Shown: in pieces, positions 1-64,000 of the stretch
Layout of the letters: each line of letters begins with the position of its first letter
Position numbering within the stretch: position 1 is the stretch's first letter
NCBI RefSeq assembly: GCF_026210795.1
Contig: NC_089457.1
Location: 1,984,001 to 2,048,000, forward strand
Reading direction: 5' to 3'
DNA from: Rhizophagus irregularis
Lineage: Eukaryota > Glomeromycota > Glomeromycetes > Glomerales > Glomeraceae
Length of the DNA: 64,000 bases
Notes under the pieces: model-generated
Told to the model about the DNA's origin: nothing
Seen by the model: only the letters and a program-made list of their open reading frames with translations
Databases searched by the model: none
Position numbers and translations under genes: made by a program

Positions 1-913
1 ACTTACTTTTTTGTGCAATTTCCTCTAAAGTGAATTTAATTCTCGTACCCAAACTTGTTTAGCCCTCTCTAAATTTCCGGAAATTTTCGAAATTATTCAT
101 GCACAGATAAAATAATTTGTACCTTTGTGCATATTTTGTGTAATTGTGGAATCTTGTAGATCATCTCCTCCCTTTTCTTCCCCTCACCCCCCCCCTTTTC
201 TCACTTTTTATATACGTAATATAAAAATGGTCCCCGAAATTCTATCTTTATAAATTTATATATATATATACTTACAATCTATAGTTAGCTTATTGTACAA
301 TATTCATAAATAGAGTGCCCCCAACTTGTCTATCTCAAGTGTTACCCACTCACAACATTTTTTCACACTTGTTGATATTTTTATCTCTTTTGAACTATTC
401 TTACCTAAATATCTCTGACATTTCTTTTTTTTCATCCTTTAAAAAAATCTATCAAGTTTATAATAGAAGTGTGTTTTAAAAAAAGAACAACCAGGAATAA
501 ACTCACACAAACGCGTCCAACTAATTCGACCTACTAAATTTTCATAGTAAAAAAAAATTATTTTTTTTCCTTCCTCCTGTTTCTACTAAAAAGTGAGTAT
601 TTTTTTTAAAAGAAAAATTTTGTTGGTTGCTTTGTTCAACCTCCATTATTCTTTTTCTTTCTTTTCTTTACTTTTAAATATTTTCTTTACATTTTCAAAT
701 TTTTATTTTTTTTCTTTCTTACATTATGAAACCTCTTGAAAATATCTCATTTTTCTTATCAAATTTTCGAGTTTTCTTCTCTTTTTATTCCAATTTTTTA
801 TCCGTTAAATAGTTTCTTTATTTAATTCTTTTTTCATGAAACGTTAAATATTAATTTCTTTTTTTTTTCAAATTTCCCCCAAACTTCCCCAGTTTTTATA
901 TAATAACGAAAAA
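1..913. other. 5' flank of MADS-box gene
   Basis: AT-rich, with long T/TTTC tracts and a C-run near 187-197. I see no coding frame. It probably holds the promoter and leader of the MADS-box gene that starts at 914. Confidence 0.5.
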
Positions 914-2651
914 ATGGGTCGTAAGAAAATTCAGATAAAACCAATCAAAGACGAAAGAAACAGACAAGTAAGGATAATTTATTGAATTATGGTGTCATCG
1001 GTATATTCATTTATTTCTCGTTGAATTTTATCTTAATCTCGTTAATTCGTTTTTTCGTTATCAGGTGACTTTTTTAAAACGCAAGTATGGTCTAATGAAA
1101 AAGGCCTATGAACTCAGTGTATTATGTGATTGCGAGATTGCTTTAATCATCTTTAATTCAAATAATAAACTCGTGCAATATGCGAGTACCGATATTGATA
1201 AAATATTGTTAAAATATACCGAGGTAAAAAAAATTAAACAAATTTTTTTTTTCTTTACGTGCTTTATAATTTGCTGCGCCATTATATTTTCAATCAAGGC
1301 TTATTCGAAAAAATATTTCTTCTTCATATAGTACAGTGAGCCTCATGAAAGTAAAGGTAATCATGATGTAGGTATCTCCTATTTTTTTTGTCAAATTCTT
1401 TTCATCTTTATATCCATAATGACAAGTATTTTTTTTATTTTAGTTTGCAAATACAGCAGACCATGATGATGATGATAATCCACCTCCAGGATTTGATACT
1501 ACAAGTGATGTCAAGGTTTGTTTGCAAATATTTGCTACGGCAAATCTTATGTTTTTAGTCTGTCATAATATTAAATTATATGTGAGTTTTGATATTAAAG
1601 CGTTATAATATATCTTTTCCACAATCACACGACAGTATGCACAATCACAGGTTTCTACTCCTTATTCCATCAATAATTACTCAATGTACGCACAACCTCA
1701 ACAACAATATATGGTACGTAACCCTATATGATCATTTTATTAATTTCACGTTTTTTTCATTCGTACTAAATTTGTTTTTTTTTTCCTCAACATTTTTTTT
1801 TTAGCCCACACAATATTATAATCCACAAGTAACTCAAGCTATGCATCAAATGTCACTTCCAATGACTTCTGTTCCTATGCAAGTTCCTCAATCCGTTCCT
1901 CCAATGAATAATGTTCCTACATCAATTTCTCCTCCTCAACAACAAATGACGATAACTACGACCGCTGCCGCTTCCTTACCAATTTCATCTCCCCAAATTG
2001 ATACACCACCAGGAGATTTAGTATCACCGCCTCTTATATCACCTTCTCCAAAGAAGCCAAAACTTCGTGTTCATATTCCAGAAGCTAAAGATAAACCATC
2101 CGGACAGGCTGCAAATCAACAATCTCAACCTTCTCAGCAACAAGATCAGTCTCCAGATCAGGATGAGGCACCTTCAGATTCACAACAGCCCATGGTTACA
2201 CAGCCCGTAAGTATAATTAATTTATGATTTCAATAAATTTTTTTTATATTACAATATCATTAACATTATATTTTTTAAATTTGATATATGTGTGCATATA
2301 TTGATTTGAATTGGAAAAAAAAAGATGACATCAAATCGTCCAACTCCCGCGACCGCTGAGCCAGGTCCTACTTCAGCATTACCATCACAATTCGCGCAGA
2401 ATTTGCCATCGCCTTCAACTTTCTTTTCCGAATTCTATAAAACAAATGAATTACCTAGTCCTTTAACGTTTGGTAACACTCCTACAAGTGCTCAGCCTGG
2501 CGCTTTTCATTGGCCTCCACGAGCTAATTATCAGCATCAACCTTCTCCGTTAGCAAAGCATGAAAATAGTTCGTTATCAAAATCACGTCCTGCACCTTCC
2601 GATAACAGCGATGAGAGTGAAGAACCAGAAAAGAAAAAGACGAAAAATTGA
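914..2651 (+). CDS. MADS-box transcription factor, MEF2/Rlm1 type
   Basis: Seven exons: 914-967, 1065-1223, 1332-1367, 1444-1515, 1636-1713, 1805-2206, 2325-2651; about 375 aa, all introns GT-AG. Residues 1-71 form a type II (MEF2-like) MADS domain beginning [18 protein letters not shown] and running through [27 protein letters not shown], the start of the MEF2 extension, follows. The rest is Pro/Gln/Ser-rich, as in activation regions, and ends in a Lys-rich tail (KKKTKN). [10 protein letters not shown] (2051-2080) matches the MAP-kinase docking site of MEF2A and yeast Rlm1. In family terms this is a nuclear DNA-binding factor acting below a MAP kinase, in yeast the cell-wall-integrity pathway; that role here is inferred. 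The first exon is only 18 codons but holds the conserved MADS N-terminus, which fixes the start. Confidence 0.93.
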
Positions 2652-4529
2652 ATTACCACAAACTATATTACTTCTTTTATCAATTAGTATTTTTTAAAGT
2701 TTCTTTGTAATTTCAATATTTCAATGAACAATCTTGGACCAAATTTAAAAAAATTAGACATTACCAGAAAATTCTTAATTTTATTGTCAAAGAACAAAGT
2801 GTTGGTAGATATAATATGATATGAATATAATTATTGGATTAATGAGTTAATAATGAAGTGCAGAACATTTGTTCAATTTTTTTTTTAGAATTTTAATGAT
2901 GGGTTTAGATTTTAGGTAAAACATTTTTTTTTCTTTTTTTTTCAATGGACTTTATTATTACAAAAGACAAAAGACATTTCTTAAAAATATCACCTTAGTC
3001 ACATACATTTATCTCTTATTACATTATTATCACTTTAACTTTCTGTTTTATATCTCCAAATTACGTCGTTTTTAATAGTCATTTTGTATTATATGTAACG
3101 AAATTTCAACTTTTCGTCAACAATTTTTCTTTTCTTTTTTTTTTCTTTTTTCTTGCGTCAGGGATTTAATAATCAAAAACGAAATATGTAGTATGTGAAA
3201 TTCGGTTAATTTGTTAATACGTAGTCGCGGGTATCTTTTATATATTACATATTAATTTAGCTATCATTCTTTTCTCTGACGGACATTTTTTCTTTTCTAT
3301 TTAGTTTACTTTGATTTATTTTTTTAAAAAAAAACAAAAAAAAATACTTTAAAAATAATTAACAAAAAAAAAATTTAAGGATATTTTTTAAAATTTAATT
3401 CGATGCTTTAGTATAATATTTTGATGCTTCAAACTTATTTTATATATACATATACATAATATCATCTTTTTTAGATATTTTAATTGTTGTATATATATTA
3501 TTGGAGGATGCAGTAGGTATAAGATTTTTAAAAAAAATAAACTCCTTCACGTGATCTCATGATAAATATAGTAAATATTATTATAGTTAATATTAGTTAG
3601 TATCAAGTAATTTATAAGAATAATAAAGAAATATTATTAGTATATCCAAAAAAAAAAAATCTGGCTAAATAAATCTAGTTAAATGATAATTATTTTTATA
3701 TTTATCTAATTAATAAAAAAAATTTTTTTTTCTGTTATGATATAAATAAATTATATTAAATTATAGAAAATCATGAAAATTCTTATAACTTTAATATATA
3801 AACAATTTTATTATTCAAAATAATAATTTACTTTTAAGCATTTCAGATGTTATTCTATTTCAACTAATTGGATTTGTATTTAATATCTACATATTATTAT
3901 AATGTTTTCTAGTTTATATATAAAGAGGTCTGTTAAAAATACATAAGTTGTAAATAAAACAAATTGATATTTAGGATATCTAACCAAAATCTTGACAGCC
4001 ACTTTGCACAACTAACATAAAATTGATAACAAAATCTTGACAATTCAAAATCTTGATCTATCTTGACAATCTATCATTTAAATGATTTTGGAATTTTGTA
4101 TCAAACCCTAAAAAAATAGTTATAATATATAATATTTAGTTTAAATATTATAAATTTTATAATTTTTTTAAAAGTTGCCAGAATAATCAACTTGTTAACA
4201 TAATGATTTGTTGGGATTTTGACTTGTTAGGACTTAGGATTTTGGTTTGTCAAGATTTTATTGTCAGTTTTATATCAGTTATTCAAATGATTTTTAAGAT
4301 TTTGTATCAAAACTATATTTAGCAACATTTTTAATTTACAATTGTTTAAAAAAAATTGCTATATAATATATAATGATTTTTAATTTTTATTAATAATATC
4401 TCTTTATCTTTGTTAATTACATACAATAATTATATTAATTCTATTATTAATTAATAAACTTTTTAATTCTTTTAACTTATTTTATAAACAATTTTTAAAT
4501 ATTATTTCTACTAGTTTCTTTAATAGCTT
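2652..4529. other. AT-rich intergenic DNA
   Basis: No coding frame. The first few hundred bases are probably the 3' UTR and downstream region of the MADS gene. Between about 3975 and 4300, CAAAATCTTGACA-type words occur in both orientations, along with two direct copies of a TTTTGTATCAAA word. This suggests a weak fold-back repeat. Confidence 0.5.
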
Positions 4530-4699
4530 AGGGCAATGACAGATATTACCTAATATCAGTTTATTATAAGAGCTTACCCCCCCTCCCCCAGGTAATATAT
4601 ATTATATATGTAATTTCCTTATATAGTATATATGTAACCTAAGATTTTCAATTACCCCCCCTCCCCCTAGAATATTAGGTAATATCTGTCACTGCCCTT
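4530..4699. mobile_element. MITE family 1, copy 1
   Basis: About 169 bp with imperfect terminal inverted repeats of about 27 bp. The left end begins GGGCAATGACAGATATTACC and the right end is its near-exact reverse complement. The interior holds two similar C-rich tracts (CCCCCCTCCCCC). It is flanked by TTA on both sides, a likely target duplication. It has no coding capacity, so it would need a transposase supplied elsewhere. A related copy lies at 16751-16915. Confidence 0.78.
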
Positions 4700-4911
4700 A
4701 TTATTATTGTTACCAATTAGTATGATTAGTATTAATTAATTACTTATAAAATTATTTTTCTCTTTGCAAAAATATATTAGTAAGATTATAGTAATATTTT
4801 AATAAAGTTGTTAGCAAAAGAATTATTTACAGCTATAAAGTTTTTCAAAAAGATCTATTTCTTTTTATATATTTAATAAGAGCAGATACTAAAAATACTT
4901 TATATTAATCT

Positions 4912-5347
4912 CTGGCTTAAAAATGTAGTATGTAATTGATAATTATTACCTTATATTATAATAGTAAGGATTGCAATTTATTATTACTTTTAAAGTTAAA
5001 GTGTTGTATTACAATACTTATGATTTTTTTTAATTTTTTTTTTGAAAAATAAAATTTACAAAAATAAGTTTTTATAGAATAAATATCATCACAAAAAAAA
5101 TGATTGATATATTATAATACATATTTATATAATTGAAAATAATTATAATACTATATAATAATTACAATATTAGTAATAATTATAATACTAATATATAATA
5201 ATTATAATATTGTATTATAATTATAACAAAAATGTTGTATGTATATTGTAATAGTTGCAACCTTACAATTTTCTAAAAATAATTATATATTACATTTTTA
5301 CTCTGACTTATATTTTTACTAAAAATGACAATATAAAATAATCTGAC
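4912..5347 (+). repeat. AT-rich repeat family R, copy A
   Basis: About 430 bp. It shares with copies B, C and D an ordered series of words: TTGATAATTATTAC, then AAAGTGTTGT, ACAAAAATAAGTTTTTAT, repeated ATAATAATTACAAT, and GTTGCAACCTTACAA near the end. It is non-coding. It joins directly to copy B, and both end with TCTGACTTATATTTTTACTA and a further AATCTGAC. Confidence 0.75.
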
Positions 5348-5430
5348 TATATAATAATTACAATACTAGTAATAATTATAATACTATATAATAATTATAA
5401 TACTGTATTATAATTATAACAAAAGTGTTA

Positions 5431-5580
5431 TCCCTTAAAGTGTTTTGCAGCTAAATTTGGCTGCGATTTACCACTACTCATGTGCTGATCTAAACTGTAA
5501 TACAATGAAATTCCATGGAATCCTCTGCAGAAATCCTGAAAATTCTGCAGAATTTAGAACAATAGCTATCATTTAAGGGA
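5431..5580. mobile_element. Short inverted-repeat element (150 bp)
   Basis: The ends are TCCCTTAAAGTG and CATTTAAGGGA, inverted relative to each other. The interior has its own symmetry around TCTGCAG words. It interrupts repeat copy B and is absent at that point from copies A, C and D. It is non-coding and MITE-like. Confidence 0.7.
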
Positions 5581-5602
5581 TCATATGTATGTTATAATAA
5601 TT

Positions 5603-5850
5603 TTTTTTTTTTTTTCCGCAGCGCATTTGCAGTTTTATTAAAGTAAAAAAATAAAGAAAATATATACAAAGTAAAATTCCCTAATAACTACTTTAATATA
5701 ATTAAACTACAAACTACTCGTCATATCGGTAGTACCCACATGTGCATTGTCGAGTAATCGTTTGACTCCATAGGTAGACTTCATTTAAGAACTTGAATTA
5801 TCGCCAAATAAAAAGGCCCTATCTTTAATGTCTGGTGATCACAGGACCCA
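5603..5850 (-). mobile_element. SINE-like retroposed insertion with 14 bp target duplication
   Basis: The direct repeat ATGTTATAATAATT occurs at 5589-5602 and 5851-5864. Between them is about 250 bp that begins, on the plus strand, with a run of 15 or so T and ends in CACAGGACCCA. Read on the minus strand it has a unique head and a 3' poly(A) tail flanked by target duplications, the hallmark of LINE-mediated retroposition. Its composition is less AT-rich than its host repeat. I could not match the head to a tRNA, 5S or other RNA, and no clear A and B boxes were found. It could be a SINE or a retroposed transcript fragment. Confidence 0.7.
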
Positions 5851-5954
5851 ATGTTATAATAATTGCATCCTTACAATTTTCTAAAAATAATTATATATCA
5901 CATCTTTACTCTGACTTATATTTTTACTAAAAATAATAATATAAATAATCTGAC

Positions 5955-6429
5955 AAAATCTTTATTAGTTATTATTAACATCTATCTTAAAGTAAATATA
6001 CAAAAAATTTTTGGACTTTTCTTTACATTAAAGAAAAAAAATAATAAATTTATAGATAAAAGAAATTTATAATTGGAAAAAAAATGAAATACTTAATATT
6101 TAAATTTATATATTAATATATATAATATTTTTTTAATATAATTCTACTAATTATAAATCATCTAAAAATAAAAATCTATTTATTATAGTTAAATATTATA
6201 GATAAATACCTTTATATAAACAATAAATTATAAGTAAAATTTATAAAATCTATTGTAAGTAATTAAATTGAAGTTTTTATTTACTTAAAATTTAAACTGT
6301 TTTTTTAAAATAATGTACTAATATATCAAAAAAAAATGTATTTTTAAAAGTTTAAATTATTTATAAAATCTTTTTTAGTTAATCTAATAATTATACTAAA
6401 AAAATAAAAAAAAATATGAGAAGTGTCAG
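5955..6429. other. AT-rich intergenic DNA
   Basis: Extremely AT-rich spacer between repeat copies B and C, with no coding frame or clear element ends. Confidence 0.5.
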
Positions 6430-6814
6430 TTAAAGATATAGTATATAATTGATAATTATTACATTGTGTTGTAATAGTAAGGGTTGCAACCTATTACTAC
6501 TTTTAAAATTAAAGTGTTGTAATAATACAACATTTATGATTATTCAAAAATTTCCTTTTTAAAAAATAAAAATTACAAAAATAAGTTTTTATAAACAAAT
6601 ATCATCATAAAAAGAAATGATTAATATATTATAATATATATTTGTATAATTGGAAATAATTATAATACTATATAATAATTACAATACTAGTAGTAATTAT
6701 AATACTATATAATAATTATAATATTGTATTGTAATTACAACAAAAGTATTGTATATATGTTGTAATAGTTGCAACCTTACAACCTTCTAAAAATAATTAC
6801 ATATTACATCTTTA
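6430..6814 (+). repeat. AT-rich repeat family R, copy C
   Basis: The most intact copy of the family, about 385 bp. It runs from GATATAGTATATAATTGATA to CTAAAAATAATTACATATTA without interruption. It contains the GTTGCAACCTATTACTACTT word near its start and GTTGCAACCTTACAACCTTC near its end. It is the best reference for the empty-site structure of copies B and D. Confidence 0.75.
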
Positions 6815-7082
6815 GGATCAGTAAGAATTACAGTTATAATATAAAAAAGAAAAAATTTATTTTTCATTTAGGTAATTTTTTTCTTCTCTTTCTTTCAAAT
6901 TTAATATATAAAAATGACATTATGCTGATTACTTGACAATTAAAAAAGAAATAACATAATTCTTGATAAAAAAAAAATTTTTTTTAAAACAAAATTTAAT
7001 ATAAACATTATATTCATTGCCAACTGAAACAGAAATTAATAATGTTTTAATAAATTTACCAGCTGAATGGGATAGTCAGAGA

Positions 7083-7504
7083 GTTACTTTACAGAAACTT
7101 TAAGTTTTCAAGTGATATCATTTCGATATCATTTCAATATTATTTCAATATCGATTTAATATCGATACGATATCGAAATAAAGTATTATCACTTTGATAT
7201 CATTTCGATATTGAATCGATATTGAAATGATATCAAAATGATAATAGAAATGATATCGAAACAACATCTTTAAGTTTAATTTAAAGATGTCATTTCGATA
7301 TCATTTTAATTATTAGTTTGATATCATTTCAATATCGATTTAATATCGAAATGATATCAAAGTGATAATACTTTATTTCGATATCGTATCGATATTAAAT
7401 CGATATTGAAATAATATTGAAATGATATCGAAATGATACCGTTAAAATAAACTTAACGATATCGATTCTATATTGATTAAAAATGGTAAGTTTCTGTAAA
7501 GTAA
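7083..7504. mobile_element. Long palindromic element with GATATC-type arms
   Basis: The ends are TTACTTTACAGAAACTT and AAGTTTCTGTAAAGTAA, exact inverted repeats of 17 bp. The arms are near-identical reverse complements, with at least 100 bp almost perfect. They consist of iterated ATTTCGATATCATTT and AATATCGAT words and meet at a short centre near 7277 (ACATCTTTAA / TTTAAAGATGT). The right arm carries about 50 extra bases near its end. It is a non-coding fold-back MITE whose single strand could form a hairpin of roughly 180-200 bp. Confidence 0.8.
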
Positions 7505-8008
7505 ACGTTATTATAATAATAATAAGAATATAAGATGTCAAAAAAAAAGAAATAAATTTTATAAATACAAATAAAATTTAGTCATTTAACTCTTTGGGTA
7601 TATATAAAACCAAAAATTTGACTTTACGATAAAAAGTCTTTAAAAACTACACTTTAAAAACTTTGTTTATTGAAAAAGCACATTTTAATATGTCTAATAT
7701 ACCAAACAATGAGTTTATATAACTTTAGAATCAGAAGGATTTTGAAGAAATGCTTAAAATAATGCATAAACTTCGTATATTATACCCATTTTTTATTGAT
7801 GAAAATTTTTTTTTAAAAAACAAATGATCGAGTTCTTTAAGTCACATGATATTCTAATGTAACAATTGGAAAGTCACATGTATATCATTATTATAGACTT
7901 TTAATATAATCGAAGTTTTTACTATAATGTTATACCAATTTTTTTTACTAATAAATTCATGTAACATATATTTGTCCGGTGATTGTTAAGTATATTTTAA
8001 GAATATTT
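7505..8008. other. AT-rich intergenic DNA
   Basis: No coding frame and no paired element ends seen. Confidence 0.45.
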
Positions 8009-8513
8009 TAATTTGTGATCCACAAATAAAGTAGAGAGTCCTATATCAAAAATCGGGGTAATTATATAATAGCATAGAATCTGATGTCATGGTAAACCAA
8101 AGTACTAATTGTTAAAATATAATATAAAAACTAAGTTTATTGCCATCAAATTATGTTATTTGGTTTACTTTTTATTGAAAGTCTGGTAAATTTTTTGAGC
8201 ACTATAAATGACTTACTTATAGGCTTAAAGGTAAAAAATACCTTATTTTTAACGTTGCGAATAATGGATTTTTACTTTTAGGCTTATAGAAAAGTTATTT
8301 CTAATTATTGAAAATTTTACCAGACTTCTAGTAAAAAGTTAGCCAAATGGTATAATTTTATACTAATGGTTTTAGTTTTTACATCATATTTAAAAAATTT
8401 GTACTTTAATTTGCCACGTCTTCAGATTCTACGCTATTATATATTACCATATATAACTTAACCCCAGTTTTTAATAATTAGATTCTCTACTTTTTACGCA
8501 GATCACGAATTAA
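8009..8513. mobile_element. Fold-back element of about 505 bp
   Basis: The left end TTAATTTGTGATCC plus AAAGTAGAGAGTC pairs with GATTCTCTACTTTTT plus GATCACGAATTAA at the right. Inverted similarity continues inward: ATCGGGGTAA against TTAACCCCAG, ATAGCATAGAATCTGA against TCAGATTCTACGCTAT, and GTCTGGTAAA against TTTACCAGAC. The arms therefore exceed 150 bp and are diverged. It is non-coding. Confidence 0.72.
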
Positions 8514-8740
8514 ACATGTAAAAAATACACTTATATTGTACTTAAATTCTAGTTTAAGTATACTTTAAGTATAATTTAAGTACTTGGGCAAAAAACAAAT
8601 ACATTAAAAGTATATTTTAAGAGTATTTAGACATATTTTAAATATATTATAAGTATATCGTAAATTAAAATTAATACTTATTTTAAGTATATTTTAATAA
8701 AATTTTAAGTATATTTTAAGTATAAAAACTTTTCATAGGG
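8514..8740. repeat. Degenerate AAGTATATTTTAAGT short tandem repeat
   Basis: A stretch made largely of variants of AAGTATATTTTAAGT spaced 10-20 bases apart. It is non-coding. Confidence 0.55.
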
Positions 8741-10030
8741 TTAGTGAGATGAATCTAATGAGTTATAATTTATCTTTTTATAATTATTGAATAATAAAAA
8801 ATTTGTTTCACATTTTTTAAAATTTTTGAACGTTAAAAATTAAAATGCTGATACAAGTGATTAAATGCCATTCAGTAATTATACAATAATGAGCTATAGT
8901 TTGTTGGAATCCTTTTACTAGAATACATTGAATGGTAGTAAAAGCAAGTCTCTAACATTAATAATAGATCGCTCAATAACTTATAGTAAATATTTTTTAA
9001 ACAATTCATATTAGCAAATGATCCATTGATGTTAGAGATAGACATAAATTTACCGCTATTTGACTTGTCTCAGTGAAATGAATATAATGAGCTATAATTT
9101 ATTTTTTTATAATTACTGGATGGTGAAAAAATTTACGTTTCACATTTTTTTAAATTTTTGAATATTAAAAATTAAAATGCTAATACAAGCGATTAAATAC
9201 CATTCAGCAATTGTATAAAGACATGCTCTTTAACATTGATAAATTGCTCAATAATCTATGGTGAATATTTTTTAAATAATTTGTATTAGCAAATGATCTA
9301 TTTATACTAGAAATATGAATTTACTACCATTTGACTTGTCTCAGTAAGACTAATCTAATGAGCTAAAATTCATTTTTATGTGATCAATATGGTACTTAAT
9401 CACTTGTATTAGCATTTTAATTTTAATATTCAAAAATTTAAAAAAATGCGAAATGATAATTTTTTACTATCCAGTAATCATAAAAAGGTAAATTATAGTT
9501 TATTAGATTCATTTCACTAAGACGAATTAAATAGTAGTAAATTTATGCTTTTAGCATTAATAGATCATTTACTAATATAAATTGTTTAAAAAATATTTAC
9601 TATGAGTTATTAAATGATCTATTAGCAATATTAGAGACTTCTTTTACTAAGATGAGAGGATTTTAATAAGTTATAGCTCGTTAATATATAATTACTGGAT
9701 GGTGTTTAATCACTTATATCAGCATTTTAATTTTTAATGTTCACAAATTTTAAAAAAATATAAAACATGAAATTTTTCACTATCCAGTAATTATAAAAAA
9801 GATGAATTATAGCTCATTAAATTTATCTTGTTGAGATAAATGGAATGGTAATAAATTTATGTTTCTAGTATCAATAAATTATTTGCTAATGCGAATTGTT
9901 TAATAAATACTTATCATGAGTTATTGAACAATTTATTGATGCTAGAGACTTACTTTTACTACCATTTAATGCGTCTCAGTAAGAGAATTTTAACAAACTA
10001 TAGTTCATCTTTGTACAATTACTGAATAGG
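8741..10030. repeat. Array of direct and inverted ~300 bp repeat units
   Basis: At least four units of one family occur in both orientations. Forward markers are ATGAGCTATAATTTAT, TTTCACATTTTTT and ATGCTGATACAAGTGATTAA; these appear as reverse complements after about 9345 (TTAATCACTTGTATTAGCAT). Between them recur AAAGCAAGTCTCTAACATT, AATGATCCATTGATG and GACTTGTCTCAGT. Spacer words also alternate in orientation, so the block could fold on itself. It is non-coding. Confidence 0.65.
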
Positions 10031-10850
10031 TGTATATTCATTTTTTTGCATTTTTTTTTAAAATTAAATTGAACTGAATTGAACTAGATGGTTCTGATTT
10101 CAAAACTGAACTGAGAATCAAACTGAATTTTTGATTAGTTCTGAATTAGTTTCCAGTTCAAACTGAAACTGTTCAGTATATGTATATACTTCTATATAAT
10201 AAAAAATAAGCGAATTATACAGTTAGATTTGTATAACATATTAAATGAAAATAGTTGTAAAGGTATTTTACAAGTTTATAATTTCAAGTAATTTTTTTAA
10301 ATACAGTGTTTTTTATTTGAAAGAAGAATTCAGAGTATAGGAAATATTCACAATGCAAAAATCTTTTTCATTAACTTTGAGACATTCACTATATATTTTG
10401 TAGATATCATAAGAAATATATTAAAAAAATTTCCTACTTATGCATTAAAATAACTGTTCTACTATTAATTTCAAGTTGCAACACAACTATTAAGTCTATG
10501 ATTTAGATTTTCTGTATTATCTCAATCAATTATTTTATATATAGTTAAGAAAATAGGCTATAAACTTCAGATGAATTTAGCAGCAATCTAAGAAATGAAT
10601 GTAAAGAAAACAAAATTTAATTTTAGCAGTAAAAACAAATGTATCTCTAAAAAAAATTCTCTAACAAGAAAATTAGGAATCTGATTAATATAAATGAGAA
10701 AAAATTAATTGAGAAATCCTTTAAAATTTCTTAGTTATAGAAAATAGAACTGGCAATTTTTTTGAATTATATGATGCAATTGTTAAAATAAAAGGGTAGG
10801 TCAAGATATTATTAAATCATATTATAATTTTTGTAACTTATTTTTAAAAA
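10031..10850. other. AT-rich intergenic DNA
   Basis: No coding frame. Around 10070-10190 there are CTGAACTG/CAGTTCAG-type words in both orientations, possibly the remnant of an inverted-repeat element like the one at 17058-17678. Confidence 0.4.
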
Positions 10851-10909
10851 TATGATATGTAATTATTTTTAGAAAATTGTAAAGTTGCAATTATTACAAC
10901 ATACACAGT

Positions 10910-13012
10910 GAAATTTGATATAATGGAACCATCCGTTCCAGTAAAAATATCCGGTATATTGAGACTTCTGATATATCAAAAAATTTTGATATACTGGATT
11001 TTATATATAAATCACATGAAATTCCATTATATCAAGTTTTTATTTGTGTGACATGTACGACGAACATTGAAAATTTTGATTATTTTTATTTAAAACATTA
11101 TTTGAGAAATTTTATACACTGTAATTAACTAAAACCTAAAAAAAACCATCTATTCTATCCTGTTTTTGCTTTTTCTTACTATCCGAAATAATTTTTTTCT
11201 TCAATTTAAACAAATTTTGCATATCTGAATTATCAATACTCAAATCATTTTGCCGAACATATCTAATTAATTTTTCAATGCTATTCAATGCATCAGAAGT
11301 AATAATAGTTTCATCTTCTTTCTCCTCCACATGTTCTTCTGCTGTATTTTGACCTCTAACCATATTAACAATCTCCTCTAATGTTAATTCTTCTTCAGTA
11401 ATTAATTCATCATCAATATTGATATATTCTTCCATATTTAAAAGATCTGTAATTGGTAATTCATTGATTAATAATTGTAAATCTTCAATATCATCTTCAA
11501 CTTCGCTATCATCACCATCAGAAGTATTAGATTCATCATCAGGAAGAATTTCAGCTTTAGCCCAACTATTAATGATTGTTTTTTTAGTTACCATTTTCCA
11601 AGCCTCAGCAATTAAATTGATAGAGTCAAGAATATCAACAGGAGGTGGAGTTTGATCTTCATATAAATCATAAGCCTGAATCTGATTTTTACACAATAAT
11701 TTACGGTATTGTGCTTTTAAGCTATAGATAATACGTGATCAAAGGTTGAAGATGGGAAGTTGTATTTGGAGGTAAAAAATGAATTTTAATATTTGATAAA
11801 TTGCTAATATTATCACAATCATGACACTTAGCATTATCCATTAATAAAATAATATGGCGCCTTTCTCTATTCATTTTTGAATTCAATCTTTCAAGAAAGT
11901 GGTTAAAAATACTTCTTTGCATCCATGCTTTTGAATTCCAGTAATACCAAACAGGAAGAGATTTCTTTTCAATTCCTTTTAATACACGTGGAGTTTCATA
12001 CTTATGAATAAAAAGTAAGAGTAATTTTTCATCACCAGATGCATTGCATGCTGCTAATATGCTAACTTGCTCTTTAGGACGTTTTTTTGCCAATTACTGG
12101 CGAATGTGCTATTGTTTTACATGGTAATAAACGCCAAAAAAGAGCAGTTTCATCGCAATTCCAAATATCTCTCAATTCATACTCTTGAAGAATTTCTTGC
12201 AATTCAGCTCTCATTTGTGGAATTTCACTAATTGGCGCACTTCCAGCTTCTCCCCTAATTTTAAATGTATGAAGATTATTTCTGTGTTTAAAATTACGCA
12301 ACCATCCTTCTGATGCTGAAAAATTATCAATATTAAATAATGTGGCAAACTCTTTTGCCTTTTCTTGAATAATAGGTCCACCTTCCGAGTAAAATCTCTT
12401 GAAATTTGCTGATGTTCTCGGATCTTAAGTGCCTCTTATTTTATCTGTGGATAATTACAAGTTTTTTCACGAAATCTATTTGCATTTGGCAAGATAGAAT
12501 TGATAGAGAGCGAATGTTCAGACTTTTTCAAAATGTCTGATACTGCACTATCAGAAATTTCATATTCTTTTGCAACGAACACCATCGAGATTTTGATCCC
12601 GACGTTTTTCACAAAGTTCTTTTTTTTGATTAAAGGTTAAAGTTTTTCTCTTTTTTTTTAGAATTATTATTATCAAATTGTTTTCTGTTAACTTTTCCCA
12701 TCTTTATTTTATTTTATGTAAAGAAGATTGTAATAAAAAAATTATCGTGTTGTTCAAAAAAAAAGAGATTATCTGTATCACGTGAAATACTGTAATTTTA
12801 TTGGTTTAAAAATGTGAATCGTCACGTGTTCTGGTATATCGAACTATTTTTATTATAACCGATCTGTTATTTGTTCCGTTATAGCTATTATCGAGATTTT
12901 ACTAATAAATTCTGTTATATCAAACTTATTTTAATATATGTGATTTAGTTCCAGAAAAAAGTTCCAGTATAAGGCCAGTTCCGGTTTATTGGGGTTCAGT
13001 TATATCGAATTT
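10910..13012 (-). mobile_element. pogo/Tigger-type DNA transposon, decayed
   Basis: About 2.1 kb. Imperfect terminal inverted repeats share AAATTTGATATAA (10911-10923) and its counterpart TTATATCGAATTT (13000-13012). The extra bases outside the shared core are hard to delimit. Comparison with copies A and C suggests insertion at a TA, as expected of the Tc1/mariner-pogo group. It carries the broken transposase at 12701-11136. Confidence 0.75.
11136..12701 (-). pseudogene. pogo/Tigger (CENP-B-like) transposase pseudogene
   Basis: Read right to left. A probable start at 12701 (MGKVNRKQ) is followed by a Lys-rich N-terminal helix-turn-helix region with at least two breaks. Next comes a CENP-B-type DNA-binding remnant ending FSASEGWLRNFKHRNN (about 12300), then the DDE core: NCDETALFW (first catalytic Asp, about 12150), LLMDNAKCH (second Asp, about 11830) and LPPNTTSHLQPL (about 11750). 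The acidic C-terminal part (11696-11136) is still open. Visible lesions are an extra A in an A-run near 12090, a small deletion right after HLQPL that removes the expected third catalytic Asp and shifts frame near 11740, and stops upstream of 12420. The product cannot be active as it stands. Confidence 0.88.
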
Positions 13013-13071
13013 AATTTTATTATACATCAACACTTTTGTTATAATTATAATATAATATTATAATTATTATA

Positions 13072-13240
13072 CAGTCAACCCTTGTTATAACGAACCCTAG
13101 GATCCAGACCTCAATTTCGCTATAAGACTATAGTGAAGATTTTAAGAGATTTGATTGGTTAATTCGTTATAGCGAGGGAAATTTATTATAATTGTCTGAA
13201 AAATTCACTATCAAGGGTTCGCTATATCAAGGTTTAACTG
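13072..13240. mobile_element. 169 bp MITE with TA target duplication
   Basis: The ends are CAGTCAACCCTTGTTATAAC and, at the right, the inverted match CTATATCAAGGTTTAACTG. TA flanks both sides (13070-13071 and 13241-13242). Internal words GTTATAACGAACCC and GGGTTCGCTATATC are inverted too. CAGT ends, the TA duplication and the ACGAACCC motif fit a pogo/Tigger-derived MITE. It sits inside repeat copy D next to the larger pogo element. Confidence 0.83.
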
Positions 13241-13540
13241 TATAATATTATAATTACTACTAGTATTATAATTACTACTAGTATTATAATTATTATATAG
13301 TGTTGTAATTATTTTCAATTATACAAATATGTATTAATTATTACTTTTTATAATGATATTTGTTTTACAAAAACTTATTTTTGTAATTTTTATTTTTTAA
13401 AAAGGAAATTTTTGAACAATTATAAATGTTGTAATATTACAACACTTTAACTTTAAAAGTAGTAATAAGTTGTAACTCTTACTATTACGACATAAAGTAG
13501 TTTTTATCAATTATATATTATATTATTATTTATACAAGAA

Positions 13541-14763
13541 ATAACCCTAAGCAAACTGCACAAATATAAAGAAATTTGAAAACAGTTCCCTAACTTTATT
13601 AGTGATAATATACTTTAGTAAGTATATGATTAGTATAAAAATTTTTTATGGTAGCATTAATATCAATATATTTTGTATAATAATATGAAGTTAATGATAA
13701 TTAGCTTCTGATGATATAATTAAAGTAATTAAGAACTGCTATAAATACTAGGTTTTAAAAATTTTTTTTCACTGATTGTCAGATAATGATCACATGAAAT
13801 TAAAGGTTTTTAGATTTTACAAAAAAAATAGAATAATTGGAAATAAATAAGCAAAGGTAAACTGTTATATTATATAATTTGATTTGCATATAAAATGACT
13901 GGTTTTTGCTAATTATATCATTATTATTTTAACTCTTATTACTTATAAAATGTCTACTAAAAAAATGTTATTGAAAAAATGTCCACTACTAATAAAATTG
14001 CTCCTTATTTTACTTATAAAATAACTACATATAAAATGTTTAAAGAATTAGAAGAAAAGATAAAAAAGCTAAGAGAAGAGTTGAATGTATCTGTTAATTG
14101 AACTGAACTAGCTAAGTGGATTGAAGCCATACAAAGGACATGAAGAAGTGTTATTATTTTTGAACCAAAATAAACATATTACTTGCTCGGAATCAGTTGA
14201 TAAGTTTTTGATTTATATTATATTTCTATATATATTTAATCAATAAATTCAAAATTATTAATTTTTAAAGAGCTGGAATTAATAATAAAGAAAAACATAT
14301 TGCTAAAGAAACTTTTCAAAAAGATCAATAAAAAGATTGGAATGAAATATTATTCTAGAGCTTTTATTAAAAAAGCTACAACTATTACTTATAAAATGTT
14401 TACTGAAAAAATATCTGTTTATTTTACTTATAAATGATTATATATAAAATGATAATTACTAAGCCTTCCAGTTGATATTTTTGATATTGTTTTAAAAGAA
14501 AATAGTTTATATACTTTTATTTTATTTAATAATCATTATATTGTATTATACTATATTTGTGATAATTGGTTTAAGATATTAGTATATTTTCAAGTTCACA
14601 AATTTTCTTAATATTTACTTACTAATAGAGCCAATATGATCAATATAAAATAATAATTTATAATAAAGATTGGTTTATATTATTTTTTCTGCTAATCAAA
14701 TTTGCTTACCATTTATTATTATATTTTACATTATATACTATAAATTACTACTAATACAAATAC
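13541..14763. other. AT-rich intergenic DNA with decayed coding-like fragments
   Basis: A short open stretch near 14038-14100 reads FKELEEKIKKLREELNVSVN before a stop and resembles a coiled-coil relic. Two related segments, near 13941 and 14388 (TTACTTATAAAATGT words), are direct repeats. No intact gene is present. Confidence 0.4.
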
Positions 14764-15120
14764 TATACATGAAACTAAAATTGGTTAATTTTGACCTTCA
14801 AAATGGTCGAAATGGTCAAAATGATTTGACTTGAACCTTCCAAAAGTTGAAATAGTCAAAATTATATTATAGTCATATGATTTTATAGTAAACAATAATA
14901 TTAAAATTCAAAGTTAATGAACTCCGCATTCAGTGATTCAATTTTTATGATCTTTACATAGTTGGATTCAGCTCATCAAAAGGATTCTAATGATATGTTG
15001 GTATTTATATTTGTAGTATCAATATTGATGGAGTTATTCATGTTTAAAATTTGGTATTAAATAGTCTTATAATTTTTATAGTAAACAATAATTTTAAAAT
15101 TCAAAGTTAATGAACTCTAC

Positions 15121-16453
15121 AAGGACCCCGAATAATACTGATATAACTCACAAATGGGTTTGCGTAGAGTTTATATGAAATTACTTTTTAAACCCATAAA
15201 TTGAGTTTGCGTAGATCGGTCAATTTTGGGATAACTCACATATCACGTTTGCGTAGAGTTTATAAATATATTGCATTATATGTTGATCAATTGTATAATA
15301 TTGATAAAAATTAAGTTGCGCAAAACCATTAAGGATGGGTCCGTAATATATTTATGAAATTTGCAATATTACGGATTTTGGTAATTAATTGTATATAGTA
15401 ACAAAATGTAATGCATTTCGCATTATTTTAATATTTTTTAATAAAAAAAAGTGTGAAATGCACTACTTTAACAAAAAATGGTGAATTTCGCACCATTTTA
15501 TTAACATTTTAATAGAAAAAAGTGCGAAACGCACAATTTTAATAAATAATTGGTGAGTTTCGCACCATTTAATTAATATTTTAATATAAAAAAGTGCGAA
15601 ACGTACCATTTTATTAATATTTTAATAGAAAAAGTGCGAAACGCACCATTTTATTAATAATTTAATAGAAAAGTGCGAAACACACCATTTTAACAAAAAA
15701 ATCGAGAGTTTCGCACATTTTATTAATATTTTAATATAAAAAAGTGCGAAACGCACCATTTTAACAAAAAAATGGAGAGTTTCGCACCATTTTATTAATA
15801 TTTTAATATAAAAAAGTGCGAAACGCACCATTTTGACAAATAAATGGAGAGTTTCGCACCATTTTATTAATATTTTAATATAAAAAAGTGCGAAACGCAC
15901 CATTTTGACAAATAAATGGAGAGTTTCGCACCATTTTATTAATATTTTAATATAAAAAAGTGCGAAACGCACCATTTTGACAAATAAATGGAGAGTTTCG
16001 CACCATTTTATTAATATTTTAATATAAAAAAGTGCGAAACGCACCATTTTGACAAATAAATGGAGAGTTTCGCACCATTTTATTAATATTTTATTATAAA
16101 AAAGTGCGAAACGCACTATTTTAACAAATAAATGGTGAGTTTCGCATGATATTATTAATATTTTAATAGAAAAAGTGCGAAACGCACCATTTTAACAAAT
16201 AAATGGTGATTTTCGCACAATTTTATTAATATTTTAATAGAAAAAAGTGCGAAACACACTATTTTAATATAAAATGGTGAGGTTTGCATGATTTTATTAA
16301 TATTTTAATAGAAAAAATGTGAAATGAATTATATTAGTAACAAAAATTTTTTTGAACTAAGATTTGGATTTGCGTAGCGTTACTATGAAAAAAAAGTTAA
16401 TAGTAAATGCATGCCGATCATTTGTGAGTTATATTAGTATTATTCGGGGTCCT
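15121..16453. mobile_element. Terminal-inverted-repeat element carrying a 72 bp minisatellite
   Basis: The ends are AAGGACCCCGAATAATACT and AGTATTATTCGGGGTCCT; the inverted match extends about 35 bp inward to AACTCACAAATG. The 7 bp direct repeat ACTCTAC flanks it (15114-15120, 16454-16460). The adjacent tandem copy near 14920 shows the uninterrupted sequence. The interior (about 15415-16330) is a tandem array. A long open frame across the array simply reflects the 72 bp period and is not a gene. The 7 bp duplication is nearest the hAT class (8 bp), but no transposase is present to confirm it. Confidence 0.83.
15415..16330. repeat. Minisatellite, 72 bp unit, about 12 copies
   Basis: Each unit holds GTTTCGCACCATTTTATTAA, TTTTAATATAAAAAA, then GTGCGAAACGCACCATTTT. 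GTTTCGCAC and GTGCGAAAC are exact 9 bp inverted partners, so every unit can form a hairpin. The central units (15780-16090) are almost identical and the outer ones are diverged, which suggests recent homogenisation of the core. Confidence 0.88.
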
Positions 16454-16750
16454 ACTCTACATCTAGTGATTTAATTTTGATGATCTTTATGCAGTTGGAT
16501 TCAACTCATTGAGAGGATTCTAATGATATATATTTTATATTTGTAATATTAATATTGACGGAGTTATTTATATTTAAAATTTTATATTAAATTATAATTA
16601 TAAAAATCATATAACTATCATGATGTAATTTCGACCATTTCAACTTTAATTTTGACTTTTGACCTTTCCAAGTCAAAATATTTCCACTTTTGGGCTTTAA
16701 TTTTAATTTCATATATAACAAATATTACAATAATAATAAATGATTGTTGA

Positions 16751-16915
16751 GGGTACAGTCAGATATTACCTAATATTACTTTATAAGAGTTTACTTTCTC
16801 TCTCTTAAGTAAGATATATTATATATATAATTTCCTTATATAATATTATATGTAACTTAAGATCTTTAGTTACCCCCTTTCCCCCTAAAATATTAGGTAA
16901 TATTTGATAGTACCC
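16751..16915. mobile_element. MITE family 1, copy 2
   Basis: The ends are GGGTACAGTCAGATATTACC and AATATTTGATAGTACCC. It shares CAGATATTACCTAATAT, TATAAGAG, ATTTCCTTATATA and TATTAGGTAATAT with the element at 4530-4699 in the same order. The C-rich tracts are shorter, so it is a diverged relative. Confidence 0.75.
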
Positions 16916-17057
16916 TAATATACTATACTTTTTTTAAGAAATATTAACAATTTTTTAATTTCTTAATAGATAGTTTTAACCAACTATGAATAGGATTTTC
17001 TTTGATTTTTTTCTTAAGCTTTTTTGAAACCACTTCAGTTGTATATTTACCTGCAAG

Positions 17058-17678
17058 TATAAAGTTCTGAATAGGTTGATCAAATTCAGATAATCTAACA
17101 AGATTGATCTGAATTTATCAGTTCAGGTTTAGCAATTATAATTTAGCATTAGTTCAAGTTGTAACATCAATATAACCTGAATGACCTATTGACCTAAAAC
17201 TATAATTTATATAATATAAATGAGTTATATTATTATAATTTATTTTTTATATTGATTTTATATAATAAAAGTAAGTTGCGATATTGGGATTCACTTTTTT
17301 ATATTGATTATAATAAAGTGAGTTGTGATACCAGAATTCACTTTTTTATATTGATTTTATATATAAAAAGTGAATTGCAGTATCAGAATTCACTTTTCTA
17401 TATTGATTCTATATAAAAAAAGTTAGTTTCAGTATTGTAATTTATCTTTTTATATGATTTTAATATAAAAAAGTGAATTGCAATATTTCAAAAAAAAAAA
17501 TGGTTTACACCATTTTTTTTTTGATATTTTAATAAAAATCCTGAAAATTTTTAGGTTTCAGTTCAGGTCAAATTAAACAGATAATTTGATATAACTTAAC
17601 CTGATCTGATTTAAAAAAAAACTTCAGGTTAGGTTTATCAATTAATCTAACCTGACCTGACCTATTCAGAACTTTATA
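17058..17678. mobile_element. Inverted-repeat element with internal ~55 bp tandem repeats
   Basis: The ends are TATAAAGTTCTGAATAGGT and ACCTATTCAGAACTTTATA, a 19 bp exact inverted match. Next to them lie diverged CTGACCTGA/TCAGGTTAG words in both orientations. The centre (about 17210-17490) has five imperfect tandem units containing TTTTTATATTGATT and AAGTGAATTGC. It is non-coding and resembles the 15121-16453 element in design. Confidence 0.76.
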
Positions 17679-17770
17679 TAAGCATATTATGTGTTATAAT
17701 TGCATTAATAATTCACAAAAATTGTCTTATATATTCATTAACTGATATAAAACTGGAAAAGAAAGTAGAA

Positions 17771-17920
17771 ATGGATTTTGATAATGATGAACAACCTGAT
17801 ATCAGTAGTATAAAACAAATTAATGAAGATACAGATGCCAATTCATTTACATCTAAAAAAAAGGTAAAGAAACCAGTTAGAAGAAAAGATTTGTCTATTT
17901 TAAAAAAACTTATCAAATAA
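17771..17920 (+). pseudogene. Small 49-codon open frame, possible gene relic
   Basis: Starts MDFDNDEQPDISSIKQ and ends KKLIK, charged and Lys-rich at its C-terminus. The frame stays open for some codons upstream of the Met. I recognise no family. It lies in repeat-rich DNA with no clear promoter, so it may be a fragment of a larger decayed gene or chance coding potential. Confidence 0.25.
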
Positions 17921-18989
17921 TTGTTTACTTCAATTTTACAGAAAAGCTCTTCTAGTAGGTTAATTTTCATGAATTAAATAATAGGATCATCAATGCTGAA
18001 GATAATAATAAAAAATTACTGTTTTAAAAGTTATTCATATATATTATTATTTTGAAAAGAATATAGTATATCTTATAGTTTAATTATATTTAATCACTAT
18101 AAAAAAATATATGGTGAAAATATGTCCAATTCTTTAGTTAATGATAAAATTTATAAGTACTTTCCAGATAACAAAATTTTAAAGGTTATGTAATAGCTAA
18201 AGTTTTAAAGTAAACTAATGAAATTTACTGTGCCAAATTTTACTTAAATATAACTGTCTGGTTATAATTATTAGATTTTAATGAATATTAAATTTTTACT
18301 CAACTGGTGATCCCACTTGCTGAAGTTTTTTCATGTTTTTAGCCATGTATGCTTATTGTTTTTACAAATAAAATCAATATATATACTTATCAATTATTTT
18401 TAAATTTGTGTATTTTTATAAATGTTACAGTATATGACTGCTTTTTTTTTTACTGGTTAAATGATAAAAATTTATTAATAAAACTATAGAAATTACAATA
18501 TGTCTTTAGTTTGATTCTAAGTTACAGTTAAAGTATTGACTAAACAATAATACTAAACTAAATATCTAGAATAAAACAATAAAAATTGAAACATTTCTGA
18601 TAAAACCAAATTAAAAATAAAGAAAATAAAACTTATCCTATTATTTAAAGAGTAATACAGTATATGAACTGCTTAAAGGTTTACTCTGGTTTACCTTTTT
18701 TTCTAAGAGAAAAATACACATACCAAGTGCCCAAGTATTCTCCTGCAAATCAAAGATCTGATTGGCTGATCTGTCAAAAGTCACTTGCACGAGAAACACG
18801 TGACCGTAGAAATTTGACGTGACAATATTTAACTAATGATTTGTACACAGTGATGACTAGTTCATCACGTATACAACGTAACAGTCGTAACACCCAATCA
18901 AATTCGACGCGCAATTTCGCGTCGAGAATTATTTACGTCATTAAAAGGATAAAATCACTCGAGTATCGTTGCCGCCGTTTCGTGAAGCT
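17921..18989. other. Spacer and promoter region of Cdc11 gene
   Basis: AT-rich to about 18760, then clearly richer in GC. It contains CACGTG near 18797 and the palindrome at 18904-18925. An open frame from 18853 (MTSSSRIQRNS) overlaps the likely Cdc11 start in another phase. It could be a leader ORF or an unrecognised first exon. Confidence 0.5.
18904..18925. promoter_or_regulatory. TCGACGCG palindrome (paired MCB-like cores)
   Basis: TCGACGCG and CGCGTCGA form a perfect 8 bp inverted repeat around a 6 bp spacer, about 65 bases upstream of the chosen Cdc11 ATG. Each arm holds ACGCG, the core of the fungal MCB element bound by MBF at G1/S. A pair in inverted orientation in AT-rich DNA is unlikely by chance. 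Function is inferred. Confidence 0.45.
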
Positions 18990-21900
18990 ATGCACGTCCT
19001 GTCTAAACTTTGGAGTTTTAGGAGCGAACCTCCTAGGTTACCACCGAAACACGATTATATGATAATCGAAGATACATCAATGTACCCAATATCTTGTGAA
19101 GACGAGAACTCTTGTGAGGAATTTGCAGGTAGTGATCAGGAAAACTTACTTTCTGATACAAATATTACCGGTGTCAAAAATCTAGAAGATAAAAAAGTAG
19201 GATCAAGTTGTTCTAAATATGAACAGCTAGCTATAAAAATCGTTGAGGAAGAAAGTATGTTTTCTTTTTTTTTCGCCTTAAGCTTTTTACTTAACTATAA
19301 CTAGCGATTATATTTTATCGTAGACACGAATATTGTAATTTCGAAAAATACGCCTTTTGTTGACAATAATAACGAAAATAACTCTAGGGGAAATATGTCG
19401 GAGTTAGATGATGCCATAACTCCTTCAATAAAACGAGGTTTTTATGGCTTAGATGATATAATGGTTCGTAGGCAACATGTACCAATAAAAAAATTTGTTG
19501 ACAAAGCAGTCCAGGTCGGTAATGGTCGGATAGAAACACACGACTTTGCTGTTCAAACAAGTTTTATCATTGAAGAAAAGCGTAATGTCGACGTCATTTT
19601 GGACGAATATCTGAAAAGTTATTCTGATGAAAGTTATCATAGTGAAGATTCTTCTGAAGACATAATAAAAGAATACAATGGCAATTCTAAAACGATCGAA
19701 AACGAGAGCAAATCGATCCAAGTTCAAGTTGAAAGCGAGATCTACTTGAACGAAAAAGAACCAGACAAGGACATTGAGTCTTTTTCTAATAGTGATATGA
19801 GTATTGATTATAGACAAGAGTCATGTCAAGGAGACAAGATTTTCATTGAAAATGAAAAAGAATATCAAAATCGCGTTCATCCTTTAGGATCTTGTGATAA
19901 AGTAAACTCAGGATTAATATTAAACGAGAATCCGATACCGATTTCAGCTGAAGTGAAACATGAAGTTTTGATGGAGGATAATGATGTTAAGTTTCTTTTA
20001 GTCGCGAGACAAAATGAAAAAAAAAATACAGATGGTTTGAAATTAGAACAAGAGTCACCAATATTTCAGAAAGTAAATGAGATCACACAAATTATCGCTA
20101 CTACTTCGCAGGTTAAAAAAAAGAAAAAGGTTCATATAATTTCGCCAGATATAACTAGTAATGAAGAATTAGGTGAAAATTCGGAACAAAAAATTTATTA
20201 TACGCCAGTCAATCAAAGAGTTAAAACTTTAACAACTACACCAGTAATGGATTCAGAACGATCTATTTGTACTCCGGGCACAACGAATAGTAATTACTCT
20301 TTTCGTGTGACACACGACACGTTAACTAAACTTATTTCTGAGATGGAATCAAATCAATCCCATTGGAAAGAAATGAGCAAAATCGATTTAAGTACAAAAA
20401 ATATAGAGTCGTTAAATCATTTGAGTGAACTTCTGCCTAAATTAAAAGAATTAAATTTGTATCCTTTTATGGTATATTTTAAGAAATAAATAAGATATGT
20501 ATAATATCCTATACCTATCCTTTATTTCAGAAATAATAACTTGTTGCGTTATTTAACTGGTACATCTGCGTCGTTGACCACTTTACAAGTCAGAGGAAAT
20601 AGGCGAGTAATTTATATACCAAAAATCCATAGATTTGATTCCTAATAATTTTTACGTGCCTACTAGACTAACGAGTCTAACGAGTTTTGCACATTTACCT
20701 AATTTGGAATACTTGGATATATCACAAAATCGGATCGAGACATTAACAGGTAGTGACGATAAGTTATACAAATAATTAGTACTTTTAATATATCAGAAAC
20801 ACTAAGGATATAAGTTAACAAAAATCTTTATTTAATACAAATTCAAAAGACCTTCATCGCCTTGAACATTTACGTGAAGTGTTTGCTGATGATAATTTAA
20901 TTGCATGCTGTTATAACGTGTTACGTGTACCAGGATTAGTGAAATTAAGTTTGAGGAAAAACAAACTCAAATCTGTGGATTTTGAATCGTGCGACTTGTT
21001 AAGTGAAATAAAAGTTATTAAGATATGTGTTTGATGTTGATTTCTAAATATTATAAATATTACATTATTAGGCGTCGACTGGAATTACTTGACTTATCTG
21101 AAAATAAAATAGAATTAATAGAAAATGTTGAAAGACTAATAGCATTAAAGGCACTAAATTTAGGTTAATAATTATTGGTAAAGTGAATAATTAGTTCAAA
21201 GAATGAAATAGAATTAATATTTTATCTGTTATTTAGATCATAATCTTCTACGTTCTTTTAGTGTCACAACAAATATGCCGCAGCTTACTTGTCTTCGTGT
21301 ATGTTATAACAAATTATCAGAACTGGATGTTTCGTCGTTTCCTAGTTTAAGATTATTATGGGTAGATGAAAATCGTCTGAAGGAAATTAAACGTTTCGAA
21401 ACTCTGGCGTTTTTGGAAACTTTTTCTGCACGAGATCAGAAAGGTGGGCAAATGTAAGTGAAACATTTACATTTTAACTATCAACAACGGTTACTGTTAC
21501 TCTGTTATTTAATCGCTTATCTTATACAGGTATTTATCCTTAAAACATTTACGTGATTTTAAACATATTTACTTGTCTGGTAAGTTATTTATAGAATTTT
21601 GTTCTTGTATTAAGTCATTTCTGACTTTATATTACATTAAACTTCTAGGAAATCCGATAAAAACTTTAGAACCTATAATCGATTTTTACAAGCTAGAATA
21701 TCTTGAACTTGCAGCTGCACAAATCAAAGAATTGCCTCATAAATTAAATCACGTTTGTCCCAGCATAATCGTGTTAATATTAAGCTATAACGAATTGCGG
21801 GATCTTACGTCTCTTCGTAAAATGAAACGATTAAGGCGATTGTTTTTAGAAGGCAATCGTATATATGATTATATGGCCTTTTCTGAGGTGTTAAAAACTT

Positions 21901-22307
21901 TGCCTAAATTAAAATATTTGGATACGAGGTAGAATCAAAAATTTTATAATTGTTTAAAATGAATTTATGACATTTACCTAATTTTTAAAAAATTTCATAG
22001 AAATAATCCGTTTTCAAGCAATTTTTATCCAACTATCCCGGCTGTTGCCTCATCGTTGGTTCACCAAAATTCTTATGCTATGCATCGTGTCCCAGAAGAA
22101 GAAATGGAATGGGATCGTCGGGATGAAGACTTTAAACAAAATCTAGAAGATCAGTGGTTTGTTAAAAGATGTTTTTACAGATATGACGTTTTTCGTCGAT
22201 GTCCGAATATTGAATGGCTTGATGGATCCTCAATTGATCCAAAGGAAAAAGAATTGGGAAGTAACTTACTAAATGTGGATACAGCTAAAATCTTGAAATC
22301 TGCGTAA
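18990..22307 (+). CDS. CDC11: Cdc11/Nud1-type leucine-rich spindle-pole scaffold
   Basis: Ten exons: 18990-19254, 19324-20458, 20531-20602, 20667-20749, 20850-20988, 21072-21163, 21237-21453, 21530-21579, 21649-21928, 22001-22307; about 879 aa. The first ~440 residues are acidic and probably disordered. WKEMSKIDLSTKNIESL opens a run of leucine-rich repeats (RLTSLTSFAHL, NLEYLDISQNRIETL, LVKLSLRKNKLKSVDF). The C-terminus has the family's closing block: MEWDRRDEDF, FVKRCFYRYDVF, CPNIEWLDGSS. In yeasts this protein anchors the septation/mitotic exit network at spindle poles. Intron 3 fits only as GC-AG. The donor of intron 5 is uncertain: GT at 20989 keeps frame, the better-looking GT at 21003 does not. 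An ATG at 18853 in another frame leaves the true start open. Confidence 0.85.
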
Positions 22308-23529
22308 AGGATACGTTTTGCTGTCATAATATTAGTCTAGAGATTTTTTATGCAAATAAATTATTGTTAAACCATTACTTATAGAAAAGGATATTTTTCG
22401 GATTTTATACCAGACAAATTAACCTTTTAATCGTATCTTTATCACTAATTGTATTTATAAACTTTTCCACTCAAGGAATTCGTGAGACATTGAGATAAGG
22501 ATATTACGTAATATTTTTTGTCCAAATTATTTTGTAATCACTTATTACTTTTTCGGAATAGAAAAAAAATCTAATCTTATCTAATCAAACAAATAATGTC
22601 ACGATTAGTTTTGTTTTTAGTCTAAGTTAATAAGGTAATTTCGGTGAACGAATAAGATACTAAAGAGAAGACTCGGGAACCTTGTGATAATAATCAAGAA
22701 GGTTAGAGCTTTTAAATTAGGTTATTAAAAACTATACTCCCCAAGATAAGATCCATTAATTACGTATGATAATAGAATCGGTTCGGATTTTCCCGAATAA
22801 TTTTAATAATTTGATAAGATAAATCAAAAAAAGTAAATTCTCAAGTTATTTGATGATTGATGAGATTCAATTATTTTCATTGTTTGCTTGCCTTAAGAAG
22901 CCAAAATACTTATTCTTGCGTCATACATTATTTACGTTTCAGGGGGACTTTCCCTTAAAAAACAAGAATTTCAATGAACTATAAAATTTCATATAGTCCA
23001 CGAGTCAAGCTCGTCACACAATAGTTATCTAATTAATCGGCCTAAATTATGAGTAATTATGGACAGCAAGGTTTCTTTTTATAAACAAGCTAGGAGCACA
23101 CATAATTCATGCATCGTAAGAAAACAGATCAACCTGTTACGAAGCATGATAAAGAAGATAAAGAACCATGGTGAAACTGCATGAGAAGTTCCCTTGAAAA
23201 AAACAAGGAGAAAGATAAATTAATTAAACCAAACGTAAATATTTGTTATCTTGCCTTATGACCATCTTTATCTGCTTTATCTGCAAATTACGTATAACAA
23301 CGAATAGAATTGATCTAATTGTTCTTTACAATGGAGATAAGATTTCAATCCAAAACACCGATGACGTACTTATCAAAAGCCCGAGCTGGAAGTTAGAGAA
23401 CAAAAGATAACAGGATTTTAAACCTGTTTTTTATTCGTTACAAAAAAAAAATTATCTATAAATGCAAATGTAAAAAAAAAGTCCTCGTCTTCAAAACATT
23501 TTAGTTTTAATTTAAATTCTTCAAGAAAC
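22308..23529. promoter_or_regulatory. Promoter region of asparagine synthetase with GATAAG cluster
   Basis: It contains five exact GATAAG words: 22494-22499, 22745-22750, 22813-22818 and 23336-23341 on plus, 22576-22581 on minus. Further AGATAA words are present. GATA factors that control nitrogen genes in fungi bind this motif. A TGACTC half-site for a Gcn4-like factor lies near 23003 on the minus strand. TATAAAT at 23457-23463, 73 bases before the ATG, is a good TATA candidate. Confidence 0.5.
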
Positions 23530-25767
23530 ATGTGCGGTATTTTTGCAGTTTTCAATTATCCGGATGATATTCATGCTTTTCGTCGACGAGCTTTACTACT
23601 TTCCAAACAGTAATTTTATTTCTTTTAAAAACTTCTATCCATTTTTAATCATGAAAAATTAATTGATATATTTTTTTTTTATTTAGATTGAGACATCGAG
23701 GTCCCGATTGGAGTGGTTGTAAAATCTCGGGAAATAACATTTTATGTCATGAACGTTTAGCCATTGTTGGTGTTGGTAAGTTAATTAATTTTTTTTAAAA
23801 AAAAATTTATCGTCAATTAATTAACGTTATTGCAGATTCTGGAGCTCAACCTCTTACCAATGAGGATGAATCAATTATCCTCGCCGTCAATGGCGAAATT
23901 TATAATCACAGGGCTTTGAGAAAGCAACTCAGATCTGGTGTTACTTTCAAAACCCAATCGGATTGTGAAGTTATTCTTCATTTGGTGAGTGTTCTATTCA
24001 TTTTAAAAGATACAAATTAACATATATTATATGTTAATCGATTTCACTTCGACCGGGATGGTCCTTTTTTTTTTAAAAAAAAAAAGTATTCTGAGATAGG
24101 GAAAGATGTTGTAAATCACCTTGATGGTATGTACTCGTTCGTTCTCTTGGATACGACTAGAAATCGTTTCATCGCCGCACGTGATCCAATTGGTATTACT
24201 ACTCTTTACCAGGGTTGGTCGTCGTCATCACCGAATACTGTCTATTTTGCATCAGAATTGAAAGCGCTTAATGAGGTCTGTGATAAAATTATCTCGTTTC
24301 CACCTGGTCATATTTATGATAGTTTGACAGGTGAAACAACAAGATATTATAAGCCTCCGTGGTGGGATGGAGAAATAATACCAAAAAATCCCATCAATTA
24401 TACTGTTTTAAGAGAATCATTGGAAAAAGCTGTCCGTAAGAGATTAATGAGTGATGTACCCTATGGTGTTTTGTTAAGTGGTGGTTTGGATTCCAGCTTA
24501 ATTGCTTCTATTGCAACAAGAGAAGCTGCAAAATTAGCTGCTACCCAAAATGGATATCAAGAAGATTCAGATGAACGTCATATCGGAAATTCTGGTAAGA
24601 ATTCTTTGACAAAATGTCCTATTTCTCTTTAAATTTTATCACAATTGTAATGTTAAGAAATGGATGTTTGTAGGAGTCAATGGACTTCACTCTTTCTCCA
24701 TTGGGCTTCCTGGGTCGCCTGATTTAGTTGCTGCGCGCTCAGTTGCGGAATTTTTAAACACCATACATCATGAATATACCTTTACAATTCAAGAAGGTCT
24801 TGATGCAGTTCATGATATTATTCATCATTTGGAAACATACGATGTAACAACAATTAGGGCAAGTACTCCGATGTACTTACTCTCAAGAAAGATTAAAGCC
24901 ATGGGTGTCAAGATGGTTTTGAGTGGTGAAGGAAGCGATGAAATTCTTGGAGGTACTTATATATAATTTTGCATAATCTTTATTTACTTATTCAAAACAA
25001 ATTTATTAAATATTATTTGTATTATAGGTTATTTATATTTCCATGCTGCACCATCTGCTGCAGATTTTCATAAGGAAACGGTCACGCGTGTAAAGAAACT
25101 TCATACTTCTGATTGTTTGCGAGCAAACAAATCTACAATGGCGTGGGGTCTTGAAGCTCGTGTACCATTCTTAGATGGAACATTCCTTAATGTGGCTATG
25201 GCTATTGATCCCGAAGAAAAAGTATTTAGAGAAGGAAGAATGGAGAAGGTAAATCCTGAACTGAATATTTATGTATAATATAAAATTACATATTTAAACA
25301 TGATTTCTTTTGTATAGTATATTCTCAGGAAGGCTTTTGATGTATCAACAACTGGGGGCGTACGTTATCTTCCTGATTCAATTCTTTGGCGTCAAAAAGA
25401 ACAATTCTCTGATGGAGTAGGATATGGTTGGATTGATTCTCTTAAAGATGCTTCTGAGCAGCATGTGACTGATGAACAATTTGCTAATGCTGCTGAACGT
25501 TGGCCTAAAGATACACCAACTACTAAAGAAGCTTATTGGTATAGAGAACAGTTTGAAAGTTGGTTTCCTCAGGAAGCATGTATTGATAGTGTTGAACGAT
25601 GGATTCCAAGAAGAGATTGGGGTGAGTTTTTTTTTTTGGAACACTATGGTTTTCATTGAACGAATTATACTTATTTTTCTTTACTCCATGAAGGTTGTCC
25701 GGAGGATCCTTCAGGACGTGCTCAAAGAGTACATAACTCTGCTTATGATAATGTTGCTAATGTATAA
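23530..25767 (+). CDS. ASN1: Asparagine synthetase (glutamine-hydrolysing)
   Basis: Eight exons: 23530-23609, 23687-23775, 23836-23984, 24087-24594, 24674-24952, 25028-25248, 25318-25621, 25694-25767; about 567 aa, close to yeast Asn1. It makes asparagine from aspartate, glutamine and ATP in the cytosol. Met1-Cys2 (MCGIFAV) gives the glutaminase nucleophile and fixes the start. [15 protein letters not shown] and NGEIYNH are the glutaminase-domain motifs. The synthetase domain has the ATP pyrophosphatase loop [13 protein letters not shown] (24472-24510), then [18 protein letters not shown] and ARVPFLD. All eight exons join in frame with GT-AG introns. An insert rich in Glu/Asp/His between [10 protein letters not shown] and the SFSIG strand is normal for eukaryotic forms. 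Confidence 0.97.
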
Positions 25768-26403
25768 ATATTCCAAATTAGATTTTTCAATCTTTTAAAA
25801 ATATTAATTTTTAGAATAATTTCTAGTATATACAGTGTGATATAATACAGAATTAATATATTATATATATTATTGAGGCTTACCGTAAGAAAATTACATT
25901 GAATCATAATTAGTAAATAGTAAATACATATATTTTTACCTGAACATACAATTATTTATTAATAATAAAATTCTTCATTCCTAGCTAAGATTACGAAAAT
26001 ATGTCGTGTATTACATGTATTAATAATTTATTGAATCAATTTGTTTCTAATTTTACAAAATAAAAAAAAATTATATAAACAATTTAAATAATGTCTTTAA
26101 AAATAATAAATAACGAATAGTAAGTAATTAATATAAAAAATTCTAATTATCATAATTATCGCCGCTCATTCTCACATCAAGTTCCGTGACACACGGTGAC
26201 AAATTTTACTAGGTGCAGTACATCAAAAATTATAATAATGTGAATATAAAAAAATAAATAAATCGTTTCTAAAAATCCTATTATATAGTGAAAATATCCG
26301 TTGCTTAGTATTAACAAGACTAACATTTACCACTGTTAATAAAAACGAATAATTTAATATTTGTTATCCTGTCGGTTAAACTCAACGTACACCAAATGAT
26401 TCA
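25768..26403. other. Convergent 3' intergenic region
   Basis: AT-rich DNA between the ends of asparagine synthetase (plus) and Sla1 (minus), holding both 3' UTRs. A possible alternative last Sla1 exon (minus, ending DNKY then a stop, near 26374-26360) lies here: GTAATG could serve as a donor and CCGACAG as an acceptor. Confidence 0.5.
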
Positions 26404-29400
26404 TTACATTACCTGTTTATTAAATCCTCCAGGATTTTGCTGATTATTGAAACCCGGATTGGGTTTAAATCCTTGATTATTGAGTCCAAAGTTATTGTTT
26501 AAACCTTGATTTGGATTAATTCCTTGTGGATTTAATTCCATTTGATTCGGTTGGCCACCAAAACCAAATCCAGGAAATTGTTGAATGCCACTTACTCCAA
26601 AACTAGAAGTCTGTTGAGAAGTACCCATTACATTTTGATTCCAATTTGCATTCATATATCCACCTGGATTTTGCCCAAAACCCATTCCACCTAATCAAAT
26701 TCGATGTTAGTGAATAAATTTATTGAAAGACATAGAACAATAAATAATGTTTCAATTACTTGATGAGTTTATCTGAGAATTTGGGTGGTTAAAGATGCTC
26801 GGAGCATTAGGATCCACCTGTTTTAAAACAGAATATCTATCTGATGAAGCTGTAAATGAAATAATATGTATAACATTAAAGTATTTAAAGTTTCAAAGGA
26901 ACTCATTATTTAAATAATATATTTACCGTTAGCCCCTAAATTACTTGTTGGTGCAATTGGTCCGATTTTACCAGCTTTCATAGAAGCAAATACATTCTGA
27001 GGATCATATTTTGATTGCTGTGATTGAAGCTGTTGTGATTGAAGCTGTTGTGATTGAAGCTGTTGTGATTGAAGCTGTTGTGATTGAAGCTGTTGTGATT
27101 GAAGCTGTTGTGATTGAAGATGTTGTGATTGAAGATGTTGTGATTGAAGATGTTGTGATTGAAGATGTTGTGATTGAAGATGTTGTGATTGAAACTGTGG
27201 TTGATTAGATGATTGTAATTGAAGTTGCTGAAATTGATTTGTTGTTTGTTGTAATTGAAGTTGCTGAAATTGATTTGTTGTTTGTTGTAATTGAAATTGT
27301 TGTAATTGAGTTGAATTGTTATTGAATGAGGATTGTGGTCGTAATTGATTTGTGTTTGAATTAAATTGATTAGGCAAATTGACCCCTGATGTCGAATTTG
27401 ACGTTAAGCCTGAAAAAAAAAAATATTTCAGTATTTAAAGTATTGTATAAAGTAATGATGGATTTAACTTACCTGTAGAACTCCAAGTACTCATAGAGGA
27501 GTTAAAGTTGCCACCTGATCCCGGTAAATTCCCTGATTCCATCCCTTGGAAACTACCTGTAGAATTCGACCTTTGAATGTTCATTGTATTATTATTCATG
27601 TTATTATTAGATTTTGTAGGAACTAAAGGTGGATGAAGTGTACTGTTTAAGGGAACAACAACAGATTGTTGTGGAAGCGGAGGGGGTATTGGTGGAGGAG
27701 TTGGCTGGGATGATTGAATATTCATATTTGAATTTGAAGCAGTTGAATTCCAAGAATTCATATTAAATTGTCCAGATGTATTTGGGCTGGAACTCGTAAA
27801 TTGACTTAATGGAGGCAAGCGTGGTGATATTTGATTTTGATTTACAGTGAGAGCTGAACTATTTGGAGATAGATTAGCGGAGGATAAATTGGAGGGACGA
27901 ATAGGAATAGAAGGTGTAGTTTGTGGAACGGAATATGTTGGAGGCGGTGGTGGAGGCGGTGGTGGAGGTGGTGGTGTTGGCGCTTTTACTGTTGGTGCTT
28001 TTGCTGCAGGTACTAAGGGGGGTGTTAAGTTTTTTGGAACCCATGCATCATCATCAAATTTATTTTCAGATGTAGTTGATGATGATTTAAAAGCATCATC
28101 AAATGAGTCCTTAGCATTAGCAAGAGTTTTAGCGTCAATCTGAATTGATGCTGCCTTTGCAGGTTGGGGACGGGCTTTCTTTGTATTGTTTTTTAGCATA
28201 CCATTATTAGAAAAAAGTTGTGGTGGCGTTGTTGGAGGTGTCTTTTTCTCTTCCTTTTGTATAATTGAATCTAAATTACCATATAAATCAGCAACTTTAG
28301 GGATTTGACGCCCTTCACTGCGAGCTATTCTGTTTTCCTCTTCTTGAAGTTCCCTAGCCAATTGCTCATCACGTTTCATTTGCATTTTAAGATCAAATTC
28401 CGAAAGTTGTTGTGCCTTTTTGGCATCTTCCGACTATATATAAAATATAAATAGTCAATTCATTAATCGGAAAAACAAACAAACAAAAAAAACATTTCTT
28501 CAAACCTGAGTGTCCCTTGCACTTTGTTTATTTCTTGATTGTTTATCAATGTCATCAGGAATGACGCTTGTTGAGCCAAAACTAACGGTTCTCTTTTTCC
28601 CTAAGTTAAACTTTTGATCTATATATTTCTTAATCCTGATAATATCTCCTTCCTTGATGCCAAGTCCTTTCATAACATCACGATTGAGATCAGGTATAGT
28701 AGTTTCATCCATTTTCTCTGCAATAAACATTCCAGCATATTCAAATGCATCCTCATGTGAGACATCGGCACTAAGAAAGAAGTCATACCAATTATAATCG
28801 ATTGCATAATTATTTGCTAATCTCTCCTTGCCTTTATATGCAGCAGCAATAGCTGCTAGAGGAGTATCATCATTTTTGTCATATACTTTCTCTCCTGTTA
28901 TTTCTTCAAGATAAGCAAGATCTTCTTTACTCATTTTATCAACAGGTACTGCAATCTTAACACCATTAAGCTTATGAAGATGCACTTTGCCATCAACTAA
29001 TTGTAAAAATTCTGCTTCTACTCTAAAAGAACCCGTTCGATCAGTCCAGGTCCTTGTATTTGACGGAATTGGTTCTAAAAATTAAAAAAATTTTAAAACA
29101 TGAAATTATAATAAATGGAAACAAAAAAAATAAAACATACTTGATTTAGACTGTGCCTGTGCAGGCCTTTCAGGCAATGCGCGATTCGCAGGAGTCTGAA
29201 TTTTCTTTACAGCTGCTTCTTCTGAATAAAAAAGAGAAAAAAAAAAGAATTTAATAAATATAGTGAAATTGAAATAATAATAATAAGAGGCACTTTTAAC
29301 GGACAATGATAAACGATTAAATTTTTTACTCATGGTTATAATAAGAATAATGGAAAGCCATAAAACAATATATACCTAAAGAAGGATTTGCCCGAGTTGG

Positions 29401-31435
29401 TCGACCTGAAGAATTTAAGAGGTACATAATAATTAATTGTAGTGAAGCTTAATAAATAAACATTAATAGGTATCATACTTGATGAAACTGGGGGAGGTGG
29501 TGGCGGTGGCGGTGGTTGTGATTGGGCAGCTGCATTTCGTTTTTTCTCCTCTTGAGCACGTTTTTCTGCTTCTCGTTGTTTACGGTTTTCTTCTTCACGT
29601 TGACGCCTTTTTTCTTCTTCTTGTTTAATAAATTCTTCCTCTTCGAGCCGCTGGCGTTCTGCTTCGGCGGCGGCGGCGGCAGCGGCAGAGGCTTGTGCAG
29701 CCTTCTCGGCTTCGTTATCTTCTTCACTACGCAACTAATTTTAAATAGTATATTAGTTATCTTAATATTTTAATTTAAATTATTTAACAATCAGAAACAA
29801 ATCAATTGCATACTTCAATAAAAGAAGCAGGTACAACCCCTTCTTCATCGTCTTTTTTAATTTTCCACCATTCTTTACTGCTAACATCATCAATAACCCA
29901 TAATTCATCACCTTCACGTATTGAAACTTCATCATCTCCTTGTGCATTAAAATCATATAATGCTACACCAAATTTAGGGGAAGGTAACTCAAGCTCTTCT
30001 TCCCCCTCTTCCTCCTCAAGAACAGGATTTGACCCATTATCATGTTCTTCATACTGTTCATCTTCTTCATATTGAGACTCTTCAGACTCTATTGATTTAT
30101 GGGTTGATGAAGAACGTGAAGACATGGGTAATGTAGAACTAGCTATACTCGATCTAATTGAAGAATTATCCACCTTAACTGTAGGAATTTCTAAACTAGC
30201 ACGACAATCCTCGGCTTTTTGATAAATTTCTGTAATAATATTTTTATTTGCATGAAAATCAATCGTTCCTCCTTTAGAACCTCCAAATGTGAATGAAATA
30301 TTTTTTTTGTCTTTTTTAATTTCTATAATATCATTAATTTCCCATTGACGTACTGGCGCCTAAACATATAATTATAATCTTAGATAATGAAATTCAATAA
30401 TTTCGGAAATAAAATTAAATTAGGCATTACCTTATCAGATTCACTAGCAAAAATGACTTTTCCATTACCAATGACCAAAGCACCTTTTTTCTTTTGTTTC
30501 TTTTTGTCTCCTACAACTTCCTAAAAAGAAGAAATTTTTATTTAAATTTCAATAAAATTTTAAACCGATTTCAATATCTAAAGCCAATTAAAATTTACCG
30601 TAACAGACCAAGTCTTGCTTTCGATTGCTGATGATCCAGCTTTTGGGCGAGCAGCTTTTACTGCATATAATTTTAGTGGATCCACGTACGTATTATTTTG
30701 ATCGGATGCGCTCTATAACAGAATGAGAAGGTTGTCGATGAATAAATAAATCAGAAATCATAAACGATTTATTATACATACTGATAATGCGTCAAATAAT
30801 GATACTGTTTTAGGTTGATTTGTCTGGTTTTCAGAATTATCTTCATCTACATAATTCTCTTCTTGTACATCCTGCTCAACAGAATCCATAGATACCTATG
30901 TAATGTTATAATAAAAGAATTACTCTTTTAAAGAAAACAATCAAAAAAACAAAAAAAAAATTTTTATTGATATGACTTTACCTTTTCAACATAATTTGGC
31001 GGAATCATACCAAATACATTGTTAAATTTAACCAAATACCAACCATCCTCATCTTCTTCATAGAGATTTAATATATCGTCCTCTTTGAAAGATAATTCCT
31101 CTTCTGAAACAGCCTCATAATCCCAAAGGGCTTTTAAAACAGCAGTACATTCCGCCTAATTGTGAAGATCGCAAGTGGTGGGTTAAAGATCTGATGCCAA
31201 CGACGCATCAAGCCATATCTTAAAGACATACCTCCTGTATATAATTGCGAGGTACTACCCCGATCGAGTTTTCGGCTTCTTCAGCGTTTGAGATCTTTAA
31301 TTTTGCTTTCCACCAATCTTCGTCGTCATTTTCTAGTATATAAAGAACATCGTCTTCATGAAAAGTAAGCTCATCATCGGTTAGAGCCGTATAATCGTAA
31401 AGGGCCTTGCAAATATTAATGTAGTTTAAAGGCAT
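26404..31435 (-). CDS. SLA1: Sla1-like endocytic actin-patch adaptor
   Basis: Fourteen exons (minus): 31435-31232, 31155-30982, 30895-30782, 30712-30599, 30520-30431, 30359-29814, 29734-29479, 29405-29376, 29221-29141, 29074-28506, 28433-27473, 27409-26927, 26849-26760, 26690-26404; about 1,332 aa (yeast Sla1 is 1,244). Order: SH3-1 (CKALYDYTALTDDEL, residues ~10-65), SH3-2 (KALWDYEAVSEEEL, ~75-125), SH3-3 (FGVALYDFNAQGDDEV, ~350-413), a Glu/Arg coiled coil with polyproline (~415-499), the NPFxD-binding SHD1 (RTWTDRTGSFRVEAEFLQL, ~545-605), a SAM-like SHD2 (YNWYDFFLSADV), Pro-rich segments, then a Gln-rich repeat tail. It is an adaptor linking cargo, clathrin and Las17/WASP at endocytic sites. 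The stop at 26404 follows KQVM; splicing to a tiny last exon is possible. Confidence 0.94.
27005..27200 (-). repeat. Coding minisatellite in Sla1 (15 bp unit, about 12 copies)
   Basis: The unit GATTGAAGCTGTTGT (plus strand) is repeated about twelve times and encodes LQSQH then LQSQQ on the minus strand. The first half has the H variant and the second half the Q variant, in two blocks. A second shorter repeat (QFQQLQLQQTTN) follows at 27220-27300. Length variation would stay in frame. Confidence 0.88.
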
Positions 31436-32151
31436 AATTTATAAATAAAAGAAAGAAATGAAAAAATATTATATTGCGTTTTTTCACTTTTTTACTTTTT
31501 TACTATTATGACTAGTACGTTATGAAATTTTTACCGGAAAAATTAATGGTTCTGTATAATTGTATAACACTGATAAGTCATGATTTTGATTGGTTCACAT
31601 GATTTTAATTGAAACACGAAAAAAAATAATATAATGTAGGCCAGAATTACTGATATTGCTGACCAACGTTAATCTCAATGATAAGATTAAGTCGTCATTA
31701 TAGTTTTCTATGAACATAGTTATGTGCTAATTCAGCCTAAATATACTAATTTTAATTTTGATTAGCGTATTATTCTAAACGGATAAAACAGTTTAGCAGA
31801 AAAATCACATGATTCATATTTTTAACAATAGACTAATGGTTATCTGTTATTACGTTAGATGAACGATAAAAGATTCAACCCCAATAGTTTCTTGACGCAG
31901 TGAGCTTTAAAAATTTATCTTTCCTAAATTCTACATAGTCTAGGTCGAAGATTGCAGTATACGTAAAATAAATAGCATAACCAATAAGTGTTGAAATTTT
32001 GAAGGAATAATTATTTTATTATAAAAAAAATCTTAAAAAAAAGTCTTGTTTGATGTATATATTTAAATAACAATTGTTTTGAGTTCGTCTTTTTTTTTTA
32101 TTATAATTTTTCTGAAATTTTTTCCCCTTGATTTTTTTCATTTAATGATGA
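31436..32151. other. Promoter of Sla1 and 3' region of ATP synthase alpha
   Basis: AT-rich; no coding frame. It holds the Sla1 upstream region and, near 32151, the end of the ATP synthase alpha transcript. Confidence 0.5.
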
Positions 32152-34753
32152 TTAAAAAGATTTTAAGAACTCTGTTAAAATTTCCCGCAGTTTCTTATCA
32201 GTTGCATCAGAGATTACACCATCTTTTTTAATTGTCTCCAATACATCAGAGTGATTAGACGTCAAATGTGGAATGAGTGAAGATTCAAATTCAGTTACAC
32301 GTTTACTATCTATTTTATCCAAAAATCCGTGAACACCTGCAAAGATAAGAGGAACTTGATGTTCGGTTGACATTGGTCTATATTGAGGTTGCTACACAAA
32401 AAAAGAATAAATTTAGTATTCAATTTAGTTATTTTAAAAAAATACTTTTTAGTAGTAAAATTCATTAAAAACCTTTAAAAGTTCAACCAATCGTTCTCCA
32501 CGATTCAACAAGAAACGCGTTGAAGCATCCAAATCTGAACCGAATTGTGCAAACTAATCGATAGAAAAGTTAACGTGATTTTTCATAAATAACATAATAA
32601 AATATGGCATTTTTGTATTATACATACAGCAGCGACTTCACGATATTGTGCTAAGTAAAGTTTAAGGGATCCGGCGACTTGTTTCATAGCTTTGGTTTGG
32701 GCAGAACTACCTACTCTGCTTACCTGGATATTTATAATTAAATAATAATTTTAATTATATAGTTTTGCAATATATAAACTAAAATCAATACTTACGGATA
32801 TACCGACGTTAATGGCCGGACGTATACTAAAAGGTATTATTTATATAAATTAAATCCACAATTCAATTCTAACAAGCTAAACATATTAAATACTTCAAAG
32901 TTACCCTTTAAAGAAAAGTTCAGCTTCCAAGAAAATTTGACCGTCAGTTATAGAAATTACATTGGTGGGAATATAAGCTGACACGTCACCACCTTGAGTT
33001 TCAATAATTGGTAATGCAGTTAAAGAACCAGCACCATTTTGTTCATTCATTTTGGCGGCACGTTCTAATAGTCTAGAGTGAAGGTAAAACACATCACCAG
33101 GATAAGCTTCACGACCTGGTGGACGACGTAGCAACAATGACAATTGTCGGTATGCAACAGCTTGTTTTGACAAATCATCATAAATAATTAAACTATGTTT
33201 TCCATTATCACGGAACCATTCACCCATAGCACACCCAGAGAATGGTGCTAAATATTGAAGTGGTGCAGCTTCGGAAGCCGTAGCTGCTACAATAATTGAA
33301 TATTTCAAGGCATCTAAAAACGTACATATTTAAATATGCGAAATTTAGAAATTTAAATTTTAACCTTTCTATTAAAAAATTTCAAATTTACCATTTTCTT
33401 CTAAGGTTTGTACCAATTGGGCAACAGTCGAACGTTTTTGACCTACAGCAACATAAACGCAATATAATTTTTTGCTCTCATCATTGCCATCGTTCCATTT
33501 TTTTTGATTAAGAATTGTATCAAGAGCAACAGCAGTTTTTCCAGTTTGACGATCTCCGATAATCAATTCACGTTGTCCACGTCCAATTGGTACCATAGCA
33601 TCAACTGATTTTATACCAGTCTGCATAGGCTCATGTACGGAACGACGAGGAAGAATACCAGGAGCTTTAACTTGGACACGACTTCGTAATTTTGCTGCTA
33701 TAGGGCCTTTACCGTCGATTGGATTACCCAAAGCATCAACTACACGACCTAACAATTCCGGGCCAACCGGTACATCCACAATTTGACGAGTACGCTTTAC
33801 AGTATCGCCTTCCTTAATCAATCTGTCGTTACCAAATACGACAATACCAACGTTATCCGCTTCCAGATTGAGAGCCATACCCTAATTTTCCAATAAAGAA
33901 ATAAATATATGCCATATGATTAAAATCCCTTATATGACGTAAACACCATAATTATAGACATGCCTTAAGACCGCTAGAGAATTCCACCATTTCTTCCGCT
34001 TGGACGTTTCTAAGTCCGTATACACGAGCAATACCATCACCGATTGATAATACACGACCAGTTTCTTGAATTTCTGCACTGGAAGATACACCAAGGATGC
34101 GTGATTCCAAAACAGAGGAAACTTCGGAAGTGCCTTAATTTTTCGATGAAAAAAATAACAATTTAATTTATTTCTTGTTTCAAATAAAAAAAGTATTCTT
34201 AGAAATCTATAATTAGGCCGACTTGACCAATCATAATTTTACTAGATATATTTAAATACCTACTAGGTTTAGCTGCTGTTGCAAAATTACAAGCTGGAAT
34301 ACTGAATGCGCCTTTGTTTGCAGCGCGAACCTATTTTTTTTTTTAATTAATTTAATAAATTCAATTTTTTTAATTCTTGAAAAATAAATAATAATAATAC
34401 TATATAAAAAAAAGAAGAAATTGATCAATTGAAAAAATTCTCTTATTAATTGAAATTATCAAATTTATTATTTATAAAGCAGGAATTAAATTAATAAAGT
34501 CTTGGTATTTCGATACATTAAGCTTTTTTAACGTATGTATGTAATATATACACATACACACATATTTTTTTAAAAACAAATTTCGATAATGTCGTTCTAT
34601 CAAAGTTAATGAATATTTTTATCCCTTTTCAAATTCAGACAAAGAAATTTTTTTCCTTTAATAAATATTAGAAAAACATACAGTAACAGGAACAGTCCGG
34701 CGGACTAGTGTTGTCGCCAGGGGCGTAGCAACGCGCGCAACATATCTAAACAT
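32152..34753 (-). CDS. ATP1: Mitochondrial F1-ATP synthase alpha subunit
   Basis: Nine exons (minus): 34753-34682, 34330-34264, 34133-33964, 33881-33392, 33313-32905, 32826-32796, 32723-32628, 32553-32473, 32391-32152; about 551 aa (yeast Atp1 is 545). The Arg-rich start [19 protein letters not shown] is a matrix-targeting peptide. [16 protein letters not shown] precedes the nucleotide-binding core. The P-loop GDRQTGKT is at residues ~212-219, and the family signature [17 protein letters not shown], with the arginine finger, spans exons 6-7. The C-terminus is [16 protein letters not shown] to LTEFLKSF. As part of the F1 hexamer it holds the non-catalytic nucleotide sites. Intron 3 begins AAG|GCATGT and is GC-AG; the protein junction (GLK|GMALNLE) is invariant in the family, which supports it. 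Confidence 0.97.
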
Positions 34754-35676
34754 CGTTAACGTTCGTTCTTCTCAATAAAGAACAATATATTACTGAGCAA
34801 AAAAAAAAAAAGGAATTATATTTTAAGATCTCGAAATATAATTGGATAAAATATATCTGTGTTACTGCAAGGTTTATCACTAAAAGCCATATCTCTTTCA
34901 GTCAGATATCCCGAAAATTTCTGAAAATTTCCGAAATTTTCTTATTATTTTTTTGTTTTGTGATTAGCAAAATTTGAGTTATAGTGGCATCGAGATTCTA
35001 GTCAAAAAAAGTAATTTTTTTTTTGTTTGTAAACAAACAGAAACCAATATATATGTGTGTGCATGTATTTTTTTTTTAAGCGTACTGTTTGTCATCAATA
35101 AAAGAAAATCAATACATTGAACAAAAATAATATATATATATATTTTTTTTTTTAAAAAAAAGGAAACTAAACAGAAAAAAATGTATGTCGCCCGTTAAGA
35201 AACATTATAAATAAATTATCCAATACGTCAACTCAAATTTTTCTAGTATACGTAATAAGTATAGAGGCGAAAAAAATAATATATATAGTACTGTTCATAC
35301 AAATCGGCAATTATGGATATGAATTATGAGTTCGAAATTAATGTTTATATTTAATCAGATAGAGCGTATAGAAACCAAGATGACATATAAACGGGATTGT
35401 TATGAGATTTGAGCGGTAAGATGTCGAAATAAAAGTAGATAGATAGTATATGATAGAGATTTGTGATGATGAAATCGTCGGTAACCGAAAACAAAGAATA
35501 CATGTAAGTTTCTTGTGCTTTTTTCATTTAGCTTTTTGATTTAGCTACTGTCAGGAAGAGAAAAAAAGAAATGAAAAAAACCTATATGAGATACAAAAGT
35601 AGAAACATATAGTGTATATTTAACCAAAGAATACAAAAATCATACACTATTTGCCTACATATGAAGGCAAAGTGAA
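34754..35676. other. Promoter of ATP1 and 3' region of WNK-like kinase
   Basis: AT-rich with several A/T homopolymers and a CA-type tract (ATACACATACACACATA) just inside the ATP1 first intron nearby. No coding frame. The 3' UTR of the kinase probably runs from 35676 leftward. Confidence 0.5.
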
Positions 35677-38328
35677 TCATTCCTGTAGGGTTTCCTCTCC
35701 ACCATTTGTGCTTATACTTGCTGCACTATTTGTCCTAGGAAGGCTGCGTAATGTCTTACCATGTAAGGCATTCTTAAGAGCACGTAAAGCAAAAACTGTG
35801 AGTCCAATTTGTCCCCAATCTTCATCCATCAGTGCACGTAAATCGCCTACAGTCATAATGTCTTGATTTTTTAGTTTCTTCGACCAATCGTTTGCTTTTT
35901 CTGTGTCTCGATTGATCGCAAGAGCAGTATCGCGAACAAATTGTTCAATTGGAGTTTCGTCAGGATATTCTATAGAAAGCATAATCGTGAATAATAAAAT
36001 AAACATAAAGATATTAATAAATAAAACAAACCTTTGACGGGAAGTGCATCATCATAATCTTGTATCCATTCTGGTCCTGAACCAGAAATTGAATTCTTTC
36101 GTGGTGACTCATTCGGCAAAACTGGCTGTGATTGTGCAGGATATGACGATGTATGTGCTATAGTCCCATTAGGGCTATCACGTTCTAAATTAATAGGTGT
36201 AGGAGACGGACCATGAGAAGATTTATGGGGAGTTAAATGCGGGGACATTCCGACGAATGGTGGCGTGCCAGGTTGACTTGGCCATGAAGTTTTATGCTCT
36301 TCTTTATTTGGGTCAGCTTCATTTGTTAGTTTATTAATTTCCCGTAAAATACGATTTATTTCATGAGTAATTAATTGTTGATAATTGTCTTGAAGAACCT
36401 GTTCCTCTATCTATATTGAAAATTTAACAATTTTTTTAATCTATAAAGAAAAAAAATTTACCAAACATACATTATAATATGTAAAATTTCTTTACCATTT
36501 CGTTCACTACTTCCTCTGCCGTGTCTCGCTCCACGTTAAATTCGAATTTCACCGATAACTTATCCATGCCTTTAAAGACGACCTGCAAAGTTAATTGAGT
36601 TTTTGTCTCGTCTGCTGTCATTAACACTACTTCCGGCTCGACAGTAAGGAAAGGATGATCCATTATTTGTTGTGCAGTATACCTTTAGCGTTTTAATGTT
36701 TCAAATGGATAATAACTAGTGTTAATCATACGATTGAGTAAATATTCAATAAAGAAAAAATATTAAACTATAATTCTTTGGAAAACTATTTTCAACCTTT
36801 CATTTTCAGGTGCAAGACAATTATTTATCAAATCGAGGATCTTAGGATCTTGTACTTTTTTTAAGCTTTCCGGTTTTATAGCCTTTTGATAAAATAAATT
36901 ACATATATTTTTTTTTGCAAATGATGAATATTTGTAAATTAAAATAAACTAAAGGTTTTATAATTATTTGATTATTTTACCTGAGAGACTTTTTTATATA
37001 TCTGTGCGGCATTCTTACATTCTCCGTAAGGATATTCGCCAGTAACCATTTCTAGAAGACACATACCAAACGCATAGATATCGACCTTCTCGTTATAACC
37101 TTTTTCTTCGTACATTTCGGGTGCCATGAACTCGGGAGTTCCTACATTTTAATTTATAATTTGCGAACAATAATTCGCATCAATCATTTAGATCGCAGAG
37201 TGAGGAGGTATCGGGTACCAATATATGTAAAACCACGATAGCAAACCCAGCTGGGATTATGTTACTGCATACCGATGACGGTATACTTTTTTCCCAACTT
37301 CATCTTGGCGGTTCCCATGTCACCAATTTTTACTTCGCCGTGAGCGCCATTGATGAAGATGTTATCACACTTGATATCGCGATGAATAATTGGTGGATTA
37401 TGTGAATGAAGATATATCAACCCTTTAAGTATTTGACGAGACCATCGTTTAACTATTTTCATATTCGGCAACGAGAGTTTTCGAATATACCTAAATAGGT
37501 GAGTACACATATAATTAAAAGCATAATGGTAATTTTTATCAAAAAAAAAAAAAAAAAAATAAAGTATTTTTTTTTTCTGATAATAATTAAACTTCCCGTT
37601 AATTCTATCTCTCATTAAATTAAAACATACTCCCGTAACGTCCCTGAGGTCATTAATTCTGTAACAAAAATAAATTCTGCATCTTTGTACCAACAATCAT
37701 GAAAATTAATAATATTAGGATGTCGAACTTGCTTTAATATTTTAATTTCTTGGCTTAATTCATTGAACTCTGCTTTGGTAGTCTACAGATATTTAATATC
37801 ATTAAGCGAACAAAGAATCAAATGTAATCTGAAGCGCGATTTACTCGTATGTGGGCGCGACTTACTTGAAAGCAGTTCCACGCGACTTCATAACCTTCCT
37901 CACGATCTATAGCTTTATATACAACTTTATAAGCACCCTTTCCTAAAACTGTATTTAACTAAATGTAATATCATAATGATAGAAATTATTTAGATTAGAA
38001 GTCATGGTTCAAGGTGCGAATATTTAAATTAAAGTAAAATATATAATTAAAACATAAAATAATAAAATGAACTTACCTTAGCATATCTTTGGTTTGGACT
38101 TTCTTCAATGACAGTTTCGCGATCGTGCTTGGAAAGGTCCACAATCTCACTTGACGGCAAGTAAGTACTTGGACTGTATTCATGGTGAGGGTACAACTCA
38201 TTATAATGCATTCTGTAACCTAAATCAACGTTGTTTTCTACATGAACGCCGCCATTTCCATTTTGGTATTGAACGATTTCTTCGTGAAGTGATGTATCTC
38301 CATTATTTTTGGGATGATGGTCCGCCAT
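35677..38328 (-). CDS. WNK-type serine/threonine kinase with C-terminal SAM-like domain
   Basis: Nine exons (minus): 38328-38077, 37958-37866, 37782-37631, 37490-37273, 37141-36981, 36882-36797, 36682-36496, 36410-36032, 35969-35677; about 606 aa. Kinase domain ~85-330. The glycine loop is [12 protein letters not shown], with Lys at the WNK position inside the loop. Strand 3 reads EVAWN, without the usual Lys, the defining feature of WNK kinases. HRDIKCDN (~202-209), DMGTAK in place of [12 protein letters not shown], and [12 protein letters not shown] follow. After it comes an OSR1-C/PF2-like domain ([13 protein letters not shown] to [10 protein letters not shown]), a Ser/Pro-rich linker and a SAM-like helical domain ([19 protein letters not shown]). 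WNKs respond to osmotic or ionic stress in animals and plants; the role here is inferred. Confidence 0.92.
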
Positions 38329-39349
38329 ATAAAAATATTCTTCTTGCAATGTTTTGTATAATTGCTGTCAAAAATACGACAATAAATTACTGGTGTAAAA
38401 AAAATTGTGTTAGTATCGTTTTTGCCTGTAGTTTTTTTGGCAGGTCAGGCGTTAGATCAATATATTTGTAAATTTTTTTTTTAAAAAAAAAACGGCATTC
38501 AATATTTCAATATAGTATTTATTCATATGATCATCATCTGTTCAATAGGATCCACCGATAATATTTTTAAATAGCAACTTAAACACAATTATATTGTGCG
38601 ATTTAAACGTCATCTAAATTGTCAAATCCGTGACGTATTAGACATACAGCCACCGAATATTTTAATCCTTTTGCATTCTAATCAGTTATTATAAACAAGA
38701 CATTAGGACAGTGGATCCCCAGTTTGTGTACACAGAAAGAATTGTTTGTGTAGGGTAACCGTGAAATTTATAAATTATACCATTTTGTTTCAAGGATAAG
38801 CAAGGCATGTTGATTAATCTGAGCCATTGTCATCTGCATTAAAAAATCCTAAGACGTATTTAGTAATTATGATAATTACGATGCATAACTAAATCCAATT
38901 ATTTCGTCACAGCTGATATTTAGCTAGTAGATGTTTATCTACATTATAATCATCTCACGAGTCACGACTATAAAAGTGGGATGACCAAATTAATTAGTAA
39001 AATTGGTCATATGTTTGAAAATTTTACACAAAAATAGGGGCCTATTATTAATATTATTCAAAATGTCTCTTACAAATTAAGCCAAATTGTCCATAAGATT
39101 TTAGAAACTTTAACAAGTCACGTGAGTAAAAAAAGAAAGTCAGAATTAAAAATCATGTGAAATTAATATAAGATAAAGTAATGAAATTTTTTTTTTTAAA
39201 AAAAATTTCAATAAATATGGTAAATGTCTATAACAAAGTACACAAAAATATTTATGAATTCAAACCCTTACTAAATATTTAACATCGTAACATATTTAAA
39301 TACATGAAACAACAAATTTCATATAAAAGTAACTACCAATAAATTATTG
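38329..39349. other. Intergenic: WNK-like kinase promoter, Mvp1 3' region
   Basis: AT-rich, no coding frame recognised. A TTG-initiated extension of the first kinase exon to 38349 is open, but ATG at 38328 is the natural start. Confidence 0.5.
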
Positions 39350-42048
39350 TTAACCAAATCCATTAGTTTCAATAGGCATATCATATACCTTTGGACTCAA
39401 TGATTTCCAATTTTCGTAAAGTTGTTGTGAATATTTAATTTGATCATTGACAAAATTCTGGTATAAAAGTGAAATAAATGCAGAACTTTTATGGAATAAC
39501 GTAAGTTCAGTATAGAGACAGTACCGTACAAACAATTTCCGTTTTTGTTGTTGTACAATATCTTCTTCATCCTAAAATAGTAATATTAAAGATAAGGAAA
39601 AATAAAAATTTGAAAATAAAATTAATGAAATTAATGAACAAAAGACCTTTTGAATAGCCCCCTTTAGTCTTTCAACATCTTGTTCTGTGCCTTCCTTCCC
39701 ATCTATTAGACTAAGTTTAGATTGATTTGATCTCAATCGACTATTGAGGGACTCAATTGTATCTACAGACAAGCGATCTCTTCTTTCAAACGTTTCCTGT
39801 GAATAACAATTTTTTAATAAATAGGGAACTTAAAGAATTAATAGTTATTAAACTAAATAGATACCTTAAAAGAAACAAGTAAATCTCGATGTCGTTTCAA
39901 ATTTTCCAATACATTATCAAGAGTAGCATTTGCCTGTATTGGATGAAAGTAAAAAGTTAAAAAAATGACATGCAAATATTCTCGCCAATAAACATTATTT
40001 AATTTTAATAACTAATATTTACCATATCCTCCATAACATTGCTTGTCTTTTTGAAATGGCTTGACACTTGTTCTAAACCATGTACTACTTGGGAACAATT
40101 GTGACAATCCTCGATGTAGCATCCTTTTTCTTTCTCGATTAACGCGCTAAGATATGTTAAAGTTACGTAAAAATTAATATAAGAATGTTTTAAAAATTCA
40201 TATTCAAATTAACTTACTTTAAGGATAAACTATACCGGCTGTAATCTGTTGCTATGCCTTAAAAAAGAAAAAAAAGGTGATTAAATAAAAATACTCTCAC
40301 TAAGAAAAAAATAAAAAGAACTTACCTTCTTGACGGCGAGCCATACGTTCCATAATTGTACACATATTTCGATAATGATCGATTGTATCGTCAAGTTTCT
40401 TGTTTACTTTATCAAGTCTTTCATCTAAATTAGCTGGTAAACGTGCTTCCATTTCAGGAGTGATCCGTTTATTTATATATTCTTCTGTTAAGTCCGGAGT
40501 ATTATTTTTACGCCACTCAGCTATCTGCTAAATTAAGATACTATATATTAGAGAAAAAAGTGGCTTTTATATTTTTATTTGAAAAAAAAATTTCATAGAA
40601 TACCGATTGTTCTGTCAAAAACATTTCAACCAAGTAATCATTCTTCAAAACAGGATGCCTGACGATAAAATTCAAGAAACGAGTGAGTCCTCTCCTCCTT
40701 TTCTCCAGAAAAGTTTCGTCAACTGTGAAATAAAATCCATTCACTACTAAAATAAGTCTTCAAATATTTTTTTTTAATAGGACGAATTCAAATCATAAAG
40801 GGCAATAAAAAGATAAATATCTTACTTCCTATTTTTTTGGGAGGCAAAGCGGGCAAAATACGGAAAGGATATCTTTTTACTAAACATTCCATTAGCCACC
40901 AAAAATCGCTATATCTCCTTATAACAGTGGTATCGCGTTTTTGTGACGCTACAATGTAATTAACGTGCTTAAAGAGAAATCCCTCTCTTTCAGGCGCAAA
41001 TTTTATTGTAATAACATCCATATCGATAGACCATCGAAAATCATCATCGTGATTCAAATTTTCCGTGATTGGTACTGTTATTGCAGTACTTGCACCGGGA
41101 ATAAATTGCGATGAAGGCTCAGTTGAAGTTGGAGTAGCCCAAGGATCATCAGCCTGAAGAGAGGGAATTGCAGAAGATTGTGATGTTATGGCAGAAAAAC
41201 TTAGGTTACGATTAAAATTTAAGCTCTCCAGGTTATTTAAAATTGGCTCTGGAAGATCTATTTAATTCATTCAACGCAAATTAAAAAATCAATAATTTTC
41301 TTAAAAACAGCTTCTTTTTGCCAGTAATACAAAACAAACCATGTTTATGATCGATCAAGTTTTCTATTGAAACATCTATCAATTTAAATCATATCACTTT
41401 AGAATTTAATCTTTAGGGAATAACATAAAATATAAACTTCTTTTTAAAATTACCCATATTTTTTTGCGCTAATGCAACTAATGCAAGTGCAACGTTAAAT
41501 TCACCGCGATTCACACGCGAACTATTAGTTGGTGCGGCTAAATTCAAGATCTAAAATTTTCAAATATAAATGAATATGATTTTTTTTGAAATTCGTGAAT
41601 AAAATAAGCAAATATTTTACGTTAACGTATATGTACTTTTTCTATAGTCGCGTGAGGAACTCCACTTATGCCTAGAATTTTATTTAAAGCAGGAATAGAA
41701 ACCGTTCCGGCATTTGGCGATGCGAGAGTAAAAGCAGACATATATATCTCTGGTAAAAGTACATCCGCTATAAAGAATTTATTGAATATTCTTAACAAAT
41801 AGTTTATTTGCATTACAATTTAAAAGTACGTTATAAAAAAATAAAATTAAAGGCATACACAGAATGTTCGAAATATCAGGCCCGCCAATTGGAGGATCCC
41901 AGGGATTATTAATGTTATTATAATTTACAATATTTAGGTCAGGTTTAAACGAAAAAGGGTCAACATCAGGGATATCAGGTCCCGATGACTGGCCAGTCCC
42001 GAACTGTGCTGACTCGAAAAAACTACTAGAAATGTTTTCATCCTCCAT
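39350..42048 (-). CDS. MVP1: Sorting nexin Mvp1/SNX8 (PX-BAR)
   Basis: Twelve exons (minus): 42048-41859, 41767-41637, 41550-41454, 41375-41340, 41257-40826, 40722-40604, 40527-40326, 40257-40218, 40146-40023, 39933-39865, 39796-39647, 39571-39350; about 603 aa (yeast Mvp1 is 511). An N-terminal acidic segment is followed by an EH-like helical region (LLPEIYMSAFTLASPNAG, IPALNKILGISGVP, FNVALALVALAQKNMDVSIE). The PX domain (exons 5-6) has VIRRYSDFWWLMECL, the phosphoinositide-binding RRYSDF motif, and ILPALPPKK. The remaining ~300 residues are helical (RLDKVNKKLDDTIDHYRNM, LERHRDLL-like, LKGAIQK), as in a BAR domain. Family role: retromer-linked or independent tubular recycling from endosomes, through PI3P binding and membrane curvature. 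All joints keep frame with GT-AG introns. Confidence 0.93.
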
Positions 42049-42839
42049 TTTCTATACAGTATTTTGCTTTCAAATCAATAATTTTAATATTTTTATTATA
42101 GAGAGAGAACCTACAAAAGGATGTAGATTAAAAAAATTTTTTTTTTGATATTACCAGTATATTACCATTGTGTTACAAAATTGATTTGTATACAAATATA
42201 AGGATTTTCGGGAAAAGAGACCCTTTTGTAAAAGATCCCCCTTACATTATTTCACGATGATTTTCCGATTACTCTTATTTTAATATTTTGGCGTAAAAGA
42301 ATGAATCATGTAGCATATGTGCTCGCTTTTGAGATTGACATTTTTTTATAAAGAACATTCGCGGAATAAGTTAGACTAACATTTTATTACTTTATTGTTA
42401 GATAAGTTATAATTATTATTATAATTGTTATTCGAAAAACTTAAGTTTCGTCTATTTTACGTTCACAAAAAGGCGTAAACATAAAAAATACTCACCCCCT
42501 TCCATTTGTACTACATTTCTAAAAAAAATACTTTCCCAAAAATTGAAAAAATCCAGAAAATTTAACAGCATTCAAGCCAGCTCAGATAAAGCCTCATTGC
42601 TGGTTTAAAGGCTCTCTGGACACGAACGTATAGATATAAATGCTCTCAATAGAAGGTTCTTTATTACTATTTAGAAATTATGGGATTGTACAGTAAATAG
42701 TATCACATTATTAGTAAGCAGTTTAGATAGTTTAGACTAATTCCATGTTTTTTATTAAAAAGTTTGCTATTTATCACGACTGGTGGTCAGCACCGGTGTC
42801 ACGTGATTATAATTAACCAATAGTATAAATAAATAATAA
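42049..42839. other. Upstream region of Mvp1
   Basis: AT-rich DNA, probably the Mvp1 promoter near 42049-42500, then spacer. No coding frame. Confidence 0.45.
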
Positions 42840-43520
42840 TGGACAAAGTGAGTGATAAGGAATAAGAAAGAACAATAAAGAACAAAAAGAGTAATAAGAA
42901 ACAATAGTATGAAATGGTAATGGAAAAAGAACAATAGGAGAAGTATGGGATGAAATGATGATGAAAAAGCAATATAGAATGAAATTGTGATATATAGGAT
43001 GAAATGGTGATAGAAAAAACAATATAGGACGAAATGATGATAGAAAAAAACAATATAGGATGAAATGGTGATGATATGGAACGAAATGATAATGATGAAG
43101 TGATATAAAACAAAATGGTAATGGAAAAGAACAATAGGAGACGATTCAGACGAAATAGTAATGAAAAGAACAGTATATATGGGACGAAATGATGATGAAA
43201 ATGATGAAAAGCAATATAGAACGAAAGGGGGTAGAAAAAAATGATAGGAGACGAAATGGTAATTAAAGGAACGGTATAGGTTGAAATGATGATGAAAAAG
43301 CGGTGTAGAATGAAATGGTGATAGAAAAAAATGATATAGGACGAAATGGAGATGAAAGAATATATGGAATGAAATGGAGATAGAAAATGAATGATAGGAA
43401 ATGAAACAGCGATGGAAAAAAATGATAGGAGACGAAATGGTGAGGAAAGGAACAGCATAATAAGAAAGAAACAAAAAAACCATAAAGCCCAAAAAAGAAG
43501 TGAACAGCCCAACCAAAAAA
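42840..43520. repeat. Purine-rich degenerate tandem repeat
   Basis: The plus strand is almost entirely A/G with scattered T. It is built from variants of ATATAGGACGAAATGATGATG and GAAATGGTGATAGAAAAAA at 25-60 base spacing. The minus strand is therefore T/C-rich and open in several frames at once, giving hydrophobic Phe/Ser/Ile-rich translations. These are artefacts of the repeat, not a membrane protein. Confidence 0.75.
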
Positions 43521-43896
43521 AAGAAAAAGATAGTTAAAGAAAATAAATTCCCAATTCCAAAAGACCCAAAATAACTTACCATTTACTAGGATACTGATGC
43601 CAAAGTTTTGAAGCCGTTAAAAGGTGGGAAAAACTACTTACAAAAAGTGACGAAGTGGAGTGACAAAATAAAATGAAAAGAAGAGAGAATAGTTAGGAAA
43701 AAAAGACATACACAACGTTAAGAAATATGACTTACTGAAAGCTAAGGAAGCAACTGAATAAAAATAAACTAATAAATCTGATGAGTGACGCAATACAAAC
43801 GACTCTAGCATCACCATGTAAAAAATGGTAGCTAGATTTGTTGCTACGTCACACACCTCCTATTCTTCTTTTTCTATCTAAAAAAAAATCATTAAC
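43521..43896. other. Spacer
   Basis: AT-rich, with A/G-rich character fading after about 43740. No gene seen. Confidence 0.4.
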
Positions 43897-44240
43897 ATGT
43901 CAAATCAACAACAAAATAAGGGTTGTAAAGGATGTCATTGTATTAGAGAAAACTATGAATTTTTAAATAAAAAAGAAGCTATTTTGAAAAAATATTGCAA
44001 ATGTTGAAACAATATTAAAAGATCACACTTAATAAAAAATAATAACAGAAAAACCTTATGTAATGATTAATTAATTATACAGATATATTAGTTGTTTATC
44101 TATGATTAAAAAAATATTTGTCCAAATTTTAAATTATTGGAAAAGATGAATCATGATATTAGAGCACTAAAAAATCGTCAAACTACACCAAGAGCTTGGA
44201 GAGATTTGATCCATAATACAATGTTTTGGAAATAATATTT
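43897..44240 (+). pseudogene. Decayed small Cys-rich (CxxC) protein gene
   Basis: MSNQQQNKGCKGCHCIREN starts an open frame that runs through FLNKKEA to KYCKC, then a stop (43897-44007). CKGC and a second Cys pair look like a short zinc-binding motif. Coding-like sequence continues in other frames (RSHLIKNNN; MNHDIRALKNRQTTPRAWRD near 44149-44210) up to about 44235. This suggests a longer ancestral protein broken by stops and frameshifts. I believe it resembles a family of repetitive small CxxC proteins in glomeromycete genomes, but cannot verify this here. Confidence 0.4.
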
Positions 44241-46652
44241 TCATAATAGTATTTGTAAAGTATCAAAATAATTAAGAACAAAATTCTTTTTAAGAATAGT
44301 CAGCAATTATAATATTAACAATCTATTAGCAAAAGAAAGTAAAATCCTTAATAGTTTATTATAATAAATAACAAAATTACAAATGTATAAAATAAGTTTC
44401 TTTGACATTTATTTTGCTAATGAAAAAATACATTCATTATTCGCGAAATATAATTACTGAAAATAATCATCCAATCATGTGCACAGATAATGTGTAACCT
44501 AATAACAAATCCGGCTACCATTTTTTTATGAGCACTACTGGTGTTTCGTAGTAATTTTTTATTTTATTAATTATCAACTATCAAGTAGAATTTATATATA
44601 ATTACAATAACTACTAATAAACTACACATTTTTAACAAAGGTTTATTCTTATTTGAAATTAGATGGTAATCATCAGGTCTTTTTAGAAAAGTCTGGACTC
44701 TGGAGTAGGAAAATAAAGAATGAAATTAAGAGTTTAAAATCTTAAAATATTAAAAAGTTTTACTAAAATTATTTCATAAATAAGATCAGCCTATTAGTAT
44801 AAAAATATTTATTTATTTTATTTCTAAAAGAATAGTAAACTAAGTCTATTACAAATAAAAGCTGAAAGTACTTTTGTACAAAAAACTAATATATGTGTAC
44901 AGATCTTAAAGATTCATCCCATTACTCTTTGATAGAGATTTAGGATGATCCAACAAGAGCCATCCTAAACCCATCCTAAACCACTTACATCAGTAGATAT
45001 TTTTAGGTATTTGGACCTAACTGCAGCATATCAAGAGGAGGTATATTTGCAAAGCTCTTTAGCTCCCTTATGACTATCTTAGCTATACTTAAAAGACTGA
45101 ATTTGTTGACCACCTGCCATTCAGCTTTTGTGATTAGTATTTCTACTGATACCTATTATATCCCTTAAGGGTCACTCCAGGTACTAAAATAATCCATAAA
45201 TACACCATCTTAGTAGGATCTTAGATTATCTATGACTTTACTATATCAGTTTACCAATAATCTCATCTATTATCTCACCATTTGATAGGCATCTTTTCAG
45301 CTCCTCTTATAAGTACAGAATCTTTAACGCAATTGGTAACTATGTATATAGTAATATTCTAATAATCTGTTAACTATGCAGATCTAACTTGCATCTTATT
45401 AATTAATCAAATCAATAAGAGTATAGATGCCTTAGGTCATTATGCTAAAGACACCAATTTTCTGTATAAAATATTTATATTTAAAAATTTATAAAACGTA
45501 CCAGTAGTGTCTAATATATCAAATACTATATCATATAATATTAATTTATAGTATTAGTTACATAATTATTTATTTTACAATACCAATTCTGGTTAACGCG
45601 TTCTTTTGTTTTAATTTGAAAATGTTAATAATATTCCCTCTTTTTCTTTTTTTAGGAATAGCCTTATTAACATTGCAATATGACATTATCCCTTTTCTTT
45701 TTTTTTTTAAGAACGGCCTTAAACTTTAAATCTGGACTTTAACATAGGTGAGTGAATGGTTTAATCTTTTTTTGTGAAGTTTTATTTCTTTTTTTAGTTT
45801 GAGAATATTACTAATATTTCTCTTTTCTTAAACTTTGAAGTTTAAACTAATATTGCAAGGTGATGAATAAGTTAATTTTTTTTATGGAATTTTTTTTTTT
45901 TTTGATTTGAGAATATTACTAATATTTTCTTTTTTTTAAAAAAAAATGGTTTGGACTTTAGTCTGAAGAACTTTGAATTGTAAAATGAACAGATGTTTTG
46001 TTTATTTGTTCATTTTTTTTAATTTGAAAATGGTCTCTAATATTCTTTCTTTTTTTAAAAATAATTTTGAACTAGACTTTAAATTCTTTTTTATTTTTGT
46101 TAATCTTAGTGTAGTAATTTCATTTGGTTTTCCTTTATTTTTCTTAATTTTTGATAAGGTAGTTTTGTTTATAATGTAATTCATTAATTATTCTTTAATA
46201 ACTTTATTTGAAATGTAATTACTTTTGATCTTCTATTTTTTCATTAATTATTCTTAATGGCTTTATTATAGATATAATTACTTATGATTCTTTTAACTCT
46301 TTATATAACAGATTCATTTAAAACTTTTTATTTTTTATATTCTGAAGATAATTATTTCATCAGTTTCATAGTATAATTTTATAATAACAATAAAATTTAC
46401 TTGATATACAGTTAAAATAGATATAAAAGGAATAGTAACTTTATGATGTATACATTTGTCAGTTTGTGTAGGCTAAAAAATTGTATAAGCTCAAATTCGG
46501 TAAGGTGAAAGGTAAGAAAAATCAAAATTATTTCTTTTTATTTTTATAATTTGATTTCTATATCTGATAATAAAGTTATCATTCATTTTACTTACAATAA
46601 AAAATTATATATAATCACACCAAATCGAAATTTTACATAGATGTGAATCATG
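44241..46652. other. Repeat-rich spacer, no intact gene
   Basis: From about 44930 to 45480 the composition is less AT-rich than its surroundings and no frame stays open. This looks like a decayed insert; I could not assign it. Between 45600 and 46060 a ~110 base T-rich unit, with GAGAATATTACTAATATT and TTTCTTTTTTT, recurs about four times. Confidence 0.4.
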
Positions 46653-46752
46653 TGACTGTACATGTAAAGCCTTACTATAAGCACACCTCTCCATAGTTAC
46701 ACCATTTGGTGGTCCCAAAGGATGTGACTGTAGAGGGGGATGACTGTATATA
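46653..46752. mobile_element. Solo pogo/Tigger-like terminal segment
   Basis: Read on the minus strand it begins TACAGTCATCCCCCTCTACA, then ATCCTTTGGGACCACCAAAT and GTAACTATGGAGAGG. CAGT at the tip, the GGGACC word and spaced TATAG/GTAAC words resemble Tigger-family ends. No matching opposite end was found nearby, so it may be a solo end or a truncated element. Confidence 0.45.
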
Positions 46753-47571
46753 AAACCCACTTTACAATGATTTTCTTTTGCATCCTTTTTAGTTTTAATC
46801 TTTTATTTAATAGTGATTTCTCTAGAATTATATTTTGATTTGTACTTTTTAATAGTTATACCTTTAGTACAATTGGTACAATAGCTAATGGATTATTTTT
46901 TAAATGTTGATGCAGATTATCAAACAAGACAATATAGGTTTGTTGTTCTTCATCATAAAATCTTTAACTCCATAATGGATTATTTAAAATTTTACTTAAT
47001 GTTTGATATTCAATAGTATCTCAAAAAATACATTTGTAAATATTTTTATTACTACAATAATAAATATATCCTTTAAAAATATCAAAAAACTGATGCTCAG
47101 TACAAACAAAAAATACTAATTGGCGACCTCTCTTTTTGAACTCATTTGAAAGTTTGCAATGAATTAAATAGCTAATTATATTAAGTAGATGAATTTGATT
47201 TTTTAAATATATAATATTTATAAATTTGGTTTAAATTTTATATGTATGTGTATAGCAATACACTCTCTATATTATGTTATATGTAAAAGTCAAAATTAGT
47301 ATTTTAAACCCTTTTTAGCTTTATAAGTAAAGTATAAAGCAGGCAAAAATATGCATAAAAAATATATTTAAAAGTTTTATAATAATAAGTACATAAGATT
47401 TATTCAAAAAAATGAAATTTATAATATCATGTGATTATACAGTAAATGATTTAGCAAATTTACTATATGATAATTTTGAAAAAAGGGAGGTGCATTATAA
47501 TATCTCTGATGTAAATTATTATTTTCTTATAAATATATGAATTTATTATTAAATATATAAAAAATTTATCA
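46753..47571. other. AT-rich spacer
   Basis: No coding frame or paired ends seen. Confidence 0.4.
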
Positions 47572-47771
47572 CACCTGTGATGCATTGCACCCTTTTTTGT
47601 CACCTGTGCCACACCTTCCCTTTTCATTTTTTATATGTATTCTGGGGGACTTGGAAATTTTCAGTTGTAAAATATCTATTTTTCACATCCAAGTTAAATG
47701 TCATAAATGTCGCATGTTTAATTTTGCCCGGCATTACGTAATTTTGCCCAGGATGCGATGCATCGCAGGTG
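47572..47771. mobile_element. 200 bp MITE with ATGCAT-containing ends
   Basis: The left end CACCTGTGATGCATTGCA pairs with the right end TGCGATGCATCGCAGGTG, an 18 bp inverted match with two mismatches. Each end contains ATGCAT, itself a palindrome. The interior is GC-richer than the surroundings and holds TTTTGCCC twice on the right. It is non-coding. Confidence 0.72.
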
Positions 47772-48797
47772 CAACAAAAAACAAAACCCATTTTTTTTAT
47801 ACAAGAAAAATATAGTTATTTTTTTTTAATTATTTATTTTTGATTCAATATAAATAATTTTTTACTTTAGAAAAATATTTAATTTTTAACCATTTTATAT
47901 GGAATTTATATAATTCATTATTGGTTGTTGAGAATAAATTATATTCATTATTTGTAATGTAATTTAATGCTTAATTTTTATAAATGCTTAATATCTATCA
48001 TTAGGTAGGATTTTTTGATTTCGAAATTATTTAAAATTATTTTCAATTTTAATCGGGATTATTATAAAAATTTTAATTATTTTAATTATTTCTAATATTT
48101 GAAAATTTCCTTTTATAACTAATAAAGTCTTGAAATTTTTTTTAAAAAAAAGAGAATCACTCGAATCACTCCCTAATCTAGGTAAAATTTACAAATTCCG
48201 TTTAAAAAGAACAAAAGTTTGTTATTATAAGTAATAAACGATTTCCCTGAATAACATGAATAACATAATAAATGCCGGCTTTAAGAAGCAGATCAGACTG
48301 ACATCATTGAAAATTAAATTTTTTTTGCGGAATAATAAACGGTTATTATTATTTATATTATATTTTAAATTAATTTTTTTTTAAAAAAAAATTTTTTTTT
48401 TGTGCATATTTATGCTTTGACCTTTTTTTTTACTTTAAAAAAAGTCGGTAATTTATTTACCAAAAAAAATCGCCGGTACCAAATATTCATAAGCAAATAT
48501 TGTATACAACCAACAAAAGCGAAAATTTAATTTTTTGAAAAAATAAAACGAAACTTTTAATGGTAAACCCATAACAAAAATTTTTCCTTTCTTCATACTT
48601 GTTCTTATTCATTTAAGTTGTTATTAAAACTACTACTTAAGCCTCCGACTATATATCTCAATATTTTATCTCGCACTTTTTTTGTACATATTTTCTCACC
48701 CTCTCGTTTATTTGGTTGCAACTTCCTTGGTAACGAAACATAAAAAAAAAAAAAAGTTATATAACGAAAAAAAAAATAAAATATAGTTTGATAAAAA
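47772..48797. other. Spacer and promoter of MATH-BTB gene
   Basis: AT-rich; homopolymer T and A runs near 48370-48480 and 48740-48780. Presumed 5' region of the gene at 48798. Confidence 0.45.
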
Positions 48798-50463
48798 ATG
48801 TCTTTCAAGGTTAGAAGTGGCTTTGAGTTCACCCTATTGAACTACAATAACCTTTCAACTAAGGTTTACAGTCCTCCTTTTGCTACTTCCCTTGATACGT
48901 TTTGGCAACTAAAGTTCAAGCCGGTATGTGTTTTCGATTCTACTTATATCTTGTGCATTACAATTTGTTCATAGTTTAAACAATTACCAAAACGAAACGA
49001 GCGAAACTTGTAAAAATAAAGTAATATTGAAACGAATTACTGCGGTATAGTAAAAATAACGAATTATCAATATTTATTAATGATTCCCTATTAGTTTTGG
49101 ATGTTTAATTATCAATTTTATTATTTTATAACTTTTATTTTATACATTAATGTTAAAAATTCTTTTTTATTAACAAAAAATTTAATTCCCGTTAATTTTT
49201 CCTATTTATATTGATTACAAAAGACATCTAAAGGAAATCCAGAATATTGCTCCGTATATCTCGTCGCCATTCCAAGTCATGAAGAAGGTGGTACGACATC
49301 AGCATGGACAAATCGTGCAACATATTCTGCTGACATATATATTAAACACCCAGAAACTTTAAATGAAATAAAGAAAGCAACTTTAGATACAACAAAATTT
49401 TCTGCTATCAAACCATTAAGAGGTAATTATTTTATTATTGTTGTTGTTATTTTTTTTGATTTGTTTCGCTACATTTTTTATACGCTAATAATCTTTCGCT
49501 TTTACCTTTTTATTATGATCAGGTTGGAATAGATTTTGCAAAAAAACTTTGCTTCCTTCTGACCAAATAATACTTGGTATAGAATTTGATAAAACTGAAT
49601 TCGGTACTCCTGATGAGAAACCAAGATTTCCTGGTAATGGTAAACCTTTTCCAGATGATCTGGTGACAGCCTGGGCAGATCAATTGAATAAACCAGAATA
49701 CGCCGATGTAGAATTTAAAGTACAAGGTCAATCAATTTATGCAAACACAACCATACTAATGCGGCGGTCCGAATATTTTCAAAGAATGTTTGTAGGAAGA
49801 TGGGTGGAATCAATTACATATAATCAAGGCGAAGAAGAACAAGCACAACAACAACAGCGGCAACAAGTTCCAACACCTGAGGAGGATGATGATACTGATA
49901 TGGACAGTAACGCTTCTGGGAGTTCAGGGATCAATAATTCCATATCATCTCATAAACGAAGAAGAGTCTCCGATTCCGAGAGTGACGATGAAGACGATGA
50001 TCGTTCTGTACGATCGATATGTTCATCCTTACCTATAAGGTCAAAACGAATTGTAATTGATGTTACAGATTTTCATCCAGATACATTTCTTGAAATGTTA
50101 CGATTTCTGTACACGAATCGGGTGTCATTTGGAACAAGAGAGTCTCCAACGTCTCCTACAAATCTTTTTAAGATTGCGGACAAATATTTAATAGAGAATT
50201 TACAACAACATGCAAAAGTAAAATTATTTCGAGGATTGAATATGAACAATGCAGCCGAATTCTTATTCAGTACAGCATGGCAATATGATGAATTGAGAGA
50301 TCACGTGATGAATTATGTTGTACAGAACTTCCAAATCGTATGTAAGACACCTGGATTTAAGAGTATTACTTCTAACCCTTCTAATTATCCCCAATTTCAT
50401 AATTTAATTACTGAGATTTTGCGCAAAGTATTCGCAGATGACGATTCAGATTATAGCGATTAA
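48798..50463 (+). CDS. MATH-BTB domain protein
   Basis: Three exons: 48798-48923, 49224-49422, 49523-50463; about 421 aa. The N-terminal ~145 residues fit a MATH (TRAF-like) fold: FEFTLLNY, FWQLKFKPTSKGNPEYCSVYLV, GWNRFCKKTLLPSDQI near its end. The BTB/POZ domain begins YADVEFKVQGQSIYANTTIL and is split by a ~75-residue acidic, Ser/Asp-rich insert (EEDDDTDMDSNAS, residues ~220-285, with KRRR inside). It resumes at VIDVTDFHPDTFLEMLRFLY. Such proteins are usually substrate adaptors for Cul3 ubiquitin ligases. The insert inside the BTB fold is unusual, and its KRRR could act as a nuclear signal (inference). Target unknown. Confidence 0.86.
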
Positions 50464-50906
50464 TCGAATCAACGATTTCTAGATTTTATTATGTTAATTT
50501 GAAAAATGAAAAAAAAAGGCTAGGAATTTCGATATTTGTGGTTGGAATTATAGCTTTATATTATTAGATGTTTTTTTTTCTTTTTCCTTTTTTCTTAATA
50601 ATTTTTAAAGCATTTGCATTCATTCATTCGTTTTTATTATAAATTTTTTTTTATTAATGAGGATGTGAATAATAAGAATTCACAGACAAGTAATTCATAT
50701 TTAGAAGGAAAAAAATAATTGTTTCCGGTAAATTATCAAGCTGCAGTATTCTTTCTTTCTTTCTTTTTATTTATAAATTCCTTTGCTGAGTGAGCTTGAT
50801 ACGGTTGTTACAAAAATTGTATTTCATTTTTTTTTATTATTAATTTTTTTCTGTCCGATATTTTGTATATTTTTTTTTATATATTATATATATATATTAC
50901 ATTTTC
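50464..50906. other. Convergent 3' intergenic region
   Basis: T-rich spacer between the ends of the MATH-BTB gene and the Acl4-like gene; both 3' UTRs. It contains CTTTCTTTCTTTC near 50752 and a TA-repeat near 50880-50900. Confidence 0.5.
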
Positions 50907-53165
50907 TTACATTTCCATTTGATGGTCATCATTATAATGATTATTTTGGTTAGCGTTGAAATCTTCCCACTCATCGGCATCGGCATCATCATCGTCATCA
51001 TCATCATAAACCTCATTAGCATCATCATCACCATCATCCTCTTCTGCATCTGATGTAAGTGAAGGCTTTACGTGGGCGTTAATGGTTTGTAAGAGTTCTT
51101 GTGTATGTTGTAAGATGCCTTCATCATCCGAACCAATTTTATGATGTAACTAGACAGTTTTTTTTTTTTGTGTTATAATAGCAAAGATGTGAAGGAAAAA
51201 GAAAAGTACGTGCGTATTAATTGAATTATGAATTTTAGAGAAATGATCAAATAATTAGAAATTAATTAAAGAAAAAAAAACAAAACATGTGAAAAAAAAG
51301 AAAATTTAATGAATAAAAAAAATTAAAAGAATTTATTTAAAAAATAAAATATTACCTTTTCATAATTGATTAAACAATCACGAGCATCTTCCCAATGTGT
51401 TAAACGATCTTGTTCATTTTGAGAATCTTGACCCATAAGAAAATAACACAAACCATATAAATACCATAAATCAAATACTTCATCATTTTCTTTTTGTAAA
51501 ATTTCGAGTACATTTAAAGCTTTCGTATATTGAGAAAGTTCAATTAATAATTTTACAAGGGAAATACGTGATTCATATGAAGGTATTGAAGAATGCCCTA
51601 AAGAAGTGAGAATAGATAGAATAGATAAGAGATTTTAGTATTTAGGAATATTTACAAGGGGAATATTTAAAAGGGGAAAATTTAAAAGGAAATTTTACAA
51701 GAGTAATAATATTTACAAGAGTAATAAATATTTACAAGAGTAATATTTACAAGAGTAATATTTACAAGAGTAATATTTACAAGAGTAATAAATATTTACA
51801 AGAGTAATATTTACAAGAGTAATATTTACAAAAGGAAATTTTACAAGAGTATAAATATTTTAAATAAATCTGGATACCTGGATCTAAATTTATCCATAGA
51901 TCAAGACTCTTTTCTAAAGCAATTTTAGCATCATCATTTCTTTGTTGAGATAATCTAACAGAAGCTAATAATTGATAAACTTCAGGATTTAAAAGATCTA
52001 ATTCTAAAGCTTTATTTAAATATTCTTCACATTTTTGTTCCGCATCAACTTCGAAACTATAAAAAAAAAAAAAAATTATTAAAAAAAAAATTTTTTTAAT
52101 TAAAAATTTTAAAAATTTTAAAAAAAAAAATTAAAAAGATATATGTGCTTATATAATTACCAACAATCAGTTAAATAAATTTCAGTCATTGAACATAATG
52201 CATTAGAAATTTTTCGATTTAATTGATTTTGTTTATTTGATTCATTTGATTCATTTGATTCATCATCTTGTAAATCTTGTAATGAAGAATTTGTTGTTGT
52301 TGTTGTTGTTGTTGTTGTTATTGTTTTAGATGAATTATCATATTCTGATATCATTAAATTTACACCATTTTGAAAATAAGAAATTGCTTCTAAACCACAA
52401 GATAATTGACCCATATACATATATTTTGAATAACCATTATTTGGATTTATTGAAATGGCTTTAGAGAAATGCTAAAAAAAAAAGATTGAAATAAAATAAA
52501 ATAAAAAAAAAAGTTAAAATAAAGTTGAAATAAAATAAAAGTTGAAATAAAATTGAAATAAAATAAAAGTTGAAATAAAATTGAGATAAAATAAAAGTTG
52601 AAATAAAATTGAGATAAATTGAAATAAAATAATAAAATAAAATTGAAATAAAATAATAAAATAAAATTGAAATAAAATAATAAAATAAAATTGAAATAAA
52701 ATAATAAAATAAAATTGAAATAAAATAATAAAATAAAATTGAAATAAAATAATAAAATAAAATTGAAATAAAATAATAAAATAAAATTGAAATAAAATAA
52801 TAAAATAAAATTGAAATCAATAAATAAATAAAATAAATTAAAATTCAATCAAAATCAAAATCAATCAATCAATCAATCAATTAACATACCTCTCTTGCTT
52901 CATCAAACATTTCCAATTCAATTTCAATCATACCTAAAATTTCCAAAACTTTTAAATTATCATTTTCTAAACTTAAAGCTTTTTTAGAGAATTGTAAAGC
53001 TAATTGATAATCACAAGTATCTATTAATGAAGAAATTTTTTTTAATAAATCTGATACATTATAAGATACTTTATTATTATTATTATTATTATTATTATTT
53101 TCAGTTAAATTATTTAAATTATTTAAATTATAAATATTTTTTTTATTTATGGTATCTTCTTCCAT
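50907..53165 (-). CDS. ACL4: Acl4-like TPR chaperone of ribosomal protein Rpl4
   Basis: Five exons (minus): 53165-52890, 52471-52161, 52056-51878, 51597-51356, 51149-50907; about 416 aa. The N-terminus is Asn-rich. TPR repeats follow (CDYQLALQFSKKALSLENDN, HFSKAISINPNNGYSKYMYM, CEEYLNKALELDLLNPEVYQ, YTKALNVLEILQKEN, GLCYFLMGQ). The C-terminus is strongly acidic (EEDDGDDDANEVYDDDD) and ends with the DEWEDF block typical of fungal Acl4. Yeast Acl4 captures nascent Rpl4 and escorts it into the nucleus for 60S assembly. The gene is convergent with the MATH-BTB gene. A Thr-run and Ser/Asn/Glu-rich loop interrupt the second TPR exon. Introns 1 and 3 are filled with tandem repeats. Confidence 0.88.
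51600..51855. repeat. Tandem repeat in Acl4 intron 3
   Basis: Units of TTTACAAGAGTAATA, some with an extra AATA, repeat about ten times between 51645 and 51855 within the third intron of the Acl4-like gene. Confidence 0.8.
52500..52815. repeat. 24 bp tandem repeat in Acl4 intron 1
   Basis: Unit AAAATTGAAATAAAATAATA plus four bases, about eight near-perfect copies at 52615-52815, with looser relatives to 52500. It fills most of the 418 bp first intron. The period is a multiple of three, which gives long false open frames on the minus strand. Confidence 0.88.
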
Positions 53166-56100
53166 TTTTTATTGTTGCTGATTTTTTTTTAAAAAATGAA
53201 AAGTCTGAAATGTCATTAAAAATAGTATGAGAAATAGTATGAAAAAAAAAAAAATTTTTTTTTCGATCTTTTTTTTTTATCGTTTATTTTTTTTTTGATT
53301 GTAACACAAGATGAGTGATGACGTGAAAATTCTGTTGAAAAATTACATATTTTATCATGTGATTCGATCAAACTCTACTTTTTCAATAAACAACACCTTT
53401 TTTTTTCAAAAAATCAAAAATTTCAAAAAAAAAAAAAAATACCATGCTAAAATACTTATTTTTATTTAAGAAATTATTTAAAAGAAATAAAATGGGAAAA
53501 TATTTTTAGAATATTCCAAAATCTTTTTTTTATTTACTTACAATCATTCTAAAAGAATATAAAGAAAAACATTGAAAAAAAAGTTCTAATTGAATGATGA
53601 TAATAAGTCCATTCATTGCATTGCATAATAAAAACGATTAAGACTTTCAGCCCAAATTACAAAAAGTTTTTGTTCACCCAACATTTTTGGGTAAAATAAA
53701 GAGATTTCTTTCAGTCATAAGTTAATGACGCATTTACCGCATGAATGATCCTACTTTCAATGAGAATAAAAAAGGTAAATTAAATAACAATGGACTTTCC
53801 CGACATAGTTTGGATAAAATTTTCAACAAGATACCAACTTTTTATTAATTTTATTTTTCTTTTTAAAGAAAAATACTAGAATTGTCAAATAGGAAAAATT
53901 ATATTCTTTTTTCCGTTTATGAAATCATTCTTTATAAAGAAATTTATATATAAATAAGTAAAATATATATCCTTTATAAAGTTCTTTTTGCCCGTATGTG
54001 TATGTACTTATTCATGTATGTATGCGTACGCAATGTCGAAAGCTTATGATATACTTGACTTGAAATGTAACCTAATAAATGATTGGTATGTTAATTGAAT
54101 GATTTAAATGACGATTAAATCGGTGGTTTGCGTCCGTGTAATCTGTTAAATAATATAAATTATCACGGGAAATCAAAAAAAAAAAAATTTTTAATTTTTT
54201 TTTTCTTTTTTTCTTTTTTTTGGCGTAAAAAATTGATAATGGATGAATGGGTTGGACTAAAAATATAATCTAAGCCTTAAAAAAAAAATTTCAATTTTTT
54301 TTAAAAAAAACAAAATAGTTATAAATGGTTATTTTAATAATGAAAAAAATTTTTAAGAAAAAAAATATATATATATATATATTTTCTCGCGCCATATGGT
54401 TTTTGTTCGATCCTTTTTTATCTTTTTGTTGTTCATCGGGATAATACCGAAATAAGAAGAACAAATCAACAAATTACAACAAATTACAACTTATCATAAA
54501 ATATCAGGGAAAAAAAAAAAATTTTTTTTTAAAAAATCATTATTTTGTACAATGTTAAAAAAAAAACTTTGTGCACATAAATTGATGAAATAGATTAATG
54601 ACATTTTAATTCGCCATTGTTCACTACTTTCTCACTATATCCAATTATAGGATAAAATCTATCCAATAAAAAGTAATGATTAACTAAGCCAGTAACCAAA
54701 TTATCATTCAAGAGAGCAACACAGCCATATACCAATTATATACATGAATAATAACCATATAAAGAGAAATTTTTTGCCATCAAACCTTATTTACTCATTT
54801 ATAATTTTTTTACCTAATAAACTTTATTATCAAATCACAAATAACTCGGGTATCGCCAATCTAGGTTACAAAGTCTCACCTAGATACGACCGTTATACTT
54901 ACTTTCTTTGTATGAAATTAAAATTCAAAAAATTTTTTTTTTTTTTCGATGAGTTTCGATAATTTAACAAAAATTTTTTAATAAATTGGCGGGAGAAATG
55001 GGTAACTTGAATATGGTAACACTGAATATCTAAAAAGGAGGGCGGGCAAAGTTAAAATGCCAGATTCGAAACAAGTAATATTATATGAATTTTTATCAAC
55101 AAAACTGCTAGACAGCCCTTAAAGTACGGTAATCTTATTACGGGTAAACTTATTCAGTATAGCCCTAATAGCCCAATATTAATATATCTCTGATTCGCTG
55201 CTGCTTCTTGCGTTCTTGTTTGTTTACTATTTACATTTTGAAATGCAAACAATGTTATTTCCATTTAAAACAATATATAATATATTTTAAACTTTTTATC
55301 TTTTTAAAAGTCAGTGCTCTTTTAAACAGGATCGAAAATCGGATAATCTTGACTAATTATTTTACATTAGGTATGACCATGTATCATGTATGACCGGGTT
55401 AGAATTCCTAAACCTAAACCAGTAAAAGTGGTAAAACCATACATATAATAACAAATCTTAAAAATTATTAAGTGTTTCTTATTATAGTATAATTGTTATA
55501 AAATCAAAATTCTTATTATAGTATAATTGTTGTAAAATAAAAATTTTTTTATAGTAAAATAAATTTTTTTTATTTTTATGCTATTTTTATAAATATATAT
55601 GTAATAAATAATAATAATATGTAATAATAATAATAATAATAAATAATAATAAATAAATTCAATCCTTGGAAATTTTTTTTTATATATAAATTTTTATTTA
55701 TTTATTTATTTATTTTTTTATTTATTTATATATATTTATTGTTTATTGTTAAAAAAGAACAATAGCTTTATAAAACAAGTATTATTTTTTTACCATCCAC
55801 GAGTTTTTAATATTCTTTAAAAGAATTTTTTTTTTTTATCACAAAAAAGTTTTTATTTTAGGAAAATAAAAATCAAGTTTTTTTATTTTTTTTATTTTTT
55901 TTTATTTTTTTATCGAAAAAAAAAAATCCTTTTTCTTTCATCTTTTTTTAATACGTTTACTTGTTTAAATGGTTAAGGTTAAAAACATTTAAGCATACGC
56001 ATGAGAATTTTTTTCAGAAAATAAAGATAATTAGACATGTTTTTTTTTTTATTTGTTTTTTATTTTTTTCGCCTACATTTTTTCAATAAATATAACATAT

Positions 56101-58239
56101 ATATTTATTTTTTTTATATATAACATGAAACCGAACAGACTTTTTTTTTAAAGTTTTTCTTTCCATTTATGAATGAAATGCGCATTTACAAATTTGATTG
56201 GGTAAATCAACATTAATTATCGATCATTATGTAACAACGATAAGGTTTATTACACGTAACTCCTCTTGATTAAACAAAAAAAATGACAGATGACAGACCG
56301 CAGCATACGAACAAAAAATATGCAAAAATATTTAAATTCCTTCTCCTAAAATAAAAGGGTTAAGTTATGATGTTTGAATTATAAACTTGAAACTCAAATC
56401 ATTTCTCCTTGATGATTTTCAAATTTTTTTCAAGTGTAACTCATTGTTCCAAATTAAAATTCTTTTTTTACGCAATTTTGTACAATATGATCGTAAAGGC
56501 GTAACTAAACCTATTAAACCTTATAGTCCGTAAATTCGGAACAAAATTAAAGGTCCGAATCTTGTGTTTTTTTACAATATTCAAAATTTTAAAATTATCT
56601 TATCAGATCATTAACCTAGCGATTCTAGGTTAAAATTATTTAATTTAATATATATAATAAAAAATTATACACATATAAAATTATAAATGACATTTTTATT
56701 TTGCATATGTCAACTGATTTATATTTATATGTATTATATTTGTTATATGTTTATATGTAATCAATTAATGAAAATAATATTATTACGTTTTGTCATTGTT
56801 AACCCAATATAATTATATAAAATATTGAAGTACAGCAGCTATCAAACATTGTCACATTGTTTTTAATATACTGGTTGATTATAAAAATTAATCTTTTTAT
56901 TTTTTTTTTGTAGGCTCGTTTTGTATATTTAAAAGATGTTTGGATAAAAAATAAATCAATTTCTGCCCAAAAATCAAAACTGAAACAAAGAAATTTATTG
57001 ATAATTCCCACGACGCCGCAGTACTTTTGCCCATATGCTAATAATTATATTAAGCAGGAGGCGTTAAAAATGTAAAGTAATGCGATAGATTGTCAGAACG
57101 TCACTTCATGTGAAACCAGCAAATGATATCATTTATTTAGTGTAAAGGAAATATTATTTTTTGTAACTCGTGATGATTTTCATTGAATTTATCCCAATTT
57201 TAATCTCAATCTACCCCACTTGACCTCATTTATTCATTTTACTCACTCTTTCCTTTCCTCTTTTTTTTTTATTATATATATATATATTATAATATATTTC
57301 AAACTTTAAAATATATATAATATTCAGATATATATATAAAAAAAACTTTTTTTTATCCATCACATTCATTTTTTTTTTTTCATTTTAACTATACTTTGTT
57401 AAGTCATATTCTGTTCTGTTGTTATCGTTCGACAAGTTCATACAACAACTTACTTCCGTTTTCTGTTCTGTTAAACTAATTACTACCATATCTTATCTTA
57501 CATAATATTTTCTTTTCCCCTTTTTTTTATTCGCATTCAATTTCCCCTTTTACTTTTTTTACTTTAAAAAAAAAAATTATTTTATTTTATTTTATTTTAT
57601 TTTATTTTATTATTTTTATTTTTTTCCTCCCTTAAATATATAAATATTCTTATAGAAAGTAATATATATTTTTTTTTTATAATATAAAATAGAAAAAAAA
57701 AACCGGTCGTATTTTTTAATACATACATATACTTACATATATATACAACTCATAAACCCTTTTTTTTTTTTTTAAAACATACAATAATAATATTCTTCTC
57801 ATTTTTTTTTTAAAGTGAAAAAAAAAAAAATTTTTTTTCTTCATCCAAAAAAAAATCCTTTCATCGAAAAAAAAAAATTATCTCCCTTTTTTTTTTAAAA
57901 AAAAAAACAAAACAAAATCTTCAAAGGACCAAAAGAAAAAAAAAGAAAAAGAAAAGAATTTTTTCTTCTTTAATTATTATTATTTTTTATTATTATTATA
58001 TTTTTTTTTAACAAAAAATTATAAAAAAAATAAATTAGGATTACTTTTTATATATATATATATATATATAGTATTATTATATTATTTAAATTTTTCAAAA
58101 AAAAAAAAGAAATCTCGAGTTCAATATATCTAATATCCCTTCCGGTATAAGAGAATATCTTTTGGTGGAATAAATATTTGTATCTTATCGAGAAATAAAA
58201 AGTTTTTTTATTTGACATTTATATAATATATATAAAAGT
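53166..58239. other. Divergent 5 kb intergenic region
   Basis: Shared upstream DNA of the Acl4-like gene (minus) and the MDM1-motif gene (plus). No coding frame or paired element ends. It contains ATTTATTT-type runs near 55690-55740 and many A/T homopolymers. A TTTTA tract lies at 57575-57615, with TA runs near 57280 and 58055. The last kilobase is a very AT-biased likely leader. Confidence 0.5.
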
Positions 58240-61200
58240 ATGACAGAAATAACGCCCACAATAACTCCGTCAACGAATTCCAATGATAATAATACAACTA
58301 CTACAACTATAATTCCACCAAATATTCCTCCGGACAATATTAATAATAGTGAATATCAAAGATCTTATTCATGGAAGTTACCAATGGTTAAAGTAAATAG
58401 ACCCAAAGAACGAACGAAATCTGAATATCAACGTGAATTTACATGGAAAAATGATCCTCCTTCAACCCCTTCTCCTGCTCCTTCTCCCGCTCCTATACCT
58501 CCTTCTCCAATACCACAAGAATTATCTTGTAATACTCCTGAACCAATAAAATCTACAATGATTGCGACTTCAACAGCAACAACCGTTAATAATAATATCG
58601 ATTTTATAGGATCAAAATTAAATGATTTAAATATTACTACAACAAGTAATACTATTAATAATAATATTAGTATTATTAATAATAATTTTATTCCTGATGA
58701 TTATGTTTTCAATACTAATAATAATGTTCCTGATAAATGGAGAGATGGTTTAAGAAGTAAAAATTCTCCAGAGGTAAGTTATTCCCTTTTTTGGTTAATT
58801 TCTTTTTTTTTTCTACTCCGCCCTAATTATTATATTATTTCCTTTTTTGTGTTGATAAGCAGAAACAATCATTAGCTTCAAATTTAGATCCTAAAACAAA
58901 AAAGATGGTAGCTTTAGAAGCTAATCGTCTTTCAAAAAAATCTCGTTCTTATTCAATGTATTCTTTACATGATCAATTAAAAGTACATGAAATTGCTGAT
59001 GATTTATCAAGTCCATATGATACTGAATATAATAAGGAATTTGTAAATTGGAAAGAATATGGTTCTGTTGTAAGGGAGGATATTAATAAGAAACGTCATT
59101 CAAATACTGATAATAATCATACTTTAAAAAGAAGAGGTTCTTGGTCTGCTCCTGCTACTTCTTCTCTTCCTGCTCCTCTTAAATGGATTGAAGATCTCAA
59201 CTTAGATCTTGGCTCACGTGCTAATACACGTGAGAAATTACAACCTACTATAACTGATTCTAAATCTATAAGGGGTATAACTACTACTATAACCGCTAAA
59301 TCTCATTCTCGTTTATCTCGTGATAATTACTATGATGAAAAACGTCCAACTACTTCTGCTGAAGTTCGGGATTACCGGTATGAAAGACCTACTACTTCTG
59401 CTGATATACGTGATTATTCTCGTCCTATGACTTCTTTAAATGATTATAATGATAAAGATTATTATGATTCAAAACGTAATAGTAATCTTGATTATTATTC
59501 TTATTCAAGAAAGGATCGTAATACTTCTCCTTTACGCTCTTCTACAACTCTTGATAATTATAAGGATATAAACGTTACAAGTAAATATTATGATACTCGT
59601 GAATATAATAATAATAGTAGTGGTAGAAGAGATTATGATGTTAGGAGGGATTATGATGGTAAGAAGGATTATGATTATTATGATGATCATAAGTATGATG
59701 ATCGTAGGAGAGAGGATATTTATGATGATCATCATCATAAGCGTGAAAATGGTTACGATGATCGTAGACGTGATTTAGTAAATGATGATCGTAGAAGAGA
59801 TAATGTTCATGATGATCGACAAAGAGATATTTCTACTTATGATTATGATTATCGTAGACGTGATAATAATAATAATAATAATAATAACAATAATAATAAT
59901 AATAATAATAATAGTAATTATTATTATGAAGATTATGATTCTAAATATAATAATAATCGAACTGTACACAATTCTGATCATGAACATTTTATTCCTGGCC
60001 ATTCTAGAAATACTTCTTACGCTTCTTACGCTTCTTCCTCAAATAAAGGTTCTTCCGTTCATGATGAACCTATTAATTACTCTGGACCTCCTCTTAGTTA
60101 TTTAGATGCTATGCGACATCGTTCAAGTGTTAGTTCTTTAAGTTCAGTATCAACTCCAAGTTCACCTGCAACTCCGATAGGTTATGATTTGAATGATATG
60201 CGTTGGAAGAGAAATAATGGTTTAGATCCTCGTATATATAAAGAACAAAATTATTCCCCTTCAGTAATTTCAAAATCTTCTTCAGGTTCAAATCATAAAT
60301 ATTGGCAATTTGAAGATGATAAAGATAAATATTATCAACCAAGTGCTTTAAGTCCTTCAAGAAGCAAATTTTATATAGATGATGAAGAAGAAGATGATGA
60401 ACATATTGAAGGTTATTCAAGTAAACGTCAATCCCGTGATTATAAACCTTCATCAATGAGATATTCTTCACAATATTCACCAACGAGATCAACGAGTCCT
60501 TCACGTGATAGTTATGGAAGTGGTAGGAAATATAAGTCTTCACGTCCTCCTTCACGTGCGACAAGTGTGAGTAGTCATGCTACTTCAATAGAAGAGGAAT
60601 CTGCAGTACTGACGGATCTTCTCAAAGAAGCTGAAATTATGACACTGAAGAATTTAACAGATCAAATGAGTATATTTAAAACAAGAGATTTGGGTATTGG
60701 AACCGGAATTGGTATCAAGGGTGTAAAGGGTGTAAAGAATTCTGGTCGTGCCACTCCTGCTGCTTCTGGTCGTGCTACTCCTTCTGTTTCTGGACGTGCC
60801 ACTCCTGCTGTTTCCGGACGTGCTACTCCTTCTGTTTCTGGACGTGCCACTCCTGCTGTTTCCGGCCGTGCCACCCCTAGTGTTAATGGTGCAAAGAGAT
60901 CTTCTCTTGGTGCTCAAAAGAAACCCACGACGACGACAACGGTGACGACAAGAGCAGCAGGTATTAAAACAAAAACAACGCCAACAATAAGAACATCTAC
61001 AAAACCAGGTGCAACCACCACTACTAGAGGAACCAAAAATAGTTCTACACCTGGAATTCCTCCTAATAAGAAGAAAACTCATCGTCCAGCTTCTTCATTA
61101 TCTTCAATATCTTCAACTTCTTCATATCGCGAAGCGTATCAGCCTCCACCGCCTCCAACAAATTTTTCTGCTGCAAGAGATGCTTTAAATAGAGCAAGAA

Positions 61201-61253
61201 TGAAGGTTGAAGAAATGTTAGAGATAGTAAGCAATGGTGGTTCTTTGGATTAA
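58240..61253 (+). CDS. Large disordered protein with MDM1-like SEYQR-F-W motifs
   Basis: Two exons: 58240-58773 and 58863-61253; about 974 aa. NSEYQRSYSWKLP (~38-50), KSEYQREFTWKND (~65-77) and DTEYNKEFVNWKEYG (~227-241) are three copies of a motif like the tubulin-binding repeat of animal MDM1. ALEANRLSKKSRSYS between the second and third resembles another conserved MDM1 stretch. The middle is rich in Asp/Arg/Tyr (repeated DDRRRD) with an Asn run, then Ser-rich. SGRATP-AV/SV repeats follow (~620-670), then a basic Thr/Lys region and a short C-terminal helix (AARDALNRARMKVEEMLEIV). The basic repeats and Ser/Pro content suit a microtubule- or filament-binding protein. Homology to MDM1 rests on short motifs and is inference. 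Confidence 0.75.
60739..60885 (+). repeat. Coding 24 bp repeat (SGRATPAV/SGRATPSV)
   Basis: Six copies of a 24 bp unit encode SGRATP followed by AV or SV, mostly alternating; the first copy has AA. The alternation gives a higher-order 48 bp period. RxTP is a basic-Ser/Thr-Pro context that proline-directed kinases often use (inference). Confidence 0.85.
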
Positions 61254-64000
61254 GAAAAAAAACAAAAAAAGAAAAAAGAAAAAGATCAATTTCAGATGAT
61301 ATTATCTTTTTTTTTTTGGTGATTAAACAATAAAGACATTTTTTTTTTATTCAGAGGATAACAGACTCTGTATCTACTGTATATTATTTTAAATGGTTTA
61401 TTTGAGATATTGTCAATTTTTTTTTTCGTCCATAATAATCTCAATAGAGGATTTTAGTTAGACAAGTTAATTATTCTTTACCGGATATCAAATATATCAA
61501 AAATATCAGTTATATAAATAGTGTCAGTATTTTTTTCTCTTTCATTATTTAGGAAATTTTTTTTTTTTTTGATGCATTCAATTAATATTCAAGATAGTCA
61601 ACAATTAGGAAATCAACTTTTTTTTTTTCATGGGAGCTTCTTTATTTTATTCTGGAAAATTTTAAATGGGCAAATCAAATTAAATAATATAACGAAAACT
61701 TATGACTTTTTTTTATTACCTCATTTTTCTACTATAGCATTTTTCACATATTTACCATATATACTATATCTCACCATATTGCATTTGAAAATTTCAATTT
61801 ATATATAACTCTGCATATAATTTCTTTCTACCTCCTTCTTCGAATTCCTCAATCATTTACATACTTTTATCATTAACTTGCATTATATATATATATAATA
61901 ATTTCATATTTTCATTACGATTTTACAATTTTTATCTGCATATTATAAGCTTTTTTTCTCATCCCTTTCTTGTAATATATATGTATTTTTTTTTCTTTGG
62001 ATCCAGATTCTTTGTTTATATTCTTTTTGGATTCAATGAATTTTTAATGAAACAAATCACAATTCAACCATCAATTTTATTTTTTATGATTTAACGAATA
62101 ACTTTTAACGAAACCATTTTTTTAACGACTAAATATATTTTATAATGATTTTTTTTTAACTCTTGCATGTTTTTTTTCAACACATTTTTTCACAAAAAAA
62201 AAAAAAAAAAAAAATTTATCAACAAAAAAAAAATCAAAAAAAAAATCATTCATATTCTCTGCCCATTACTTAATTTTTCTTATTACATAGAGAAGTTCCC
62301 TCTCATATTTTAATTTTATTTTTGAGTGATTAGTTCTTTTACTCCAATGCACAAAAAAAAAAATATTAATTACGTGATTAGCACCTTTGCACTTCTCTAG
62401 AAAGAAAAAAAATACTGGAATTACTGGAAATTATTATTTTTATCATTAATAATATATTTATTTGTTACCATTCCAAGATTATATTTTTTATTAAAAAATG
62501 TTATTTGATATAACTTTTTCCTTAATTTGATTCACGGTTACCATTTGAATCATTCAATTATCAAATTTGTGAAATATTTATAAATTATAGAAAGAAAAAA
62601 AGAAAAGAAAAGAAAAGAAAAGAAATTAAACCGGTAAAGAATGATGAGTATATATATATTTATTTATTTATTTAATTGATCAATTGATATAGAATGTATT
62701 ACTTTTTTTTTATTTTTTATATAGAATTTTGGGTGTATTATTTTAGGGTGAAAAAAAAAATATAATAATTTTTCTTGTGGTGATATAATGGGTTTTTTTT
62801 TATAGTCCTTTTTTTTTTTTTCTCTCTCTCTCTTGTATTTATATATTGTATACGATAAAATATTTTTCCATATATATTATTTAAAAAAAAAATAATTTTT
62901 TTTTAAAAATAAAAAATTTATTTATTTATTTACTTTTTGAACTTGTAAAAAAAAATTATTGTCGTATCATGTTATCTTAGAAATTTTCGCGCTTATGATC
63001 ATTCTCGTATGTTTCGTCTTGTCTTGTATGTATGACCATTCTCGTATATCTCGTATGTATATATCCTCATTTGTATTTGATCATTCTGTATATCTCGTAT
63101 GATATATCTCATTTGTATTGATCATTCTCCTTTCGGGTCACCTATAATTATCATATTTATGATTATCATATCCACTATTAACATTCGTAATGATCAAGGG
63201 TTATAAAAGGAGAAATATTAATGATCACTATTATAACATCATAACCATACGTAAGGATTTACATGGGATTTCAGAATAAGCCACGTTTTTTCATTTTACT
63301 TAATGGATTCATATAGTTTTGTATAGATCTCCGTCAATTGACATATTGCGCCCCAAAAAAGATTTCTATCGTCAGGACAACTGATGGAAAAATGACTTTA
63401 TTTAATTACAGGCATACATAGAATCTTTGGAGGCAACAATTTACACATTTTAGTTCAGATCATTAACAAGATTACGTCAAATACAGATCACAGGATTCAA
63501 CTAAAAAAATAAGGGATTTGTACTTGATAAAGTTATCAGTGACAGGAGTAATAACTTGTCATAGTGTTTATAGTAAGATAATGGAACGCACTTCATTACC
63601 AAATATAAAAAAAAGAATGAAAAGTTACTCAAGTTCAAATATTGTAAAATTTTAAATTATTGTAAAATTTTAAATTATTTAATTGTAATTAACTTGTAAT
63701 ATATATAATATTGCAAATTAATAATTAAATTAATAAATTTAAATTATTAGTTGTAATTTAATTAATTTAATTCCAAAATTTTGTAAATATATATAATATT
63801 GCAGATTTAAAAAAATCAAATAATTACATTTTTTTTATATATATTTAAAATCTAATTAAAAACAATTTTATTTTTAATATTTAAAAATCCAATTATTAAA
63901 TTGTTTAATCTTTTTATTTTTATTGCTGTTTTCTAATTACTGTGATCTAGCATTATTTAATAAAAAAAAAAAAATTTTGAGAAAATATGTGAAAATAAAA
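61254..64000. other. AT-rich region after the last gene
   Basis: No coding frame recognised. The first few hundred bases are probably 3' UTR. A short tandem duplication lies at 62990-63130. AAAAG repeats occur near 62595-62620 and a CT run at 62820-62835. TTGTAAAATTTTAAATTA is duplicated at 63640-63680. Confidence 0.5.
62990..63130. repeat. Short interspersed direct repeats (ATCATTCTCGTATG)
   Basis: GATCATTCTCGTATG, ACCATTCTCGTATATCTCGT, GATCATTCTGTATATCTCGT and GATCATTCTC recur within 140 bases. They are separated by TATATCTCATTTGTATT-type words and form three to four degenerate units. Confidence 0.65.

Follow-up and report, generated by a model that had tools for sequence, protein, structure and literature searches.

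The question raised by this locus is whether a fungal gene codes for a microtubule-binding protein of the animal MDM1 (SAXO6) type and, if so, what such a protein would do in a fungus that may be without centrioles. Yeast Mdm1 (mitochondrial distribution and morphology), which we take to be an unrelated protein with the name alone in common, should not be confused with it. The locus is part of a stretch of 64,000 nt with a G+C content of 26.9%, here called the window, in which scans for tRNAs and Rfam families gave nothing. Positions 58240-61253 of the plus strand read as one two-exon gene, predicted from the sequence alone, that would give a spliced product of 974 aa; the region is a single gene only if an 89-nt GT-AG intron is removed. 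Exon 1 (58240..58773, aa 1-178) has an ATG start, an open frame and a GT donor and holds the first two of the motifs described below. It is followed by the predicted intron (58774..58862, GTAAGT...AAGCAG, with CTAA at 58823) and by exon 2 (58863..61253, aa 179-974 and the stop codon), which is an open frame. Without splicing, the frame of exon 1 ends at a stop at 58875 after 211 aa; the spliced frame stays open from its ATG at 58240 until the stop codon whose last base is 61253. Upstream of the ATG, an in-frame stop is found at 58213, and a possible polyadenylation signal, AATAAA, is located at 61329..61334 on the same strand. Cysteine accounts for 0.1% of the 974 residues. The region of aa 761-940 (60609..61148, plus strand) is strongly basic, with a computed pI of 11.7 and a net charge of about +23, and contains SGRATP repeats. 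These units are encoded by a 24/48-bp tandem repeat at 60740-60878, and a trinucleotide repeat at 59863-59918, also inside the gene, codes for poly-Asn; the length of both repeats could differ among strains.

The initial annotation had pointed to three copies of an SEYQR-F-W-type motif and to a LEANRLSKKSRSYS box in this gene, and the spliced translation as well as a pattern scan of all six frames confirmed the three copies and the box at these places. Along the protein, the order is SEYQRSYSW (motif 1, aa 37-45, 58348..58374), SEYQREFTWK (motif 2, aa 61-70, 58420..58449), LEANRLSKKSRSYS (aa 196-209, 58914..58955) and TEYNKEFVNWK (motif 3, aa 232-242, 59022..59054), all on the plus strand. The third of these elements, referred to as the LEA box, resembles SLEASRVPKRTRSHS of human MDM1 by pattern and alignment score. 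The motif type itself has to be worded more loosely than before: three copies are there, but SEYQR is present in only two of them, one of which has Tyr instead of Phe, and motif 3 is degenerate, with an extra residue before the Trp. In all three, Ser/Thr and Phe/Tyr are six residues apart (S37-Y43, S61-F67 and T232-F238). Motif 2 starts 24 residues after motif 1, and motif 3 starts 171 residues after motif 2. The rarity of the motifs was estimated from shuffles of the protein, with patterns for motif and box that had been drawn up with the motifs of this gene in view. Of 20,000 shuffles, 13 contained the pattern [ST]EYx3[FY]x1-2W and none contained two copies of it; for the looser pattern [ST]EYx3[FY], 743 shuffles had one copy or more, 15 had two and none had three. 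A six-frame translation of the window (127,996 residues) has three matches to the stricter pattern, each of them in this gene; both occurrences of [ST]EYQR and the sole match to the LEA box pattern lie inside it as well.

The initial annotation had likened the motifs to animal MDM1 and had named an HMM-HMM search with the MDM1 profile as one way to check this. In Pfam-A (24,736 models) this family is PF15501, with a curated gathering cut-off of 27 bits. With exon 1 as query, MDM1 was the best family (E = 0.013, 14.9 bits; second MCLN_ECD, E = 0.11), and with a 40-aa piece containing two motifs it was again the best (E = 0.0041, 16.5 bits; second GmrSD_N, E = 0.15), values whose significance is inflated somewhat by the post-hoc choice of the pieces. 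PF15501 was matched by none of the nine composition controls that were scanned, which were shuffled or reversed sequences other than the reversed exon 1. To this extent the profile argues for MDM1, but the 16.5 bits of the best piece stay below the gathering score of 27 bits, and the full spliced protein matched no Pfam family, perhaps because low-complexity stretches drown the score. A 153-aa concatenate of the motif regions matched MDM1 at an E-value of 0.2 only, and pieces that covered the LEA box or motif 3, singly or together, had no MDM1 match in Pfam. Two C-terminal pieces, which hold predicted helices, matched no Pfam family; in human MDM1, a C-terminal segment is reported to interact with the coiled coil of POC1 (PMC11564547). 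The sole match of a 93-aa piece, DUF3023 (E = 0.068), was taken as chance.

For a direct comparison the sequence of human MDM1 was used; this query scores 843 bits across the whole Pfam MDM1 profile. Motif 2 has 8 of 10 residues identical to human motif 1 and likewise to human motif 2, and either score was reached by none of 3,000 shuffles. Moreover, motifs 1 and 2 have Glu+1, Trp+8 and Lys+9 in common with these two human motifs. The scores of human motifs 3 and 4 in this protein were matched or beaten by 198 and 478 of 3,000 shuffles, respectively. With human motif 3, a higher score comes from an unrelated ORF of the window (31) than from this gene (29). The LEA box scored 43 with the human MDM1 box, and none of 5,000 shuffles reached this value (maximum 42); outside the gene, the best scores among the 505 stop-to-stop ORFs of at least 40 aa were 32 and 28. 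The human box, LEASR...KRTRSHS, falls in positions 95-128 of the PF15501 profile. A MAFFT alignment placed motif 2 and the LEA box opposite human motif 1 and its box, with the order kept. Significant similarity along the whole length of human MDM1 was not found by phmmer or blastp. In the phmmer search, with human MDM1 up to residue ~375 and 1,506 sequences including 1,000 shuffles, first place went to the unspliced exon 1 ORF (E = 0.016), followed by a shuffle (0.049) and then by the spliced protein (0.43); blastp listed five shuffles, and the studied protein was absent. The term "MDM1-type" applies to roughly 35-45 of the 974 residues, since the Pfam matches are piece-wise and a full-length match is lacking. 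It is upheld by the top Pfam family of the motif region, by the clean controls and by the order motif-box-motif, but not by the score relative to the cut-off, nor by the whole protein in Pfam or phmmer. Judged by these comparisons, the motif evidence is good and the whole-protein homology to MDM1 is weak, and the product is perhaps related to MDM1 (SAXO6), though very remotely.

A similarity confined to so few residues could also have arisen by convergence. The gene would then code for a disordered Ser/Asn/Asp-rich fungal protein with a duplicated SEYQR and a basophilic phosphosite, KKSRSYS, which is unrelated to MDM1 or tubulin and whose peptides serve, for example, scaffold or 14-3-3 protein binding. 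We regard this as a serious, if minority, possibility. It would agree with the non-significant full-length match to human MDM1 in phmmer and blastp; R-S-x-S is a common kinase-site pattern, and the motif copies are not independent of each other if they derive from a single internal duplication, as they may. It is harder to reconcile with the shuffles, in which two motif copies were found in 0 of 20,000 and the box score in 0 of 5,000, and with the finding that motif, box and order all agree with one family, MDM1, which 0 of 9 composition controls matched.

In the Mn motif of SPM1, FAP363, SAXO and MAP6 proteins, Ser/Thr and Phe/Tyr are found at positions 6 and 12, and these two residues delimit a short helix that is bound at the alpha/beta-tubulin interface in the microtubule interior (PMC8144581). 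MDM1 is reported to have several Mn repeats, the minimal form of the motif being given as [TS]-[TS]-X4-[YF], and Mn motifs are described from many otherwise dissimilar proteins (PMC10973386). According to PMC13087473, MDM1, renamed SAXO6, is highly unstructured, its motif region cross-links to alpha-tubulin and it is possibly a lumenal protein. MDM1 probably docks on tubulin by this motif, like SAXO, MAP6 and SPM1 proteins. Our preferred reading, to which we give an even chance, is that the product of this gene is an intrinsically disordered Mn-motif (SAXO/MAP6/MDM1) microtubule binder with animal MDM1 (SAXO6) as its closest counterpart. What the analysis shows is the open gene model and the presence, order and rarity of the motifs; we infer from this that the protein descends from MDM1, binds tubulin, has a lumenal site and plays a role in the cell. 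With Mn motifs so widespread in dissimilar proteins (PMC10973386) and the gathering score of PF15501 not reached, tubulin binding could be right and the name MDM1 wrong, the motifs having been gained independently of MDM1 or the protein belonging to another Mn branch. This is unlikely in our view, since Glu+1, Trp+8, Lys+9 and the LEA box are in common with MDM1 and the lists of Pfam matches for the scanned pieces include no other Mn family.

The structure was predicted with AlphaFold in single-sequence models, which are of low confidence throughout. The pLDDT was below 50 for 739 of the 796 residues of exon 2 and for 147 of the 178 residues of exon 1, and the low values of the exon 2 model agree with the highly unstructured state that PMC13087473 describes for SAXO6. 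A predicted helix at aa 61-70 corresponds exactly to motif 2, and another at aa 188-207 runs into the LEA box. In the same low-confidence models no helix is drawn for motifs 1 and 3, which leaves one of the three copies helical. Further helices are predicted at aa 754-780 (60588..60668, plus strand) and, at the C-terminus, at aa 945-968 (61161..61232, plus strand); the model of exon 1 has four weak strands within aa 107-146.

If the protein is a microtubule binder most like MDM1, docking at the alpha/beta-tubulin interface would turn each [ST]-E-Y-x3-[FY] motif into a short helix, and the two motifs 24 residues apart, together with the third one 171 residues further on, would link neighbouring tubulin dimers. 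SPM1 has 32 residues per 8-nm repeat and the motifs of FAP363 span two neighbouring protofilaments (PMC8144581), so that a spacing of 24 residues would leave little slack within a single protofilament and may be a better fit for neighbouring ones. The basic C-terminal region would add affinity for the acidic surface of the microtubule or for a partner. Microtubules of the hyphae or the spindle would be stabilised in this way, possibly from the lumen.

Contig collections were searched for relatives with the first 279 aa as query. Among prokaryote genome contigs there were 53 pattern matches, none of which was confirmed, and among viral contigs 35 pattern matches and 48 with alignment, none confirmed either way; because these collections consist of prokaryotes and viruses, the lack of relatives says little. 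In a search of the PDB by sequence, neither the 40-aa two-motif piece nor human MDM1 had a match, and since the human query too gives nothing, this search misses the known Mn structures. The five PDB matches of the first 279 aa, the best of them to phage abortive-infection proteins (E = 0.44), were taken as chance. The papers listed in a survey of the literature on MDM1, SAXO or the Mn motif with fungi, judged by titles and the starts of abstracts, yielded no fungal MDM1 or Mn protein, and the words MDM1 and SAXO are absent from the main text of an atlas of the fungal flagellum (PMC13358043). Human MDM1 is described in PMC5033493 as similar solely to the MDM1 proteins of metazoans; PMC13087473 refers to a proposed MDM1 orthologue in Chlamydomonas, FAP363, so the restriction of MDM1 to animals is not agreed upon. 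For SAXO, PMC3280300 reports orthologues neither from fungi nor from some flagellates, with Cryptosporidium as a non-flagellated exception.

Elsewhere in the window, an ORF on the minus strand (11725-12093) has a DDE_1 transposase domain and is adjoined by an ORF without Pfam match (11139-11696); the two, within 11136-12093, are perhaps remnants of one element. At 15416-16324 there is a tandem array of a 72-bp unit (~12.6 copies, 88% matches), which is overlapped by a repetitive open frame of 164 aa on the minus strand (15622-16116). Between 26910 and 30173, also on the minus strand, ORFs with SH3 (29805-30173) and SHD1 + SAM domains (28503-28985) together resemble the endocytic adaptor Sla1 in their predicted domains, the arrangement SH3, SHD1, SAM presumably being that of fungal SLA1. 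Beside them, a 15-bp repeat at 27019-27198 codes for a Gln-rich stretch. Mitochondrial ATP synthase alpha is encoded in part by an ORF at 33375-33878 on the minus strand; in the PDB its top matches, such as 2hld (293 bits), which we take to be the yeast enzyme, outscore chains labelled bovine (271 bits). A candidate for the next exon of the same gene is the ORF at 32901-33308. By these ORFs the window is likely to come from a fungus, and a Glomeromycota-like lineage is a guess from its composition.

Where an MDM1-like protein would act depends on the fungus. It may be flagellated or have centrioles at some stage, in which case the protein would simply be an Mn protein of the centriole or axoneme; such a case overlaps with the reading as an MDM1-like microtubule binder and differs from it in the site of action. 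A G+C content of 27% and the mitochondrial ATP synthase alpha gene suit Glomeromycota-like terrestrial fungi better than the AT-rich anaerobic chytrids, which is a weak point against a flagellated fungus. Flagellated fungi are described to retain the gene sets for centriole and flagellum (PMC13358043), as this explanation would have it, and we nevertheless consider it quite improbable. In terrestrial fungi the loss of the flagellum is tied to the loss of centrioles (PMC1599754). Within the preferred reading of an MDM1-like microtubule binder, a non-flagellated, centriole-free fungus might have retained an Mn protein of the MDM1 lineage since the common ancestor with animals, as a lumenal stabiliser of cytoplasmic or spindle microtubules; this we put forward tentatively and hold to be rather doubtful. 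If it is true, the MDM1/SAXO class reaches beyond cilia and centrioles. Known non-axonemal uses of Mn proteins are at the cortical microtubules of apicomplexans and, with MAP6, in neurons. A fungal example, especially one from a centriole-free lineage, would reveal the job that this motif class has after the organelle has been lost, and would also provide fungal microtubules with a candidate for a lumenal protein.

Among the known systems, MDM1/SAXO6 of animals (PF15501) shares with the predicted protein the copies of [ST]-E-Y-x3-[FY], Trp and Lys after two of them, the LEAxR...K..RSxS box between motif copies and the mostly disordered chain. The two differ in the positions of the motifs, which are at 9-21, 189-201, 232-244 and 306-318 in the human protein (PMC13087473) and start at aa 37, 61 and 232 here; moreover, one is from animals and the other from a fungus, whose exon 2 pieces scanned here had no PF15501 match. 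Compared with the minimal Mn form [TS]-[TS]-X4-[YF], Glu is in second place in the fungal motifs, as it is in the human MDM1 motifs. The SAXO motif contains [TS][NT]YRS[ED][FY] (PMC3280300), with which all three motifs share the Tyr at +2 and motifs 2 and 3 the Glu at +5. SAXO1/SAXO2, TbSAXO and MAP6/MAP6d1 likewise have Ser/Thr and Phe/Tyr six residues apart, but the fungal protein has neither the Gly-Pro-Lys-Pro-Leu-Pro tail nor the cluster of N-terminal cysteines that PMC3280300 describes for this group, and the N-terminal cysteine-rich motif 1 of SAXO proper (SAXO1/2, TbSAXO) was not found in this cysteine-poor protein. Toxoplasma SPM1, which is lumenal in non-axonemal cortical microtubules, also carries its Mn motifs on an extended chain; it has six tandem repeats of 32 residues (PMC8144581), in contrast to three irregularly spaced motifs in the fungal protein, and is a precedent for acting on singlet microtubules.
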